Assembly: GCF_026155325.1 (NCBI RefSeq)
Contig: NZ_JAPFPW010000003.1
Coordinates: 62,001 to 126,000, forward strand
Direction of reading: 5' to 3'
Origin: Desulfobotulus pelophilus
Lineage (GTDB): Bacteria > Desulfobacterota > Desulfobacteria > Desulfobacterales > ASO4-4
DNA length: 64,000 bases
Within the stretch, counting starts at the first letter, position 1. The number at the start of each line of letters is the position of its first letter. A program made the translations under genes and the position numbers. Positions 1 to 64,000 of the stretch are shown in pieces. The notes below the pieces were generated by a model, which did no database searches, had not been told where the DNA came from, and worked only from the letters and a program-made list of their open reading frames with translations.

Positions 1-322
1 TGTGCAGCCATTCGGTTGCGCTGGTGAGATATTTTTTCTTGAGAAAAGTGTCAATCCTGCGGGCTACCCGTGTTGGTGCGTCAATATTTTCCATCACTGC
101 GGCATGAAGGGATGCGGGACAAATGCGGCGAACATTGAATCCGGCTTTTTTCAGAAGATGATGATGGTCATCAATGGAAAGGCATGTCCCAACCAGAGGG
201 CATTTCATGGACTGGGGTATTTCCCAGAGGGAGGCAAAGTGCGCTCCTTTGGAGGTCCAGTTCTCTGCGGGGATGAAAGTTTCAAGGGCAGCGCGGGAAA
301 AGTTGGGCGGCATCGGTGTCAT
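1..322 (-). CDS. Conserved hypothetical protein, 3' end cut by window edge
   Basis: An open frame of 107 codons begins with ATG at 322-320 and runs off the left edge without a stop. An AGGAG Shine-Dalgarno lies six bases upstream of that ATG, and a second in-frame ATG follows three codons later. The visible part is soluble, with no signal peptide or membrane segment. It contains a short His-rich stretch (DDHHH near residue 52) and a basic segment near residues 85-98. I do not recognise a family and infer no function. The opposite-strand frame over the same bases has no ribosome binding site and looks like a shadow. Confidence 0.6.
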   Translation of the reverse strand, partial: MTPMPPNFSRAALETFIPAENWTSKGAHFASLWEIPQSMKCPLVGTCLSIDDHHHLLKKAGFNVRRICPASLHAAVMENIDAPTRVARRIDTFLKKKYLTSATEWLH

Positions 323-503
323 GGGGACTCCTGTGAGAGTTTTTAGTGTATTTTACATGGGCAATAAAGTTTGTGTCAACTAAAAAAATAAATATCAATA
401 AAAACATCGGGCGTAGATGTCCGTGACATCCGTTGTTTTATAGCTTACGGATTGGAGGATCGGGGGTAGTAAGACGTCAGGGTGTTTGTGCTATCTTATT
501 TTT

Positions 504-995
504 TCAAGGGGTTATGGTTGTTTCAATTGGTCGGGGACCCGGATAAAAGATGCTGATCCCGAAATCATCACCGGTGTTGAGGATTCCGTCGGCCCCATGG
601 CAGATAAGCTGAAAGCCTCTCCCGTCCGGGGTTCTTATGTAGGAGAGCCCATTTCCCCATCGGTCTATGGGCATTTGCTTCTGCATGTTGTGGGGAAATT
701 CTCTGGTAAGCCATGAACCCAGTTCTTCAGGAGGCGGGTAAAGACCTGTCTGGAGGTAGTGTTTTTCCAGTGCAAAGGCAATTTCCTGAATGTGGTTTCG
801 CGTAAGAATTTCACGCAGGGTATTGGTTATGCCATGGACAAGGATGTCTGCAGGAGCTGTCCATACCTGAAATAGAAGGAGGATGCCAGCCAGATAAAAA
901 AGAAACCGCAGGTGAGATTTTCTGAAAGGGGGAACGATCTTTCTCATTTCAATGGTATAGCAGCGGTTGTGGGATAATGCCAAGGGGAAATGCAT
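504..995 (-). CDS. GspG-like protein without a prepilin leader
   Basis: The C-terminal half resembles the globular domain of type II secretion major pseudopilins (GspG). It has a YPPPEELGSWL helix end, a P-x-D-x-W-G-N motif and a final GADGILNTGDD segment like the calcium-site loop of that family. The N-terminus lacks the G-F-T-L-I-E prepilin cleavage motif and instead has a basic stretch and one hydrophobic segment (about residues 29-45), so it is probably a membrane-anchored relative. No other secretion genes are nearby. The start is uncertain: ATG at 995 gives 163 residues and ATG at 947 gives 147, and neither has a clear Shine-Dalgarno. Confidence 0.6.
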   Translation of the reverse strand: MHFPLALSHNRCYTIEMRKIVPPFRKSHLRFLFYLAGILLLFQVWTAPADILVHGITNTLREILTRNHIQEIAFALEKHYLQTGLYPPPEELGSWLTREFPHNMQKQMPIDRWGNGLSYIRTPDGRGFQLICHGADGILNTGDDFGISIFYPGPRPIETTITP

Positions 996-1179
996 CAGGC
1001 GGTTGGCTCAATGGAGAACTCTCGTACCATCATTGATGCATTTTTTAATAAAGAAACTTTCCTGGTTTTTTTCTGGCTGCGTCTGTCTCAACAATTATGC
1101 ATAGAGGGGATTTCCATGGGAACTTTGCAGGACTCTGTGGTTAGTGGTCCATCACACGGAGGGTGGACGGGTAGAGCCG

Positions 1180-1204
1180 AACGCCCCGGAAAGGGGCGTT
1201 TTCG
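1180..1204 (+). terminator. Orphan hairpin with T tail on plus strand
   Basis: An 8-bp perfect stem (AACGCCCC at 1180-1187 pairs with GGGGCGTT at 1193-1200, loop of 5) runs into a TTTTC tract on the plus strand. That polarity suits a plus-strand transcript, yet no plus-strand coding gene precedes it. The regulator gene that ends at 1232 reads the other way, where the hairpin is followed by CGGCTC rather than a T run. It may end a small RNA or serve weakly in both directions. Confidence 0.45.
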
Positions 1205-1231
1205 GTGGCAGGTCAGGAGCTGTGTGGCCCG

Positions 1232-1987
1232 TCAGAAAGGAACCACAAGTATTTTTTCCGCATCTTCAATTCTGAGGATAAGGTGATATCCTTTAATTTT
1301 TATGGTAAGATTTTCGCTTTCCTTTTCGATGTTCTCCACTTCCACCACGTTGCCAGGACCGGCTTCAATGTCATTCAGATGGCGGAGTGCGGAAGGCCGT
1401 CCTTCAAGGCTGGAGAGAACACCTTTCTCACCGATCTTAAGTCTTGAGAGAGGGATGAGATTTTTTTCGGAATCCTGAATAAAGTCCTTTTTTTCTTTTA
1501 ACTCATTGACGCAGTTGGAAAGGCAGGTCTCACATCCACCGGCTTCCAGCCTTTCACAGTGGCGGCTGAAACCTTTGATCCAGTCTGCTCCTCCACGGGG
1601 ACAAATATCCACAAACTCCACAAATTGAATCAGCCGGTCCAAAATATTGGGAGAAATGGCATGCTCCATTTTGCAGGCAGCATCTTCGGCTTCGTCTATG
1701 GGAATAAGCAGGATTTTTGTAAAAAAGTCTTTGAGAGCCTCATGCCTGCGCACAACGTCCCTGGCCAGCTCTGCACCTTTGGCGGTAAGGGTAATGAGAT
1801 CGTAGGGTGCATAATTGATGTAGCCTTTTTCCGAAAGGGAACGAAGGGCACCGGTAACAGATGAGTTGTTGACATTCAAGCGCTGGGCAATATCTTTTGC
1901 GCGTGCCGCCTGTTTTTCCGCAACCACATGAAAGATGGTTTCAAGGTAATCTTCAAGACTTGCGCTTAACTTTTCAGATTCAGACAT
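1232..1987 (-). CDS. DtxR-family iron-dependent regulator with FeoA-like C-terminal domain
   Basis: This 251-residue metalloregulator should bind DNA when loaded with metal. Residues 5-75 form the winged helix-turn-helix, 76-145 the helical dimerisation and metal-binding region, and about 172-251 an SH3-like FeoA domain. The segment around residues 105-109 (C-K-M-E-H) matches the Cys-x-x-Glu-His ligands of iron-sensing DtxR/IdeR rather than the manganese sensor MntR. An unusual Cys cluster (C130, C144, C152, C155, C159) sits between the domains. I chose ATG at 1987, which has AGGA eight bases upstream. A longer frame would need a TTG and adds no recognisable domain. A candidate operator lies at 2092-2117. 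No iron transporter is adjacent. Confidence 0.88.
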   Translation of the reverse strand: MSESEKLSASLEDYLETIFHVVAEKQAARAKDIAQRLNVNNSSVTGALRSLSEKGYINYAPYDLITLTAKGAELARDVVRRHEALKDFFTKILLIPIDEAEDAACKMEHAISPNILDRLIQFVEFVDICPRGGADWIKGFSRHCERLEAGGCETCLSNCVNELKEKKDFIQDSEKNLIPLSRLKIGEKGVLSSLEGRPSALRHLNDIEAGPGNVVEVENIEKESENLTIKIKGYHLILRIEDAEKILVVPF

Positions 1988-2091
1988 AATATATTCCTGG
2001 GCTTGGATTTCGACGCGGACGCTGTTGGCCCTGGTATCCTGGAGAATTCGGGTGACGTATGAAGTAGCCGTTGAGAAATTCCCTTTTTCAG

Positions 2092-2117
2092 GGTAAGTAT
2101 CATCAACCATATCTACC
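2092..2117 (-). promoter_or_regulatory. Imperfect palindrome upstream of the DtxR-family gene
   Basis: On the minus strand GGTAGATAT is followed by an 8-base spacer and ATACTTACC. The half-sites match at seven of nine positions (GGTAnnTAT). It lies about 105-130 bases upstream of the regulator start and just downstream of a TTGACA hexamer (2143-2138) that could be a -35 element; no convincing -10 is seen. The size resembles DtxR-type operators, so autoregulation is plausible, but this is inference. Confidence 0.35.
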
Positions 2118-2200
2118 ATCTTCGGGTTTGGCTTTTTTGTCAAGCCTTAAAATGGTGAAAGGCGCAAGAAAATTTTAATGAGACGGGTGTTTTATCCTGC

Positions 2201-4783
2201 TTATGCGTTCTGCATGCGGATACTCCAGCTGGGTTCTCCTTCATAATCGGTGGTCTGTATTTCCGTGAAAATCATATTGCGGGCTTTTTCTTTAAGAGTC
2301 ATCTGAGATTTTCCGCCTGTGATACGGGTGCCTGAGGAGATGTTGCCCTTTACTTTCAGTATGGGTTTGGGCCGGTTGGTCTTGCTCCATTGGAGCAGTG
2401 CTTTATATTCATTCCGGACTTCCTCTATCTCGCCAACCAGTAGTTCCGCATTCCGCTGTGCCTTGAGTATGGTGTCCAGGGTCTGGTCCTGCTGGGCAAA
2501 AAGCTGACTTGTCTGTGTTTCTGCCTCTTCAATGGCCTGTCGGATATGAAGGAGGTGCTGGGAAATGGACGCCGCCTTGTCCCCGGCATGGGGAAGGGCG
2601 GCGGACAGTTTCTGAATGAGGTTCTGGTTTTTGTCCACTATCTGTGCTTTTTCCGCAATATGACGGTGAAGGTCTTCCTGACGTTTTTTCTCTCCCTGTA
2701 TGGTTTTCTGCGTTTTTTCGAGATCTTTTTTCAGCTCTTCAGTTCTGGACCGGAGTCTTGTGATTTCGCTTTGCACATAAAAATCAACACCAATAAAAAT
2801 ATGGGAAGGCGCCGCTACTTCTGTGCCTACTTCATAAATCTCTATCCCTCCCCTGGCGGCTGCTTCACTGGCGATAAGCTTGCCCTTGGGAAGGACCACC
2901 CGGCTACTACTGCGGACAACGGAGGTTATGATTTCTTTTTCCACAAGGATATCACCAAAAGCTATAATTTCTGAGTCCACCACAAATTTGGCCTGCACCA
3001 TGCCGCCAGCCCTGATTCTGGAGCCAATAATGCCTCCATTGATCACGAGGTCGCCTTCCACTTGCACATCTGCATCGTTGATTCCGGTAGCGGAGGCTGA
3101 TGAAGCCTTCACCTGAAAGCCCGGCTGAACACTTCCTTTGATACGGATGGCTCCGTTAAAGGAAACATGGCCGGTTTTGAGGTCCACGTCTCCGTCAATG
3201 GACATTTCCGGGAAAACGGAAATCTTGCCTCCCAGAGTGCTATGGGGCTGACCATCGATAAGGGCATGGGTGCTCTGGCCGTCAAGGCTGAGCTCCACAC
3301 CATTCCCCGCCCTGATTTCCACGTCTGTGGGCTCCCGCGGGGGAGCCTCCTCTCCCGTGACCTTGACACCGGGTTTGCCGTTTACCGGTGGTATTCTTTG
3401 GCCGAGGTGGCTTCCCTTTTGGACAAAAGGAACTTCGCCCCGGTCAAAATAGTCGATGTTGCCTTCCTCATCAATCTTACCGGCTTTCAGATAGTCCGGG
3501 TCAAAGCCGTAGCGGATGTGACCGTCAATGGGTTCTTTCGGAGGGTGTCCTTTGGCCGCTTCAAAAGGTTCTGTCCGAAGGTGGGGGGTTTCCAGCCAGC
3601 TTCGCAGCTCGTTGTCCGGCCGGAGGCCAAACACAACCCCTGCATTCATAAGTGCTTCCTTTAGATCACGGAGTGTGAGCGTTTCCCTGATTTCTGGAGC
3701 AGGGAGGATATGGGCGCTGAGTTCGTCTTCGCTGATGGAGACGGCAATTTCTGTTTCCTTGGGTGCAGCGGCTGATTTTTTCTGAGCGGACTGGAGTGCA
3801 GGCTCCAATGTTGGTGGCACGCGTTTCTGTTCCCGCAGGATATACACCATCTGTTCGTGGGTAAGGATGCTGTTTTCGACGAGAATGTTGCCTAACAGTT
3901 TGATGGTCCGGTTTCGTTTGAATTTTGCCAGCTGGGTGTCCAGAGCTCTGACAATGTCGGCTTCGGAACAAAAGCTGTGAATCTGGCAGAGGCGTCCGAA
4001 TATCTGGTCCATCTGCCGGGTTTCATGGAAAAGTCGTGTGGCATGAAGCAGGCTGATCTCTTTGCGGTTGATGAACTCAAGATCCGTGAGAATTTGGCTG
4101 AGATTGCGGGGCTGGGGGTGCTTCTGGTCCGCAGACCATTGGGCAATGGCCGCCTGTAGCTGGTCGGTAGTGATAAAGCGATACTGCAGGGCCATGCGGG
4201 CAATGGCCATTTCCTCCGGTGGAATTTTTCTGGAACCCGCCGTGATTTCACGTTTTCTATCCTGATCATTCCAGGCCTGAGCAAGGGAAGGTCGTGCTTT
4301 TTCTTCATGGGTGAGGGCGGAGAGTGGGGGGGCAACGGCCCGCATCCGGGAAAGGATCCTGTCTCTTTTTTCTGCGGTGAGCATATTCTGCTGTATGAGA
4401 ATATCACTTACCGGAACGAGGTTGCCGTCTTTGTAGGCATCAGCCTGGGCAGTCAGTACCATTTCACAGGTGTTTTGATCCAGAAGGCCTTCTTTGTGTG
4501 CCGTGTTGCAGAACTGGCGGTCCAGAAAGCGCAGGGTGCTGGCCAGAAGTTTTTCCATGGAAGCGGGGGAAATATATCCCCGTTCCAGCAGAATTTCTTC
4601 AAGGGTGACAGGAGTGGGGGCGGAGTGATTCCGCTGCTGCATTTCCGCGATGGCCTGCTGGAGAACTTCTTTTGAGATGAGGTCATTTTCCACAGCAAGT
4701 TTACCCATAACCGGATAGGCAAGATCCCGGTGCAGATGGGCAATTTCCTGTAATTTGGCGGCTTCTGTGGATGGCTGTTGCAT
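2201..4783 (-). CDS. FapA/DUF342-family protein with N-terminal MshEN-like repeats
   Basis: This is an 860-residue cytosolic protein. The N-terminal 330 residues contain about five helical repeats resembling the MshEN/GspE-N signature (for example MGKLAVENDLI and LGNILVENSIL, each followed by a Leu-rich helix ending in Gln). MshEN domains are known c-di-GMP binders. Residues from about 420 to 690 match DUF342 (FapA), a beta-helical domain rich in short Gly turns. A coiled coil of Lys/Glu/Gln-rich sequence (about 690-800) and a short C-terminal beta region follow. The start at 4783 has GGGAGG seven bases upstream. It is divergent from ptsP across 164 bp. Its function is unknown; a link to envelope or flagellar assembly is only by family. 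Confidence 0.8.
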   Translation of the reverse strand: MQQPSTEAAKLQEIAHLHRDLAYPVMGKLAVENDLISKEVLQQAIAEMQQRNHSAPTPVTLEEILLERGYISPASMEKLLASTLRFLDRQFCNTAHKEGLLDQNTCEMVLTAQADAYKDGNLVPVSDILIQQNMLTAEKRDRILSRMRAVAPPLSALTHEEKARPSLAQAWNDQDRKREITAGSRKIPPEEMAIARMALQYRFITTDQLQAAIAQWSADQKHPQPRNLSQILTDLEFINRKEISLLHATRLFHETRQMDQIFGRLCQIHSFCSEADIVRALDTQLAKFKRNRTIKLLGNILVENSILTHEQMVYILREQKRVPPTLEPALQSAQKKSAAAPKETEIAVSISEDELSAHILPAPEIRETLTLRDLKEALMNAGVVFGLRPDNELRSWLETPHLRTEPFEAAKGHPPKEPIDGHIRYGFDPDYLKAGKIDEEGNIDYFDRGEVPFVQKGSHLGQRIPPVNGKPGVKVTGEEAPPREPTDVEIRAGNGVELSLDGQSTHALIDGQPHSTLGGKISVFPEMSIDGDVDLKTGHVSFNGAIRIKGSVQPGFQVKASSASATGINDADVQVEGDLVINGGIIGSRIRAGGMVQAKFVVDSEIIAFGDILVEKEIITSVVRSSSRVVLPKGKLIASEAAARGGIEIYEVGTEVAAPSHIFIGVDFYVQSEITRLRSRTEELKKDLEKTQKTIQGEKKRQEDLHRHIAEKAQIVDKNQNLIQKLSAALPHAGDKAASISQHLLHIRQAIEEAETQTSQLFAQQDQTLDTILKAQRNAELLVGEIEEVRNEYKALLQWSKTNRPKPILKVKGNISSGTRITGGKSQMTLKEKARNMIFTEIQTTDYEGEPSWSIRMQNA

Positions 4784-4947
4784 GAAAGGCCTCCCGGAAA
4801 CGGAAATTTTTGGAAACATCATGGACGTATAGTTATTTTAAGCATACTTTTAAAAGAATAAAAAGTTTTGTATTTTTTGGAAGACGGGAGAAATTTTTTA
4901 CGCAGAATGCTCCTTTTGGTAACTTTTTTGTAAAGGATGCGGATTGT

Positions 4948-7233
4948 ATGCAGACAGGGTATGCGGATCATCTGAATCTTTTGTGTGATATGGGTGAGCT
5001 GATCAGTGTCCTGAGGGATTCTGACGATATCCATATGTTCCTTGATCAGACGGTGGCACTGGTTGCCCGCCATCTGAAAGCGCAGGTCTGTTCCATTTAT
5101 CTCTACGATGAATCCGCAGAGCGCCTGGTTCTTCGTGCAACCATGGGGCTTAGGGCGGAAGCTGTTGGTGTGGTTTCCATGGCTGCGGGAGAGGGGCTTG
5201 TGGGCAGGGTTTTTGATTCATTGCAACCCCTCTGTACGGGTGAATGTCGTATCCATCCGGATTATTTGTATTTTTCAGAAGCTGGAGAAGATCAGCTTCT
5301 CTCTTTTCTGGCCGTACCCATTCACAGGGGGGCCGTGCGTATCGGTGTGCTTGTTGTACAGCATGAACAGGCGGACAGCTTTGGGGATATGGATGTGCGG
5401 GCCCTTCGTGCGACAGCTTCTCAGCTGGGCAGTGCCCTTGAGAATGCGCGTCTTTTGCTGTCCCTTGGGGGCGGGGCTGAGGGATCTGCTGGCTTGTTCC
5501 AGGCCCGTACGCCTTCCCTTTCCCTGGTGCGAGGGAAGGCCGCCTCACCGGGCTGTGCCATGGGGCCTGCGCTGATCCTGGGTATGCATCGCTGTGATAT
5601 TCTACGGGATGAGGCAGAGCCGGAAAGATCCGGAGGAATGGCTTGTTTTCATGCAGCCCTTGATAAAACTCTGGCAGAGCTCAATGCGTTGCAGGAGCGT
5701 TTTGCCCGCAGACTTCCGGAAAGTGCTTCGCTGATTTTCACGGCGCATTTCATGATGCTGAAAGATCCTTCCTTCCGGCGGCGGATTGAAGAAAAGATCA
5801 ATCTTGGCCTGTCTCCCATGGCCGCTGTCAGAGCGGCAGCCGGGCATTACATCGCCATTTTTGCGTCGTCGTCCCATGCCTATATACGGGAGAAGGTTTC
5901 GGATATAGAGGATCTTGCCTGCAGGCTTCTGAGAAACCTGAAACCCGGTGAAGGGAAAGATGCCGAAGGGGTGAAAAATGGGGGGATTGCCCTGGCAGGC
6001 GAACTGTTCCCTTCGGATGTACTGAAGCTTGTGAGTGAGGATGTGACCGGTATAGTTCTTGTCTCCGGCGGCCTGACCTCCCATGTGGCAATTCTGTGCA
6101 GGTCACTGCAGATTCCTCTGGTGATAGTAGAGGAATCTGGCGTACTGCGGATTCCGGAAGGAACGCCTCTCCTGGTGGATGGTGCCGCAGGTAACCTGTA
6201 TGTGCGGCCGGATGACAGCATACGGGAACCCTTTGTCCGGACTCAGGCAGCCTGGTCAGCTGCGGAGTCTTTCACCGGAACCATGAGTGAGAGCACATGG
6301 TCCAGGGATGGTGGCAGGGTCCGGCTTTTTGCCAATATCAATCTCCTGTCCGAAGTTCCCCTGGCGATCCGTAGCAGGGCGGAGGGAATTGGCCTTTATC
6401 GCAGTGAGTTTCCTTTTCTCATACGTTCGGCCTTTCCTACGGAGACGGAGCAGTATCAGGTTTACCGAAGGCTTTTTGCGGCAATGCCGGACCGTGTGGT
6501 CACCATAAGGACACTGGATGCCGGTGGAGAAAAGGTGCTTTCCCATGTGGACAGTGCGGGAGAGAGTAACCCTGAGCTGGGGCTTCGGTCCATTCGTTTT
6601 TCTCTTTTGCACAGGGATGTCTTTGAGGCTCAGATCCGGGCCATTCTGAGGGCAGCAGAAGGTTCCGTATGTCCAAGGATTATGTTTCCCATGATTTCCA
6701 GTCTGGATGAATTCCGGGAAGCCCGCTCCATTGTTTATGATTGCATGACAGCCCTGGAAAAAGAGGGTATATCTTACCATTCAGCACCTCAGATTGGAAT
6801 GATGGTGGAGCTTCCAGCTGCTCTCGAGCTGATTGAGGATTTTGCAGAAGAAGCGGATTTCTTCTCCATTGGTACCAATGACCTTGTTCAGTATATGCTG
6901 GCCGTAGACCGGAGTAATCCCAGGGTGGCTCATTATTATCAGCCCTGGCATCCTTCGGTGCTGAGGGCTTTGGCCCGTATAGGAAAAGCTGGCAGGGCGG
7001 CAGGTGTGGATGTTTCCGTATGCGGGGAGATGGCACATGAACCGGCGCTGATTCCTTTCCTGCTGGGGGTAGGAATCCGTACCTTGAGTCTGGATCCACA
7101 GTTCATGCCAGCCGTGCAGCAGCAGATTCAGACCATGGATCTGCGGGAAGCGGAAGAGCATGCCAGAGAGCTGCTTGGCATGTCTTCCATTGCTTCCGTG
7201 GCCTCATACATCGGGGTGGAGAAACGCGCATGA
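4948..7233 (+). CDS. ptsP: PtsP: GAF-domain phosphoenolpyruvate-protein phosphotransferase (EI-Ntr)
   Basis: This 761-residue enzyme autophosphorylates on histidine with PEP and passes the phosphate to an NPr/HPr protein in the nitrogen-type phosphotransferase system. Residues about 15-165 form a GAF domain that in relatives senses glutamine or 2-oxoglutarate. The swivelling phosphohistidine domain carries GGLTSHVAI with the acceptor at His379. The C-terminal TIM barrel (about 450-745) has the PEP-binding GLYRSEF and GTNDL motifs. ATG at 4948 was chosen because AGGA precedes it and the length equals typical PtsP; an upstream TTG frame would add 46 unrelated residues. No HPr or EIIA gene is adjacent. 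Confidence 0.92.
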   Translation: MQTGYADHLNLLCDMGELISVLRDSDDIHMFLDQTVALVARHLKAQVCSIYLYDESAERLVLRATMGLRAEAVGVVSMAAGEGLVGRVFDSLQPLCTGECRIHPDYLYFSEAGEDQLLSFLAVPIHRGAVRIGVLVVQHEQADSFGDMDVRALRATASQLGSALENARLLLSLGGGAEGSAGLFQARTPSLSLVRGKAASPGCAMGPALILGMHRCDILRDEAEPERSGGMACFHAALDKTLAELNALQERFARRLPESASLIFTAHFMMLKDPSFRRRIEEKINLGLSPMAAVRAAAGHYIAIFASSSHAYIREKVSDIEDLACRLLRNLKPGEGKDAEGVKNGGIALAGELFPSDVLKLVSEDVTGIVLVSGGLTSHVAILCRSLQIPLVIVEESGVLRIPEGTPLLVDGAAGNLYVRPDDSIREPFVRTQAAWSAAESFTGTMSESTWSRDGGRVRLFANINLLSEVPLAIRSRAEGIGLYRSEFPFLIRSAFPTETEQYQVYRRLFAAMPDRVVTIRTLDAGGEKVLSHVDSAGESNPELGLRSIRFSLLHRDVFEAQIRAILRAAEGSVCPRIMFPMISSLDEFREARSIVYDCMTALEKEGISYHSAPQIGMMVELPAALELIEDFAEEADFFSIGTNDLVQYMLAVDRSNPRVAHYYQPWHPSVLRALARIGKAGRAAGVDVSVCGEMAHEPALIPFLLGVGIRTLSLDPQFMPAVQQQIQTMDLREAEEHARELLGMSSIASVASYIGVEKRA

Positions 7234-7330
7234 CCAATCATGCACTGCCATGGTTTATGGGGCCCGCAAGACTTGTGAAAAAACAGTATTCAATGAAGCA
7301 GGATAGCGGCAGGCTCTTTGCCGTTTTGTA

Positions 7331-8077
7331 TCAGAATCCATGGCTGGCAATGATTTCCCGGATTCGCCCGGAGTCTTTCAGCTGCTGGAGCCCGAGATTG
7401 AAAGCCTGCATACGCTCGTTTGCATTGCGGGCGTTTTTGGGAATGCAGACATAGAGATCCTTGATTTCCAGCGGGGGGGTGATAACCGTCACGTCTTTCA
7501 TCCGTTCTGGCATCTGGGTACGGAGAATGTAGAGGCCCACATACTGGTCTGTAACAATGAGGTCTACGCTTCCAGAGAGCAGCTTTTGAATATTGTCGAT
7601 GTCTCTCATGGATTCTACTTTGGTCAGATAATGGGCAGCATCAAACTCCGGGGTGTTGACATAGCCGCGGACAACACCGATTTTGTAAGGTTTCAGGTCC
7701 TGCAGATTTTTATAGGCGATGTGGTCTGTGGCTCTTTTAAAAAAGGCGAGAGGGCCTCCGGGTATGGGATCGGAAAGAAGAAAGTTTTCTTCCAGTTTGG
7801 CATCATAGTATTCAGGAAAATAAAAATCATAGCGTCCTGAACCGGCAAGGGCCACGACCCATGTCCAGGCCATGAATTCAATGTCCAGAGTATACCCTCC
7901 ACCGGCAGCGAATGCTTCCCGTACAATTTGGGCAACATATCCTTCTTCCGGAAGACTGACGCCGATATAGGGTTCCCAGTTGAGGGTAGCTCCTAAAAGC
8001 GGTTTTTCTGTATCTGCATGTACCGTAAGGGCGGTTATGAAAAAGAGTAGAAAGAATAGTTTTGTCAGGATTTTCAT
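7331..8077 (-). CDS. Periplasmic solute-binding protein, family 3
   Basis: This is a 248-residue exported protein. Residues 1-21 form a classic signal peptide ending in VHA, followed by the two-lobed SBP_bac_3 fold: NWEPYIG near the mature N-terminus, the hinge-crossing GVVRGYVNT and a final basic helix (LKDSGRIREIIASHGF). Such proteins bind amino acids or other polar solutes for ABC transporters, or act as sensory modules. No permease or ATPase gene is nearby, so the partner is unknown. The start has AGGAG seven bases upstream. The next gene is a second, clearly diverged member of the same family on the same strand. Confidence 0.85.
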   Translation of the reverse strand: MKILTKLFFLLFFITALTVHADTEKPLLGATLNWEPYIGVSLPEEGYVAQIVREAFAAGGGYTLDIEFMAWTWVVALAGSGRYDFYFPEYYDAKLEENFLLSDPIPGGPLAFFKRATDHIAYKNLQDLKPYKIGVVRGYVNTPEFDAAHYLTKVESMRDIDNIQKLLSGSVDLIVTDQYVGLYILRTQMPERMKDVTVITPPLEIKDLYVCIPKNARNANERMQAFNLGLQQLKDSGRIREIIASHGF

Positions 8078-8453
8078 AGGGGCTCCTCGTCTGGCATAGT
8101 GCCTCTGGGCTTTATGGTTGTCGGTTAACCGGTGGTGGATCCGGGTAACAACGGATTACAGAGCAAGGCGGTTGATGCGTTACGGAAGTTTACGTTTCAT
8201 TTTATTCACTTCGCCTGCCCCTTCGCTACCATATCGCCTGTCCGTTCCTTAGCTGCCACAGCATTTTCCATGCGTTGAGAGTTACGGCTCCGGTGATTCC
8301 TGTCGCAGCACCGATGAAACAATGCGTGTATGCGCAGGAATCTGACCTTCCTTTTTTTCCATGGAATGTTCTCTTGCTGTCCGATAAGAGAACTTCTGCG
8401 TAAGATTGCCAGTTCCCGCAGCCTGCCATTGGCTGCGGGTTACCTGGATTCCG
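8078..8453. other. Gap between two solute-binding protein genes
   Basis: This 376-base stretch has no convincing coding frame on either strand. It contains one strong inverted repeat (8415-8439, listed separately) close to the stop of the upstream gene. I see no clear promoter, tRNA or repeat. Confidence 0.5.
8415..8439 (-). terminator. GC-rich hairpin after second solute-binding protein gene
   Basis: A perfect 9-bp stem (CCCGCAGCC at 8415-8423 with GGCTGCGGG at 8431-8439, loop of 7) lies 15 bases past the stop codon at 8454. No T tract follows on the minus strand, so it may be a weak or factor-assisted terminator or an RNA-stabilising stem. Confidence 0.45.
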
Positions 8454-9239
8454 TTATTCATAATGAAGAAACGCTTTGAAGGTTCCGTCTTCCTTGAGGG
8501 ATGCCAGCCCCTTGTTGAATGTTTCCAGAATGATGGTGGCTCTGGGATGCTCTTTGGAGACGATCAGATGATAATCCGTTCTTTTGATGGGTGTCGGATG
8601 GAAAGAAATACGATGCTGAAGGTTATTTTCCCGGAGTATTTTCATTCCCACAAGAACTTCGTCCATGGTACCGTCAAGACGTCCGTCTGCCAGCCTGCGG
8701 TGATTGCTTTCTGATGAGGCGCTGCGCCTTATTCTGTAGCCGTCTTCTTCCCGGACAAAACCATAGTCATATTTTTCCACCCCACCAAGGGTGAGGCCTT
8801 TGAGATCGGCTGGATTTTCCCATTGAAGAGGCTTGTTCAGGTTGTAGAACACAACCGTGTCAAGTTGAAGGACGGGGTCGCTGTAAAAAAATTTTGTGCC
8901 GCGCTGTTCATTATAACTGTAAAGCATGGTGGCATCTGCGTTGACTTTCTCTGTCATGGAGAGTCCCTGGGCCCATGGGAGATAAAGGTATTCAACTTCC
9001 CATCCCTGGCGCTTGAAGGCTTCGGTGACAATTCGGGTCATGGGCCCGCCTTCCCTTAGGGTTTCTCCTTGATAGGGAATCCATTCTCCATTGGCAATGA
9101 CAAGGGTTGTGGAGTCTTTTGCTACCCCTTTGGACAGGTTTCGGTCCAGAGACATGTAGAACCAGATGCCCCCGCCAATTGTGAGGCAGAGAACAAGGGA
9201 AAGCAGGAGTACGATGATGGGTGCTTTGTTTTGTTTCAT
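8454..9239 (-). CDS. Membrane-anchored or exported solute-binding protein, family 3
   Basis: This is a 261-residue protein. Residues 8-30 are a hydrophobic signal or anchor segment with no obvious cleavage site, followed by SBP_bac_3 sequence: NGEWIPYQGE, a Thr-Arg-Ile substrate-pocket stretch, LPWAQGLSMTEKVNADAT, and a C-terminal helix (NKGLASLKEDGTFKAFLHYE). An AAGGAT Shine-Dalgarno lies six bases before ATG 9239. As with the gene that follows it, no ABC permease or ATPase is adjacent. It may serve a transporter encoded elsewhere or act as an input domain. The ligand cannot be read from sequence. Confidence 0.83.
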   Translation of the reverse strand: MKQNKAPIIVLLLSLVLCLTIGGGIWFYMSLDRNLSKGVAKDSTTLVIANGEWIPYQGETLREGGPMTRIVTEAFKRQGWEVEYLYLPWAQGLSMTEKVNADATMLYSYNEQRGTKFFYSDPVLQLDTVVFYNLNKPLQWENPADLKGLTLGGVEKYDYGFVREEDGYRIRRSASSESNHRRLADGRLDGTMDEVLVGMKILRENNLQHRISFHPTPIKRTDYHLIVSKEHPRATIILETFNKGLASLKEDGTFKAFLHYE

Positions 9240-9985
9240 TACAGATCCTTAATGTAAAAAAAATTATAAATAGCAGCAAGACACGTGAATCTTTTTGCTT
9301 GTCTTTCCGCAGGTCTCTCCGGCGGGATACGTCAATGGCCGATGGCAGTGTGATCCGTTTATAAAACCGGATTTTTACGCCTGTTGTTTGTTTCCGGCAT
9401 TGAAAGCATCTGCATTCTGTCGACCGACGGATTCTGCTTAAGCAGATATCACAGGTACCGTAGGTTGCCGAAAGATATTTTTGATGCAAGGTGTTTTTTA
9501 TATCATTTCATGTTTGGTTTTTTATCATTATGCATATTTTTTGTCAGCTTCTTATGGGTTTTTATCTTTTCTGTTACAGTGCAGGTATGGGCAAACTGGT
9601 ATTGGTGCTGGTAGATTGACAGTAATTACAGTCAGAAATTACGAGGCAAGCATTATCTGGGGCTTTGGTGAAGCGGCCTGGTTTTCCGGATGTGATACGT
9701 GTTGTCGGATATGTAATCTCTTATCAGGGTCGTACCGGATGTCTCACGATCCCTGCGTCCGGGAGTTCCTGTGGGGGGCTAAAGATACTGGGGCCGGTGG
9801 CCGGATGGCGGCCTTTACTTCATGAAAGAGTGTCTGCACAGCTGGAGTGTGGAGGAGGCCGGATCCGAAAGCATTGGTTGGGCAGTGTTGTCGTCGAGAG
9901 ATTGTCTGTCCCAGATTGGTTTCATTTTTTATACGTTAAATCAATGTTTGTGTTCTGCCTTGGATGAGAGGAGCGAAAATTTTAG
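9240..9985. other. 746-base gap upstream of the amidase
   Basis: No reading frame here has a ribosome binding site or recognisable product, although a few short plus-strand frames exist (for example 9481-9825). The left half is AT-rich, and divergent promoters for the genes at 9239 and 9986 must lie within it. I could not identify a confident -35/-10 pair, tRNA, riboswitch or repeat. Confidence 0.5.
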
Positions 9986-11461
9986 ATGAAAGAATATGCA
10001 GCGTATGACGGCATGGGGCTGGCGGATCTGATCCGAAAGGGAGATGTTTCTCGGGCAGAGGTGCTGGAGGCCGCATTGGCCCGGGCGGAGCGTTTGAATC
10101 CGAGACTGAATGTTATTGTGCACATGTTTAAGGAGCGTGCGCGGCAGATGGTACAGGAAGGTCCACACAATGGCCCTTTTAGCGGGGTTCCTTTTCTGCT
10201 GAAGGATCTGATGGATAACTTTGCGGGAGAGCCCATTTCCATGGGTAGCAGAGCTGTTCGTGAGATACCGGCAGACCACAGCGAACTGGTAAGCCGTTAT
10301 CTTGCCACGGGTGTGATTCCTTTCGGCAAGACCAGCACACCGGAATTTGGTCTGACCATAACCACGGAGCCCAAAGCCTTTGGTCCGGCGCATAATCCAT
10401 GGAAGGAAGGTTTCAGTACGGGTGGATCTTCCGGTGGTTCGGCAGCGGCGGTGGCAGCGGGTATTGTACCCATGGCTTCAGCCAATGATGGGGGAGGTTC
10501 CATCCGTTTTCCTGCCGCCTGTTGCGGTGTTGTTGGCTTCAAGCCGTCACGGGGGCTGACTCCCGTAGGACCGGAATTCGGTGAGCCCTGGGAAGGAGCG
10601 GTTTCCGGTCATGTGATCACCCGTTCCGTACGGGACAGTGCGGCTATGCTGGATGCGGTTTCCGGTCCTGAAACCGGGGCTGCCTACAGGGTGTCCCGGC
10701 TTGACCGGTCCTGTCTTGCGGCCTGTGAAGAAGTCCCCGGCTCTTTGCGCATTGCCGTTTCCTCACGTCCCATGGTGAAGACAGGGGTGGACGAGGAAGC
10801 CCGTAAGGGGCTGAGTAAAACGGTACATCTTTTGCAGTCTATGGGCCACTGTGTGGATGAGGCTGATCCCGCCGTTGACCGAAGCCGTTTTTGGAAAGAC
10901 TACCTTACGGTGGTCTGCGGTCATACCGCAGCCCTTGTTTACCGGGTGAAGCAGAAAGGCGGTATGGTTGCGGTAAGAAAACTGGAACCGGCTACCCGCA
11001 ATATGGCTGCACTGGGCAGAAGTCTTTCAGCCATGGATTTTGTCCGGGCCAAGGAGGGGTGGCATTCCGTACAACTGGAAATGGGGCGCTTTTTTGAAAA
11101 ATGGGATGTGCTGCTTACTCCCTCACTCATTGGCCCGCCCGCCCGTCACGGAGTGATTCCGCCTTCTGCAGTGGAAGAAGCTCTTCTGGTAGCAGGATCC
11201 TGGCTTCCGGGAAGCCGGGTTCTGCTGCAGAGTGGTCTGGCAAGGTTCTTTGCTGCTCCAACCCTGAGTCGTATGGCGTTTACCATATGCGGTAATATAA
11301 CAGGTCAGCCCGGGATTTCTCTTCCTCTGCACTGGACAGATGAAGGGTTGCCCCTTGGTATGCTTTTTACGGCGGCAATGGGTAGGGATGCCACCCTGTT
11401 TTCCCTTGCAGGGCAGCTGGAAAGAGCGGCTCCATGGGCAGACAGGCGGCCGCGCCTTTAA
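9986..11461 (+). CDS. Amidase of the amidase-signature family
   Basis: This 491-residue amide hydrolase has the Ser-cisSer-Lys triad. Lys73 lies in LLKDLMDN, the Gly/Ser-rich signature GGSSGGSAAA (146-155) supplies the cis-Ser, and Ser172 in DGGGSIRFPA is the expected nucleophile. The family includes GatA, but GatB and GatC are absent here and the sequence reads as a stand-alone amidase acting on small amides or nitrile-derived compounds. It has no signal peptide. The start at 9986 has GAGGAG some 10-12 bases upstream, a loose spacing. It is followed after 61 bases by lemA, possibly under a separate promoter. The substrate is unknown. Confidence 0.88.
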   Translation: MKEYAAYDGMGLADLIRKGDVSRAEVLEAALARAERLNPRLNVIVHMFKERARQMVQEGPHNGPFSGVPFLLKDLMDNFAGEPISMGSRAVREIPADHSELVSRYLATGVIPFGKTSTPEFGLTITTEPKAFGPAHNPWKEGFSTGGSSGGSAAAVAAGIVPMASANDGGGSIRFPAACCGVVGFKPSRGLTPVGPEFGEPWEGAVSGHVITRSVRDSAAMLDAVSGPETGAAYRVSRLDRSCLAACEEVPGSLRIAVSSRPMVKTGVDEEARKGLSKTVHLLQSMGHCVDEADPAVDRSRFWKDYLTVVCGHTAALVYRVKQKGGMVAVRKLEPATRNMAALGRSLSAMDFVRAKEGWHSVQLEMGRFFEKWDVLLTPSLIGPPARHGVIPPSAVEEALLVAGSWLPGSRVLLQSGLARFFAAPTLSRMAFTICGNITGQPGISLPLHWTDEGLPLGMLFTAAMGRDATLFSLAGQLERAAPWADRRPRL

Positions 11462-11522
11462 GGTTTGTGATGATTTTTTGATTGTTCTGTCCCCATTACT
11501 TTAACGGAAAGGATAGTTGCAT

Positions 11523-12113
11523 ATGGAATGGATTGTCGGACTGGGTGTTGTTGTCGGCCTTGCGGTGATTTTCACTATTATTATTTATAACAAGCTGGTG
11601 ACCCTCAAAAATCGTTTTCAGAATGCCTTTGCCCAGATTGATGTGCAGTTGACCCGACGTTACGATCTTATCCCCAACCTAGTAGAAACCGCTAAAGCCT
11701 ACATGAGCCATGAGAGAGAAACTCTTGAGGCGGTTATCGCAGCAAGAAATCAGGCGTCTTCCGGTCTGCGCAGGGCAGCGGCTGATCCGGGAAACCCTGA
11801 GGCCATGAAGGCACTGAATGTTGCGGAGCAGGGGTTGGGGGGGATGCTGGGCAGGTTTATGGCCCTTTCCGAGTCTTATCCGGACCTGAAAGCCAGTGAT
11901 AATATGAAACAGCTTTCCGAGGAACTGAGCAGCACGGAAAACCGTGTTGCCTTTGCCCGTCAGGCATATAATGATGCCGTAATGACGTATAATGTCAGTT
12001 GTGAACAATTTCCGTCAAATATTGTTGCCTCCCGCTTTGGGTTCAAGGGTGCTGCTCTTCTGGAAATAGATGACCAGGCGAAACGCGAAGTGCCCAGGGT
12101 TTCTTTTTCCTGA
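11523..12113 (+). CDS. lemA: LemA-family membrane protein
   Basis: This 196-residue protein has one N-terminal transmembrane helix (about residues 5-24) and a long helical domain with the family hallmark IDVQLTRRYDLIPNLVETAKAY. It also has AYNDAVMTYN and a C-terminal FPSNIVA segment. LemA proteins form helical bundles at the inner membrane. They are often encoded beside M48 proteases or TPM-domain proteins, as here, where the M48 gene starts 19 bases downstream. I use ATG 11523, ten bases after AAAGGA; a TTG two codons earlier is also open. A role in envelope protein quality control is inferred from the pairing. Confidence 0.9.
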   Translation: MEWIVGLGVVVGLAVIFTIIIYNKLVTLKNRFQNAFAQIDVQLTRRYDLIPNLVETAKAYMSHERETLEAVIAARNQASSGLRRAAADPGNPEAMKALNVAEQGLGGMLGRFMALSESYPDLKASDNMKQLSEELSSTENRVAFARQAYNDAVMTYNVSCEQFPSNIVASRFGFKGAALLEIDDQAKREVPRVSFS

Positions 12114-12132
12114 AGGATGAAAGGCCGGGGCA

Positions 12133-14070
12133 ATGAATTTTTTTGAACATCAGGACAGAGCGCGCCGTAATACGCGCAGGCTTGTGTTACTGTTTCTCCT
12201 TGCTGTGCTGCTGATTGTACTGGCGGTGAATCTGGCAGTGGGCGTTTTTCTTTTTAGTTTTTTTGAAAGCGGTTTTCAGGGACTGAATGCATCGGTAAAA
12301 GCCCACGGAACGGTCAGCCTGCTGACCCTGCTGATCATTGGCGGTGCCAGCTGGTATCGCATGAGTCGGCTGCGCAGTGGCGGAGATATGGTGGCAACGG
12401 GTATGGGCGGTACCTGGGTGGACCCGGACAGCGATGATCCTCTGCTTCGGCGTTTGTGCAATGTGGTGGAAGAAATGTCCATAGCCTCCGGTCTGCCCAC
12501 GCCCCATATTTATGTGCTGGAATCGGAAAAGGGGATTAATGCCTTTGCTGCTGGATATATGCCGGAAGATGCTGCCGTTGCCGTAAGCCGGGGTGCACTG
12601 GAGTCATTGAGCCGGGATGAGCTGCAGGGTGTGATCGCCCATGAGTTCACCCATATACTGAACGGAGACATGCGGATGAATATCCGTATGATGGGACTGC
12701 TATACGGTATTCTTGCCATCAGTGTGATCGGGCGTGGGCTTTTGTATAGCGGTGGGCGGAGAAGGAGTGTCATCAGCAGCCGTAAGGAGGGCGGAGGTGG
12801 TCATATCCTCGGTCTGGCTCTTCTCCTTGTCGGATACATAGGAGTTATTTTGGGTCGCCTGATCAAAGCAGGCGTTTCCCGCCAGAGAGAGTTTCTGGCG
12901 GATGCCTCTGCGGTGCAGTTCACAAGAAATCCCGATGGCATCGGGGGTGCCCTGAAAAAAATTGCTGGTCTTTCTGCGGGCTCCCACCTGAAGGCTGCGG
13001 ACAGGGAAGAGGTCAGTCACATGCTGTTTGCCAGCGGCCAGTCCTTCTGGATATCCATGCTGGCAACCCATCCTCCCGTTGAAGAAAGAATCAAAGCCAT
13101 TGATCCCCTTTTCCGGCCGGAAGAAATGAAGGTCGGGGTTGCTCCGGGTACGGCGGGAGCAGGAGAGGGGCGAGGCCGCTCTGCCTTTCGGTCCTCCGAT
13201 GATCCATGGGCTTTCCTGACGGGAAAAAGGGAGACGGTAGCGGCCTCTTCGTTCAGTGAAGCGGTGCTGCAGGATGTGGAGGCTCCTCCTCCTGATCGGC
13301 TGACTCATGCCGTTTCCGCCATGACGGCCATACCCGATCCCCTTCTTCATGCCGCCCGGAGTGTGAAGGGTGTTTCTGCCCTTTTCCCGGCCCTTTTTCT
13401 GGCAAGGGAGAGGGATATGATGGCAGAGCAGCTGGAAAAGGTTGCCTCCGTCATGGGCGAGGCGAGGCTCCGGCAGGTGGAAGGGCTGCTGCCGCAAGCC
13501 CGGAAACTGCATCCTCTTCTGAGCCTTCCCCTGTCAGATTTGGCTTTTTCTTCATTGCGTCAGGTAGATAGGGAAGAAAAACGGATCCTTGTTAAACTGA
13601 TGGATGCCATGGTTATGTTGGACGGTAAGATGACGGTGTTTGAATATTGTCTTGTGCGTCTTTTGAAACACCGTATGGAAGGGATGGAGAGGACCGGCGG
13701 AACAGAAAGGAAGCGATACGGAAGGGGGCAGTGCCGGGATGCGCTGGTACGTATTTTTTCCGTTCTGGCCTGGCAGGGCCATGAGTCTGAGATTCTGGCG
13801 CGCAGGGCTTTTATGGCGGGTATCAGCCGGATACTTCCCATGGATGTGCCGCCCTATGGAGTCCCTCTGGACTGGACCGGAGACATGGACAGAGCCCTGC
13901 CCGTATTGGAAGTACTGGATATGACAACAAAGGGTGAGTTAATTCAGGCTCTTGTGATAACGGCTTCCCATGATGGCAGGCTTTCCCTTGAGGAGGCGGA
14001 GCTTTTGCGGACGATCTGTGCCTGTCTGCATGTTCCTGTGCCTCCGGTGTTGCCCCAGCTGACGGCATAA
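12133..14070 (+). CDS. M48-family membrane metalloprotease with C-terminal TerB-like domain
   Basis: This 645-residue protein is predicted to be an integral inner-membrane zinc protease related to HtpX. Two N-terminal transmembrane helices (about 17-44 and 61-75) precede the catalytic domain with HEFTH at 170-174. The third zinc ligand is probably Glu253 in SRQREFLAD, and two more hydrophobic segments lie at about 187-201 and 225-241. The C-terminal 180 residues are all-helical and resemble a TerB-type domain, with duplicated MDGKM- and HDGRLSLEE-like Asp-rich loops. HtpX proper is near 290 residues, so this is the longer LemA-associated form. The next gene starts 27 bases on. Confidence 0.88.
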   Translation: MNFFEHQDRARRNTRRLVLLFLLAVLLIVLAVNLAVGVFLFSFFESGFQGLNASVKAHGTVSLLTLLIIGGASWYRMSRLRSGGDMVATGMGGTWVDPDSDDPLLRRLCNVVEEMSIASGLPTPHIYVLESEKGINAFAAGYMPEDAAVAVSRGALESLSRDELQGVIAHEFTHILNGDMRMNIRMMGLLYGILAISVIGRGLLYSGGRRRSVISSRKEGGGGHILGLALLLVGYIGVILGRLIKAGVSRQREFLADASAVQFTRNPDGIGGALKKIAGLSAGSHLKAADREEVSHMLFASGQSFWISMLATHPPVEERIKAIDPLFRPEEMKVGVAPGTAGAGEGRGRSAFRSSDDPWAFLTGKRETVAASSFSEAVLQDVEAPPPDRLTHAVSAMTAIPDPLLHAARSVKGVSALFPALFLARERDMMAEQLEKVASVMGEARLRQVEGLLPQARKLHPLLSLPLSDLAFSSLRQVDREEKRILVKLMDAMVMLDGKMTVFEYCLVRLLKHRMEGMERTGGTERKRYGRGQCRDALVRIFSVLAWQGHESEILARRAFMAGISRILPMDVPPYGVPLDWTGDMDRALPVLEVLDMTTKGELIQALVITASHDGRLSLEEAELLRTICACLHVPVPPVLPQLTA

Positions 14071-14097
14071 TTCCGGACGCGGGGTTAGGAGATTACC

Positions 14098-16545
14098 ATG
14101 AAGCAGCCGGAAGGACTTACGAAAGCAGCACAATGGGTATTTGCGGTTGTCTGGCTGATCGTCTGTATGACAGCCTGTGCAAGGGTGCCTCAGGTTACGG
14201 GTGTGGAAGAGGAGTGGGATGGCGTCTGGATGGTGTTCGGCCCGTCACCCATCCGGAGCAGTCCGGCCAAAGAAGGTGATGTGCTGACCCTCCGTAACGA
14301 TGTGTTTGCGGTGACCCTGTCCCGGGGAGAATCAGCCGGGAAAGGTGGGGCCGTTGGAGGTATTGCCGGTCTGGCTTTTATGGAAGGACCGGACAGTTTC
14401 GGTTTGAATCTGCTCACGGATCTGTCTTTCTGGGTAGAGGGAGAGCATAATCCCCTTGCGTTTGCATGTGAGGGCTTCGATGTGATCCGGGGCCGTGGTG
14501 GAGAGGCTGCAGTAGAAATGTCCTGTGTGGAGATGACCTGTGAGGGCAAAGGAAGTCTTGAGGTCCGGGTTCGTTACGCCCTGGAAAAGGGGGCTTCTGT
14601 CCTGAAGATTGAAAGTCGGCTTATCCATTCCGGTGAAGGAATCCGGAGAGGGCTTACGAGCGGGTTTACCATGAAAGGTCGTGGTGGTTTCATGTCGGGT
14701 CCCTTCGGTGTGCCGGAACCGGATGCGCCCGCAGAGGGTATCCCCGTGGGCCGAAAGGTGGAAGAACCTTTCGGAAATTTTGTTGTGAGCTATGGTGAGG
14801 ACTATGCTGTCAGTCTTCTGGTGGATGAAGCGGAAAGCTACAGGGGCGGGCATGAAACTAAAAGTCTGTACCATCAATATGATCTGGCTCCGGCTGAAAC
14901 CCGTGTATTCAGGGCAGAGCTTCAACTTGATGTGAGGGGCCAGACCTCCTCTTTTCTGGAGAGAGTGGTAACCCAAAAAGGTCTGTCTTCCGCCAGCATC
15001 AGGGGGGTGGTGAAGGTGGATGACGGAAGGCCTGTGGCTGATCCCGTACTCCTGGTGAAAAAGGAGTGCCGATTCACGGGCTTTCTGCAGGATTCCGCTT
15101 ATCCCCCTTCCGGAGAGAGGCATGCGGGCATGCAGCCTTTTATCTGGCATGTGGGCAAGAAGGATGGCTCCTTTGCCTTTGTCCTTCCCGAAGGAGACTA
15201 TCATATCGTGCCCATGGGCATGGGGTACAAAGCCGGGAAGGGCAAGAAGGTTTCCGTGAGGGGAGGCGAAGATCTTTTTCTTGCTTTCAGCGATACCCAT
15301 GCCGTGGGGCGGGGAGGGCATGTGGAGCTCTATGTGACGGACAGACATACGGGTAATCCTGTGGATGCGGTGATTCTGGTGGATGGACCCGTTCCGCCGG
15401 TGAAATATCTCCGTCCCCGGACCCGGATGACGGATCTGGAGAGTATTGGCCGTGTATCCATGGCTCTCAAGGAGGGGGGTGCTTCTTTCAGGGTTTTGTC
15501 CGGGTATGGTTTTACCAGTCTTTCTGAAGAAGTGAGTACCTGGGTGGTGTCTGGAGAGAAGCAGTACCGTTCCGCTGCCATTGAAACCCATATGGCTCCG
15601 GAAGAGGAGGGCTGGTTCAGTGCGGATCTTTGCCACCGGATGGAAACCGGCAGGGGTGGGGTTTCCGCGGAGGATCTGGTCATGTCCCAACTGGGTGCCC
15701 GTCTGGACTTTGTGGTGGATAGTGGAAAAGGAGAAGGCCATACCGAGGTCCGGCAGTTTTCCGATGCAAGAATGGTGGGCCTGCTTTTTTGCCTTGCCGT
15801 GGATGCAGGCCGGAAGCCTGAGGACAGTACTGTGGAGGGGCCAGTACGGGAGATTGTTCCCGCAGATGCTGTTTTTCCCGATCGGGCTTTTGGCAGCCGG
15901 GGACTTTCTATGGTTCTGCCTGTTTGGAAGGATAATGGCAGCCACAGTCGGGAGGAAGAGGAGGGTAGCCCGTTCCATGCTAAGGCGGATCTTCTTGGTC
16001 TGGTGCCGGAGATGGGTTTTTCCAAAGCTGATGGCAGAGGGGCAAAAATTCTGGAAGATACCATGCACCTGTGGAACGGCTATACGGAAGAGAAAAACAG
16101 GGCCTATTATTTTGCAGGAGGATCCGGTTCTTCTGATCCGGCTCTGGTGGGTGAGATGCGAACCTATGCCCGGGTGGAGGGGGCTGTCTCACCTGCGGGT
16201 TTCATGGAGGCTCTTGGACGGGGGCGATCCTATGTTTCCACGGGGCCGCTTTTTTTTACGAGCCGAATTCATTTTGGCGATCTCTGCATTGTAAAGACCG
16301 GAGAGGATCTTGTGCTGGATCTTGATGCCTTTGCTGTAGGTGGACTGGCAAAGGTCGAAATGTATACCGAAGGCAAGGGCATGGGAGATCCTTTGGACAG
16401 GCGCATCTTGCATGGCAGTGTGCGGCGAGAAACCCTTTCCTTCACCGTGAAGCCGGATAAGAGTACCTGGTACAGCTTTATGGCCTGGGATATGATGGGC
16501 AGAGTGGCTATTTCCAACCCTGTGTGGGTCTGGGTGGATCCTTGA
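14098..16545 (+). CDS. Large lipoprotein resembling CehA/McbA metallohydrolases, metal site degenerate
   Basis: This is an 815-residue exported protein. Residues 13-26 form a hydrophobic signal ending in MTAC, so Cys27 is a likely lipidation site. The middle contains beta-rich, carboxypeptidase-regulatory-like segments. The C-terminal third has the layout of the CehA/McbA (PHP-like) hydrolase family, including an AGGSGSSDP...RTYARVEG...GRSYVSTGPLFF stretch. The usual metal-binding D-L-H-x-H is D510-L-C-H-R here, the usual T-D-H strand end reads FVVDSG (538-543), and the GNSDxH motif reads GSSDP. It may therefore be inactive. It closes the lemA-M48 operon, and TTAGGAG sits six bases before ATG. 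Confidence 0.65.
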   Translation: MKQPEGLTKAAQWVFAVVWLIVCMTACARVPQVTGVEEEWDGVWMVFGPSPIRSSPAKEGDVLTLRNDVFAVTLSRGESAGKGGAVGGIAGLAFMEGPDSFGLNLLTDLSFWVEGEHNPLAFACEGFDVIRGRGGEAAVEMSCVEMTCEGKGSLEVRVRYALEKGASVLKIESRLIHSGEGIRRGLTSGFTMKGRGGFMSGPFGVPEPDAPAEGIPVGRKVEEPFGNFVVSYGEDYAVSLLVDEAESYRGGHETKSLYHQYDLAPAETRVFRAELQLDVRGQTSSFLERVVTQKGLSSASIRGVVKVDDGRPVADPVLLVKKECRFTGFLQDSAYPPSGERHAGMQPFIWHVGKKDGSFAFVLPEGDYHIVPMGMGYKAGKGKKVSVRGGEDLFLAFSDTHAVGRGGHVELYVTDRHTGNPVDAVILVDGPVPPVKYLRPRTRMTDLESIGRVSMALKEGGASFRVLSGYGFTSLSEEVSTWVVSGEKQYRSAAIETHMAPEEEGWFSADLCHRMETGRGGVSAEDLVMSQLGARLDFVVDSGKGEGHTEVRQFSDARMVGLLFCLAVDAGRKPEDSTVEGPVREIVPADAVFPDRAFGSRGLSMVLPVWKDNGSHSREEEEGSPFHAKADLLGLVPEMGFSKADGRGAKILEDTMHLWNGYTEEKNRAYYFAGGSGSSDPALVGEMRTYARVEGAVSPAGFMEALGRGRSYVSTGPLFFTSRIHFGDLCIVKTGEDLVLDLDAFAVGGLAKVEMYTEGKGMGDPLDRRILHGSVRRETLSFTVKPDKSTWYSFMAWDMMGRVAISNPVWVWVDP

Positions 16546-16765
16546 GAGGAGCTTTTATTCCGGTGTAAGAGTCTCTCCGAAAACCTTTTGATACGCAATA
16601 TATTGTGTGGTGTTGAGCCGGTTGCAACTGGTTACGGGGTGTACTGCTGGCGGCTAAAAATAATTTTTGGATAAGCTCTTAAGCGGTAGGAAAAGCCGTT
16701 CTGGAAACCTCCCTTTCTGATGTCTACAGGTTGGCACGTTTTTGGGCTTTTCAAATAAATCTTAT

Positions 16766-19162
16766 TTATAGCATTGAGTATGGGTCCACATCCATGAGCA
16801 GGCGGACACCGGAAACCCGGATATCCACAGCAGCCATGGCACTTTCATTGAGACAGGCAATATCCGTTCCCATGAGAAGAATCTGATGCCGGAACTGGCC
16901 CGCCATGCGGGCAATGGGGGCCTCTGCCGGTCCCAGAATTCTTACCTTCCCTGATGAAGCGGATTTTGCCGCCTCCGCCGCCATCCGGGCGGTTTCCTGA
17001 ACCCTTTCCTCTTTTTCACCAGAAATGCGAATCTGAATCATCCGGGAGAAGGGTGGATATCCCAGCATTCGGCGGGTGGTGATTTCCTCCTTGAAAAAGG
17101 CTTCACTGTCCTGGGAGCAGGCCGTTCGAATACTGTAATGATCCGGGTTGTAGGTCTGAAGAATCACCCTGCCGGAAAGCTCACCCCGCCCGGCCCGGCC
17201 CGCCACCTGGGCAAGCGTCTGGAAGTTACGTTCCCCAGCCCGGAAATCGGGAAAACTTAAGCCAAGATCCGCATTGAGAATACCTACAACGGTGATGCCG
17301 GGAAAATCGTGTCCTTTGGCCACCATCTGGGTTCCCACCAGAATGTCTACTTCACGGTTGCGAATCTGACGCAGCATGCGGATGAGCTGACCTTTTTTAC
17401 CGGTGGTATCCTGATCCATGCGGAGAATACGGGCATCAGGGAAAAGATAGTGGGCTGCTGCCTCCACTTTTTCCGTACCCATCCCCAGAACCCGGACCTC
17501 CGGTGCCCGGCATGACGGGCAGAGAGGGCCGGATGCCATGGAAAATCCGCAGAAATGGCATAGAAAGGCATTGGCCTTTCTATGCAGGGTGAGGGAGATG
17601 TCGCAGTGGCGACACCGGACAATTTCACCGCAGGCACCGCATACGGGAAAACCCGCATACCCCCTTCGGTTTAAAAACAAGAGAACCTGTTCTCCCTTTT
17701 CAAGGGCTGTTTTCATGGCACCGTACAGCGGGCGGGAGATGTAGCGTTCCACGCCGGAAGCCTGTTTCATTTCCCTCAGATCCACGAGACTGACTTCCGG
17801 CAGGGGGCGCTGGTTGACTCTCCTTGTGAGCTTGAGCAGGGAAAATCTGCCGTTTCGGGCATTTTCAAAGCTCTGAACCGAAGGGGTGGCTGACCCCAGT
17901 ACAACGGTACAGTTTTCAAGCTGTGCCCTGAGGATGGACATATCCCGCCCGTTGTAACGCAGGCCCGTATCCTGTTTGTAGGAAGGGTCATGTTCCTCAT
18001 CCACTATGATGATTCCGGGTTTCAGCACGGGAGCAAAAATTGCCGATCGTGCTCCGATCACAAGAGGCAGTTCTCCGGAAAGAATTTTTTCCCACTGATC
18101 CAGTCTTTCTCCCTTGGAAAGTCCGCTGTGCAGGACGGCTACCTTTTCTCCGAACCGGGCACGAAAACGACCGGCAATCTGGGAGATGAGGGCAATTTCC
18201 GGTACCAGAACAATGGCTGTTTTTCCCCTTTCAAGGCAGGCTTCCACCAGATGCAGATAGACTTCTGTTTTACCCGATCCCGTAACCCCATGGAGGAGAA
18301 ACCGGTGAAAGCCCCTGTTCATGTGGTCAAGGATGGTCTGAACAGCACTTTTCTGTTCGTCATTCAGCCGGGGAGGGCTGTCCTGCTCCACCGTGTCACC
18401 CAGAGGATCTCTGAAAATACGAACCTCTCCTTCAGCGATAAGTCCCTTTTCCCTCAGCCAGCGTAAGGAAGCCGTTGGGCTGGGCATAACCTGTTGTATC
18501 CGGCCTGTATCCGCAGGGCCGTTTTCTTTCAGCCATTCCCAGAGAGAAAGGCGGGCAGGGCTGGTGGAGAGGGGGGGCTGCATGCCGTCTGTCACCGCGT
18601 AGGTTTTACGGGTTCTGGGGCTGGCTTTTTTGGGGGAAAAAATGCGTTCAATGGCTACCAACCCCTCTTCAAGGAGCTGTGTTACCTGTTTTTTTTCCAT
18701 TCCCTGTAGTTTCTGCAGTGGGATGGGTTTTCGGGCCAGCTTATCCAGAAAGCAGTTGAATGGGTGTTCCGGTCCGGCATGTTGCCCTTTGTCTGTCAGT
18801 ACAACCATACTGCGGTCGGAAAGGTTGAGGCCTGAGGGGAGGGCCGTGGCCAGAGTTTCTCCCAGAGGATGGTGGTAGTAGGCGGCCATGCGCTGGTAAA
18901 ATGGCAGATGCTCCGGTGGTACGAGGGGAGAGGTGTCCAGAACATCGAGAATATCCACAATGCGGATACCGTCTGGGGGGGAAGCCGTTATCCGGAGAAC
19001 ATAGCCTGTCACGGTCCGCTTTCCTAGAGGGACCAGCACCCGGATTCCCGGTGTTACAGAGGTCCGCAGCTTGTCCGGAACGCCATAGGTAAAAGGGGTC
19101 ATGAGGGGAGCATCCACAGCTACGCTGATTAGAAGGGCCTGGGAGGGCATGGAAGTGTCCAT
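16766..19162 (-). CDS. priA: Primosomal replication restart helicase PriA
   Basis: This 798-residue superfamily 2 3'-to-5' DNA helicase reloads the replisome at stalled forks. The N-terminal DNA-binding domain is followed by the Walker A motif GVTGSGKTE (about 292-300), the DEEH box, the GSATPS motif III and the helicase C-terminal lobe. Between these lies the paired zinc-binding region with CGACGEIVRCRHC and CHFC/CPSC. The length agrees with PriA. I start at ATG 19162, with AGGA ten bases upstream; a GTG 13 codons earlier lacks a site. It stands alone on the minus strand, with upp divergent on its upstream side. Confidence 0.95.
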   Translation of the reverse strand: MDTSMPSQALLISVAVDAPLMTPFTYGVPDKLRTSVTPGIRVLVPLGKRTVTGYVLRITASPPDGIRIVDILDVLDTSPLVPPEHLPFYQRMAAYYHHPLGETLATALPSGLNLSDRSMVVLTDKGQHAGPEHPFNCFLDKLARKPIPLQKLQGMEKKQVTQLLEEGLVAIERIFSPKKASPRTRKTYAVTDGMQPPLSTSPARLSLWEWLKENGPADTGRIQQVMPSPTASLRWLREKGLIAEGEVRIFRDPLGDTVEQDSPPRLNDEQKSAVQTILDHMNRGFHRFLLHGVTGSGKTEVYLHLVEACLERGKTAIVLVPEIALISQIAGRFRARFGEKVAVLHSGLSKGERLDQWEKILSGELPLVIGARSAIFAPVLKPGIIIVDEEHDPSYKQDTGLRYNGRDMSILRAQLENCTVVLGSATPSVQSFENARNGRFSLLKLTRRVNQRPLPEVSLVDLREMKQASGVERYISRPLYGAMKTALEKGEQVLLFLNRRGYAGFPVCGACGEIVRCRHCDISLTLHRKANAFLCHFCGFSMASGPLCPSCRAPEVRVLGMGTEKVEAAAHYLFPDARILRMDQDTTGKKGQLIRMLRQIRNREVDILVGTQMVAKGHDFPGITVVGILNADLGLSFPDFRAGERNFQTLAQVAGRAGRGELSGRVILQTYNPDHYSIRTACSQDSEAFFKEEITTRRMLGYPPFSRMIQIRISGEKEERVQETARMAAEAAKSASSGKVRILGPAEAPIARMAGQFRHQILLMGTDIACLNESAMAAVDIRVSGVRLLMDVDPYSML

Positions 19163-19492
19163 AAAAAAGAAATCCTGTGGATAAATTTGTATATGTAGCA
19201 CCTTGTGTCGGGACAGACAAGGCGCATGCTTTGGACTTGACCGATGGGAGACCTTCCTTTAATGTAGTGCGGATTCACTGCTTTAAAAAGCAATAAAATT
19301 CAATTATTTCAGTAGTGAATGCCCTGTGTGTCTTTTCCTGAAATTGTTATTTCCGGAAGAGATATGGCCGGAGGAGGCGCGGGGTGGATGGGAGGCTTTG
19401 CGCTCTGACCGGCTCTGACGGATCCGTCGTAAGACCTCTGATCCGGAACCGTTTCCTGCTTATGATCACTCTTCCCCACAAGGAGGTTTTGT

Positions 19493-20119
19493 ATGGCTGT
19501 TCATGTGGCGGATCATCCGCTGATTCGGCATAAACTGGGACTGTTGCGCGATAAGGACCTGGCAACCAAGAATTTTCGGGCCATTGCCAATGAGGTGGCA
19601 AGACTTTTAACCTATGAGGCCACCAAAGACTTTGAAACGGAATCCGTGACCGTGGAAGGCTGGGCCGGTCCCGTTGACGTGGAGCAGATCAAGGGGAAAA
19701 AAATTACCGTGGTTCCCATTCTTCGTGCGGGTCTGGGTATGATGGATGGTGTGCTGGACATGATTCCGTCTGCCAAGGTCAGTGTGGTGGGTCTGTACCG
19801 TAATGAAGAGACTCTGGAGCCTGTGCGTTACTATGTGAAGCTGGCCTCGGACATGGATAAGCGTATGGCTCTGATACTGGATCCCATGCTGGCCACAGGT
19901 GGTACCCTGATTGAAACCATTCATCTTTTAAAGGAAGCCGGTTGTACACAGATACGGGGAATTTTCCTTGTGGCAGCACCGGAGGGGCTTCTTCGTCTTG
20001 AAAAAGTTCACCCGGATGTGGACGTCTATGTGGCTGCCGTGGATGAGCGGTTGAATGAAAAAGGATATATTCTCCCGGGCCTGGGAGATGCGGGTGATAA
20101 AATTTTCGGCACCCGATAA
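19493..20119 (+). CDS. upp: Uracil phosphoribosyltransferase
   Basis: This 208-residue salvage enzyme converts uracil and PRPP to UMP. The PRPP-binding loop [12 protein letters not shown] and the C-terminal uracil-binding [16 protein letters not shown] are intact, and the length equals that of typical Upp. A strong AAGGAGG sits seven bases before ATG. The uracil permease gene begins 19 bases after the stop, forming a classic upp-uraA salvage operon. The 290-base upstream region contains an imperfect inverted repeat around ATTCACT/AGTGAAT (about 19273-19320) of unknown role. Confidence 0.96.
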
Positions 20120-20138
20120 TTTACCATAAGGAGTCTCT

Positions 20139-21374
20139 ATGCAGGATCAGCATGACCCCACGGCCTACCGTTTCCGTGGAAAAGACGCCCTTCTCGGAGG
20201 GCAGATGCTTTTTGTGGCCTTTGGTGCCCTTGTGCTGGTGCCGCTTCTAACGGGCCTGGATCCCAATGTGGCCCTTTTTACGGCGGGTGCCGGTACCCTG
20301 ATCTTTCAGCTGGTGACCCGGGGTAAAGTTCCGGTTTTTCTGGCATCTTCCTTTGCCTTTATTGCCCCGATCTCCATCGGTGTGGCTCAGTGGGGGATTG
20401 CAGCCACCATGGGTGGCCTTGTGGCTGCGGGCGGTGTGTATGTTCTTTTCAGTTTTCTCATTCGCTGGCAGGGTGTTGCCATTGTCCACCGTGTTCTGCC
20501 TCCTGTGGTGACAGGGCCTGTGATCATGGTTATTGGTCTGATTCTCGCTCCCATAGCCGTTACTATGGCCACAGGGCTTGCCAACCCCGATGATGTGGTT
20601 CCAAGGGGAACAGCGCTTAGCGTTTCCATGGCTGCCCTTGGCACCACTGTTCTGGTTTCTCTTCTGGGTCGGGGTATGTTCCGGCTGATACCCATTGTGT
20701 GTGGTATTAGTGTGGGGTATGGGCTGGCCATGTTCCATGGGCTGGTGGATTTTACGCCCGTAAAGGAAGCCCCGTGGTTTGCCATCCCCTCCTTTACCGC
20801 TCCGGAATTTCATTTGGCGGCCATTCTTTTTATTATTCCCGTTGCCATTGCTCCGGCCATAGAGCATTTTGGCGATGTGCTGGCCATTGGTGCCATTACC
20901 GGTAAAGACTATCTGGAAGACCCGGGTATTGAAAACACCATGCTGGGAGACGGACTGGCCACAAGTTTTGCTTCTTTTCTTGGCGGACCTCCCAATACCA
21001 CCTATTCGGAAGTAACCGGAGCCGTGGCTCTTACGGGGGTTAACAATGCGGGGGTAATGACCTGGGCGGCCATATCCGCCATTGTCCTTGCCTTTGTGGG
21101 TAAGCTGGGGGCTCTTCTGTCCACCATTCCTGCTGTGGTGATGGGTGGGATCATGCTGCTTCTTTTCGGTGCCATCATGGTGGTGGGCCTGAACAGTCTG
21201 GTGCGTTCGGGCATTGATCTGATGCAGAACCGCAACCTGGCCATTGTGGCACTGATCCTGGTTTTTGGTATCGGAGGGATGAGTTTTTCCGCAGGACAGT
21301 TTTCCCTTGAGGGCATCGGTCTTGCCGCTATTCTGGGAATTGTGCTGAACCTTTTTCTGCCCAGAGCAAGATAG
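20139..21374 (+). CDS. uraA: Uracil permease of the NCS2 family
   Basis: This 411-residue inner-membrane nucleobase:proton symporter has about 14 membrane segments. The NCS2 signature is visible in the second half: a conserved Glu in PAIEHFGDVLAIGAITG and the substrate-site GGPPNTTYSEVTGAVALTGV. It lies 19 bases downstream of upp with its own TAAGGAG site. The pairing argues for uracil as substrate, since uptake coupled to phosphoribosylation is the standard arrangement. Two hairpins follow the stop codon. Confidence 0.95.
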   Translation: MQDQHDPTAYRFRGKDALLGGQMLFVAFGALVLVPLLTGLDPNVALFTAGAGTLIFQLVTRGKVPVFLASSFAFIAPISIGVAQWGIAATMGGLVAAGGVYVLFSFLIRWQGVAIVHRVLPPVVTGPVIMVIGLILAPIAVTMATGLANPDDVVPRGTALSVSMAALGTTVLVSLLGRGMFRLIPIVCGISVGYGLAMFHGLVDFTPVKEAPWFAIPSFTAPEFHLAAILFIIPVAIAPAIEHFGDVLAIGAITGKDYLEDPGIENTMLGDGLATSFASFLGGPPNTTYSEVTGAVALTGVNNAGVMTWAAISAIVLAFVGKLGALLSTIPAVVMGGIMLLLFGAIMVVGLNSLVRSGIDLMQNRNLAIVALILVFGIGGMSFSAGQFSLEGIGLAAILGIVLNLFLPRAR

Positions 21375-21384
21375 GTGGGGTAAA

Positions 21385-21413
21385 AAAAGGGGGCAGGTAT
21401 TATGTCCCCTTTT
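21385..21413 (+). terminator. Hairpin downstream of uraA
   Basis: AAAAGGGG (21385-21392) pairs with CCCCTTTT (21406-21413). The A tract and the T run are part of the stem, a common form of intrinsic terminator, and it begins 11 bases after the uraA stop. Confidence 0.6.
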
Positions 21414-21454
21414 CTCTGTGCTGTTTTCAGGGAAGCAGAAGAAGGGGTGGGAAG

Positions 21455-21502
21455 GGCATGTTCCGGTGGTGCTGGCTGGCTCCACAGGAACATGCCTTTT
21501 TT
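21455..21502 (+). terminator. Strong terminator between uraA and gltA
   Basis: GGCATGTTCC (21455-21464) pairs perfectly with GGAACATGCC (21487-21496) and is followed by six T residues on the plus strand. The gltA stop codon on the other strand lies at the edge of the T run, so the stem may also protect or end the convergent gltA transcript. Confidence 0.75.
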
Positions 21503-22781
21503 ATTTCCTGTCCATGATATCATGGTAACGGGTTTCCGGTAGTCCCGTATAAATCTGTCTGGGCCGACTGATACGCTGGGAAGGATCCTCCATGCTTTCT
21601 TTCCATTGGGCAATCCAGCCGGGGAGTCGTCCGATGGCGAACATAACCGGGAACATGTTGGTTGGAATGCGCATGGCCCTTAAAACAATGCCGGAATAAA
21701 AATCCACATTGGGATAGAGATTGTGATCCACGAAATAGGGATCTGTGAGGGCCACCTCTTCCAGTTTTTTGGCGATGTCCAGTAAAGGGTCTTCTTTTTT
21801 GAGTTTACCAAGGATCCGATCGCACATTTTTTTAATGATTTTTGCCCTGGGATCATAGGTTTTATAGACTCTGTGACCAAAACCCATGAGCCGGAAGGGA
21901 TCCTTTCTGTCTTTGGCCCTGCGGATCACCTCGTCTATGGTGGCACCCTCTTTGTGGATTTTTTCCAGCATTTCGATAACGGCCTGATTGGCTCCGCCAT
22001 GGAGAGGACCCCAGAGGGCGGATACACCTGCGGCAATGGAAGCATAGAGGGGTGCTTTGCTGGAACCCACAACCCGGACGGCGGAGGTAGAACAGTTCTG
22101 CTCATGGTCTGCATGGAGGATGAGGAAAACGTTGAGGGCTCTTACCAGATCTTCTTCCACAATGTAGGGATGGACCGGGCTGTCAAACATCATGTTAAGG
22201 AAATTGGCACAATAGGAGAGGTCGTGTCTGGGATAGACAACCTTTTCTCCTCTGGACAAGCGGTAGGACATGGCCGCCATGGTGCGAACCTTGGAAAGAA
22301 GATAAAGAAAGTGGGTGTTCATATCTTCCTCCGTCCCCATGTCCGGATAAAAGCTCCGTAAGGCCATGATCATGCCGGAAAGAATGCCCATGGGATGGGA
22401 GCCCTGAGGGAAGTTTTGAAAAAAAATCTGCATGCTTTCATGAACCATGGAAAAATCATTGAGAAGGACCCGGGTACGGTTAAGTTCTTCCGGTGAGGGG
22501 AGGTGGCCGTTGATAAGCAGATAGGCCGTTTCGATGAAAGTGGCGTTTTCCGCAAGATCTTCAATGGGAATACCCCTGTAGCGAAGAATGCCTTTTTCTC
22601 CGTCCATGAAGGTGATGGCGGAAGCACAGCTGGCCGTATTACCAAATCCGGGGTCATAAGTAGTATAACCGGTTTTATGGCGCAGTGAGCTGATGTCAAA
22701 GGCTTTTTCACCTTCGGTTCCCACAATGACAGGGAGCTTGTATTCCCTGCCTTCAATGATGAGCGTAACGGTTTCTGTCAT
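21501..22781 (-). CDS. gltA: Citrate synthase
   Basis: This 426-residue enzyme condenses oxaloacetate and acetyl-CoA to citrate. The family signature GHRVYKTYDPRAKI, the catalytic-region HGGANQAV and the LHADHEQNCSTSAVRVVGSS segment are all present. The N-terminal beta domain and length match the hexameric, NADH-sensitive type found in many Gram-negatives. ATG 22781 has AGGA six bases upstream; longer frames lack a site. It stands alone. In a sulfate reducer it would serve oxidative or biosynthetic use of acetyl-CoA, but no other TCA genes are in the window to test this. Confidence 0.95.
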   Translation of the reverse strand: MTETVTLIIEGREYKLPVIVGTEGEKAFDISSLRHKTGYTTYDPGFGNTASCASAITFMDGEKGILRYRGIPIEDLAENATFIETAYLLINGHLPSPEELNRTRVLLNDFSMVHESMQIFFQNFPQGSHPMGILSGMIMALRSFYPDMGTEEDMNTHFLYLLSKVRTMAAMSYRLSRGEKVVYPRHDLSYCANFLNMMFDSPVHPYIVEEDLVRALNVFLILHADHEQNCSTSAVRVVGSSKAPLYASIAAGVSALWGPLHGGANQAVIEMLEKIHKEGATIDEVIRRAKDRKDPFRLMGFGHRVYKTYDPRAKIIKKMCDRILGKLKKEDPLLDIAKKLEEVALTDPYFVDHNLYPNVDFYSGIVLRAMRIPTNMFPVMFAIGRLPGWIAQWKESMEDPSQRISRPRQIYTGLPETRYHDIMDRK

Positions 22782-23055
22782 ATGGATTCCTTTAGATGCG
22801 GTTGTGCGCGCCGTTGTGTATGGCAAAGACCTGAAAAAGCCCTGGTTTTAAACTGGCTAATATACGTCCTCGGACATGCGGGGTCAAGAATGGCGAAGAG
22901 AGAAGGGAGGGGGACTCCTGTCGTTGTTTTTTTCACGGGGGGTTTTCAGAACCTCTATTTTATTCTATTATGTCGGAAACTTCCTGCGCCTGCAAAGATT
23001 ATTTTTGAATTCTTTTCATGACATGGGAAAACCTGGTCTGAAATGGAGGCTCGTG

Positions 23056-23835
23056 GTGACATTCCGTGATGCACTTGTAAAAAAAATAGCCCTTGACGGG
23101 TTGGTTCAGCGCATTCGTTCTTCAATGACGGCTGAAACGGATCGGCCGGACAGGAAAAATCTGGCCATGCTTCTGGCAGAAAGTGCCTATGAACCCAGTA
23201 CCACAAGGGATCTTGACGTGTATATCCGTGAGGAGGAAGGAGAGCTTCCTGATATCGTGGTGCTGGACAATGGTCTCGGCAGGTACCGGACTACGCTGGA
23301 TGATGTGGCCTTACGTAAAAGCCCCACAGTTAAGGAGATGATCAGTTTCACCAATGCCAGAAAAATTTTGTCTGACAGTGATGTGCTGGTAAGTCGCCGG
23401 GAAAAAACCCTGGATTTTCTGCACCGGCACTGTATTGATCGGCTGAATCTCAACTGGACCCGAAAAGATATTGCCGCCATTGCCGATGAAGGATGGCAGG
23501 CTATGGAGACGAGGGACGCCAAGGGCGTGGAGACTGCCATGACTCTGTTTTCGGAGCTGCTGAGCTTCTCTTTGCTGCCTGATTCATGGCGTAAGCATGG
23601 GTGGTTTGCCTGCGGCAGGCAGGAAAAGGAAGGCGCGAAGATACGGGTGGAAAATCTGACGGCTTTCTGCCGATCCCATTTTCGGATTTTTCTGTGTAAA
23701 GGGCCACTGATCAGAGGAGATAAAACGTCTGAAGAAATGGTGGAATCCCTGTACCGGGGGGACCGGAAGGGGGATTATGAGGGCAGGGAGGTATGGACGG
23801 CTCTTCTGGAGGCTTTTTCGGATTACAGGCCCTGA
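23056..23835 (+). CDS. Hypothetical protein
   Basis: This frame encodes 259 residues if it starts at GTG 23056, which has GGAGG six bases upstream. An ATG at 23023 is also in frame but has no Shine-Dalgarno. The product is soluble, helical and charged, with no signal peptide, transmembrane segment or Cys motif. Segments such as FTNARKILSDSDVLVSRRE and a Trp-rich middle (NLNWTRKDIAA, DEGWQAME) are distinctive, but I do not recognise the family. It lies between gltA (divergent) and an outer-membrane protein gene 115 bases downstream. Confidence 0.6.
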   Translation: MTFRDALVKKIALDGLVQRIRSSMTAETDRPDRKNLAMLLAESAYEPSTTRDLDVYIREEEGELPDIVVLDNGLGRYRTTLDDVALRKSPTVKEMISFTNARKILSDSDVLVSRREKTLDFLHRHCIDRLNLNWTRKDIAAIADEGWQAMETRDAKGVETAMTLFSELLSFSLLPDSWRKHGWFACGRQEKEGAKIRVENLTAFCRSHFRIFLCKGPLIRGDKTSEEMVESLYRGDRKGDYEGREVWTALLEAFSDYRP

Positions 23836-23950
23836 CGGAGGCGGTCTCAGGGCCAGCAGTTCCCCTTATGCAGGAATTGATGGGTTTCAAGGGTGATTTG
23901 TTGAGGTGTTGGTATTGTTGAAAAAAAATCAAAAAAGGAGGTATTCCCTA

Positions 23951-24739
23951 ATGCGACAAAGTCTGATGCTGGCTCTACTGGCCTTTGCTCTGGCACTGCC
24001 TGTTTCTACTTTTGCACTGCCTCTCATCAATGCGGAAATTGCCGCAGGTGGCTGGATGCAGCGGCCTTCCGGTGACATGGGGGTGACACTGAGCGGTCTG
24101 GCCGGAACCCGGCTGGATCTTGAAAGGGACCTTGGCTATGACAATGAGTATCGCCCGGCGGGTCGTTTTAAAATTGATATGCCCCTTCTTATTCCCAATA
24201 TTTCCGTAATGGCCACACCCATGAAGTTTGAGGGGGAGGGGAGCTTCCAGCAGACTTTTCATTTTGCAGGGAAAACCTTCGATGCGGGGCTGCCTTACAG
24301 TTCCGAATTGAAGATGGACCAGCTGGATGTGGCCCTGTATTATGGTGTTCCCTTTCTCGGTCTGGCTTCTCTGGGTACTCTCGGTGTTGATTTCGGTATC
24401 AACGTACGCCTGTACCAGCTGGAAGCTTCCATGACCCAGGGAGCAACCCATGGTAAGAAAAGTGTCAATGTCCCCATTCCCATGGCCTATCTTGCGGCCC
24501 GGTTTGAACCCATGGATGCCCTGGGGCTGGAGGCGGAGCTGCGGGGGCTTGCCATTGGTGACAACCAGATTGTTTCCGCCCTGGGGCGTGTCCGCTATAA
24601 TGTGCTGGGTATTCCCATGCTGACCTCTCTTTTTGTGGCTGGGGGCTGGCGTCATGAACTGATTGATATCGATGAATCAGGCGTTCGGATTGATACCACC
24701 TTTTCCGGGCCTTTTCTGGAGCTTGGCCTGAAGTTTTAA
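23951..24739 (+). CDS. Outer-membrane beta-barrel protein
   Basis: This 262-residue exported protein has a signal peptide at residues 1-21 ending in TFA. The rest alternates short amphipathic beta strands and ends in a terminal Phe (ELGLKF), the usual outer-membrane insertion signal. The layout is like the TIGR04219-type beta-barrel family, in which a loop rich in Gly and Leu (LSGLAGTRLDLERDLGYDNEY) follows the first strand; I hold that assignment loosely. A very strong AAGGAGGT lies eight bases before ATG. The gene is monocistronic, with a terminator at 24930-24953. Its function is unknown. Confidence 0.78.
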   Translation: MRQSLMLALLAFALALPVSTFALPLINAEIAAGGWMQRPSGDMGVTLSGLAGTRLDLERDLGYDNEYRPAGRFKIDMPLLIPNISVMATPMKFEGEGSFQQTFHFAGKTFDAGLPYSSELKMDQLDVALYYGVPFLGLASLGTLGVDFGINVRLYQLEASMTQGATHGKKSVNVPIPMAYLAARFEPMDALGLEAELRGLAIGDNQIVSALGRVRYNVLGIPMLTSLFVAGGWRHELIDIDESGVRIDTTFSGPFLELGLKF

Positions 24740-24929
24740 GCGAAAGGTTTGTTTTCTGAACGGATGCGAACCTGGGGATGATGAAGCTTCCATGCATGTA
24801 TTGCGGTTCTTCTGTCCGCTTAAAAGCGGGCGGCATTTTCTGTCGGAGAGGTCTGGCAGGTTTGGGCGTTCCCATGGAAACGGCGGTATGCCGCTTTTTT
24901 TCCACCCTTCGGGAAGGCCATGATGAAAG

Positions 24930-24953
24930 GGCGGGAGCAATCCCGCCTTTTTT
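24930..24953 (+). terminator. Intrinsic terminator
   Basis: GGCGGGA (24930-24936) pairs with TCCCGCC (24941-24947) around a GCAA loop, followed by six T residues. It ends the outer-membrane protein transcript. On the opposite strand the stem is followed by CTTTC and could also serve the zinc-ribbon gene ending at 24961. Confidence 0.8.
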
Positions 24954-24960
24954 GTCTGAT

Positions 24961-25209
24961 TCAGTTCATGCCGGGAATGGTATAGGTTGAGCAGGAGCCT
25001 GCGGAACAGGTCCGCTCCTGTTTGCTGATGCCTCCTCCCTTGCCCGTTCCCCCGGATGGAGCCATGGCGTAACTGGTGGCACTCATGACCCGTTCAAAGT
25101 GCTGGGCACCACAGTGGGGACATTTGATTTCTTCCTCATCACTGGATTTGAGGGTAAGAATTTCAAAAAGATCCTCGCACTCAAGACATTTGAACTCATA
25201 AATAGGCAT
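24961..25209 (-). CDS. FmdB-family zinc-ribbon protein
   Basis: This small 82-residue protein begins MPIYEFKCLEC, the hallmark of the FmdB zinc-ribbon family. Cys8, Cys11, Cys30 and Cys33 form a single ribbon, followed by a low-complexity Gly/Ser tail with two further Cys residues. Members are common in anaerobes and are thought to be regulatory or chaperone-like, without a settled function. AAGGAG precedes ATG 25209 by seven bases. It follows recN on the same strand by 53 bases and may be co-transcribed. Confidence 0.87.
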   Translation of the reverse strand: MPIYEFKCLECEDLFEILTLKSSDEEEIKCPHCGAQHFERVMSATSYAMAPSGGTGKGGGISKQERTCSAGSCSTYTIPGMN

Positions 25210-25262
25210 GATCATACTCCTTGCTGAAAAAATAAAAAAGGTAAGGGTTGCAGGTGATTTTG

Positions 25263-26966
25263 TCAAGTATGGGCTTCCTGAAGCAGCTCCCTGGCGTGGG
25301 CCAGTGTTGTTTCAGAAATGGCGGCCCCACCCAGCATACGGGCCAGTTCCCTGGGCCGTTCTTCCGGGGCGAGGAGGTGGATGGCCGTGCGTGTTCTCCC
25401 CTTTTCCACGGTTTTGGCTATGCGGAAATGGTGGTGTCCGAATTTGGCAATCTGGGGAAGGTGGGTGATACAGATAACCTGATGGGTAAGGGCCAGGGAC
25501 TGCATTTTACGGCCTACGGCCTCGGCTACGGAGCCTCCGATTCCCGCATCGGCCTCATCAAAAATAATGGTACTTACGGCTTCATTGCGGGCCAGTATGG
25601 TTTTGAGGGCCAGTACCGTGCGGGAAAGTTCTCCCCCGGAGGCGACTTTGCTTAAGGGATTTTCCGTTTCGCCCACATTGGGGGCAATGCGAAACTGGGC
25701 GGTTTCTCTGCCGTTTTCTCCAAGAGAGGCCTGCTCGCCATCCTTTAGCCACGGGTTTCTGGATTCTTCCAGGGGAAGCAGGGCCACGCGGAAGCGGGTG
25801 CCGGTCATACAGAGATCGGAAAGTTCCTGTTCCACGGCCCGGGCCAGTTTTTCAGCGGATTCGGCCCGTTTTTCCGATAGTATTCGTCCCAGCCGTGCGG
25901 TTTCCCTGTGGTGGGCCTCAAGATGTCTGGTAAGAGCCTCCATCCTCTCTTCCATAGAACCCGTTTCTTTGTGTCGTTTTTCCAGCCCTTCTCTGTGGGC
26001 GAGTACGGCAGCCAGGCTGCCTCCGTATTTTTTCTTCAGCCGGGACAGAAGATGGAGGCGGGCTTCCACCTGATCCAGCATGGCAGGATCCATGTCCATT
26101 CCATCGAGGTACTGGCGCAGGTGACCGGCCAGATCTTCGCAACGAAGGGCAAGGCTTTCCGCATCGGATGCCGCATTGATGAGGGTCGCATCCAGGGATG
26201 CGGCCTTTTCGATTTCCCGGTGCAACACGCTGAGACGTCCGGCAATGGCCTCTTCCCCCTCGTAGAGCTGGTCCACCACAAGGCTCAGGGTCTGGGCCAG
26301 AGTATGGGCGTGACGCAGTCGTTTTCTCAGGGTTTCCAGCTCTGTATCCTCATGGTCCCGGGGGTCTGCATTTTGGATTTCGTTGATCTGGAAGGCGATA
26401 AAATCGGCTTCTTCTTCGGCCTTAAGGCTTTTTTGCCGCAACCCTTCCAGCTCTCTGAGGGTCCGGGTCAGGGCCGTAAAGCTTTGCTGATAGAGGTTTT
26501 TATCATGTTCAAGTCCTGCATAATGATCCAGCATGTCAAGGTGAAGATTTTCATCCAGCAGGCGCTGATGGGCATGCTGGCCGGCAATGCTGGCCAGTTG
26601 GTCCGTGAGTTCTCCCAGGAGCTGTGCGGTGGCCATGCGTCCATTGATGTAAATTCTGTGGGGGCCTGTGGCGGAGAGAACCCTGCGTATGTGCAGTCCC
26701 TCCTGGGGCGGTAGGTCGTTAGCTGCCATGGCAAGGGCGGCAGGGCTTTGGGCTGGAGGGAGGAAAAGAGCCTCTACTTCGGCGGCTTCATGGCCCTGAC
26801 GAATCATACGACCATCGGCACGACTTCCCAGAAGCAGGTTGACGGCCTGTATGATGATGGATTTACCGGCACCGGTCTCGCCGCTCATCACGGTCATGCC
26901 GTTGGAAAACCGTATTGTCAGGTCATCGATGATGGCAAAATTGCGGATGGCAAGTTCGCTGAGCAT
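25263..26966 (-). CDS. recN: DNA repair protein RecN
   Basis: This 567-residue SMC-like ATPase acts in double-strand break repair. The N-terminal MLSELAIRNFAIID and Walker A GETGAGKS (29-36) are typical. Central coiled-coil arms are rich in Leu, Glu and Arg. The C-terminal half carries the signature VASGGELSR and the Walker B IIFDEADAGIGG, followed by a TH switch (ICITHLPQIA). AAAGGA lies eight bases before ATG. The length agrees with RecN. It is preceded by a membrane protein gene whose stop is 11 bases upstream, so the two may share a transcript. Confidence 0.95.
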   Translation of the reverse strand: MLSELAIRNFAIIDDLTIRFSNGMTVMSGETGAGKSIIIQAVNLLLGSRADGRMIRQGHEAAEVEALFLPPAQSPAALAMAANDLPPQEGLHIRRVLSATGPHRIYINGRMATAQLLGELTDQLASIAGQHAHQRLLDENLHLDMLDHYAGLEHDKNLYQQSFTALTRTLRELEGLRQKSLKAEEEADFIAFQINEIQNADPRDHEDTELETLRKRLRHAHTLAQTLSLVVDQLYEGEEAIAGRLSVLHREIEKAASLDATLINAASDAESLALRCEDLAGHLRQYLDGMDMDPAMLDQVEARLHLLSRLKKKYGGSLAAVLAHREGLEKRHKETGSMEERMEALTRHLEAHHRETARLGRILSEKRAESAEKLARAVEQELSDLCMTGTRFRVALLPLEESRNPWLKDGEQASLGENGRETAQFRIAPNVGETENPLSKVASGGELSRTVLALKTILARNEAVSTIIFDEADAGIGGSVAEAVGRKMQSLALTHQVICITHLPQIAKFGHHHFRIAKTVEKGRTRTAIHLLAPEERPRELARMLGGAAISETTLAHARELLQEAHT

Positions 26967-26977
26967 AGGTTTTTCCT

Positions 26978-27949
26978 TTATACCGTGGAAGAAGGGTGAG
27001 GGGGAGTGTGTGAATGAAAATACTGCCAGAGTCTGAGAAGCTGGACAAAAAGCAGCGCCGTAATAATGCGGGGCACCCAGAGCCAGAAAGCCGGAAGGCC
27101 CAGTGGCAGAAAAAGGGCCGGGTCTTCCACCATGGAATGATTGATGGCAATGGAAACCTGCAGTTTTTCCAGGTCCGGTCCAGCAATGTCCGATCCCTTC
27201 ACTTCTTCCATAATGACAGCGGCCCCGTAGCTGAGGCCGAAGAGGATGGCTGTCAGCCAGAGAATGGTGGTGGACCGGGGAATTCCCATGAGGATGGAGA
27301 CCGGCCTCGTTATGCGTGCAAGGGCCGATGTGATACCCATGGCTTTGCAGATTTCAAGGCAGGGCATGAGTACGAGCAGGATGCCCAGTATCTGAGCACT
27401 GAGAACAAATGTCTGCCATGCCCATGCCATAAAGGCTTCGGTGAAGGGGGGGCGGGACAAGATGGCAGTGGAAGTTTCATTGGCCGTTGTCTCGGGAGGC
27501 AGCCATATGGCTACAGTCATCACCGTAAGGGTGGCGGCGAGTATGCGGATCAAGGTAATCAGCCAGCCATTTATGCCTGTGGCATGCTGGACGGCTCCTT
27601 CCTGTATGAGATTGTGAGCTATGAGAAGAAATATGGCAATGAGGGTAAGGGTATGGGTATCAAGGGGCAGGGTGACCATTACGGCAATGGCCCCGTAAAT
27701 ATTCGTGAGCATGCCGATGATGAGGGGCAGGGCGGCGGCTGGTGGCAGGCCCATGGGCTGCATCAGGGGGCGAAGGAGAATCTCGAGATGGGGCATGATA
27801 CCGAGCTGTACCAGCATAAAGGTACCCAGCCCTACAGGGATAAGGATTTTCAGTATCCAGATCAGGGCTGAAAGGGCTTTGAGAATGCCGGATAAAATGA
27901 CCGGAACCGGAGTCCGGAAAAAGGAGTTTCTTTGCATGGATTTCCTCAT
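26978..27949 (-). CDS. Nucleoside-recognition (Gate) domain membrane protein
   Basis: This 323-residue inner-membrane protein has about eight hydrophobic segments. Two related Gly/Pro-rich stretches (LRPLMQPMGLPPAAALPLIIGML and RPVSILMGIPRSTTILWLTAILFG, abridged) match the duplicated Gate domain found in nucleoside transporters and spore maturation proteins SpmA/SpmB. I start at ATG 27949, with GAGG six bases upstream; a GTG eight codons earlier is in frame. The transported substrate is unknown. The stop lies 11 bases before recN. Confidence 0.8.
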   Translation of the reverse strand: MRKSMQRNSFFRTPVPVILSGILKALSALIWILKILIPVGLGTFMLVQLGIMPHLEILLRPLMQPMGLPPAAALPLIIGMLTNIYGAIAVMVTLPLDTHTLTLIAIFLLIAHNLIQEGAVQHATGINGWLITLIRILAATLTVMTVAIWLPPETTANETSTAILSRPPFTEAFMAWAWQTFVLSAQILGILLVLMPCLEICKAMGITSALARITRPVSILMGIPRSTTILWLTAILFGLSYGAAVIMEEVKGSDIAGPDLEKLQVSIAINHSMVEDPALFLPLGLPAFWLWVPRIITALLFVQLLRLWQYFHSHTPPHPSSTV

Positions 27950-28381
27950 GTTGGCCTCGCAGTTTTCCTGCACCTGCCTTATTAACCTGCTTTGATAAAG
28001 GTTTCAATCCCCATGCGGACCCCGTTGATGGTGATGACTGCCAGAAGAATGGATATGCTTTTGGAAAAGATCGTACTACCTTTCTCTCTGTGCGGACAAA
28101 GTTTGCGGTACAGAGGTGAAAACGTGTGTGTGGCAGGGAAGTTTCGTTGAAACGGCTGCCATGAAGCCGATGGGGGCTGTCCCGGTGAGGACTCAGGGAT
28201 GCCTGCGGTAACGAAGTGCCTTTTTGGGTGTGTGCCGCCAGTGGAGGGAACTGCCGATGGATTATATCCGGATGGGATGAAAAAGCGGGGAAGGCTCCTT
28301 CAGAATAAAGAGCCTTCCCCGCTGATTTCAGGTAAAGGGGTAACCTCATGGCTGGCAGGTATTCCGGCTGCCTGCTATGAT
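27950..28381. other. Gap between the Gate protein gene and the cold shock gene
   Basis: No coding frame is convincing here; a 229-codon minus frame overlapping the Gate gene has no ribosome site and a shadow-like composition. The right part holds the terminator of the cold shock gene (28280-28322). The promoter for the Gate-recN unit should lie between 27950 and 28270, but I cannot point to it. Confidence 0.5.
28280..28322 (-). terminator. Terminator of the cold shock gene
   Basis: A perfect 13-bp stem (28285-28297 with 28310-28322, loop of 12) is followed on the minus strand by five T residues (28284-28280). It lies 60 bases past the cold shock stop codon. Confidence 0.88.
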
Positions 28382-28588
28382 TCAGATCCGGGCAACATTT
28401 TTAGCGGCAGCCCCCCGGTCATTCTGCTCTATTTCAAAGCCAACGCGTTCGCCTTCGGCCAAGGTTCGAAAACCCTGCATGTCGATGGAAGAATGGTGCA
28501 CAAAAATATCGCCACCGGAGTCTTTTTCAATAAAACCATAACCTTTTTTGTCGCTGAACCATTTTACGGTACCTTCAGTCTTTTCCAA
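28382..28588 (-). CDS. Cold shock protein, CspA family
   Basis: This 68-residue OB-fold nucleic-acid-binding protein carries RNP1 (KGYGFIEKD) and RNP2 (DIFVHHSSI) motifs and acts as an RNA chaperone. The start is a TTG at 28588: AAAGGAGG lies seven bases upstream and the resulting length is normal for the family. A GTG further upstream would place the Shine-Dalgarno inside the coding region. A TATACT hexamer at 28636-28631 could be the -10 element, giving a short leader of about 40 bases. The gene is monocistronic, with a strong terminator. Confidence 0.93.
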
Positions 28589-29007
28589 AACGCTTCCTCC
28601 TTTACGCACGATTGTGACAGAAAATACGGTAGTATATTGTCTGTCGCCTTTTTATCGGTTCGTCCCGGGACGTTCCGTTTTTTATAAATGCCGCATGGAA
28701 AGGAGGCCTGTGGCGTTCAGCTAGTATGGAAAAAAAGGTTCAAACGGAAGGCCATCAACTGCTCTGAAGAAAAAGAATCTTCCTGGGCATTGTATCCGCT
28801 TATATAAACAGGCTGCGGATGAAAAAGTTTTTTTGTGCAGGAACCAAAAAGAATAGGGACTCCTTGTTCAGATTCTTTGATACTTATGGCGAAATTAATA
28901 TCATGCAATGCACCAGAAGTGCAAGTGCGGGTTCTCTTTTTTTTTAAATTTTTTTCATCACGGGTTCCGGGGCGCCGGTTATGGCTGCCCCGTTCTGATG
29001 GCAAAGA
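28589..29007. other. Gap between cold shock gene and phosphohexomutase gene
   Basis: This 419-base AT-rich stretch contains long T runs (about 28938-28950). It holds the cold shock promoter near 28630-28660. A 95-codon minus-strand frame (28717-29004) starts only at a TTG, has no ribosome site and resembles nothing, so I do not call it. No terminator-like stem for the phosphohexomutase gene is evident. Confidence 0.45.
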
Positions 29008-30363
29008 TCAGGAAATGGAAAAAAAGGTAACTCTTTCTTCCATTTCCTTCCGTATGGTATCTCTGGCCTCCGGGCTTGTCCCTTCAAACCGCAGCACAAG
29101 GGCAGGTTGGGTGTTGGAAGCACGTACAAGGCCCCATCCCTCATCGAACAGTACCCTGGCTCCATCAATATCAATTACCTTGTGGGTTTTCTGATAATGG
29201 TCGGTGATGGCCCGTACGATGGCAAATTTTTTCTCATCGTCACAGTCAACGCGGATTTCAGGAGTGTTGAAGGTTTCGGGAACATCGGCCAGAAGTTGAT
29301 TCAGACTTTTTTCCGTGGTGGAAAGAATTTCCAGCAGTCGGCAGGTGGCGTAAATCGCATCGTCGTACCCGAAGTAACGATCTGCGAAGAACATGTGGCC
29401 GCTCATTTCTCCGGCAAGAACGGCACCGCTTTCCTTCATTTTTTGCTTGATGAGGGAGTGTCCCGTACGCCACATGATGGGCTTACCGCCTCTGGCAGCA
29501 ATGTCATCATACAGGGTTTGGGAGCATTTGACTTCCGATATAAAGGTGGCCCCTGGATGGCTTGCAAGAATTTCCCTTGAAAAGAGAATCATGAGCTGGT
29601 CTCCGTGGAAGATCCGTCCGTCAGGGCCCACTACACCGATACGGTCCGCATCTCCGTCATAGCCGATGCCCACATGCGCTCCCGTTTCCTTGACGGTACG
29701 GATGAGATCCTGGAGGTTGGCCGCAATGGTGGGGTCTGCCTCATGGTTGGGAAAGGTTCCGTCCATATCGCAGAAAAGGGGGATGACTTCGCATCCAAGG
29801 GCTTCGAGAAGGGGCAGGGCCACCACGCCTCCCGTGCCGTTGCCCGCATCCACAACCACCTTCATGGGTTTTTGGATGCGGATATCGTTTTGAATCCAGT
29901 CCAGATAGGCGGGTACAGGGTTCTGCACAGATATTTTACCAGCCTGTTCTGTTTCGGAAAAGCGTTTTTCCATGGCTATTTTCCGTATGACCTGCAGTTC
30001 TTCGCCAAAGAGGGAAGCACCCGCCATGGTGGTTTTAAAACCATTGTATTCCGGAGGATTATGGCTGGCCGTCACAATGATGCCCGCATCGGTTCCGAGG
30101 TGATGGGTGGCAAAATAGAGAACGGGTGTGGGGCAGATACCAATTTCGATTACATCCATGCCTGTGGAGAGCAGCCCTTGCATCAGGGCCTGCTGGTAGG
30201 CTTCCGAGGTGCTGCGGCAGTCCCGTCCAACGGCAATGGTCCGGCAGCCACTGGCCCTCATGTGGGTACCCATGGCTTTGCCGATAAGGGTTACATCGTC
30301 TGCATCAAAGTCTTTGCCTGCTATGCCTCTTATATCGTATTCCCTGAAAATTCCCGGGTTCAT
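29008..30363 (-). CDS. Phosphomannomutase/phosphoglucomutase
   Basis: This 451-residue alpha-D-phosphohexomutase interconverts hexose 1- and 6-phosphates for polysaccharide and LPS precursors. The phosphoserine loop VTASHNPPEYNG places the catalytic Ser at residue 100. The magnesium loop GYDGDADRIG supplies Asp236, Asp238 and Asp240, and the sugar-binding loop GEMSGHMFF and C-terminal phosphate loop RASNTQPALVLRFEG are intact. Length and motifs match the AlgC/ManB type with dual specificity. AAAGGAG lies six bases before ATG. It is probably its own transcription unit, since 292 bases separate it from the moeA genes upstream. Confidence 0.93.
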   Translation of the reverse strand: MNPGIFREYDIRGIAGKDFDADDVTLIGKAMGTHMRASGCRTIAVGRDCRSTSEAYQQALMQGLLSTGMDVIEIGICPTPVLYFATHHLGTDAGIIVTASHNPPEYNGFKTTMAGASLFGEELQVIRKIAMEKRFSETEQAGKISVQNPVPAYLDWIQNDIRIQKPMKVVVDAGNGTGGVVALPLLEALGCEVIPLFCDMDGTFPNHEADPTIAANLQDLIRTVKETGAHVGIGYDGDADRIGVVGPDGRIFHGDQLMILFSREILASHPGATFISEVKCSQTLYDDIAARGGKPIMWRTGHSLIKQKMKESGAVLAGEMSGHMFFADRYFGYDDAIYATCRLLEILSTTEKSLNQLLADVPETFNTPEIRVDCDDEKKFAIVRAITDHYQKTHKVIDIDGARVLFDEGWGLVRASNTQPALVLRFEGTSPEARDTIRKEMEERVTFFSIS

Positions 30364-30655
30364 GCTGGCTCCTTTGTTTGGGGCAAGGGTGAAGTCAGGC
30401 GGTAAGGGCCTGAAACGTTGAGGTCTGGCTGGTGATGATAATGATTTTACTCCGAGATAGCAGCGTCCCGGCTGTCAGCTAACAGCTACGCACAGGTGTA
30501 TCTGGTCGGAATTTTTCTGTTTTCCAGAAATAACCGTCTTGCGGATGACCTGTTCCCCTGATTCAGCCAGAGGGTTGAGCAGGACGGTGCCGCATTTCGG
30601 TTATGATATGCTTTTTTTCAAATATGCTTTTTTTTGCGTCTTTCGGGATGAAAAA

Positions 30656-32596
30656 TCAAGTCTTTTCCGGTGGTGTCCTTTCCGGACCAGTGAGTTTTCC
30701 CGTATTCTCTATGGTGTAACCTCCGAGAGCCTTCAGGGATTCCCGGAAGGTTTTTGTGGAAAGAATCCGTATGACGGCCTGAATCTGGGGTGTCTGCATA
30801 AGTTCTGCAGGAAAAATCAGCTCATAGGTTTCCGGTGTCAGAGGTACAAAGTCAAGATCCAGAGCGCGGGCTGCGGCGGCAATGCCGAGACCCGCATCCG
30901 CAGACCCGCTGAGAACGGCCGCAGCCACAGCCATGTGGGTGGTTTCCTCATTGTCATATCCCTCAATGTCTCCGGGGAATATGGTATTTTTCTGCAGCTC
31001 ATAATCCATCAGAATGCGGGTGCCGGAACCCGGCTGGCGATTAATGAAGCGCAGGCCCGGCCGTAGAAGGTCTGCCGTGCGGCGGATATTCATGGGGTTC
31101 CCTTTGCGGACAATGAACCCCTGTATTCTGACAGCCAGATGCAGCCGGTATACGGGGGTCTCGGGCAGAATACGGGCAATGGCATTTTTATTGTAACTGC
31201 CGTCACTGGGGTCGAGGAGGTGGGATCCCGCCATGTGGCAGCTCTGACTGCGGATGGCCAGCAGGCCCCCCATGCTTCCCACGTGGGCGGATGATAGGCG
31301 GATGCCCATGGGTTTGAGATGGTTGGCCAGCAGGTCAAGGGCATTGTCATGGCTGCCCACCACAAGAAGGGTATTGTGAATTTCCTCTATGGGTCGCAGC
31401 AGCTCGGCCGTGGTTTCCGCCCCTGTTGCCAGCCCTTCGCTGTTGGCAGGAATGCGGAGAATGGCGTCCGCTTCCGTAATGGATGTAATACAACCCGCAC
31501 CACGGGGCAGGGGAGCGGCAATGGTGCGTCCGGCAATCTCTGCCAGTCTTATCCGGACAAACTCCTCCAGCCCGAGTCGGGAGGGAATGGCTCTGGATAG
31601 AAAAACCGTACATTTTTTTCTATGGATAACCGGACGGCCGAGCATGCTGCGTATCAGAGGGCGGACCAGCTCTTCAAAGGCAAGGATGGCGGAAACGGGG
31701 TAGCCTGGAATTCCGAACACCGGTTTACTGCAGACTTTCCCAAGGACGACGGGTTTGCCCGGCATCATGGTGATGCCATGGAAAAGCACGTTGCCGGTTT
31801 TTTCCAGTGCGGTGCGGGTGAAATCATGGGAACCCGCGGAGGAGCCGCCTACGGTGAGGATAATGTCCACATCTTCTCTCAGGGCAGCTTCTTCAAGCTG
31901 GCTGGCCAGCAGATCCACTTCATCCCGTATGGGTGGAGCCGCTGTCCAGCGACCCCCGCAGGATTCTGCCAGTCTTCCCAGTACATGGCTGTTGGATTCG
32001 ATGACTTCTCCCGGTCTGAGAAGGGCCGGATCCCTTTCCGCCGATACCAGTTCGGAGCCTGTGGGAAGGATGAGAACTCCGGGCTGCATGAAGACGGGAA
32101 CAGACCGTACTCCGCCGGAAAGCAGAGCTCCTATGCAGTAGGGCGTGATTTCATGGGTGGCTGGAAAGAGCATTTCCGTGGCCACGATGTCCTCTCCGAT
32201 TTTGCGTACGTGCTGCCATGGAAAAACCGGCGCTTCCAGCCGCAGTCCCTTTTCCTCCTGAGTGACTTTTTCAATCATGACCACAGCATCGCTGTCTCCG
32301 GGCAGCACTTGTCCTGTGTTTACAGGAAAGGCATTTTCCATTTCCTTCAGAAAAACAGGATGGCTTTCCGATGCATGAAAGGTTTCTTTTGCCCTGATGG
32401 CATAACCGTCCATGGCAGCCACATGATGGGGAGGAGAGGAGGCCGCCGCCATAACGGCTTCGGCAAGGACTCTGCCCACAGCCTGAGAAGATGGAATCTC
32501 TTCCTTTTTGCTGGTGACAGAGCCAAATTCCCGGAGGGTGATTTCTCTGGCCTGCTCAAGGGGGATCATGGAGAGGTAAACATTGCGCTGGGACAT
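30656..32596 (-). CDS. MoeA-type molybdopterin enzyme fused to a substrate-binding-like domain
   Basis: This is a 646-residue two-part protein. Residues 1-410 are MoeA-like: N-terminal AMDGYAI, a TGQVLPGDSDAVVMIE stretch, and the catalytic domain with LTVGGSSAGSHDF and GIPGYPVSA. MoeA inserts molybdate into adenylylated molybdopterin. The C-terminal 230 residues resemble a periplasmic-binding-protein fold of the type seen in LysR or ModE-like substrate domains (LLVVGSHDNALDLLANHL, RFINRQPGSGTRILMDYEL) but have no signal peptide, so they should be cytosolic. The gene begins 20 bases after a second moeA, with AAGGAG five bases before ATG. The attached domain may sense molybdate, tungstate or a cofactor; that is inference. 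Confidence 0.85.
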   Translation of the reverse strand: MSQRNVYLSMIPLEQAREITLREFGSVTSKKEEIPSSQAVGRVLAEAVMAAASSPPHHVAAMDGYAIRAKETFHASESHPVFLKEMENAFPVNTGQVLPGDSDAVVMIEKVTQEEKGLRLEAPVFPWQHVRKIGEDIVATEMLFPATHEITPYCIGALLSGGVRSVPVFMQPGVLILPTGSELVSAERDPALLRPGEVIESNSHVLGRLAESCGGRWTAAPPIRDEVDLLASQLEEAALREDVDIILTVGGSSAGSHDFTRTALEKTGNVLFHGITMMPGKPVVLGKVCSKPVFGIPGYPVSAILAFEELVRPLIRSMLGRPVIHRKKCTVFLSRAIPSRLGLEEFVRIRLAEIAGRTIAAPLPRGAGCITSITEADAILRIPANSEGLATGAETTAELLRPIEEIHNTLLVVGSHDNALDLLANHLKPMGIRLSSAHVGSMGGLLAIRSQSCHMAGSHLLDPSDGSYNKNAIARILPETPVYRLHLAVRIQGFIVRKGNPMNIRRTADLLRPGLRFINRQPGSGTRILMDYELQKNTIFPGDIEGYDNEETTHMAVAAAVLSGSADAGLGIAAAARALDLDFVPLTPETYELIFPAELMQTPQIQAVIRILSTKTFRESLKALGGYTIENTGKLTGPERTPPEKT

Positions 32597-32616
32597 ACCG
32601 GCTCCTTGGTGCGTGG

Positions 32617-33849
32617 TTAGAGTGGATAGACAGTGACAGAGCTGTCTTGCAGAAGGCCTTCCGTATCCCTGGGAACACAGACAAGCCCTTGAGCTTCCAC
32701 CAGCGTGCGGATCAGTCCGGCTTCTCCGAGCATGGGTACGGCCAGCGGAGGATTTTCTTCGTCCTGAATGGCAACCCGTACATAATCTGCCCTGCCCATC
32801 ACGGAGGCAATATTGCGTGAAAGCCGGGCTGTAAAGGGTCTTTCTTCGGGTCGGATACCCTTTTCTCCTGTGATACGACGGATGAGGGGTTTGACCAGAA
32901 CCTGAAAGATGATGGCTGCGGAAGCCGCATGCCCGGGCAGTCCGATCAGAGGCTTGTTTCCCGCTCTGGCTATGAGGGTGGGTTTACCGGGTCGGATGGC
33001 CAGGCCATGGGCCAGTATGGTGGTGTCGGGAAGAGCCGCAATGGCTCTGGGGGCAAAGTCAAGGGTGCCCACGGAAGATCCCCCGGAAACAAGAACGACG
33101 TCGGAGGCATCCAGTGCCTGCTGCAGTGCCTGTAGGAGTGTTGCTTCATCATCCTTTGCGATGGGGAGTTCAAGGGGGACAGCTCCCTGTTCGCTAACCA
33201 TGGCCGCAAGGGTTCGGGTATTGATATCCCGTATTTCACCCGGATTGAGTCTGCTCTCGGGAGGGCGGACCTCATCGCCCGTAGAAAGGATGGCTATCAC
33301 GGGTTTTTTAAAAACCCTGACCGCGGTGAAACCAGATCCTGCCAGAAATCCCAGGTCCTGGGGTCGCAGCCGTTTTCCCTGTGCAAGGAGCAGCTGCCCC
33401 GGACGGGCATCGTCTCCTTTACGGATGACGTGGGTACCCGGTGCAACGGATTTGTGAATTTCCGCAAGGCTGTCGTCAATGGGGGTGGTATCTTCAATCA
33501 TGACTACGCTGTCTGCGCCCTGGGGAAGCATGGCTCCTGTGGCGATGGCCGCTGCCTGCCCCGGTCCTATGGAAAAGGGTGGGTGGTCGCCTGTTTTAAT
33601 GCGTCCTACAAGGGTGAAGAGAGGGGAGGCACTTTCCGAGGCACCAAACGTATCTTTTGCGCGGAGGGCAAAGCCGTCCCGTGTGGAGCGGTCAAAGCCG
33701 GGAACATCTTCTCCGGCCACCGCACTTTCGGCAAGAATGCGATGCAGAGCTTCGGATACGGGCTGCTTCTCGGTCTCCATGGTAGGGAAGAGGGAGATAA
33801 GCCTCAGGGCTTCATCAAGGGAAATAACGGAAAAGAAGGCTGGTGTCAT
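32617..33849 (-). CDS. moeA: Molybdopterin molybdenumtransferase MoeA
   Basis: This 410-residue enzyme of molybdenum or tungsten cofactor synthesis inserts metal into MPT-AMP. Visible are FDRSTRDGFAL (N-terminal substrate region), IATGAMLPQGADSVVMIED, ILSTGDEVRPP, VLVSGGSSVGTLDFA and GLPGHAASA. The length is standard for MoeA. ATG 33849 has GGAG six bases upstream; further in-frame starts upstream lack a site. It is the first gene of a two-gene operon with the MoeA fusion. Two MoeA copies are common in organisms that use both Mo and W enzymes, such as formate dehydrogenases. Confidence 0.93.
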   Translation of the reverse strand: MTPAFFSVISLDEALRLISLFPTMETEKQPVSEALHRILAESAVAGEDVPGFDRSTRDGFALRAKDTFGASESASPLFTLVGRIKTGDHPPFSIGPGQAAAIATGAMLPQGADSVVMIEDTTPIDDSLAEIHKSVAPGTHVIRKGDDARPGQLLLAQGKRLRPQDLGFLAGSGFTAVRVFKKPVIAILSTGDEVRPPESRLNPGEIRDINTRTLAAMVSEQGAVPLELPIAKDDEATLLQALQQALDASDVVLVSGGSSVGTLDFAPRAIAALPDTTILAHGLAIRPGKPTLIARAGNKPLIGLPGHAASAAIIFQVLVKPLIRRITGEKGIRPEERPFTARLSRNIASVMGRADYVRVAIQDEENPPLAVPMLGEAGLIRTLVEAQGLVCVPRDTEGLLQDSSVTVYPL

Positions 33850-34284
33850 AGAATCTCCGGAAGCAGGGGACATCCGCAGCAGGGGGTATGCGGAGCGGGG
33901 CTGTAAGGGGTTTCCGTCGGGTACGTTTGCAAGAGACAGGGCAATCCCGGCTTCAGGTTTTCTTCTACAGTCGGCATAAAAAGTCAAGGGAGAGCCTTAC
34001 GCCCAGCCCCATATTACCGGTAAAAAAGAAAGAAGGAGAAGGTTCGTTTGGATAGTCATGTGCGGTAATCATGGCTGAAGAGAGGGCTTTTGAACCATGA
34101 ATCATCAGAATTAAAAAATGAGACTCCGGCAGTTTCAGGACTGCCGGAGTTGGTTCAGGAGGGGGACCGGACGAGGAGTCTCCGGTCTCTCAGGTGACGG
34201 GAGGAAAGAAGCGGATTGAGCAGGAGGTGCTGTGGGATAGCATTATAAAATGTGTAAAGGTCATGGTAATCAACGGCAACTGTT
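33850..34284. other. Gap upstream of moeA
   Basis: No supported gene is seen. It holds the terminator of the DVU0772-type gene (34113-34150) and should contain the moeA promoter. I looked for, and did not see, a molybdenum-cofactor riboswitch-like structure. Confidence 0.45.
34113..34150 (-). terminator. Intrinsic terminator
   Basis: A perfect 10-bp stem (34123-34132 with 34141-34150, loop of 8) is followed on the minus strand, four bases on, by six T residues (34118-34113). It lies about 135 bases beyond the stop of the gene ending at 34285, the only minus-strand gene it can serve. Confidence 0.75.
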
Positions 34285-34647
34285 TCAGTGATACAGCTTT
34301 TTCTGAAGCCAGTCTTTAACTTCACCTTCCAGTGCATAGACTCCTCTGTTGTGGCCTATGGATTCAAGAAAGGTTTCTTTCAGTCCCGGAGGCAGGGGGA
34401 TTCTGGCAAGTTCAACGGCTTCTTCCGAGTTTCTTCGTATGAGATAAATCACCGGTGTATCTTCCCAGGTATTGACCGTAAAATAAAAGGATTTATCGTG
34501 TTTGCCCCGTACGGAATAGCGCAGGCCTCCCGGCTTCCATATGCCACCCCACTCCAGATAGAGGTTTACGGCATCTTCGGGGGTGAGTTCCCAGTCTATT
34601 TCATTGAGAAGATGTAAATTGTTTTTCAGTTCTTCTATGGCCAGCAT
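34285..34647 (-). CDS. DVU0772-family conserved protein
   Basis: This 120-residue soluble protein is rich in Trp, Tyr and acidic residues. It contains IDWELTPEDAVNLYLEWGG, a SFYFTVNTWEDTPVIYLIRRNSE core and a C-terminal EVKDWLQKKL, which I recognise as a family conserved in sulfate reducers (named after Desulfovibrio DVU0772). Its function is unknown. I use ATG 34647, eight bases after AAAGGAGG; an ATG two codons upstream is too close to that site. It lies next to the oxygen-defence island but on the opposite strand. Confidence 0.75.
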   Translation of the reverse strand: MLAIEELKNNLHLLNEIDWELTPEDAVNLYLEWGGIWKPGGLRYSVRGKHDKSFYFTVNTWEDTPVIYLIRRNSEEAVELARIPLPPGLKETFLESIGHNRGVYALEGEVKDWLQKKLYH

Positions 34648-34719
34648 AAGCATTCCCTCCTTTCGGGGTGAGCTTGTTTCGTCTTCTGTCTGCGTTTAAT
34701 CATAATGCATATTCAGTGC

Positions 34720-34745
34720 CAGAGCTTGAGGCGTCTCTGTTTTTA
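34720..34745 (+). terminator. Short hairpin with T run
   Basis: CAGAG (34720-34724) pairs with CTCTG (34735-34739) and is followed by TTTTTATT. The stem is only five base pairs, so this is a weak call on its own; its interest comes from the second, stronger hairpin 80 bases downstream. Confidence 0.3.
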
Positions 34746-34821
34746 TTGATTTTACAGGTTTTTGTCTTGAAATGCTTTTTGAGCTCCCGATTTATTGCCC
34801 ATAAAAGTGTGCCGCGGACAA

Positions 34822-34857
34822 CACTGTATCATATGGTATCTTGATACAGTGCTTTTT
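34822..34857 (+). terminator. Orphan intrinsic terminator or operator-like palindrome
   Basis: CACTGTATCA (34822-34831) pairs perfectly with TGATACAGTG (34842-34851) and is followed by CTTTTTTC on the plus strand. No plus-strand gene ends here; the nearest upstream CDS is on the other strand. The GTATC core repeats inside the loop, so a regulator-binding site is an alternative reading. Confidence 0.5.
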
Positions 34858-35121
34858 TCTTGTTATTTCAAAAGCAAACTCCTGATAAGAGCATTTATTC
34901 ACTCTGCGCGTCACAGATGGTCGGTGAGAAAAAAACAGTGAGAAAAGGATGGCTTCCGCAGAGAAGAAGCCCCATCACCCTTGTGGCTGGTAAGAGACAT
35001 TGCTGTGGCATGAATCATGAATAGGTGAAAAAACAAAAAGTACTGACTGGATGTTGCAAGTCGGCAGAGGCGTGTTACAGTATTCCAATACAGTCAGCCC
35101 CAGAGCGGCGCTTGGAGACCA

Positions 35122-35328
35122 ATGGTGAAAGCCTGTAATGAAAACATAGAAAAAACCCTTGTACTGGCTGATCAGATGCTGGCCCTTGCGGATAAGGGAG
35201 ATGAGGAACGCGAAGATGTCGGCTGTGGTGTACTCTATGGTATACTCAGAGACACGGGCTACAGGCTGAAGCAGCTTGCGGAAAAGGAAAAAGCATCCCA
35301 TATGTTCAAGGGAAGCTGGCCGGACTGA
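35122..35328 (+). CDS. Small conserved protein of unknown function
   Basis: This 68-residue acidic helical protein (EREDVGCGVLYGILRDTGYRL region central) has GGAG five bases before ATG. It has one Cys, no membrane segment and no metal motif. Its position 75 bases ahead of desulfoferrodoxin on the same strand suggests co-transcription with the oxygen-defence genes. I infer no function. Composition and ribosome site support it as a real gene. Confidence 0.65.
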   Translation: MVKACNENIEKTLVLADQMLALADKGDEEREDVGCGVLYGILRDTGYRLKQLAEKEKASHMFKGSWPD

Positions 35329-35403
35329 GGGGATGGATACTTGTTTTTTATGGCATCACACAGTAAATAGTAATAACAACGGAATCGGAAAAGGAGTGTA
35401 TGC

Positions 35404-35784
35404 ATGGTTGCAAGGCTTGATGTTTACAGATGTGAGGTTTGTGGGAATGTGGTAGAAGTTATGCATGGCGGTAAGGGAGATCTTGTATGCTGCGGTCAGC
35501 TCATGGTGCATCTGACGGAGAATACGGTGGATGCGGCCAAGGAAAAACATGTACCGGTGATTGAGCGGATTCCGGGAGGTGTAAGGGTTGTGGTTGGCAG
35601 TGTTGAGCATCCCATGGTGGAGAAGCATTATATTGAATGGATTGAGGTTATCGCGGACAACCGGGTTTATCGTAAGGACCTTCAACCCGGCGAAAAGCCG
35701 GAGGCTGTTTTCATGATGGAAGCGGAAAGATTTGTCGTTCGTGAATACTGCAACCTCCATGGCGTATGGAAAGCTGACGGCTGA
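35404..35784 (+). CDS. dfx: Desulfoferrodoxin (two-iron superoxide reductase)
   Basis: This 126-residue cytosolic enzyme reduces superoxide to hydrogen peroxide using electrons from rubredoxin. The N-terminal desulforedoxin-like centre I has Cys10, Cys13, Cys29 and Cys30. The catalytic centre II has His49, His69, His75, Cys116 and His119, the full His4-Cys set and the same spacing as class I enzymes of Desulfovibrio. AAGGAG precedes ATG 35404 by seven bases; an overlapping out-of-frame ATG lies at 35400. The gene leads the oxygen-defence run, with a rubredoxin-like gene next. Only minor start ambiguity remains. Confidence 0.96.
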
Positions 35785-35883
35785 ATGTTGCTTTTACGAT
35801 GAATCATGCGTAACGGTTTCATGGCTGCATCCGTTTTACTGAAATCGCGGACAATCTCTTTAAAAAAAGAAAGGATCCCTGCT

Positions 35884-36039
35884 ATGACCCAGTGGAAATG
35901 CAGCGTCTGTGGCTATCAGATGGAAGCTGAAACGCCTCCCAATGAGTGTCCTTCCTGTAAGAAAACCTGCGAATTCCTCGATAATACCTGCTATACACCG
36001 GATTGTGAGGGTGCCGGTAAGGATGATAGAATTCGCTAA
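35884..36039 (+). CDS. Rubredoxin-like small Cys-rich protein
   Basis: This 51-residue protein starts at ATG 35884 with AAAGGAT eight bases upstream. CSVCG (Cys6, Cys9) and CPSC (Cys22, Cys25) form a shortened rubredoxin-type or zinc-ribbon site, resembling the C-terminal domain of rubrerythrin. Three extra Cys residues (29, 36, 41) follow, which ordinary rubredoxins lack. It may carry electrons between rubredoxin partners or bind a second metal. It sits between desulfoferrodoxin and cydA, and a hairpin follows its stop. A longer frame upstream has no ribosome site. Confidence 0.8.
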   Translation: MTQWKCSVCGYQMEAETPPNECPSCKKTCEFLDNTCYTPDCEGAGKDDRIR

Positions 36040-36045
36040 TGGACG

Positions 36046-36067
36046 GAGCTCCGGGATGCCGGAGCTC
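36046..36067 (+). terminator. GC-rich stem between rubredoxin-like gene and cydA
   Basis: GAGCTCCGG (36046-36054) pairs perfectly with CCGGAGCTC (36059-36067) around a 4-base loop. No T tract follows, so it may be an mRNA processing or stability element, or a partial terminator separating dfx from cydAB. Confidence 0.45.
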
Positions 36068-36122
36068 TAACAAGAGCCGGGGCCATACAGGTTCCGGCCT
36101 GTCTCTGTAAGGAGGAGACTCC

Positions 36123-37460
36123 ATGGATGTGGTCCTGCTTTCACGGTTGCAGTTTGCAGCAACCACCATGTTTCATTTTCTTTTTGTTCCCCTCACACTG
36201 GGGCTTTCCATTCTGGTCGCATGGATGGAAACCCGTTATGCTCGTACAGGAGATGAAGTCTATCTCCGCATGACTAAGTTCTGGGGGAAGCTTTTTCTCA
36301 TCAACTTTGCCGTAGGGGTGGTAACAGGCATCACCCTTGAATTTCAGTTTGGCACTAACTGGTCCCAGTATTCCGCTTATGTGGGGGATATTTTCGGATC
36401 ACTTCTGGCCATAGAGGCCACAGCAGCTTTTTTTCTGGAATCCACCTTTATCGGGATCTGGATTTTCGGATGGAAGCGGCTCTCCGCTAAGGCGCATGCA
36501 GGGGTCATGTGGATGGTGGCCATAGCCGGCAATGCGTCGGCCATATGGATTCTTATCGCCAATGCCTGGATGCAGCATCCCGTAGGATACACTCTTCGTG
36601 AATCCTTTGGTGGTCAAAGAGCTGAAATTACAGATTTCATGGCGGTAATCACTCAGAAGTTTGCGTGGCTGACCATTATGCATACCATTGCCGCCAGCAT
36701 TGTGCTGGCCTGTTTTTTTGTTATGGGTATCAGTGCATGGCATCTTTTACGAAAGCAGCATGAGGAGGTGTTTACCCGGTCTTTCCGCATGGCTCTGGTG
36801 CCGGGTTTGATTTTTTCTCTTTTTGTGGCCATACAGGGCGATTTTCATGCCGTGGATGTGGCCCACACCCAGCCAGCCAAAATGGCAGCCATGGAGTTTC
36901 ACTGGGAAACCCAGCCGAATGCACCCAGCTATCTGTTTGCATGGCCGGATCCCGAGGCAGAAAAAAACAGTATAGAAATTGGTAAAATTCCGGGCATGCT
37001 GAGTTTCCTCATCCATCATGATTTTTCCACTCCTGTGACAGGTTTAAAAGATATTCCAAAGGATGAACGGCCGCCCATTGCCCTTGTCGGCATGGCCTTT
37101 CGTGTTATGGTGGGGCTCGGTGCCTATTTCATCATTGCCTGCAGTATCGGGTGGTTTTTCAGAAAACGCCTGCAGGAGAAAACCTGGTATCTGAAGATGA
37201 TGCTCTGGTCCATTCCCCTTCCCTATATTGCCACCCAAGCCGGATGGCTGGTTACGGAAGTGGGGCGGCAGCCATGGATTGTTTACGGATTGATGAAAAC
37301 ATCCGATGCGGTGTCGCCGATATCCACCGGGCAGGTGGCTACCAGTCTTGTGGCTTTTATCGTGGTATATGGTCTTCTGGGCCTTGCCGGGTTTACCATG
37401 ATCGCTAAAAAAGCGATGAAGGGTCCCGATCTGCCGGAAGCAACGGAAACAAAGGCCTGA
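36123..37460 (+). CDS. cydA: Cytochrome bd quinol oxidase subunit I
   Basis: This 445-residue integral membrane subunit, with about nine helices, holds the three hemes and reduces oxygen to water with electrons from quinol. The N-terminal SRLQFAATTMFHFLFVP contains the conserved His18 heme ligand. The GRQPWIVYG motif near residue 385 and a short quinol-loop region mark it as the short Q-loop type. AAGGAGGAG precedes the ATG. cydB follows 38 bases downstream. In an anaerobe this high-affinity oxidase removes oxygen, in keeping with the surrounding superoxide and oxygen reductases. Confidence 0.96.
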   Translation: MDVVLLSRLQFAATTMFHFLFVPLTLGLSILVAWMETRYARTGDEVYLRMTKFWGKLFLINFAVGVVTGITLEFQFGTNWSQYSAYVGDIFGSLLAIEATAAFFLESTFIGIWIFGWKRLSAKAHAGVMWMVAIAGNASAIWILIANAWMQHPVGYTLRESFGGQRAEITDFMAVITQKFAWLTIMHTIAASIVLACFFVMGISAWHLLRKQHEEVFTRSFRMALVPGLIFSLFVAIQGDFHAVDVAHTQPAKMAAMEFHWETQPNAPSYLFAWPDPEAEKNSIEIGKIPGMLSFLIHHDFSTPVTGLKDIPKDERPPIALVGMAFRVMVGLGAYFIIACSIGWFFRKRLQEKTWYLKMMLWSIPLPYIATQAGWLVTEVGRQPWIVYGLMKTSDAVSPISTGQVATSLVAFIVVYGLLGLAGFTMIAKKAMKGPDLPEATETKA

Positions 37461-37498
37461 TAACAACGCCGCGGATGCGGACTGGGAGGACATCATCT

Positions 37499-38515
37499 AT
37501 GGAACTGCAGGTCATTTGGTTTTTTATATGGGGCTTGCTCTGGGCCGCCTTTTTCATGACAGACGGTTTTGATCTGGGGGTGGGAACCCTTTATCCCTTT
37601 CTGGGAAGTGATGAAACGGACAAAAGAAAAATGATCAATGCCATCGGCCCGTTGTGGGATGGCAATGAAGTGTGGCTGATCACGGCCGGCGGGGTAACTT
37701 TTGCTGCCTTTCCTCTCGTTTACGCCACCATGTTTTCCAGTCTGTACACACCTCTGATGTTCATTCTTTTCGGGCTGATCATCCGGGGAGTGAGTTTTGA
37801 ATTCCGTGGGCTTTCCGACAGTGCGCTGTGGAAAAAGACCTGGGATACCTGTATTTTTGTGGGCAGCTTTGTTCCGGCCCTTCTTTTTGGGGTCGCCTTT
37901 GCCAATATCTTCATGGGGCTTCCCATCGATGGCGAGGGTATTCTGCATGGTAACCTCTTCACCCTTCTGAACCCTTACGGCATCATGGGTGGAGTGCTGT
38001 TTGTTCTGCTTTTTATGCAGCACGGGGCCTTGTGGCTCTGTATCCGGACGGAAGAAGGGCTGCAGCAAAAGGCCATTCAAACGGCCCGCATGCTCTGGCC
38101 CGTGGCACTTTCCGTGCTGGCGGTTTTTGTGATTGCCAGCTGGTTTTATACGGATCTGTATGCCAACTATCTGGCTATGCCCCTGCTCTTTACGGTTCCC
38201 GTTCTGGCGGTGGCTGCCTTTATCGGTGCCCGGATTTTTCTGGGAAAAGGCCGTTATTTTCCGGCATGGGGTATGAGCGCGGCGGGTATTGTGGCCACAA
38301 CCTTTTTTGGTATCATTGGCCTTTTTCCCAATCTGTTCCCTTCAAGTCTGGATCCGGCTTATAGCCTGAATGCCATGAATTCGGCTTCCAGCCCTCTGAC
38401 TCTGACCATCATGCTTTGGGTTGTGGTCTGCCTGATTCCGCTTGTTATTGCCTATCAGGCTTGGGCTTACTATACTTTCCGCTTCAAGGTGGAAAAGGAA
38501 GATTTCACCTATTGA
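37499..38515 (+). CDS. cydB: Cytochrome bd quinol oxidase subunit II
   Basis: This 338-residue membrane subunit partners CydA. It begins MELQVIWFFIWGLLWAAFF and carries the conserved MTDGFDLGVGTLYPF and GPLWDGNEVWLITAGG stretches of CydB, with about eight transmembrane helices. GGGAGGA lies about nine bases before ATG 37499; an upstream frame extension lacks a site. No small cydX-like or cydCD genes are adjacent. Rubredoxin follows after 94 bases. Confidence 0.96.
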   Translation: MELQVIWFFIWGLLWAAFFMTDGFDLGVGTLYPFLGSDETDKRKMINAIGPLWDGNEVWLITAGGVTFAAFPLVYATMFSSLYTPLMFILFGLIIRGVSFEFRGLSDSALWKKTWDTCIFVGSFVPALLFGVAFANIFMGLPIDGEGILHGNLFTLLNPYGIMGGVLFVLLFMQHGALWLCIRTEEGLQQKAIQTARMLWPVALSVLAVFVIASWFYTDLYANYLAMPLLFTVPVLAVAAFIGARIFLGKGRYFPAWGMSAAGIVATTFFGIIGLFPNLFPSSLDPAYSLNAMNSASSPLTLTIMLWVVVCLIPLVIAYQAWAYYTFRFKVEKEDFTY

Positions 38516-38609
38516 AAAGAGATGAAGGTCTGTCTGTGGGGATTCAGGGGAAGGAACGGGGCCTCTTGTCCGCAGTGAAGACAATCATAATTAAAAAAAG
38601 GAGTATGTC

Positions 38610-38765
38610 ATGAAGTATGTATGTGATGTATGCGGGTGGGAATATGACCCTGCAGAAGGTGACAGCGAAGGCGGCATTGCGCCGGGAACGGTTTTTGCCG
38701 ATCTTCCGGAAGACTGGGTCTGTCCTGTCTGTGGAGCGGGCAAGGATCAGTTTTCTGCTGCTTGA
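38610..38765 (+). CDS. Rubredoxin
   Basis: This 51-residue electron carrier has a single Fe(Cys)4 centre. Cys5/Cys8 (VCDVCGW) and Cys38/Cys41 (VCPVCGAGK) show the classic spacing, with the conserved aromatic and Pro core ([15 protein letters not shown]). AGGAG lies seven bases before ATG. In sulfate reducers rubredoxin donates electrons to superoxide reductase and to rubredoxin:oxygen oxidoreductase. Both genes are close by, the latter 309 bases downstream. The gene is short and easily missed, but the motif pair leaves little doubt. Confidence 0.96.
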
Positions 38766-39074
38766 ATGCAACGGATAGAACCCTTTTTCAGTTCCCGCCG
38801 CATGATATCGTGGAGTCAGGACCGAAGCAAAGGCCGGTTCTGTTTGTTACAGGGCGTATTACTCCGCTTTTTGCCCTGTGAAACCGCCTGCACTGGCCGG
38901 TTCAGTGTTCTTGCTGGCTTCCGTGTGTGGCCGATCTGAAGAGTGGATTGTTGCAGGGGGGGGCAGAATAGTTGCTTTCCTCCGCTGTCTACCAAGAAAC
39001 CGGGTTTTTCGTCCTGAAAAGCCCGGTCATTTCTTCCGTTTTTCTCTCCTTCTGATTCATGATAAGGAAACAAT
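38766..39074. other. Gap between rubredoxin and flavodiiron oxidase
   Basis: This 309-base stretch has no supported gene. Two inverted repeats are visible: ACAGGGC with GCCCTGT (about 38850-38881), and ACCGGG (38999-39004) with CCCGGT (39022-39027). Neither has a clean T tail. Either could end the rubredoxin transcript, so the flavodiiron gene may have its own promoter. Confidence 0.4.
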
Positions 39075-40277
39075 ATGCGACCCGTTGAAATTGCACCTAA
39101 TATTTTTGAGGTTGGCGTAAGGGATTGGAACATAAGAGATTTTCATGGTTATTCCACACCGGCAGGCACCACCTACAATGCCTTTCTTATCCGTGGAGAA
39201 ACCAATGTGCTCATTGATACGGTGAAAGCAGAGTTCACCGAAGAGCTTCTGGCCAATATCCGAGCGGTTATGGACCCTAAGGATATTGATATTGTGGTCA
39301 GTAATCATACGGAAATGGATCATTCAGGTGGTCTTCCCCGCGTCATGTCCGTGGTGGGTGAGGACAAGCCCCTTTACTGTTCCAAAATGGGAGCTAAGAA
39401 TCTGGCCCGCCATTTCCATCAGAAGTGGAACCTGAAAGAGGTCGGTTCCGGAGAAGAGCTTGCCATCGGCTCCGGGCGTACGCTGATGTTTTTGGAAACC
39501 CGCATGCTGCACTGGCCGGATTCCATGTTCACCTATCTGAAGGAAGAAGGCATTCTGTTTTCCAGCGATGCCTTTGGCCAGCACTATGCGGGCAGCGAGG
39601 TTTTTGACGACCAGATGGATATTTCCGAGCTGCTTTTTCATGCAAAAAAATATTATGCCAATATTCTTTTGCCCTTTTCGTCCCTTATCACAAAATTACT
39701 GAAGTCTGTTGGAGACATGGGACTTCGGCTCAACATGGTCTGCCCGGATCATGGTATTCTCTGGCGTAAAGATCCTGCGGTGATTCTTGAGGCCTATGAA
39801 CGGTGGAGCCGTCAGGAAACATTGGACAAGGCTGTGGTGATCTACGACACCATGTGGCATTCCACGGAAATGATGGCCGATGCCATTGTGAGCGGACTGG
39901 TGGAGGCCGGTGTTACCCAGGTGCGTCCCATCAGCGTACGCAAATCTCACCGTTCGGATATTATGACAGAGATTATGGATGCAAAGGCTGTCCTTGTGGG
40001 TTCGCCAACCCTGAACAACCAGATTTTCCCCGCACTCATGGATGTGCTGACCTATATGAAGGGCTTAAAACCTCAGGGTAAAATTGCCGCGGCTTTCGGC
40101 TCCTACGGCTGGAGCGGAGAGGCTGTGAAGCTTTTGAATGCGGAGCTTGCGTCCATGGGCTTTGAGCTTCCCGAAGAAGGTATCCGTGTGCAGTATGTCC
40201 CGGAGCATGATCAGCTCACCCTCTGTCACGGACTGGGAAGGCGCATTGGGCTGAAGATCCTGGGCAAGGAGGCCTGA
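39075..40277 (+). CDS. roo: Flavodiiron protein, rubredoxin:oxygen oxidoreductase type
   Basis: This 400-residue cytosolic enzyme reduces oxygen to water (or NO to N2O). The metallo-beta-lactamase half holds the di-iron ligands His78, Glu80, Asp82, His146, Asp165 and His226, which match Desulfovibrio gigas ROO almost position for position. The C-terminal flavodoxin domain begins near residue 255 (VVIYDTMWHSTEMMA) and contains the FMN loop GSPTLNNQ and GSYGWSG. There is no fused rubredoxin domain; the separate rubredoxin upstream is the likely donor. AAGGAAA precedes ATG. Its TGA overlaps the ATG of the following ferredoxin gene. Confidence 0.95.
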   Translation: MRPVEIAPNIFEVGVRDWNIRDFHGYSTPAGTTYNAFLIRGETNVLIDTVKAEFTEELLANIRAVMDPKDIDIVVSNHTEMDHSGGLPRVMSVVGEDKPLYCSKMGAKNLARHFHQKWNLKEVGSGEELAIGSGRTLMFLETRMLHWPDSMFTYLKEEGILFSSDAFGQHYAGSEVFDDQMDISELLFHAKKYYANILLPFSSLITKLLKSVGDMGLRLNMVCPDHGILWRKDPAVILEAYERWSRQETLDKAVVIYDTMWHSTEMMADAIVSGLVEAGVTQVRPISVRKSHRSDIMTEIMDAKAVLVGSPTLNNQIFPALMDVLTYMKGLKPQGKIAAAFGSYGWSGEAVKLLNAELASMGFELPEEGIRVQYVPEHDQLTLCHGLGRRIGLKILGKEA

Positions 40278-40468
40278 TGGGAGACTATGCAGCGGAAGTG
40301 GATCTTGTTACCTGCATTCGCTGTGGTATCTGCGTGGAACTCTGCCCGGAGGTCTTCGGGTGGAGTGCCACAGGCAGTTTTGTGGTGGTGCGGGAAAGCG
40401 GTGTGATACCCGATTGCCTGGAGGAAGCCATCAGAAACTGTCCTGCGGACTGCATCCGAGCTCGCTAG
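40277..40468 (+). CDS. Single-cluster [4Fe-4S] ferredoxin
   Basis: This 63-residue protein has Cys13, Cys16 and Cys19 plus a distant Cys55 followed by Pro, the ligand set of one [4Fe-4S] cluster. Cys23 and Cys47 correspond to the disulfide pair of Desulfovibrio gigas ferredoxin I. Its start overlaps the flavodiiron stop (TGATG), so the two are translationally coupled. That suggests the ferredoxin supplies or receives electrons for the oxidase, which is inference. Confidence 0.93.
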   Translation: MGDYAAEVDLVTCIRCGICVELCPEVFGWSATGSFVVVRESGVIPDCLEEAIRNCPADCIRAR

Positions 40469-40493
40469 TTTCAGAACATTCAATGGAGGCATC

Positions 40494-40841
40494 ATGCAGA
40501 AAACAGCCCTTTTTGTTTTTAACGGGGATCCCATGTGTTTCATCCATGTACTGCTTAACGGACTGGACATGCATGAAAGGGGGGATGAGGTGGCACTGGT
40601 TCTGGAAGGTTCATCCACGGCCCTGATCCCTGAGCTGGAAAAAGAAGCTCATCCCCTTCATGCTTTATGGAGAAAAGCCCTGGACGCAGAGATTGTAGCC
40701 GGAGCCTGCAGAGCCTGCTGTAGTAAAATGAAAGCTCTGCAGGCAGCGGAAAAGGCCGGGCTCAGCCTTTTGGATGACATGGCCGGTCATCCGTCCATGA
40801 CGGCCTTCCGGGACGGAGGGTATACTCTGCTGACTTTCTGA
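40494..40841 (+). CDS. Small cytoplasmic protein, possibly DsrE-like
   Basis: This 115-residue protein has GGAGG four bases before ATG. The N-terminal ALFVFNGDPMCFIHVLLNGLDM and EVALVLEG strands suggest the alpha/beta fold of DsrE/DsrF-like sulfurtransferase relatives. A CRACC motif (about residues 72-76) lies where such proteins can carry a reactive Cys. I hold the family assignment loosely. It follows ferredoxin by 25 bases and precedes the HEAT-like gene by 17, in the same operon. Confidence 0.65.
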   Translation: MQKTALFVFNGDPMCFIHVLLNGLDMHERGDEVALVLEGSSTALIPELEKEAHPLHALWRKALDAEIVAGACRACCSKMKALQAAEKAGLSLLDDMAGHPSMTAFRDGGYTLLTF

Positions 40842-40858
40842 TGAAGGGAGCCTGATCC

Positions 40859-41521
40859 ATGGACCGAAAGGCGTTGAAGGCCCATGTCCTTGCCTGTCTT
40901 GAGATGGAGGACGGTGCTGCCATGGAAGTACGGTTGGCCGCCCTGTCGGGTCGAAGGGCGGCAGGGCCTTTGATCGGGGCGTTATGTCACAGGGAGTCCC
41001 GTGTATTCTGGGCAGCGGTAAGGGGCCTGGGGGCTGTGGCTGAAGGGCTTTTTGATTCGGACTCTGAAGGGGTTCGATGGATCATGCGCAGGCTTATCTG
41101 GATGCTGAATGATGAGTCCGGTGGCATGGGATGGGGCTGTGGTGAGGCCATGGGAGAGATTATGGCCCGCATACCGAAGATGGCCCATGAGTATCACAGA
41201 ATTCTTTGTTCCTACATGGACCCGGATGGTAATTTTCTGGAGAATCCCCTGCTGCAGAGAGGGGCTCTCTGGGGCCTTGCCCGTCTGGGGGAAGCCTCTC
41301 CCTTTTTTGTCCGCGATCTGAACGGTTTTCTTGACCACTATCTTTCATCGGAAGATCCTGCCATTGTAGCTCCCGCTCTTTTGCTGGCGGGCATGCTGAA
41401 TGATCCTGCCCATAAAGAAAGCCTTACCAGACTTCTCAGTGATGAAAGACGGTTTTCCCTCTACCGGGAAGGCCGTTTTGTGTCTGTTGTCATTGCAGAG
41501 CTTGCCGCAAAGGCTTTGTAA
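40859..41521 (+). CDS. HEAT-like repeat protein, DVU0298 type
   Basis: This 220-residue all-helical cytosolic protein has alpha-hairpin repeats: VFWAAVRGLGAVAE, GWGCGEAMGEIMARIPKMA, LLQRGALWGLARLGE and a later LLLAGMLNDPAH repeat. It resembles the DVU0298 family of sulfate reducers, though that name is from memory. Such folds mediate protein contacts. AAGGGAG lies eight bases before ATG. It appears to be the last gene of the oxygen-defence run, with the efflux operon starting 110 bases on. Confidence 0.68.
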   Translation: MDRKALKAHVLACLEMEDGAAMEVRLAALSGRRAAGPLIGALCHRESRVFWAAVRGLGAVAEGLFDSDSEGVRWIMRRLIWMLNDESGGMGWGCGEAMGEIMARIPKMAHEYHRILCSYMDPDGNFLENPLLQRGALWGLARLGEASPFFVRDLNGFLDHYLSSEDPAIVAPALLLAGMLNDPAHKESLTRLLSDERRFSLYREGRFVSVVIAELAAKAL

Positions 41522-41630
41522 TGAAGCAAGGGGACGTTCTTGTTGCCGTGGGAGAGAGGTCTCCAGCCGTGTATCGGCAGATAGTGGACCATGCCCGGTT
41601 TCAGTCTGGAAATCCATAGGAGGAGAGGTA

Positions 41631-43010
41631 ATGAAAACATGGTTCTGGCTGCCTTTGGTTGTGGCTTGCATGGCCGTGAACGCAGGGGCCGGAGATGGAT
41701 TATCTGACGTCTTTCCGGCCCCGGTCCCTCTGCCGGTTCCGGATCGGGTTTTCTCTTTGAGAGATGCCGTTGCCATGGCAAAGGAGGGAAATCCGGATAT
41801 GGTGGCGGCACAGGCCAGAATCAGGGAGTCGGAGGCAGTCTTCATGGAAGCCGGTGCCGGATTATGGCCCCGTATGGGCCTTTCTTTGACCTGGACAGGG
41901 GGAGATGCCCCCAGCTCTTACCTTTTTTCAACCATTGATCAGCGCCGCCTGCCCCAGAATGTAAATTTTAATGAACCTGGCTCCTTTCGGAATACCGAAG
42001 CCATGCTCTGGGGAGAAATGCGGCTGTTTAATGGCGGACGTACGAGGTTGTTCAGGGAAATGGCTGCCTTGGGCAGCAGAGAAGCTTCCCATGCCAGGGA
42101 TAATGTGGAAAATCATCTTGTTGCTGCTGTGATCGATGGATTCTATCGGGTAAAGGCAATGGAAGATTTTCTTCTGATTGCAGAAGAAGCTCTGGCTTCG
42201 GTTGCCCGCCAGCTGGAGGTGATGACAGTACGGTATGAGGGGGGCAGCGTGCTGAAGTCGGATCTGCTTTCGATGGAAGTGAGGCTGGCGGAGGTGATGG
42301 AAGAAAAGGTGATGAGCGGGAGCAGGCTTCGGGTTGCCCGGGCCGCTCTGGCAGCCCTCATGGGTTTTTGTCCCGGCGAGGGAGTGCGGATTGGAGATGC
42401 GGATTTTCGTCTTCCCCTGTTGCCCACAGATGGTGAAAATGCCATGGCTCTTGCGATGAAGCACCGTGCGGAGCTGAAAGCTGTGGCCCTTTCCATGGAG
42501 CGTTCCCGCAGGGCAGTAAGGGCGGAGCAGCTGCGGATTCTTCCCACCCTGGATCTTCAGGCTCGCTATTGGCATGATGACAGGGATTGGGATTTTGACA
42601 GGAACAGGGAGAACTGGGATCTTTCGCTCAGGGCCAACTGGGAGTTTTTTGACGGTTTTTCCAGACGAGCGGGCAGGCAGGGAGCCGAAGCCCGTGAGGC
42701 GGGTGAAGCGGCAAAGGCCAGAAACCTGCTTCTGTATATCCGCCAGGATGTGGAAGAGGCTCTTTCCGATGTGGTCGGTTCGGATACCCGTTATGAAGTG
42801 GCCGCCAGAGGAGTCATTATGGCTAAAGAGTCGCTGGAGCTGGTGCGCAGGCAGTACGGAGGGGGAGCGGCAACGGTGACCCGCTACCTGCAGGCGGAGC
42901 TGGATCATAACCGCGCTCAGGTCCGGAAAACAGCTGCACTGTATGACCGTGAAAGGGCACGTGCCGATCTGGCAAGGGCGCTGGGACTTCTGGGCGGGGA
43001 GGGGTTTTAA
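41631..43010 (+). CDS. TolC-family outer-membrane efflux protein
   Basis: This 459-residue exported protein has a signal peptide at about residues 1-19 (ending NAGAG). Two OEP repeats are built of long amphipathic helices (SLRDAVAMAKEGNPDMVAAQARIRE start and REARAEG-like heptads) with short beta strands between. It forms the trimeric outer-membrane channel of a tripartite pump. I start at ATG 41631, which has GGAGGAGAGG just upstream; the much longer upstream frame overlaps the HEAT-like gene and has no site. The stop TAA shares one base with the ATG of the adaptor gene. Confidence 0.9.
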   Translation: MKTWFWLPLVVACMAVNAGAGDGLSDVFPAPVPLPVPDRVFSLRDAVAMAKEGNPDMVAAQARIRESEAVFMEAGAGLWPRMGLSLTWTGGDAPSSYLFSTIDQRRLPQNVNFNEPGSFRNTEAMLWGEMRLFNGGRTRLFREMAALGSREASHARDNVENHLVAAVIDGFYRVKAMEDFLLIAEEALASVARQLEVMTVRYEGGSVLKSDLLSMEVRLAEVMEEKVMSGSRLRVARAALAALMGFCPGEGVRIGDADFRLPLLPTDGENAMALAMKHRAELKAVALSMERSRRAVRAEQLRILPTLDLQARYWHDDRDWDFDRNRENWDLSLRANWEFFDGFSRRAGRQGAEAREAGEAAKARNLLLYIRQDVEEALSDVVGSDTRYEVAARGVIMAKESLELVRRQYGGGAATVTRYLQAELDHNRAQVRKTAALYDRERARADLARALGLLGGEGF

Positions 43011-44170
43011 TGATGCATGCTGCATACAGAGGAATGAAGGGATGGGGGCTCCGGTTTTTCTGTTCCGGGTTTTTTGTCGTTTTGCTGGTCGCTTGCGGTA
43101 GCAGTGAGCAGGAAAGCCCGGTGGCGGTTTCTTCCCTCTCGGAACCTTTGCATACGGCTATGGCCGTTGCGGGAGAAAGGATGGAATGGCTGGATGCCGT
43201 TGGAACGGTTCGGCCCCGTACGGAGTCCAGCCTGGAGTCCAGGCTGGCTGCCCAGATTAAGGAAATTCGTGTACATCCGGGTAGCTCGGTGAGTCGGGGG
43301 GATCTGCTGATTCTTCTGGATGATGGCGAGGTTCGAGCCCGTATGGAACAGGCAAAGGGGGCTGTTTCACAGGCCACGGCCGCGAGGAGGGAGGTGCTGC
43401 AGGCCATTGCTTCTGCGGACGCAGTGCTGGAAGCGGCCCGGCTGGATTATGAACGTATTACGGGTTTTCTGGCCGAAGGTGCCGCCACCCGGCGCGACAT
43501 GGAGCAGGCCACGGCCGTTTTTCATCAGGCAAAGGCCCATGCTCTGAAGACCAGGGATGGCCTGACCGGTGCGGATGCGGTTATCCGGCAGGCGGAAGAA
43601 AAACTGCGGGAAACAGAGATTGCCCATGGTTATACGGAGATCCGTGCTCCGGAATCGGGGGAGGTGTTGAAACGGCTGGTGGAGCCAGGAGATATGGCTG
43701 TGCCGGGAAGGCACCTGCTCGTTGTGCAGACCAGTGGTTTTTTGCGGCTGGAAGCCTATGTGCCGGAAAGTCTTTTTGCCCGGGTGGCGCCGGGTGCTGT
43801 TTTACGGGTTGTCATCCGGACCCTGGACGCCGAGCTGGAAGCGGAGGTGGAGGAAGTGGTGCCCTATGCGGATTCCCGAAGCCGTACTTTTCTTGTTAAA
43901 GCATCCCTCCCCTTTACGGAAGGACTGTATCCGGGCATGTTCGGAACCCTTCGTATTCCCATAGGAACAAGGCCTGCCGTGTGGGTACCGGAAAATGGCA
44001 TCCGCCGGATGGGGCAGCTGGACCTTGTGTATGTGGAAGTGGATGGACGCTGGGAAAGGCGGTTTGTGACCAGAGGGGAGAGGCTTGAAAAGGGAATGGT
44101 AGAGATCCTGTCCGGTCTTTCCGGAGGCGAAAGGGTGGGGTTGATGATGCCGGAGGAGAGACGGCCATGA
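43010..44170 (+). CDS. RND efflux periplasmic adaptor lipoprotein
   Basis: This 386-residue HlyD/AcrA-type adaptor has an N-terminal hydrophobic segment ending in LLVACGSS, which makes Cys29 a lipidation site. The barrel-sandwich halves (GTVRPRTESSLESRLAAQIKEI and TEIRAPESGEVLKRL) flank an Ala/Glu-rich helical hairpin (about 105-185), and a beta-barrel domain follows. It links the inner-membrane pump to the TolC-type channel. It overlaps both neighbours (TAATG at the start, ATGA at the end), so the three genes are tightly coupled. The substrate is unknown. Confidence 0.92.
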   Translation: MMHAAYRGMKGWGLRFFCSGFFVVLLVACGSSEQESPVAVSSLSEPLHTAMAVAGERMEWLDAVGTVRPRTESSLESRLAAQIKEIRVHPGSSVSRGDLLILLDDGEVRARMEQAKGAVSQATAARREVLQAIASADAVLEAARLDYERITGFLAEGAATRRDMEQATAVFHQAKAHALKTRDGLTGADAVIRQAEEKLRETEIAHGYTEIRAPESGEVLKRLVEPGDMAVPGRHLLVVQTSGFLRLEAYVPESLFARVAPGAVLRVVIRTLDAELEAEVEEVVPYADSRSRTFLVKASLPFTEGLYPGMFGTLRIPIGTRPAVWVPENGIRRMGQLDLVYVEVDGRWERRFVTRGERLEKGMVEILSGLSGGERVGLMMPEERRP

Positions 44171-47100
44171 ACCATGAAATTTCGGGTGACAGAGGTCAGG
44201 GCCCTCCGACGGGTGTGGTGATCAGTCTTGTGCGTCAGTTTCTGTCTTCCAAGTTGTCGCCCATAGTGATGGTGGCAGCCCTTGCCCTTGGTTTTTTTTC
44301 CGTATGGCTGACTCCCAAGGAGGAGGAACCTCAGATTGTGGTTCCCCTTGCGGATATTTTTGTGGATGTGCCCGGAGCTTCCGCAAAGGAAGTGGAACAG
44401 CTGGTGGCGACCCCATTGGAACGGCTGCTCTGGCAGATTGACGGAGTGGAATACGTGTATTCCATGGCCCGCCGGGACAGAGCCGTGGTGACCGTGCGAT
44501 TCTATGTGGGGGAAGACAGGGAAGCTGCACTGGTACGGCTCCATAACAGGATCATGATGAATCAGGACCTTGTACCGTCCATTGTGCGGGGCTGGCTGAT
44601 CAGACCTGTGGAAATTGATGATGTCCCCATAGTGAATTTCACCCTTCATTCCGCCGTTTATGACGACCATGCCCTGCACCGTATGGCCGGTGAGGTTCTG
44701 GCCAGACTTTCTGAGGTGAAAAATGTGTCCCGCACGGAAATGGTGGGCGGGCGAAGGCATGAGGTAAGGGTTTCCCTGTTGCCCGAGCGCATGATGGGGT
44801 TGGGCGTGGATGTGAATTCCATTCTGAGCCGTCTTGCCTTATCAGATGTTTCTGTGAGTGCAGGCCGTATCAGTCAGGCCAACCGAAGCTTTGTGGTGGG
44901 TAGTGATTCCTTTTTGAAAAATCTGGACGATGTGGCTTCCCTTGTGGTGGGGGTACACGGGGGGCGGCCCGTTTACCTCAAGGATATCGCCCTGATTGAG
45001 GAGATGCCGGAAGACGCCCGTTGTTTTTCCCGCCTGAGTTTTGGTCCTGGTTACCAAAGAGAAGTTCCCGATGAAGGATTGCCCCGTGCCGCCGTTACCC
45101 TGGGGGTGGCCAAAAAACGGGGTACCAATGCCGTTACGGTGGCGGATGCGGTGGTGGCTCGCATGGAAAAACTCCAGAAAGAAATGTTGCCCCATGGAGT
45201 TGCCCTGTCTGTCACCCGAAATTACGGAGAGACCGCCCGAGAAAAAGTATCCGATCTTCTGCTTTCTCTGGCTTTTGCTGTTGTTTCCGTTGTGCTGCTT
45301 CTCGCTCTGACCCTTGGATGGCGGGAAGCCCTTGTGGTGGCAGTGGCCGTTCCCCTGAGTTTTTCTCTGGCTCTTTTTGTGAATTATCTTGCCGGTTATA
45401 CCATTAACCGGGTTACCCTTTTTGCCCTTATTCTTTCCCTTGGTCTTGTGGTGGATGATCCCATTACCAATGTGGACAATATTCAGCGAAACATCCGTAA
45501 AGGTGAGCTGGACCCGAAGGATGCCACTCTGATGGGAGTAAGGGAGGTACTGTCCCCGGTTCTGATGTCCACGGTGGCCATTATTCTGTGTTTTGTGCCC
45601 CTTTTTTTTATCACGGGCATGATGGGGCCTTACATGGCTCCCATGGCGGTGAACGTTCCCCTTACGGTTATTTTTTCTACCCTCTGGGCCCTTACCATTG
45701 TTCCATGGCTTTCATGGCTGCTGCTGAAAAGAATTGGAGGCAAGGATGGTGGGACAGGGCAAAGGGGAGCCACTGGCGTGCATCCTGTCATTGAGCGATT
45801 GTATCGGAAGATCATGACCCCTTTCCTCCATTCCCGCCAGCATCGCTATGCCTTGCTGGGAGGTATTCTGCTGCTGTTTGGAGGCTGCCTTTCACTGGTT
45901 TTGCTGCGGCAGGTTCCATTGAAGCTTCTTCCCTTTGATAACAAAGCGGAATTTCAGATTGTACTGGATATGCCCGAGGGAACCACCCTGGAAGCCACGG
46001 ATGCTGTGGTGCGGGAATTCGAGTATTTTCTGCGTTCGGTTCCCGAAGTCCGGGAAATTATCAGTTTTACGGGTACGGCTTCTCCCATGGATTTTAACGG
46101 AATGGTGCGGAAATATTACCTGAGGCAGGGGCCGCATCTTGCCGATATCCGGGTTAATCTGGTGCATAAGAGTCAGCGGAATGCTCAGAGCCATGGCCTT
46201 GTACTCCGGCTGCGTCCGGATCTGGAGTCCCTTGCCTGCCGCCATGGTGCCAGCATGCAGCTGGTCGAGGTGCCGCCGGGTCCGCCGGTGCTGGCCACTC
46301 TGGTTGCAGAAGTTTACGGAAGAGAGGATATGACCTATGACGATCTTCTCAGGGCCGCCGACCACGTGCGGGATATCATGCTGGCAGAGCCCTTTGTCAC
46401 GGATGTGGATATCATGGCCGAATCCCCCCATGAGCGTATGGTGCTGGAGGTGGACAGAGAAAAAGCGGCCCTGCACGGTATTTCGGTTCATGCCCTGCTG
46501 ACAACGTTGGAAACGGCCGTTGGCGGCAGCATACCCGCCACCCTTCACCGGGAAGGGGAGCGCTCCCCCCTGCCTGTGCGGGTGACGGTTCCCAGAGAAG
46601 TTCGCAGTTCCATGGCAGGCCTTGGGTCCATCCCCATGGCAACACCCGCAGGTGTCATGGTTCCCCTGTCCGAACTTGTCAGCGTGAAAAGGGTGCTGGA
46701 AGAAGGAACCATTCATCATAAAAATATGGAACGGGTGGTCTATGTACTGGGTGAGATGGCGGGAAAATCTCCTGCCGAAGGGGTGATTGATCTGATGTCC
46801 CGCATGCGGGAGAATCCCCCCGCAGAGGGTATCCGTGTGCAGTGGGCAGGGGAGGGGGAGTGGAAGATTACACAGAGGGTTTTTCGGGACATGGGGCTTG
46901 CCTTTGCCGGAGCCATGCTGGGAATTTATCTTCTTCTGGTGATACAGTCGGGAAGTTTTGGTTTGCCCCTTCTGATTATGATGGCCATTCCCCTTACCCT
47001 GTTGGGTATTCTGCCGGGTTTCTGGCTGCTGAATCTTGTGGCAGCTCCTTCCGTGGGCCCCTATGTTAACCCCGTCTTTTTTACGGCTACCTCCATGATC

Positions 47101-47412
47101 GGCATGATTGCTCTGGGAGGTATTGTGATACGCAACTCCCTTGTGCTGGTGGAGTTCATTCAGGAGGCTGTGGCAAAGGGAATGGTGCTTTCCGAAGCTA
47201 TTCTGCAGAGTGGAGCCATCCGTCTGCGTCCCATTGTACTGACGGCTTTGACCACGGCCATCGGCGCTTCTCCCATTACACTGGATCCGGTTTTTTCCGG
47301 TCTGGCCTGGGCTCTGATCTTCGGGCTTTTTGCCTCCACCCTTTTTACTTTGCTTGTGGTGCCCGTCACCTATTATGCCTTGTTCCGCCATTCGGGAGGA
47401 GAAAGGAAATGA
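44167..47412 (+). CDS. RND-family efflux transporter, AcrB type
   Basis: This 1081-residue proton-driven inner-membrane pump has the expected layout of 12 transmembrane helices and two large periplasmic loops. The fourth helix carries the conserved Asp pair in GLVVDDPITNVDNIQR. An SAIRLRPIVLTALTTAIG motif near the C-terminus is typical. The duplicated porter domains lie at about 60-340 and 620-900. Export of drugs, bile salts, solvents or metals is possible; metal-type charged residues within the membrane are not evident. It ends the operon and is followed by a bidirectional terminator. No regulator is adjacent. Confidence 0.93.
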   Translation: MNHEISGDRGQGPPTGVVISLVRQFLSSKLSPIVMVAALALGFFSVWLTPKEEEPQIVVPLADIFVDVPGASAKEVEQLVATPLERLLWQIDGVEYVYSMARRDRAVVTVRFYVGEDREAALVRLHNRIMMNQDLVPSIVRGWLIRPVEIDDVPIVNFTLHSAVYDDHALHRMAGEVLARLSEVKNVSRTEMVGGRRHEVRVSLLPERMMGLGVDVNSILSRLALSDVSVSAGRISQANRSFVVGSDSFLKNLDDVASLVVGVHGGRPVYLKDIALIEEMPEDARCFSRLSFGPGYQREVPDEGLPRAAVTLGVAKKRGTNAVTVADAVVARMEKLQKEMLPHGVALSVTRNYGETAREKVSDLLLSLAFAVVSVVLLLALTLGWREALVVAVAVPLSFSLALFVNYLAGYTINRVTLFALILSLGLVVDDPITNVDNIQRNIRKGELDPKDATLMGVREVLSPVLMSTVAIILCFVPLFFITGMMGPYMAPMAVNVPLTVIFSTLWALTIVPWLSWLLLKRIGGKDGGTGQRGATGVHPVIERLYRKIMTPFLHSRQHRYALLGGILLLFGGCLSLVLLRQVPLKLLPFDNKAEFQIVLDMPEGTTLEATDAVVREFEYFLRSVPEVREIISFTGTASPMDFNGMVRKYYLRQGPHLADIRVNLVHKSQRNAQSHGLVLRLRPDLESLACRHGASMQLVEVPPGPPVLATLVAEVYGREDMTYDDLLRAADHVRDIMLAEPFVTDVDIMAESPHERMVLEVDREKAALHGISVHALLTTLETAVGGSIPATLHREGERSPLPVRVTVPREVRSSMAGLGSIPMATPAGVMVPLSELVSVKRVLEEGTIHHKNMERVVYVLGEMAGKSPAEGVIDLMSRMRENPPAEGIRVQWAGEGEWKITQRVFRDMGLAFAGAMLGIYLLLVIQSGSFGLPLLIMMAIPLTLLGILPGFWLLNLVAAPSVGPYVNPVFFTATSMIGMIALGGIVIRNSLVLVEFIQEAVAKGMVLSEAILQSGAIRLRPIVLTALTTAIGASPITLDPVFSGLAWALIFGLFASTLFTLLVVPVTYYALFRHSGGERK

Positions 47413-47553
47413 AGAAGTCCATGGGCCGGGTCAGGAAGAAAGTCCTGTCTGGGAAGGCTGGCGCTGGCAAGTGTATGGGCAGGAAGGGCGGGGTGGGCAG
47501 GGTTGAAGGGGGCGGTCGGAATGTGCGCACTTTTTTTTTGCTCTTGTAAACAA

Positions 47554-47587
47554 AAAAGCCTTCCGGGTAGTAAGCCGGAAGGCTTTT
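47554..47587. terminator. Bidirectional terminator
   Basis: AAAAGCCTTCCGG (47554-47566) pairs perfectly with CCGGAAGGCTTTT (47575-47587) around an 8-base loop. It separates the plus-strand efflux operon from the convergent OmpP1-type gene ending at 47614 and has T/A tracts suited to both directions. Confidence 0.88.
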
Positions 47588-47613
47588 ACGAAGATTGTCT
47601 GTGTGGCAGTGTG

Positions 47614-49206
47614 TCAGAACCGGTAGTTGGCCGTAAGGGAATAGGCCCACAGGTAGCCCTGATTATCCACATGAACCGTGCCGTTTTCCGCATCCGGACC
47701 ATCCAGCACAGGGATTAGTCCGCCTATGGTTTTGTTCAGGTTTTCTGAGGTTCCCCGGACATCATCCCGGTACCCCCAGTCAAAGGTCCGGATGTGCTGG
47801 AAGGCCACATCCACAGTCCAGTTGGCATTGACCTTGACGGAAGCACCCAGATTCATGAGGTGCCGGTCCGTGTCCGGCCAGCCATTGTCAAAGGTATGGG
47901 CCGGAACGGGTGTGGGGTCATAGACATAGCCGGCAAGGAAGGTGAAACGGTCATTGTATACGTATTCCACACCCAGCTTGTACTGAATTTCGTTGGACCA
48001 GTCGCGGTTGTAACCCATGTCTCTGGTCTGACCGAGGGTGCTCTGACCCACCTTATGGATGAGGCCGGCCTTTTGCTGCGCCTGAAATGCCGCATACTGA
48101 TCTTGTGTAATCTGATTATTCTGCAGTGCCGCATTGGCCATGTTGGTTGCCGTTTGATCGATGATGGCCACAACGCCGTCGGGCAGTACGCTTGAGGTGA
48201 TATATTCATGCTGGAAGGCATTGATGCTCCAGTTGGCCCATACCATATCAAAGGACATGGCCAGCCGCTCCGTAAGGGCATAGCGGAGCCCCACCTGAAC
48301 CTGATCCGGATGGTCATAGGGCATGCTTACGCTGCCCACCTTCTGCCCGTTGTGGATAAAATCTCCCTTAAAATCTCCGTTGGCTCTGGATCGGTAGGTA
48401 AGTCCGAGGCTCAGCCTGTCTGTGGGCTGGTACTGAATTCCTGCATTCCATGACCAGTTGAAGGAGTCTTCCATATCCAGTTCTGTGGTAATGAAAGGCC
48501 CACCCGAAGAACTTCTGGCAGCACTGACATCTTTCAGCAGGGCCGTAACCTGCGCATCGTTGTATCCTTGCTCTGTGAAACCTGCCTTCAGCTGTTTGAT
48601 GACGGCAGACTGAAAGGGGTCCTCGTAACTGGTTTTCCCTGCCTTGCAGGAGGACCGGCCCAGACTGAGACCCAGACCAAAGGAAAGCCGGTCGTTGATT
48701 TTATAGGAAAAGGCGGGGGTAACGGCTATGCGGGTATACATGGACTCCCAGGCATTGAAGCCCATGGGTTTTTGGAAGGGATCCTTGTCCGTATCAATGT
48801 GAAATCCATAGGGTGCATAGGCAGCAATGCCAAAGCTGATTTTATCATTGACGGGCATGGCAAAGCCCATGTGGGGGTTCAGGAGGGGATCCATGTCCGT
48901 CTTCCACCGGGTGTTCTGGATGCCAAGGTCCTGGGTCCGGTCCTTTCCCTGTGAATCTATGATTGCAAAATTTTTATAGTACACTTCCGCATCATAAACC
49001 GTAAGACCGGTTGTGAGCACGGGGGCGTCAATATTACTGAGCCCTGCAGGATTATAGTACACGGCAAAGGCATCCGTTGCGTGGGCCGAGACGGCTTCCC
49101 CGAGGGCTGCGTTCCGTGCACCAATGCCAAAGGGCTGCACAAGGGCAGCCTGTGCGGTACTGCCCAGAAAAATAAGACCTGCACACATCATCATCAGTTT
49201 TTTCAT
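47614..49206 (-). CDS. OmpP1/FadL-family outer-membrane transporter, copy 1
   Basis: This is a 530-residue barrel that imports hydrophobic compounds such as long-chain fatty acids. A signal peptide (residues 1-20, ending AQA) precedes the family N-terminus ALVQPFGIGARNAALGEAVSA and the hallmark DAFAVYYNPAGLSNI. The protein ends in a beta strand with terminal Phe (TANYRF). ATG 49206 has GGGAG seven bases upstream; an earlier start in the same frame lies in the leader. It is a tandem paralogue of the gene ending at 49923. It differs mainly by a Cys-containing insert near residue 200 and a longer extracellular region. The promoter is at 49405-49432. Confidence 0.92.
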   Translation of the reverse strand: MKKLMMMCAGLIFLGSTAQAALVQPFGIGARNAALGEAVSAHATDAFAVYYNPAGLSNIDAPVLTTGLTVYDAEVYYKNFAIIDSQGKDRTQDLGIQNTRWKTDMDPLLNPHMGFAMPVNDKISFGIAAYAPYGFHIDTDKDPFQKPMGFNAWESMYTRIAVTPAFSYKINDRLSFGLGLSLGRSSCKAGKTSYEDPFQSAVIKQLKAGFTEQGYNDAQVTALLKDVSAARSSSGGPFITTELDMEDSFNWSWNAGIQYQPTDRLSLGLTYRSRANGDFKGDFIHNGQKVGSVSMPYDHPDQVQVGLRYALTERLAMSFDMVWANWSINAFQHEYITSSVLPDGVVAIIDQTATNMANAALQNNQITQDQYAAFQAQQKAGLIHKVGQSTLGQTRDMGYNRDWSNEIQYKLGVEYVYNDRFTFLAGYVYDPTPVPAHTFDNGWPDTDRHLMNLGASVKVNANWTVDVAFQHIRTFDWGYRDDVRGTSENLNKTIGGLIPVLDGPDAENGTVHVDNQGYLWAYSLTANYRF

Positions 49207-49404
49207 GTTGGCTCTCCCACCTTTTCCCTGATGTTCATAATACTTGTGCAAAAAATGCTTGTGCACTATGCGTTTTTTTCTGCTCACGCACGGTCAGGAG
49301 CCCCATTCCTGTTCCAAGCGGCTGTTCTTTGCACTGTTTGGTTATGAAAACTATAGTGAATGAAAAGTTCAAGTACTGAATCATCGTTCATTGTATGAAG
49401 TTTC

Positions 49405-49432
49405 TCTATATCCCTCCGCACGCATTTGTCAA
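49405..49432 (-). promoter_or_regulatory. Sigma-70-like promoter of OmpP1 copy 1
   Basis: On the minus strand TTGACA (49432-49427), a 16-base spacer and TATAGA (49410-49405) form a good vegetative promoter. The same elements with the same spacer precede copy 2 and are embedded in conserved flanks (AGAGAAA-type sequence upstream and TTCATACAATGAAC downstream). The -10 ends 199 bases before the ATG, giving a long leader. Confidence 0.8.
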
Positions 49433-49865
49433 CAGAGAAAAACATTCTGGTAAGAGAATATGGGATGCGGCTGAGGAACTGAATGGAGGGCGCAGGCGGC
49501 GTTGTTGTGTGCAATCTCTTGTTTTGCAGGACAGAGGGCTTATCTCTGATGGCTGGGTGAGCCGGGGCGGGAGAATTTTCGGGCAGAGTGTGGTAGGGGT
49601 ATGGGTTTGAGTGTTTTGTATTGTTGAGACGGATTTTTTTTTATCATGATGGCCTGGGCTCACGGTGCCTCCGCCATCATGGGTGGGAGAAGCGGGATGC
49701 GAAATAAAAAGCAGGGTTTCGTAGGGATAGCAACGAATGGGTATGGCTGATTTTTTTGTATGCAGGGTGCGGTTACGGAACCCGCTGTGCCTGGGGGTGG
49801 TGAAGAAGGGCGCCGGAGGAGGCGGCCGGGTTTGGAGGGCTGCACCTGCCGTGTCAGGAGAGCGG

Positions 49866-49905
49866 CAGGATCGCAGGGAGAAAAATATTCCTTCCTGCGA
49901 TCCTG
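49866..49905 (-). terminator. Hairpin after OmpP1 copy 2
   Basis: A perfect 12-bp stem (CAGGATCGCAGG at 49866-49877 with CCTGCGATCCTG at 49894-49905, loop of 16) begins 17 bases past the stop of copy 2. It lacks a T tract on the minus strand, so termination may depend on Rho or the stem may protect the message. Confidence 0.55.
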
Positions 49906-49922
49906 TCTGGCAGAGGGAAAGA

Positions 49923-51389
49923 TCAGAATCTGTAGTTGGCTGTGAGGTTATAGCCCCAGAGGTACCCCTGGTTTTTGACATGCATCTGGGCGCCTTCTTG
50001 CCTCAGCAGATATTCGGCTGTCTGATTGAGGTTTTCTGATGTGCCGTTAATGTCGTCCCTGTAGCCCCAGTCAAAGGTACGGATGTGCTGGAAGGCAAAA
50101 TCGATGGTCCAGTTTTGGGTTACTTTGGCGGATGTACCTATGGTCATTATGTGCCGGTCGTTGTCCGGCCACATATTGTCAAAGGTGTCGGCGGGAACGG
50201 GGGTGGGGTCATAAACATAACCGGCGAGGAAGGTAAAGCGATCATTGAAGACATATTCCATGCCGAGTTTGTACTGGATCTGATTTTTCCAGTCGCGCCT
50301 CAAATTCTTTTCGTTTGACTGAAGGAGGCCAGCCTTAATACTACCGGCAATGACCGCTGCTTGAGCCTGATTCCCTTGGGCAAGAGCAAGAGCTATATTG
50401 TCTATGGTGGTGGAGGTGTTTTCCGGGATTGTATCCAGAGTCATGATTTCTGTCTGATAATCACTGATACTCCAGTTTGCCCAGACCATGTCAAAGGACA
50501 TGGCAAAGCGTTCCGTAAGGGCATAGCGGACACCTGCCTGTACGGCTTCCGGATGATCAAAGTCCATGGAAACCCGCCCGATTCTTTCACCATTCTGGCT
50601 CCATGTCCCGGAAAAGTTCCCCGGAGTACGGGATCGATAGGTAAGGCCGAGGCTGAGTCTGTCCGTGGGCTGATACTGAATACCCGCATTCCAGGACCAG
50701 TTGATGGAGTCATCCATTTCAATTTCTGTAATATACGGGTTATTATAATCTATCTGGATGAGATTATAGTTCCCTGCTTTTTTAGCTGCAGCGGCTATGA
50801 GCGGATCGTATGGCGTAGCCTGACTGGCTCCGGACTCAGAGCGGCCCATGCTTACACCAAAGCCAAGGGATAAACGATCATTTACCTTGTATGAGACGGC
50901 AGGGGTCACAACGACTCGTGTATAATAGGACTCGCAGAAATTCATTGCCATGGGCTTTTGGGCAGGATCTTTGGGTGTGTCCAGATGAAAACCGTAGGGT
51001 GCATAGGCGGCTACACCAAAACTGAATTTTTCATTGATGGGCATGGCAAAACCCATGTGGGGATTGAGCAGGGGGTCTTTGTCCCCTTTCCATCGTCTGT
51101 TTTGAATGTCTTGTGGTGTAATATCGTTGCCGTTGCTGTCAGTGATCTTGAAGTCTTTGTAGTAGACTTCCGCATCATAGACAGCCATGCCTGCGGAAAG
51201 TGTAGGCGTCTTGATATTGCTGAGCCCAGCAGGATTGTAATACACAGCAAAGGCATCTGTTGTATAGGCTGAAACCGCTTCTCCCAGCGCCGCATTTCTT
51301 GCCCCGATACCAAAGGGCTGCACAAGGGCCGCCTGGACTGAAGAACCGAGAAATAAGATACCCGCACACATGCCAATCAATTTTTTCAT
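49923..51389 (-). CDS. OmpP1/FadL-family outer-membrane transporter, copy 2
   Basis: This 488-residue paralogue of the gene at 47614-49206 has an almost identical signal peptide and mature N-terminus, the same DAFAVYYNPAGLSNI signature and the same NYRF end. The two copies diverge most in the central loops, so the duplication is not recent. GGGAG precedes ATG 51389 by about eight bases. Its own TTGACA/TATAGA promoter (51589-51616) and a 200-base leader match those of copy 1. The divergence may reflect different hydrophobic substrates, which is inference. Confidence 0.92.
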   Translation of the reverse strand: MKKLIGMCAGILFLGSSVQAALVQPFGIGARNAALGEAVSAYTTDAFAVYYNPAGLSNIKTPTLSAGMAVYDAEVYYKDFKITDSNGNDITPQDIQNRRWKGDKDPLLNPHMGFAMPINEKFSFGVAAYAPYGFHLDTPKDPAQKPMAMNFCESYYTRVVVTPAVSYKVNDRLSLGFGVSMGRSESGASQATPYDPLIAAAAKKAGNYNLIQIDYNNPYITEIEMDDSINWSWNAGIQYQPTDRLSLGLTYRSRTPGNFSGTWSQNGERIGRVSMDFDHPEAVQAGVRYALTERFAMSFDMVWANWSISDYQTEIMTLDTIPENTSTTIDNIALALAQGNQAQAAVIAGSIKAGLLQSNEKNLRRDWKNQIQYKLGMEYVFNDRFTFLAGYVYDPTPVPADTFDNMWPDNDRHIMTIGTSAKVTQNWTIDFAFQHIRTFDWGYRDDINGTSENLNQTAEYLLRQEGAQMHVKNQGYLWGYNLTANYRF

Positions 51390-51877
51390 GATGATTCTCC
51401 CACCCTTTTCCCGAATGTTTGGAATACCTGTGCGAAAACTGCTTGTGGGCCATGGATCTGTCTTTCTGCCCGCACTGACCGGATCCCCATTCCTGTGTCA
51501 GTATGCTGTTTCTCACATGGTTTGATTGTGAAACCAGTGTTCGATCTTGAGTTTGAATCCTGAATCAGTGTTCATTGTATGAAGTCTCTCTATATTTCTC
51601 CATACACCTTTGTCAACAGAGAAAATGATTTTTTTGTGTGAACCTTTGCAAAATAAGGCCTTGGCAGGGCGGTAAAAAATGTGAACGCCGGTCATGACGT
51701 AGAACCTGTAGTGGAAAGGACATAAAGGGGAGCCGGTATGGGACCGAGGGGAGAAATGAAGGGCAGAACGGCGTGGTGAAAGAAGGGAAGCTTTTGACAG
51801 AAAGAACGAGTTCCGGTAAGAGGCAGAAGGCAATGCGGGGACAAGGAGAAGCGTACAGGGTCAGCTTGAAAAAGGAA
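51390..51877. other. Leader and promoter of OmpP1 copy 2
   Basis: Positions 51390-51588 are the transcribed leader and 51589-51616 the promoter. The remainder up to 51877 shows only a plus-strand open frame that extends the small membrane protein gene upstream without a convincing start; I leave it uncalled. Confidence 0.55.
51589..51616 (-). promoter_or_regulatory. Sigma-70-like promoter of OmpP1 copy 2
   Basis: TTGACA (51616-51611), a 16-base spacer and TATAGA (51594-51589) on the minus strand repeat the arrangement of copy 1. The -10 ends 200 bases before the ATG. Conservation between paralogues at both hexamers, against a diverged spacer, supports function. Confidence 0.8.
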
Positions 51878-52081
51878 ATGACTGTGGAATGGGTTTTAGA
51901 AATTATTAAGATGGGGGCGGCACTGGGATCGGCCATGCTGCTGGGGCATTGGTTTCTGGCGGAAGTGAAGCGGGTCAAGACGGCAGGAGAGCCCTTTTAC
52001 AGGGCCTACATGACAACCCCGGGCGTTCTGGTGATTCTGGCTGTGCTGGTACCGGCTGTTTTATGGCTTTTCCGGGGCTGA
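51878..52081 (+). CDS. Small membrane protein of unknown function
   Basis: This 67-residue protein, starting at ATG 51878, has one hydrophobic stretch near residues 11-24 and a second at the C-terminus (VLVILAVLVPAVLWLF), with a basic, polar middle (AEVKRVKTAGEPFYRAYMTTPG). A Shine-Dalgarno (AAAAGGAA) is close to the ATG, so a start further upstream (for example 51833) is possible. The gene's last 21 bases overlap the 3' end of the convergent tRNA-dihydrouridine synthase gene. I infer no function. Confidence 0.55.
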   Translation: MTVEWVLEIIKMGAALGSAMLLGHWFLAEVKRVKTAGEPFYRAYMTTPGVLVILAVLVPAVLWLFRG

Positions 52082-53107
52082 ATCAGGCTCTGTCATGATG
52101 ATGGGTTTGTGAAGGTCGGCTAGCAGCGCAAGGGCTTCCTCGCGGCTGGAAAGGGACGAGGTCCGGGAGCGGAACCTTGTTGACCCCGGTAGCCCTTTGA
52201 CCAGCCAGCCCAGGCGGCTGCGGAGGATACGGCAGCCCGTTTCCTCTCCGTAAAAAGTGAGGGTGTCTTCAATATAGTGGCCCATGGCGGCAAGGTGTTC
52301 GGCAGGGTTTCTGCCCCCGGGAGTCTGTTCGCTTAAAATGGCATGAATGTCCCGGAAAATATGGGGACTGTGCAGGGCGGCTCTGCCGATCATGACAGCA
52401 TCACAGCCCGTTGATACCAGCATGAAAAGGGCATCTTCGGGGGTAAGGATATCGCCGTTGCCGATGACTGGAAGGGTCACAAGGCGTTTCAGTTCTTTGA
52501 TTCTGGACCAGTCTGCCCTCCCGCCGAATCCCTGTCTGGCTGTTCTGGGGTGGAGGGTAAGGGCGTTCACGCCGCAGTCTTCGGCAATACGGGCAAGGGT
52601 GAGGGCATCTTTTGCATCGGCGGTCCATCCGGAACGCATTTTGATGGTAAGGGGGATGGACAGTACCCTGCGGACCCTGGAAAGAATGGCGGCTGCTTTT
52701 TCTGGTTCCTGCATGAGAGCCGATCCGGAACCGGACTTGAGTACCTTACGTACGGAACAGCCGAAATTGATGTCCAGAATATGGGCACCTGCATCCTGAG
52801 CCATGGCTGCCGCTTCGGCCATGATGGCCGGATCGGATCCGAAAATCTGAATGCAGAGGGGACTTTCGTCGCTATGGGATGCCATGAGCTGTCGGGTTTT
52901 TTCCGATCCGTAGACAAGTCCATTGGCACTGACCATTTCCGAGCAGACCAGGCCACAGCCGAACCCTTTCACCATGCGGCGGAAGGGGAGATCCGTAACA
53001 CCCGCAAGGGGGGCAAGAACAGTGGGCTGGCCCATCTGGATATTTCCGATTGTGAAGGGTTTGAATCCGATGGGCTTGTTTTCCGGAGAAGGGTTTTCCT
53101 CTGTCAT
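52061..53107 (-). CDS. dusB: tRNA-dihydrouridine synthase, DusB type
   Basis: This 348-residue FMN enzyme reduces uridine in tRNA. The barrel begins VLAPLAGVTDLPFRRM, the catalytic Cys lies in LDINFGCSVRKVLKSGSGSALM, and IKMRSGW, LHPRTARQGFGG and VIGNGDI follow in family order. The length matches DusB/DusC-type enzymes with the C-terminal helical domain. The start is not certain: ATG 53107 has only a weak GGA upstream, and ATG 53146 lies inside the preceding gene. It is the last of three minus-strand genes (54346 to 52061) with short spacing. Confidence 0.9.
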   Translation of the reverse strand: MTEENPSPENKPIGFKPFTIGNIQMGQPTVLAPLAGVTDLPFRRMVKGFGCGLVCSEMVSANGLVYGSEKTRQLMASHSDESPLCIQIFGSDPAIMAEAAAMAQDAGAHILDINFGCSVRKVLKSGSGSALMQEPEKAAAILSRVRRVLSIPLTIKMRSGWTADAKDALTLARIAEDCGVNALTLHPRTARQGFGGRADWSRIKELKRLVTLPVIGNGDILTPEDALFMLVSTGCDAVMIGRAALHSPHIFRDIHAILSEQTPGGRNPAEHLAAMGHYIEDTLTFYGEETGCRILRSRLGWLVKGLPGSTRFRSRTSSLSSREEALALLADLHKPIIMTEPDSAPEKP

Positions 53108-53135
53108 GGTACAAAATTCCGCTTGAGTCTGTGGG

Positions 53136-53969
53136 TCATTGGGCATAGCAGTAGAGACATCCATGGCTGCAGGGCTGGGTGCGGTAGCTGCCAATATCCG
53201 TGGAAAGACGGCAGTTGCATGCAGCTCTCTGGCCTTTGTCTTTGGGAAGGTTCAGGGACGGGAAATCCGCTGCCTGGACTACGCACTGAGCGGGGAAAAT
53301 ATTATCCCCGTTGCAGAGAGCCAGCATGTCCGGTTCACAGCAGAGAAGAAGATTCATGCCCATGGACCGCAGCCTTACCGCCATTCGTTCAAGAATAGCT
53401 TTTTTACGGCTTTGGCCGGGGTCAAAAAAGGTTATTCCCCTGCGCTGTCCCTTTTGGTTTACTTTGGCATACAGATCCAGAAAGCCCGTGGTGCAGGAAG
53501 TGATGCCGGCTTCGGCAGCGGCCGAGGCAATGGTCATGAAATCGTTGAGGTTGTGATGCCTTTTTCCCAGGATATCTATCCAGTGGCAGATGGGATCCCA
53601 TCTCCATGAAATCCTCTCCGGACCAAAGCACCGGGCAAGTTCAGCCATCTGTTCCAGCCTTGCGGCAAGGGGAGGGAGGCTGGGTTCCAGCTGGGGTATC
53701 GGGCTGTTGATGGTGAACTGAAGGTGAAATTTCTGTCCCCTTTCTTTCAGGATTTTTGCGGTCTGTTTCTGGAGAAAAGGGCCGTAGTTTTTGGACCAGA
53801 AAACAAAGGCTGCCACCGCATCCGGGTCGGTGGGCACCCGGAAAGTTTTTTGGGATACGGGGTTAACGGGTTCACAGTATCCCTTTGCAAGCCCTTCATG
53901 GAACCAGTCAAGGTGAAAGGCCGGGATATCCGTTCGTCGGGATACGGACAGAATACGGCGGCGGGTCAT
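53136..53969 (-). CDS. DUF1848-family protein with C-terminal CX3CX2C motif
   Basis: This is a 277-residue protein. The N-terminal ILSVSRRTDIPAFH and VFWSKNYGPF are typical of DUF1848, and the middle has FGPERISWRWDPI and LGKRHHNLNDF. The last eleven residues hold Cys267, Cys271 and Cys274, the radical SAM cluster spacing, here at the C-terminal end rather than near the N-terminus. A TIM-barrel with a [4Fe-4S] cluster is plausible and the reaction is unknown. It sits 29 bases after the preceding gene and 28 bases before the dus start, so an operon is likely. Confidence 0.85.
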   Translation of the reverse strand: MTRRRILSVSRRTDIPAFHLDWFHEGLAKGYCEPVNPVSQKTFRVPTDPDAVAAFVFWSKNYGPFLQKQTAKILKERGQKFHLQFTINSPIPQLEPSLPPLAARLEQMAELARCFGPERISWRWDPICHWIDILGKRHHNLNDFMTIASAAAEAGITSCTTGFLDLYAKVNQKGQRRGITFFDPGQSRKKAILERMAVRLRSMGMNLLLCCEPDMLALCNGDNIFPAQCVVQAADFPSLNLPKDKGQRAACNCRLSTDIGSYRTQPCSHGCLYCYAQ

Positions 53970-53998
53970 GGTGTCTTCTTTCGGCGGATTCAGATTGT

Positions 53999-54346
53999 TC
54001 AGTGCTTTTTGAAGTCGGAAAAGGAGATTACCTGCCCTGGAGAAGGTTTTTCCGCTGGATTTTTTTCCCCGGAATGTAGCCTTTCTTTCTGTCTTTCCAG
54101 AATGCCTGGAGAGGGTTCCAGTTTTTCCAGACGGATGCGTTTTCCCTGCATGGTAAATTCATCTCCGTTGATGTAAGTATCCCGTAAGATCCATGTGATG
54201 CTTTCCGGAGGAGAGGGGGGCTGGAGCAGGGTCATGGTAAGCTGATACCAGTCCCGTTTCACATCCGCTTCGATGTTGTCGACACGGGCATAGCTTGTGG
54301 GCTGGTCTTCAAAATAGATGAGTACAATATCGCCGATATCTGTCAT
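53999..54346 (-). CDS. Conserved hypothetical protein
   Basis: This 115-residue soluble protein opens with DIGDIVLIYFEDQPTSYARVDNIEADVKRDWYQL, a compact beta-rich start resembling a small barrel, and has a charged C-terminal tail. No catalytic motif is evident. The start at 54346 has only a weak ribosome site. It is the first gene of the operon with DUF1848 and dus. I do not assign a function. Confidence 0.65.
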   Translation of the reverse strand: MTDIGDIVLIYFEDQPTSYARVDNIEADVKRDWYQLTMTLLQPPSPPESITWILRDTYINGDEFTMQGKRIRLEKLEPSPGILERQKERLHSGEKNPAEKPSPGQVISFSDFKKH

Positions 54347-54506
54347 GGATGTCTGCCCTTGTATGGGATGCCGCGCTCAGCTTCCGAAAGGAAGAAGAGG
54401 AGGCTTGTTTGTTCGGGTTGGGTAAAATACCGGGAAAGGGTATCCTGCCGTTTCTGGGTCATCTATGGCACAGGACACGCTTTTCTGTCAAAGAGGAGAT
54501 GCATAT

Positions 54507-55394
54507 ATGCTGCTGCGAGATATTTTTGCTGAAAATCCCATGACCTTCAGTTTTGAGTTTTTTCCGCCGGCAACGGAAAAGGGCTGGGAGACTCTTTTTG
54601 ATACCATTGCCGACCTGATGCCCCTTGATCCCGCCTATGTGAGTGTCACCTATGGTGCCGGTGGCTCCACCCGGGACAGAACCCATCAGCTTCTCGGCCG
54701 TATCCACAGGGAAACACCGCTGACGGCGGTTTCCCACCTCACCTGTGTGGGGGCTTCCAGGGATGAGATCCACGAGATTCTGAGTACCTATGATGCTCTG
54801 GGGGTTCATAACATTCTGGCCCTGAGGGGAGATCCTCCTGCGGGCGAATCCTTTGTTCCCCATCCCGATGGTTTTTTATTTGCTGCCGATCTTGTAGCCT
54901 ATATCAAAAAACATTTTCCGGGTATGTGCATCGGTGTGGCAGGGTTCCCCGAAGGACATCCCGCCACGCCTAACCGGCTTCAGGAAATTGATTATCTCAA
55001 GGCCAAAGTGGATGCGGGCGCTGATTATATTGTAACCCAGCTTTTTTTTGACAACAGGGATTTTTATGATTTTCAGGAGCGCTGTGAACTGGCCGGTATC
55101 CGTGTTCCCATCCTTGCGGGCATTATGCCTGTGACTACCCGCAGGGGGATGGAGCGCATGGCGGAACTGGCTGCGGGAGCCCGCATACCGGCGGCCCTCC
55201 TCAAGGCTGTTTATCGGGCCGGTTCCGATGATAGGGTGGAAAATGTGGGGGTCCACTGGGCCACGGAGCAGGTGCGGGATCTGATTGATCATGGTGTCCG
55301 GGGTATTCATTTTTATACACTGAACCGATCCCTTGCCACCCTGCGTATTTACGAAGCTCTGGGAGTGAAAAATTCCCGAAGCTTCAGCCTGTAA
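54507..55394 (+). CDS. metF: Methylenetetrahydrofolate reductase
   Basis: This 295-residue FAD enzyme makes 5-methyl-THF for methionine synthesis and, in acetogens and sulfate reducers, for the methyl branch of the Wood-Ljungdahl pathway. Family landmarks are FSFEFFPPATEKGW, VSVTYGAGGSTRDRT, NILALRGDPP, AGFPEGHP and the TQLFFDN strand. GAGGAG lies seven bases before ATG 54507; a further upstream frame has no site. The length suits the stand-alone bacterial form. The next gene begins nine bases past the stop. Confidence 0.95.
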   Translation: MLLRDIFAENPMTFSFEFFPPATEKGWETLFDTIADLMPLDPAYVSVTYGAGGSTRDRTHQLLGRIHRETPLTAVSHLTCVGASRDEIHEILSTYDALGVHNILALRGDPPAGESFVPHPDGFLFAADLVAYIKKHFPGMCIGVAGFPEGHPATPNRLQEIDYLKAKVDAGADYIVTQLFFDNRDFYDFQERCELAGIRVPILAGIMPVTTRRGMERMAELAAGARIPAALLKAVYRAGSDDRVENVGVHWATEQVRDLIDHGVRGIHFYTLNRSLATLRIYEALGVKNSRSFSL

Positions 55395-55403
55395 GGAGTT
55401 TGT

Positions 55404-55937
55404 ATGGAAGACTGGAATGCGGAGTGGGAAGATGAGAGCGAACTTCCCAAAAGTCGATCACAAAAGAAGCAGGAAGTACGGGTCCTTGAATCGTTGGGTA
55501 TCCGACTCGCCGGCATGGGGGAGGATGCCTGGAAAGCCGTACCTCTTTCCCCCGAGCTGCGCAGGTCTTTTGAAGACTATACGGGAATACGGAGCCATGG
55601 AGCCCGGAAACGTCAGGAAAAGAGAATTGGTGCTCTGATGCGCCATGAAGACCCGGAACATGTTGAGAAAATTAGCCGTTTTCTTGAAGACGGAGAGGCC
55701 GTTCAGCGCCGTGAGCGCTCCCGGATTCAGTATCTGGAATCCGTAAGGGACCGTCTGGCCGCAGGAGATGAGGACCTGGCTCACAGCTTTGCGGAACGGC
55801 CGGAACTGGATCGTCATCACTTTCTCTTTCTTGTGGATCAGGCAACGAGGGAAAAAAAAGAAGGCAGCCCCAGAGGTGCCAGAAGGGCTCTTTTCCGTTA
55901 CCTGAAAGAGAAAATGGAGGGAGATGCCGGAGACTGA
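55404..55937 (+). CDS. darP: Ribosome biogenesis factor DarP/YjgA (DUF615)
   Basis: This 177-residue basic-acidic helical protein matches the DUF615 pattern: SRSQKKQEVRVLESLGIRLAGM near the N-terminus, SHGARKRQEKRIGALMR centrally and RRALFRYLKEKM near the end. In Escherichia coli the homologue binds the large ribosomal subunit late in assembly. The family is best known in beta- and gammaproteobacteria. AAGGAG lies close before ATG. It forms a pair with metF; the convergent MBL gene ends 17 bases away. Confidence 0.88.
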   Translation: MEDWNAEWEDESELPKSRSQKKQEVRVLESLGIRLAGMGEDAWKAVPLSPELRRSFEDYTGIRSHGARKRQEKRIGALMRHEDPEHVEKISRFLEDGEAVQRRERSRIQYLESVRDRLAAGDEDLAHSFAERPELDRHHFLFLVDQATREKKEGSPRGARRALFRYLKEKMEGDAGD

Positions 55938-55954
55938 AGCCTTTTTGTCTGTTT

Positions 55955-56788
55955 TCAGTTTCCGGGAAAGGTCCAGGAGCTTCCAACGGAAAGGGAGGTA
56001 ACCCTTTCTCCGAAAACCCGCCGGAGGTGTCCGTAGGCATGGATGCCTGTGCAGTGACCGATCATCATATGGTCAAAAGAAAAGTCTTTTAGCCCCGAAC
56101 TTACCTGATTCAATCGTTTTTCATCGGCCTGGCCCAGATGCAGACCACCGAGGATGGCATGAAAATGACGGCTTCCGGTGATGCCTGCCACGTGGGTAAG
56201 GGTGTTGATGATTCCCCTGTGGGTGCAACCCAGAATCAGCACCGTTCCCATGGCACTTTCCAGAATAAGGCCCATGTCGTCGGGCATGCTGTCGGGCTGA
56301 GCCGGTTCACCGGCAAAGAAGTAAGACTCAACCCTTTCCCAGTCTGTCACCATGGGGATTTCCCCAGTGGTGCGGATACCCGTCGAGAGAGGAAGGGATA
56401 TGGTTGACGTTTCGATCAGAAAGCCCCGGTTTCGGATTTCTTCCTCCGTAAACGGACAGCCGATGGGAATCAGCTGGCCGGGACCCCGTCCTGCCCATTT
56501 GGGTGCAAAGGCTGCCGGATGAGCTACCAGACGTTTGTTCTTTTCTCCGGCCTCAAAAAAAACAAGCCCGCCCGTATGATCATAATGGCCATGGCTGAGG
56601 ACAATGGTCTCCACTCTGGAAAGGTCTTTGCCCAGGGTACGGGCATTGGCACCAAGAACCATGCCCTGGCCCGTGTCAAAGAGGATGGAGGTTTCCGGTG
56701 TTTCCATAAGAAAGGAAAGTCCGTGTTCGCCCATAAGGGCCGCACCGGTTGCTGTGGTATTTTCGGCAAGAAGGGTAATACGGGTCAT
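55955..56788 (-). CDS. MBL-fold metallohydrolase
   Basis: This 277-residue metallo-beta-lactamase-fold enzyme carries the metal motif SHGHYDHTGG (His66, His68, Asp70, His71), with later His residues in LILGCTHRGIINT and MMIGHCTGIHA. This layout matches the subgroup that includes 7,8-dihydropterin-6-methyl-beta-ribofuranosylaminobenzene-phosphate synthase-like proteins. AGGAG lies five bases before ATG. It lies just downstream of the NifX/ATPase operon but is separated from it by a strong terminator at 56827-56863. The substrate is unknown. Confidence 0.85.
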   Translation of the reverse strand: MTRITLLAENTTATGAALMGEHGLSFLMETPETSILFDTGQGMVLGANARTLGKDLSRVETIVLSHGHYDHTGGLVFFEAGEKNKRLVAHPAAFAPKWAGRGPGQLIPIGCPFTEEEIRNRGFLIETSTISLPLSTGIRTTGEIPMVTDWERVESYFFAGEPAQPDSMPDDMGLILESAMGTVLILGCTHRGIINTLTHVAGITGSRHFHAILGGLHLGQADEKRLNQVSSGLKDFSFDHMMIGHCTGIHAYGHLRRVFGERVTSLSVGSSWTFPGN

Positions 56789-56826
56789 GGCCGCTCCTGT
56801 GGATCATGGTAGCGAGAGGAGTTTAT

Positions 56827-56863
56827 TATAAAAGGGCGGCATTGATGGTTTTCTGCCGCCCTT
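56827..56863 (-). terminator. Terminator of the DUF134/ATPase/NifX operon
   Basis: AAGGGCGGC (56832-56840) pairs perfectly with GCCGCCCTT (56855-56863). On the minus strand the stem runs into TTTTATAATAAA. It lies 12 bases past the last NifX-like stop and ahead of the MBL gene. Confidence 0.85.
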
Positions 56864-56874
56864 CCCGGTGAGAT

Positions 56875-57207
56875 TTAGTGGTCGCAGAGGTTGACGCCTG
56901 TCTGGAGGGTATTTTCCAGATAATTGAGAACCAGTGTTTCCGGTGTTTCAGAGGGAGCACCCGTAAGGACACGGATACCTTTTTCCGCAAAAAGCTGCTG
57001 GGCTTTATGGCCCATACCTCCGGCGATCACAAGGTCTGCACCAAGGGATTCCACCCAACGGGGCAATACTCCGGGTTCGTGGGGAGGGGGAGTATGGCTT
57101 TCGGTTTTTTCAATTTTTCCGTCATTTACATAGACCAGGGCAAATTCCTGAACGTGGCCGAAATGAACCGCAAGTTTTCCTTCGGCAACGGGAATGGCAA
57201 CCTTCAT
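56875..57207 (-). CDS. NifX/NifB-C-like protein (dinitrogenase Fe-Mo cofactor domain)
   Basis: This 110-residue alpha/beta protein starts MKVAIPVAEGKLAVHFGHVQEFALV, the classic opening of the NifX/NafY family that binds Fe-S or Mo-containing clusters. ADLVIAGGMGHKAQQLF and a C-terminal CDH follow. No nif genes are present, so a nitrogenase role is unlikely. The context, with two ferredoxin-ATPases and a second NifX-like gene, resembles the orange-protein system. AAGGAG precedes ATG 57207. It is the last gene of the operon. Confidence 0.88.
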   Translation of the reverse strand: MKVAIPVAEGKLAVHFGHVQEFALVYVNDGKIEKTESHTPPPHEPGVLPRWVESLGADLVIAGGMGHKAQQLFAEKGIRVLTGAPSETPETLVLNYLENTLQTGVNLCDH

Positions 57208-57281
57208 AATCGACTCCTTGCATAGGGTGGGGTAAGGGGCATTGAATGCCATCATTATAGTGTTTTTGGGTCTGTTGCAGT

Positions 57282-57644
57282 TTATGCCCAGTGTCCTTCC
57301 ACGTTGGGGGCTGCGGTGGATGAAAGCTGTCCGTTTTTATAGTTCTGTACGGCATCGATCACCCTGCCGGAAGCATTGACCACCACTTCCAGACCCGCTG
57401 TTTTTAATACATCAAAGGCCTTGGGTCCGCAGTTGCCTGTGATAACGGCATCGGCCCCTGTGGATACGGCGATTTTGCCAGCCTGAATCCCGGCTCCCTG
57501 AGGTAGATTCAGATTCTGGGAGTTTTCCACCACGGAAAAATCCAGGGACAGGGTATCTACAAGAAGAAAGCAGGCAGCCCTGCCAAAACGGAGATCCAAG
57601 GGAGAGTCCAGTGTCGGACCTTGTGAAGAAACCAGTACTTTCAT
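57282..57644 (-). CDS. NifX-like protein, orange-protein (ORP) type
   Basis: This 120-residue protein has the same fold: MKVLVSSQGPTLDSPLDLRFGRAACFLLVD, then GADAVITGNCGPKAFDVLKTAGLEVVV. In Desulfovibrio, ORP of this family binds an unusual Mo-Cu-sulfide cluster; the Cys at position 72 here lies in the NCGPKAF segment. The ATG overlaps the stop of the upstream ATPase (ATGA), so the two are translationally coupled. The likely role is carrying or assembling a metal cluster handled by the ATPases. That is inference from family and neighbours. Confidence 0.87.
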   Translation of the reverse strand: MKVLVSSQGPTLDSPLDLRFGRAACFLLVDTLSLDFSVVENSQNLNLPQGAGIQAGKIAVSTGADAVITGNCGPKAFDVLKTAGLEVVVNASGRVIDAVQNYKNGQLSSTAAPNVEGHWA

Positions 57645-58564
57645 GATGCTGTCTCCTGTTTCAGAGATTTCATAGATACTATGTTATGCCCGTATGATTG
57701 TTCGGTTTTGTCCAGAAGGGCGGAAACCTCCTGCCATAGCAGGGTAAGGGCTTGGCCTGCAGGTCCGGTGGAGGTGTTTTTGCCTTCTGCCAGGGCTTTT
57801 GCCATGGCAGAATCAAAGGGTATGGGGGATAGCACAGAAATTCCTCGTTTTTCGGCTTCTTCTGTCATGGCATCGGCCACATCGGGGTTGAGGTCCCATT
57901 TGTTCAGGGTCAGGCAGACAGGGATCCGCATTTTCCAGCACAGGTCCGCAAGGCGCAGCATGTCGTGGCGGCCGGACAGGGTGGGTTCTGTGACCATGAG
58001 TACAAGGCTGGCCCCGGTTAAAGAGGCGATTACCGGGCAGCCGATGCCGGGGGGGCCATCCACCAGAATAAGGGGACGTTTTTCCTTTTCCGCCAGTTCT
58101 CCTGCTTTTTTACGTAGCAGGGAAACCAGCTTGCCGGAGTTCTCTTCGGCGATACCCAGCCTTGCATGGAGCATGGATCCTCCTGCACTTCTTGAAATAT
58201 ACCAGGTGCCTGATATGCGGGGTATCAGGCGGATGGCTCCGGAAGGGCAGAAATCATGGCAGATACCGCAACCTTCACAGTGTATGGGATCTATTACGGG
58301 TGGGAACCCTTCACGGATGGCACCAAAGGCACAGATGGCAGCGCAGGTACCGCAGCCTGTACACTGATCTGGTACGATTTCCGGAAGAATACCTCCGGAG
58401 AAAGTTTCTGAACTCCATTGTCTGTGGGGAACCACCAGATGCAGATTGGCCGCATCCACATCCGCATCCACGAGAATACGGGAAGGAGCGAGGTGAGCAA
58501 AAGCGGCGGTGACACTGGTTTTCCCCGTTCCTCCCTTTCCACTGAGAATAATGAGTTCTTTCAT
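57641..58564 (-). CDS. MinD/Mrp-like ATPase with inserted ferredoxin domain (second in operon)
   Basis: This is a 307-residue P-loop ATPase with a deviant Walker A, GKGGTGKT (9-16). A 2[4Fe-4S] ferredoxin domain is inserted after the second strand (Cys68, 71, 74, 78 and Cys96, 99, 102, 106), followed by DGPPGIGCPV and VTEPTLSGRHD. It is one of a matched pair like DVU2103/DVU2104 of the Desulfovibrio orange-protein complex. ATGA overlaps join it to both neighbours. It may use ATP to transfer an Fe-S or Mo-S cluster, as relatives Mrp/NBP35 do, or act spatially like MinD. Neither is proven here. Confidence 0.9.
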   Translation of the reverse strand: MKELIILSGKGGTGKTSVTAAFAHLAPSRILVDADVDAANLHLVVPHRQWSSETFSGGILPEIVPDQCTGCGTCAAICAFGAIREGFPPVIDPIHCEGCGICHDFCPSGAIRLIPRISGTWYISRSAGGSMLHARLGIAEENSGKLVSLLRKKAGELAEKEKRPLILVDGPPGIGCPVIASLTGASLVLMVTEPTLSGRHDMLRLADLCWKMRIPVCLTLNKWDLNPDVADAMTEEAEKRGISVLSPIPFDSAMAKALAEGKNTSTGPAGQALTLLWQEVSALLDKTEQSYGHNIVSMKSLKQETAS

Positions 58565-59421
58565 GCGGAGGCCCTTTTTTTTTCGATACCGGTTTGTCTC
58601 TGTATGGTTTCCCAGAGGCGGACAAAGGCTTTTTTGAGCTCAGGATCCCGGTCTATGAGTATGTCTCCCCTGGCATAGGCCTCGGCATAGGACCGGCGGA
58701 AGGGGATTTCCATGAAGATGGCAAGGTTTTCTCTGCGGGCGTAGTCCTGAATGAGAGTGTTGCCTTCCTCTGCCCTGTTCACCACGATGGCGCAGGGAAT
58801 GCCGAGATGTCTGGCGGTTTCTGCTGCGAGGGCAAGATCATGGAGCCCGAAGGGGGTGGGCTCGGTGACAAGGAGGACAAAGTCACAGTCCCTGATGGCA
58901 GCAATCATGGGGCAGGATGTGCCCGGAGGCGCATCGAGAATAACGGGCATGCCCGAAGGTGCCATATGGCGCACAGCTTCGATGAGGGGAGGGCTCATGG
59001 CTTCACCCACCCGCATTTCTCCCCAGATGAGCCTGTGGGGGCCAAAGTTACCGGAGAGTACATCTCCCAGGATGCGTTCTCCTTCGGCGATGGCATTTTC
59101 AGGGCAGATGCGCAGACACCCGCGGCAGGCGTGGCACATTTCCGGGTAGGTCATGAGCTTCCGGCCGATGATGACCAGTGCGGAAAACCGGCAGACAGAC
59201 TCGCATTTTCCGCAGAGCGTGCAGCGGTCTGTATCGATGCGCGGTACGAAAACCCCTTTCGGTGTGCGCAGGACATTTTCAGGCCTGGTGAAGAGGTGTG
59301 CATTGGGTTCTTCCACGTCGCAGTCCAGTAGAGTTACGGGACAGGGCGCGGAAGCAGCAAGGTTTACGGCAAGGGTGGTTTTACCGGTTCCGCCCTTACC
59401 GCTGGCTATGGCAAGTATCAT
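58561..59421 (-). CDS. MinD/Mrp-like ATPase with inserted ferredoxin domain (first in operon)
   Basis: This is a 286-residue paralogue of the next gene. Walker A GKGGTGKT lies at 8-15, and the inserted ferredoxin has Cys67, 70, 73, 77 and Cys96, 99, 102, 106, the same Cys spacing as its partner. DAPPGTSCPM and VTEPTPFGLHDLAL follow. The pair probably forms a heterodimer. ATG 59421 has AGGA about nine bases upstream; a start six codons earlier is less well placed. The stop overlaps the downstream ATG. The DUF134 regulator gene is 45 bases upstream. Confidence 0.9.
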   Translation of the reverse strand: MILAIASGKGGTGKTTLAVNLAASAPCPVTLLDCDVEEPNAHLFTRPENVLRTPKGVFVPRIDTDRCTLCGKCESVCRFSALVIIGRKLMTYPEMCHACRGCLRICPENAIAEGERILGDVLSGNFGPHRLIWGEMRVGEAMSPPLIEAVRHMAPSGMPVILDAPPGTSCPMIAAIRDCDFVLLVTEPTPFGLHDLALAAETARHLGIPCAIVVNRAEEGNTLIQDYARRENLAIFMEIPFRRSYAEAYARGDILIDRDPELKKAFVRLWETIQRQTGIEKKRASA

Positions 59422-59466
59422 GACTCTTCTTCCTGACAAAATGGCCTGTCCCGCACCGGGCCAATT

Positions 59467-59874
59467 TCATTCGGAGTGTTCGATCTCCGAATGGGTGCAG
59501 CGGGGACAGTGGGTAGGCCTGCCTTCTTCCTGAGGATGCTCAAAGGCTCTCTGGCAGGCAAGGCAGAGGAAATGCCGGACCTGTTTCAGGGTGTAGGTCC
59601 CTCCCTCAACACGGATTGCCTTGCCGTTGACCAGGGCATCCGCCGTGATTTTTCGGGCTTTCTGAAGAATTCGGCCGAAGGTAGCGCGGGAGACAGCCAT
59701 GCGTTCTCCTGCCTCTGCGTGGCTCAGATCTTCCAGATCCGCCAGGCGGAGGGCTTCCCGCTCATCTACGGTCAGAACCACCTCATCCAGATCCCGCAGA
59801 GGAATACCCCTGGGTTTAAAATAGCTGACTTCCGGCTGAGCTGTGACAATACGATTTTTTTTGGGCCGAACCAT
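59467..59874 (-). CDS. DUF134-family DNA-binding protein
   Basis: This 135-residue putative transcription factor opens MVRPKKNRIV, the DUF134 signature. Residues about 38-80 form a sigma-4-like helix-turn-helix (LTVDEREALRLADLEDLSHAEAGERMAVSRATFGRIL, abridged). A C-terminal zinc ribbon has Cys104, Cys107, Cys123 and Cys126. AGGAG lies five bases before ATG 59874. Its own promoter carries the palindrome TGAGCATATGCTCA at 59889-59902, a likely autoregulatory site. It heads the operon of ferredoxin-ATPases and NifX-like proteins, so it probably controls them. The known Desulfovibrio orp operons use a sigma-54 activator instead. Confidence 0.88.
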   Translation of the reverse strand: MVRPKKNRIVTAQPEVSYFKPRGIPLRDLDEVVLTVDEREALRLADLEDLSHAEAGERMAVSRATFGRILQKARKITADALVNGKAIRVEGGTYTLKQVRHFLCLACQRAFEHPQEEGRPTHCPRCTHSEIEHSE

Positions 59875-59888
59875 ACGTTCTCCTGATA

Positions 59889-59902
59889 TGAGCATATGCT
59901 CA
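59889..59902. promoter_or_regulatory. Perfect 14-bp palindrome TGAGCATATGCTCA
   Basis: This fully self-complementary site lies 15 bases upstream of the DUF134 start and about nine bases downstream of a likely -10, so it should cover the transcription start. That position fits repression of the DUF134/ATPase/NifX operon, most simply by DUF134 itself. I saw no second copy elsewhere in the window. Confidence 0.7.
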
Positions 59903-59910
59903 ATACTTAG

Positions 59911-59940
59911 GTCATAGTCTGATTCCCCTGCCTGCGTCAA
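59911..59940 (-). promoter_or_regulatory. Promoter of the DUF134 operon
   Basis: On the minus strand TTGACG (59940-59935), an 18-base spacer and TATGAC (59916-59911) form a plausible sigma-70 promoter. It is the only good match between the DUF134 gene and the divergent HD-domain gene. No GG-N10-GC sigma-54 element was seen here. Confidence 0.55.
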
Positions 59941-60046
59941 GGGAAAAATCAGCTTTCAGTTTTTCAGGTCTCCTCCATGAGCAATCTTCTTGAGGGCCTG
60001 ATGCGGAACATGATATGCAGGATGGAAACCATGGATTGGAGGTCCC

Positions 60047-60805
60047 ATGCGGGGAGTATATCAAAAGATTCGGGAAATGGCCCGGGGCATCGTCCGGACA
60101 TCTCCTGAGCCTTCCTTTTACCGGGAATGCGGGGATGTGCTGGAACGCTCGATGGATTTTTTTGCAAACGATCCACGGGTGGTAAGAATTCATGATGCCG
60201 TATGTATGCTTCTGGCAGAAGACTGGGGTCATGGCATGGGGCATAGCCGCAAGGTCGCTGTGGAAGCAGGAGCTCTCATACTGATGGAGGGTAAAAAGCT
60301 GGGTCTGGGAAGTGGGGCTGCTCAGGAACGTATGGTGCGCCTGGCCCATTATGGCGGACTCCTGCATGATATCTGCCGGAAGGAAAAGGACCATGCGGAA
60401 AAAGGGGCTTTTGCTGCGGGCAGACTCCTTGAGGAAGAAGGGGTGCCGCGCCGGGATGTTCAGGCAGTGTGTGAGGCGATCCGAAGGCATGAGGCTTTCC
60501 GAATATATGCCGAAAGCCTGAACCCGGAAGCGGATCTTCTGGCGGCCTGCCTGTATGACGCCGATAAATTCCGGTGGGGGCCGGATAATTTTACCCACAC
60601 GGTCTGGGCCATGCTGGAGGCCGGCAGAGTTCCTCTTTCTGTTTTTGTGCAACGCTATCCGGAAGGTATTGCGGGCATTGCCCGTATACGGGAAACCTTC
60701 CGTAGTGAAATCGGCCGACGGTTCGGTCCGGAATTTATTGATATCGGCATGGGTATTGCCGCCAGGCTGTATGTTGCCATTCTGGAAAAATATGGCAGGG
60801 AATAG
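60047..60805 (+). CDS. HD-domain phosphohydrolase
   Basis: This 252-residue soluble protein has HD-superfamily metal ligands: His62/His66 in WGHGMGHSRKV, then His107-Asp108 in LLHDICRKEKDH and later DADKFRWG. Members hydrolyse nucleotides or phosphate esters, but the exact substrate is not readable. GGAGG lies four bases before ATG. It is divergent from the DUF134 operon across 172 bases and converges on minE, whose stop is ten bases away. Regulation by the shared intergenic region is possible. Confidence 0.85.
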   Translation: MRGVYQKIREMARGIVRTSPEPSFYRECGDVLERSMDFFANDPRVVRIHDAVCMLLAEDWGHGMGHSRKVAVEAGALILMEGKKLGLGSGAAQERMVRLAHYGGLLHDICRKEKDHAEKGAFAAGRLLEEEGVPRRDVQAVCEAIRRHEAFRIYAESLNPEADLLAACLYDADKFRWGPDNFTHTVWAMLEAGRVPLSVFVQRYPEGIAGIARIRETFRSEIGRRFGPEFIDIGMGIAARLYVAILEKYGRE

Positions 60806-60815
60806 AGCTGGAAAA

Positions 60816-61109
60816 TTATCCCGAGTCCCTGTTTTTTCCGGGTCTGCGTTTTTTGGCTGCAATAATGGGTGTGTTCAGAACCAGTGCGGAAAGATCATCC
60901 TGCCGGGTAATGTCCAGGCGCAGGGATGCTCTGTCTATTTCAAAGTATTTGGACAGGACATCCACAATATCGTTCTGCAGGTTCTGCAGCATTTCATCGG
61001 AAACTTCCAGCTTGTCATAGACCAAGGCAAATTGAAGCCGTTTTTTGGCAACTTCCCCCGGAGGTGGCTCTTTTTCCCCGAATATTTTGGAAAAAAAGTT
61101 GTTCAGCAT
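60816..61109 (-). CDS. minE: Cell division topological specificity factor MinE
   Basis: This 97-residue protein stimulates the MinD ATPase and drives Min oscillation. The N-terminal amphipathic MLNNFFSKIFG is a membrane-targeting helix, followed by AKKRLQFALVYDKLE (MinD-contact strand) and the C-terminal dimerisation domain (LQNDIVDVLSKYFEID). AAAGGGG lies about nine bases before ATG 61109; a much longer frame upstream overlaps minD and is discarded. It is the last gene of minCDE, 49 bases after minD. Confidence 0.93.
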   Translation of the reverse strand: MLNNFFSKIFGEKEPPPGEVAKKRLQFALVYDKLEVSDEMLQNLQNDIVDVLSKYFEIDRASLRLDITRQDDLSALVLNTPIIAAKKRRPGKNRDSG

Positions 61110-61158
61110 ATCAATAACCCCTTTCTGACGGGTAGGTATCCCTTGGGCTCCATGGTAT

Positions 61159-61965
61159 TCAGGCTTTGCGCAAACCGATCTTGGAACTGATACGGTTCCA
61201 GAACCCCTTGCTGTCTTCAAGGGGATCCACGATGGGTATTTCTGTGTTTCCGAGGAGCCGCATGGCAATACGGCGGAAAGCCTGTCCGGCCCGTGATTCT
61301 CTGTCCAGCACAATGGGTGTGCCTGTATTGGTGGAGGTGATGACAAAATCGTCCATGCAGACAAGACCGATCAGCTCAATGGAAAGAACATCCACCACAT
61401 CTTTGTGGCTGAGCATGTCACCGGAGGCAACAAGCCTTGGAACAATGCGGTTGACAACCAGCTTGGGCGTTATGGAGCGCGCATAGAGCAGGCCGATGAT
61501 GCGGTCGGCATCGCGGACGGCAGAAACCTCGGGAGTACATACGACAACGGCTTCGTCCGCACCGATGACGGAGTTTTCAAAGCCCTGTTCAATGCCTGCC
61601 GGGCAGTCAATCAGAACGATGTCAAATTCCTCGCGCAGTTTTTTGCACAGCCGGATCATATCATCGGTACTCAGGGTGTTCTTGTTATCGCTCTGTGAGG
61701 CAGGAATGAGAAAAAGGTTTTCTATCCTCCGGTCTTTAATGGACGCCTGTTTGACTTTGCAGCGTCCTTTGGCAAGATCCACAACATTGAAAACGATACG
61801 GTTCTCAAGTCCCATGACCACGTCCAGGTTTCGCAGGCCGATGTCCATGTCCACCACGGCCACGCGTTTGCCTTCCAGAGCAATGGCAGCACCCAGAGCA
61901 GCGGTAGCGGTGGTTTTGCCCACTCCCCCTTTGCCGGATGTGATGACAATGATTTTTCCTTCCAA
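61159..61965 (-). CDS. minD: Septum site-determining ATPase MinD
   Basis: This 268-residue membrane-binding ATPase recruits MinC to the poles. The deviant Walker A GKGGVGKTT, DMDIGLRNLDVVMGLENR and DCPAGIEQGF are typical, and the C-terminus ends in a short amphipathic helix (WNRISSKIGLRKA). The start is TTG 61965 with GAGGTG about six bases upstream; the product then begins with the expected M-x-G-K-I-I-V-I-T-S-G. It lies 99 bases downstream of minC. Confidence 0.95.
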   Translation of the reverse strand: MEGKIIVITSGKGGVGKTTATAALGAAIALEGKRVAVVDMDIGLRNLDVVMGLENRIVFNVVDLAKGRCKVKQASIKDRRIENLFLIPASQSDNKNTLSTDDMIRLCKKLREEFDIVLIDCPAGIEQGFENSVIGADEAVVVCTPEVSAVRDADRIIGLLYARSITPKLVVNRIVPRLVASGDMLSHKDVVDVLSIELIGLVCMDDFVITSTNTGTPIVLDRESRAGQAFRRIAMRLLGNTEIPIVDPLEDSKGFWNRISSKIGLRKA

Positions 61966-62064
61966 AATTCACCTCTTGTGGTTGTCATGGCGGTGTTGAT
62001 GACGGCTGTATGCCAGACCGCTGAGCATGGTTGGCTGAGCTCAGTACTGCCCGGGCCTTTTCGC

Positions 62065-62736
62065 TTACCGGGCTTCGGGCCATGGCAGACGGCCAAAGGG
62101 CGGATTACCCAGGTAATCCGTCACAAGAATTTCATTTTCCTGCAGATGTGCATAAAAAGCGTTGCGGCCAGTGGTGTCAAAGGGGCCGGTGCTGACTTCG
62201 GCTCCGATGCGGATCAGGGTAGGGCGAAAATCCAGGGCTGTGATGATAGCCTCCTGATTGTCCGGGTGCCCGGCCATGGCTATGCCGCTGAGGCTTCCCA
62301 GAACAAGAATGTCGCCTCCCGCGATGACCTCTCCACCCGGATTGACATCACCCATGAGTACAAGGTGCCCCTTTGCCTGAATCTTCTGACCGGAACGGAC
62401 ACGGCCGCACATCATGAGGACATCGCTTTTCCGGTTCTCCCAGGACCTGTCCATGTCCCGCTGTCTTTTCCGGATTTCCTTCTGCCGCAGAATATTGTTT
62501 TTCAGGGGAACCACATCGGCCACTTCATATTCACGGGTGAGAAATTCTTTGAGAAAAGGCAGTAGTTCCGGATCTTCACCGGCGGCATCTACCGTTATAC
62601 GGGCACCGGAAGCCAGCTGGCGGATACGGTCAAAGAGAGGCCTGATTTCAGACAGCAGCTGGTTTCTGGGCATGGGAAGGCCGATATGCAGTCGAAGACC
62701 ATCTCCTACGCCTTTTAAGGATACCGACTGGTCCAT
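62065..62736 (-). CDS. minC: Septum site-determining protein MinC
   Basis: This 223-residue inhibitor of FtsZ assembly has an N-terminal alpha/beta FtsZ-binding domain (about 1-100) and a C-terminal beta-helix that binds MinD (VRSGQKIQAKGHLVLMGDVNPGGEVIAGGDILVLG region, abridged). ATG 62736 gives the family length, although the Shine-Dalgarno is weak; a GTG 37 codons earlier is unlikely. It leads the minCDE operon, which reads toward the ORP-like cluster. Confidence 0.93.
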   Translation of the reverse strand: MDQSVSLKGVGDGLRLHIGLPMPRNQLLSEIRPLFDRIRQLASGARITVDAAGEDPELLPFLKEFLTREYEVADVVPLKNNILRQKEIRKRQRDMDRSWENRKSDVLMMCGRVRSGQKIQAKGHLVLMGDVNPGGEVIAGGDILVLGSLSGIAMAGHPDNQEAIITALDFRPTLIRIGAEVSTGPFDTTGRNAFYAHLQENEILVTDYLGNPPFGRLPWPEAR

Positions 62737-62889
62737 AGCTGATTGGGTCGCTTTCCGCAAGTAAGGGGAAAAGGGATCGGGGTTCTCTGGCCCGGCTTTG
62801 CCTATGGCAGGCCGGGCAGGGCTGCAGGGGAAAGGTTTCAGAGACACCGCAAAAGTTGCTGAAGAATATAGAGAAAGGGGCGGAGAGTG

Positions 62890-64000
62890 TCAAGCTGTGC
62901 CTGTGTTGCTGCAGAGCATGGCAAGGGTTTTCTCAAGACTTTTCAGGGTAAAGGGTTTCTGAATAAAGCCGGTACAGTGGCGGGTGTGGGCAGGGTTTTC
63001 GGCGGTTATTGGCTCATAGCCGCTGGAGATGAGAACCGGCAGCCCCGGTGCCCGTGTCCTCAGGGCAGAGAGCACTTCACTGCCATGCATACCCGGCATC
63101 ACCATATCCAGAATCACGAGGTCAATGATATCGGCATGCTGGTCAAAAAGGGCAAGACCTTCCCTTCCGCCGGAAGCCGTAAGGGAGGTGTGTCCGAGTT
63201 CCTGGAGGAGTTCAGAGGCCACTTCCCGAATGACAGCTTCATCATCAACGAGGAGGACGGTCAGTCTGTGGTTGGGTTGCCCCGGCTGCCTGCGGTTCTG
63301 GCGTATGGAGGGAAGATGGATCAGAAAGGTGCAGCCCTGTCCCGGAAGGCTTTCAACGCTAAGAATGCCCTGATGATTTTTAATGATGCTAAAGGCGGAA
63401 GTCAGCCCCAGTCCTGTTCCCTGGCCTTTTTCAAGGGTGGTGAAAAAAGGCTCGAAAATTCGTTTGCGGGTAGGGCCGTCCATTCCTTTGCCCGTGTCCC
63501 TGATGAGGATCCGGACGTAATCTCCCGGAAAGAGCCTGTAGGGCTGTACAAAGCTGCTTTCAAGAAAAATAGCTTCTGTTTCCACAAAAAGGCGGCCTCC
63601 TTCCGGCATTGCGTGGGTGGCGGCATTGATGAGGATATAGAGAAGGGCCTGACTGATCTGGGCCCTGTCTGCCATAACCGGGGGAAGGCCGGGGGCAAGG
63701 GTCTGCCGTACCTCCAGATTTTTACGGCTCCGGGAGAAAAGAAGGCAGGTATCTTCTACCAGCGCGTTGATGTCACAGGGACCGGGGCTGTAATCATGGT
63801 CCCGTGAAAAGCCCAGCAGTTTTCGGGTCAGATCCGCTCCGTACTGGACCTGTGTTTCTATTTTCATGAGACGTTGCCATGAAGGACTTTCGGGTTCTGT
63901 ATGGAGGAGGAGCAGTGATACATTGCCCTGAATGCCCATGAGGAGGTTGTTGAAGTCGTGGGCAAGGCCTGCGGCAAGGGTGCCGATGGCTTCCAGCTTC
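62890..64000 (-). CDS. Hybrid sensor histidine kinase with receiver domain, 5' end cut
   Basis: The visible 369 residues run from the right edge to a stop at 62890, so the N-terminal sensor part is missing. The segment begins with the phosphoacceptor box AHDFNNLL. A HATPase domain follows, with ILINAATHA, IRDTGKGM, GTGLGL and a final LPGQGCTFLIHLP. The C-terminal receiver domain has LLVDDEA, phosphoacceptor Asp in LVILDMVMPGMHG, and the KPF lysine. The H-box with two Asn after Phe is typical of hybrid kinases related to NtrB. The signal and partner are unknown. It is separated from minC by 153 bases. Confidence 0.9.
   Translation of the reverse strand, partial: KLEAIGTLAAGLAHDFNNLLMGIQGNVSLLLLHTEPESPSWQRLMKIETQVQYGADLTRKLLGFSRDHDYSPGPCDINALVEDTCLLFSRSRKNLEVRQTLAPGLPPVMADRAQISQALLYILINAATHAMPEGGRLFVETEAIFLESSFVQPYRLFPGDYVRILIRDTGKGMDGPTRKRIFEPFFTTLEKGQGTGLGLTSAFSIIKNHQGILSVESLPGQGCTFLIHLPSIRQNRRQPGQPNHRLTVLLVDDEAVIREVASELLQELGHTSLTASGGREGLALFDQHADIIDLVILDMVMPGMHGSEVLSALRTRAPGLPVLISSGYEPITAENPAHTRHCTGFIQKPFTLKSLEKTLAMLCSNTGTA

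Follow-up and report, generated by a model that had tools for sequence, protein, structure and literature searches.

The stretch of Desulfobotulus pelophilus DNA analysed here (64,000 nucleotides, referred to as the window) contains a palindrome just before a gene for a DUF134 protein, raising the question of whether it is an operator and, if so, which protein binds it. The initial annotation, made from sequence alone, had described a fully symmetric palindrome before the DUF134 start and a TTGACG-N18-TATGAC promoter upstream of it, and had proposed a candidate DUF134 operator. Both observations held: TGAGCATATGCTCA at 59889-59902 is a perfectly symmetric 14-bp palindrome, and the promoter is present with its 18-base spacer, TATGAC matching the consensus at 4 of 6 letters (Table 1). 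The distances, given as nine bases after the promoter and 15 before the start codon, were each off by one; on the minus strand, 8 bases separate TATGAC from the palindrome and 14, GGAG included, separate the palindrome from the ATG (59874-59872). An alternative upstream TTG at 59940 is in the same frame, but a start there is disfavoured because the promoter would then sit within the gene, and the ATG at 59874, which matches the family N-terminus (MVRP), is the likely start. An HD-domain gene (60047-60805) is divergent from the DUF134 promoter.

Table 1. Features of the DUF134 locus in the window (positions are those of the window)
Feature	Position	Strand	Basis or remark
-35 box TTGACG of the DUF134 operon promoter	59935..59940	-	sequence; TTGAC upstream of the palindrome at a similar distance in 120/151 relatives with the site
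-10 box TATGAC, 18-base spacer	59911..59916	-	consensus match only; start point not mapped
DUF134 operator (predicted), 16-mer TTGAGCAT-ATGCTCAT	59888..59903	-	perfect 14-bp core 59889-59902; conserved pattern; covaries with the DUF134 recognition helix
Ribosome binding site CAGGAGA	59879..59885	-	sequence
DUF134 protein, 135 aa	59467..59874	-	PF02001, E 2e-24; AlphaFold2 model, pLDDT 95
MinD-type ATPase with 4Fe-4S insert (Orp3/Orp4-like), probably same operon	58561..59421	-	CbiA and Fer4 domains
Second MinD-type ATPase with 4Fe-4S insert	57641..58564	-	CbiA and Fer4 domains
NifX-type (Nitro_FeMo-Co) protein	57282..57644	-	PF02579, E 1.7e-19
Second NifX-type protein, resembles MrpORP C-terminal domain	56875..57210	-	PF02579, E 1e-15; NF041136 positions 265-365, E 1.8e-37
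Metallo-beta-lactamase-fold protein, last of the gene run; operon membership uncertain	55955..56788	-	PF00753, E 2.6e-12

The palindrome by itself is not beyond chance, as the window contains 8 perfect 14-bp palindromes against ~4 expected, and its significance rests on conservation. TGAGCATATGCTCA occurs as a single exact copy in the 3.66 Mb genome. A lack of conservation upstream of orthologous DUF134 genes would have refuted the operator proposal, but the palindrome is conserved there. The comparison used the upstream regions of DUF134 genes taken from this order and phylum, plus a small number from other groups. Both genomes of the same genus (L040 and L041) carry the identical 14-mer, whereas the spacer of the promoter has changed. 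Of the 214 DUF134 genes, 125 had a 16-bp palindrome ATGnnCAW-WTGnnCAT scoring at least 10 no more than 110 nt upstream; in the controls such a site turned up in 35 of 1070 dinucleotide-shuffled sequences and in 1 of 214 stretches taken from within the gene. At a score of at least 12, there were 49 sites in the 22 kb upstream of DUF134 genes versus 12 in 1.11 Mb of surrounding DNA. Most of the DUF134 genes sampled from the phylum are preceded by the pattern; no clear site was seen at ~60 of the 214 genes, including the PTVTR and STLQR helix classes, and operators sought for these two classes and for archaeal DUF134 members gave none that was convincing. The initial annotation had understated its case, since a large part of the family shares the operator, which in some cases also stands before NifX genes nearby.

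The window protein is a member of DUF134/UPF0251 (86.5 bits against PF02001, cut-off 27), and Pfam returned solely DUF134 and sigma region 4 models for it (Sigma70_r4_2, E 5e-8). It consists of a sigma-4/DeoR-like helix-turn-helix (HTH), with the recognition helix starting from residue 63 and reading residues 64-68 being ATFGR, and a C-terminal CxxC...CxxC zinc ribbon motif (CLAC...CPRC), from which zinc binding is inferred. The zinc ribbon pattern ends 109 of 213 members. In some members DUF134 is naturally fused to a NifX (Nitro_FeMo-Co) domain (L042, L087, L090, L095, L137, L139, L145, L206, L223, L237 and others); 16 of the 213 members were classed as such, six being confirmed by Pfam, and the fused domain may be a sensor. 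Sampling of genomes found DUF134 (UPF0251, COG1342) above cut-off in 171 of 242 from the same order and in 135 of 199 from a second phylum.

Solved structures searched by sequence included no DUF134 member, and the best match of the family profile was the DNA-binding domain of Bacillus subtilis DeoR (E 3.7e-5), a repressor of the SorC/DeoR subfamily (PDB 7bhy, PMC11229326). The AlphaFold2 model of DUF134 superposed on the DeoR-operator complex at 0.7 A over 38 residues, as well as on numerous region 4 domains of sigma factors; high-ranking Foldseek hits to MCM helicases were disregarded, as these align the zinc ribbon with an rmsd of 11-12 A. The HTHs of DeoR and DUF134 are related, and their half-sites have the same length and spacing. 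Of the features of SorC/DeoR family membership, the DeoR-like HTH is met and the ~250-residue sugar-binding effector domain is absent, DUF134 having only 135 residues. DeoR has a large sugar-phosphate effector domain and is a tetramer on DNA, whereas DUF134 carries a zinc ribbon or NifX domain and is inferred to be a dimer. Sigma-70-family region 4 (e.g., 2h27, sigma-E region 4 with -35 DNA) shares with DUF134 the Sigma70_r4_2 match and the structural superposition. Unlike sigma factors, DUF134 lacks region 2 (core binding, -10 reading) and other sigma parts, only region-4-like models matching, and whereas sigma region 4 reads the -35 element, DUF134 is inferred to read a symmetric site after the -10 box.

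We compared operator letters with the recognition helix, writing the half-site as ATG-N4N5-C-A-W and tabulating helix residues 64-68 against half-site positions 3-6 in 88 non-redundant genes. Positions 3-6 are mostly GAG(C/T/A) with helix ATFGR, GAGC or AAGC with QTFGR, GRTC with QTYGR, GAAC with PTFSR, GAAT with PTFHR, TGGC/TAGC with QTFGN, and GCTC with HTYGR/HTFGR. H64 goes with C4 in 7/7 cases, compared with 2/144 of the others, and N68 with T3 in 4/4. Site selection favoured G3, C6 and A7, leaving positions 4 and 5 free apart from symmetry; the T3 association is if anything understated because site choice favoured G3. The five-residue code is imperfect, four QTYGR half-sites, for example, having GAGC. 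A further class was noted, in which a GTVQR helix accompanies ATGTGCAT/TTGTGTAT palindromes (L234:3624, L240:3676, L247:4792 and L248), two of which precede a NifX-like gene (MKLCFPVE...).

Helix and operator are both shared among related genes; each five-residue window of the protein was therefore tested by partial correlation, correcting for identity over the rest of the protein. Residues 64-68 were the best of 93 such windows for operator similarity (partial r 0.374, median 0.038; 0 of 2000 permutations). Family trees pointed the same way, but support was too weak to count independent helix changes, so the partial-correlation test was used instead of a sign test. The letters of the operator covary with DUF134's own helix, which very probably singles out DUF134 as the binder and supports the proposal of the initial annotation, no binding data being available.

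The code agrees with the crystal structure of DeoR on its operator. DeoR helix R34-P-T-V-S-R39 aligns with DUF134 R63-X64-T65-F66-G67-R68, a numbering consistent with the R34-R39 spacing in PMC11229326. In the DeoR operator, ATTGAACAAAATTTCAAT, R39 contacts G4, at limited (3.7 A) resolution (PMC11229326); R39 aligns with DUF134 R68, and G4 is the same G as that at DUF134 half-site position 3. By analogy, this contact may explain why N68 goes with T3 in DUF134. The DeoR combination of R-P-T-V-S-R with TTGAACAA also resembles that of the DUF134 PTFSR class, R-P-T-F-S-R with ATGAACAT, at the same spacing.

The site also has a regular position relative to the promoter. Measured from TTGAC, the centre of the palindrome is at 37 in QTYGR-class genes and in most cases at 41-47 in the class to which the window protein belongs. 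The 16-mer mostly starts 0 to about 11 bases past the best match to the -10 box, overlying the expected start of transcription, a usual position for a repressor site. A second palindrome lies next to the -35 box, 51-56 bp further upstream, in six QTYGR genes and several of other classes. In QTYGR-class genes such as L091, L173 and L182, two palindromes ~53 bp apart flank the -35/-10 region, an arrangement that might reflect two dimers on one face of the DNA.

Sites were also examined beyond the phylum, where the code recurs, and at other genes. In Bacillota, the second phylum (that of L007, a Syntrophomonadaceae MAG), a GAAC-type site was found in 15 of 44 DUF134 genes with the SRPT helix (reversed controls 0, shuffle mean 0.25). 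GA-type sites were nearly as frequent among these genes (13/44), partly because many overlap the TTGACA box. One SRATF gene in this phylum has a TTGAGCAT-ATGCCCAA site. At L211 and L218 the H64 regulator lacks a matching site of its own, and the predicted ATGCTCAT-TTGAGCAA lies behind a TTGAC box before a NifX-type gene ~3.3 kb upstream of the regulator. Operators also precede neighbouring NifX-type or small glycine-rich genes at L086, L204, L208, L211, L218, L234 and L240; at L086 the class of the extra site mismatches the local helix, which may point to the action of a different DUF134 protein. At L204:4646, L208:1512 and L111:1335, small Gly/Arg-rich genes adjacent to DUF134 (MPRxDGTGPxGxGP...) each carry a separate TTGAC promoter with a DUF134-type palindrome.

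A search for a wider regulon in the organism's own genome found that all twelve one-mismatch TGAGNATATNCTCA copies lie in open frames consistent with coding and none at a promoter; with no distant target there, DUF134 therefore looks like a local regulator. Exact matches away from DUF134 in relatives were rejected as extra targets, being mostly coding or at contig ends. Four exact TGAGCATATGCTCA copies in one genome (G018, L250-L253) are at or near contig ends and probably belong to a repeat at which the assembly broke. In members with an AR(T/S)TVQ helix (L288, L300, L324, L325 and L326), a conserved hairpin, roughly AAATAACCGGAG-GACG-CTCTGGTTATTT, stands just upstream of DUF134; Rfam gave no match for it.

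The genes behind DUF134 resemble part of the Desulfovibrio vulgaris ORP (orange protein) cluster. The window shares with it the Orp3/Orp4-like MinD/ferredoxin ATPases, and its NifX-type proteins resemble Orp8 or the MrpORP C-terminal domain, so that the ORP feature of Orp3/Orp4-type ATPases with ferredoxin motifs together with NifX-type proteins is met; the MrpORP model matched the window well in its C-terminal part only. Among relatives with the same helix class as the window protein, 35 had sufficient sequence to judge, and in 32 of these a MinD-type gene follows on the same strand. The D. vulgaris orp operons are sigma-54 dependent, with the activator DVU2106 and IHF (PMC3897727), whereas the operon in the window has, by sequence, a sigma-70-type promoter and a predicted DUF134 operator.

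Conservation, geometry, helix-operator covariation, the predicted fold and agreement with the DeoR complex all support the reading that the palindrome serves as operator for the DUF134 protein whose gene immediately follows it, and that DUF134 is a dimeric autorepressor of its own operon. We consider this very likely (probability ~0.88), with binding, dimerization and repression all being inferred. In this model, a DUF134 dimer would set one recognition helix in each half-site (ATGAGCAT in the window's class), with residues 64, 67 and 68 choosing the bases at half-site positions 3-5 and R68 reading G3. Once bound, the dimer would lie over the predicted start of transcription from its own sigma-70-type promoter and block that promoter, thereby repressing an operon of DUF134, two MinD/ferredoxin ATPases and two NifX proteins. 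The signal can only be guessed at; metal or Fe-S cluster status, sensed via the zinc ribbon or, in relatives, the fused NifX domain, is a reasonable guess because so many members end in a zinc ribbon and some are classed as NifX fusions.

Among the alternatives, DUF134 might bind the palindrome as an activator or dual regulator and not as a simple repressor. Sigma-4-like heads can contact RNA polymerase, and in some QTYGR genes the second site lies just upstream of the -35 box, a frequent activator position. However, the common site begins right past the -10 box, where a bound dimer would block polymerase, and the promoters retain good TTGAC -35 boxes, leaving this alternative unlikely. It is less likely still that another regulator, controlling DUF134 operons, binds the palindrome. 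Many HTH families use palindromic operators, and a genome with no detected DUF134 (G028) has a similar site at a TetR-type gene, at the start of which TTGACA and TGAGTATATGCTCA were observed (L073:1501). Against this, the letters of the site follow the recognition helix of DUF134 more closely than they follow any other segment of that protein, and the helix-operator code fits the DeoR complex.

The palindrome could also form an RNA hairpin in the 5' leader, affecting, for example, translation or mRNA stability. It lies at the expected transcript start, and a short stem with a 4-base loop is possible. This explanation can practically be dismissed, however, as Rfam gave no match at the window site, the promoter distance is fixed in the QTYGR class, second copies upstream of the -35 box fall outside the transcript, and the palindrome covaries with an HTH helix.

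Autorepressors with palindromic operators are already known as a kind. What is likely new is the operator, the specificity code and a regulatory role for DUF134, a family without known function; the open-access literature searched held no paper on the function or target of DUF134/UPF0251/COG1342 or on the letters of the palindrome, most subscription papers and regulon databases being outside its scope. A bolder reading, which we would as readily expect to fail as to hold, is that DUF134 represents a large unrecognized family of metal- or Fe-S-cluster-responsive autorepressors of anaerobes, in which a DeoR/sigma-4-type head is joined to a zinc ribbon or NifX cluster-binding domain and controls ORP/NifX cluster-assembly operons via a decipherable residue-to-base code. 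The operator and the residue-to-base code make the widespread DUF134 proteins a testable transcription-factor family and provide a handle on the control of poorly understood ORP/NifX metal-cluster genes, and the DUF134 classes offer a natural series of specificity switches within one small protein.
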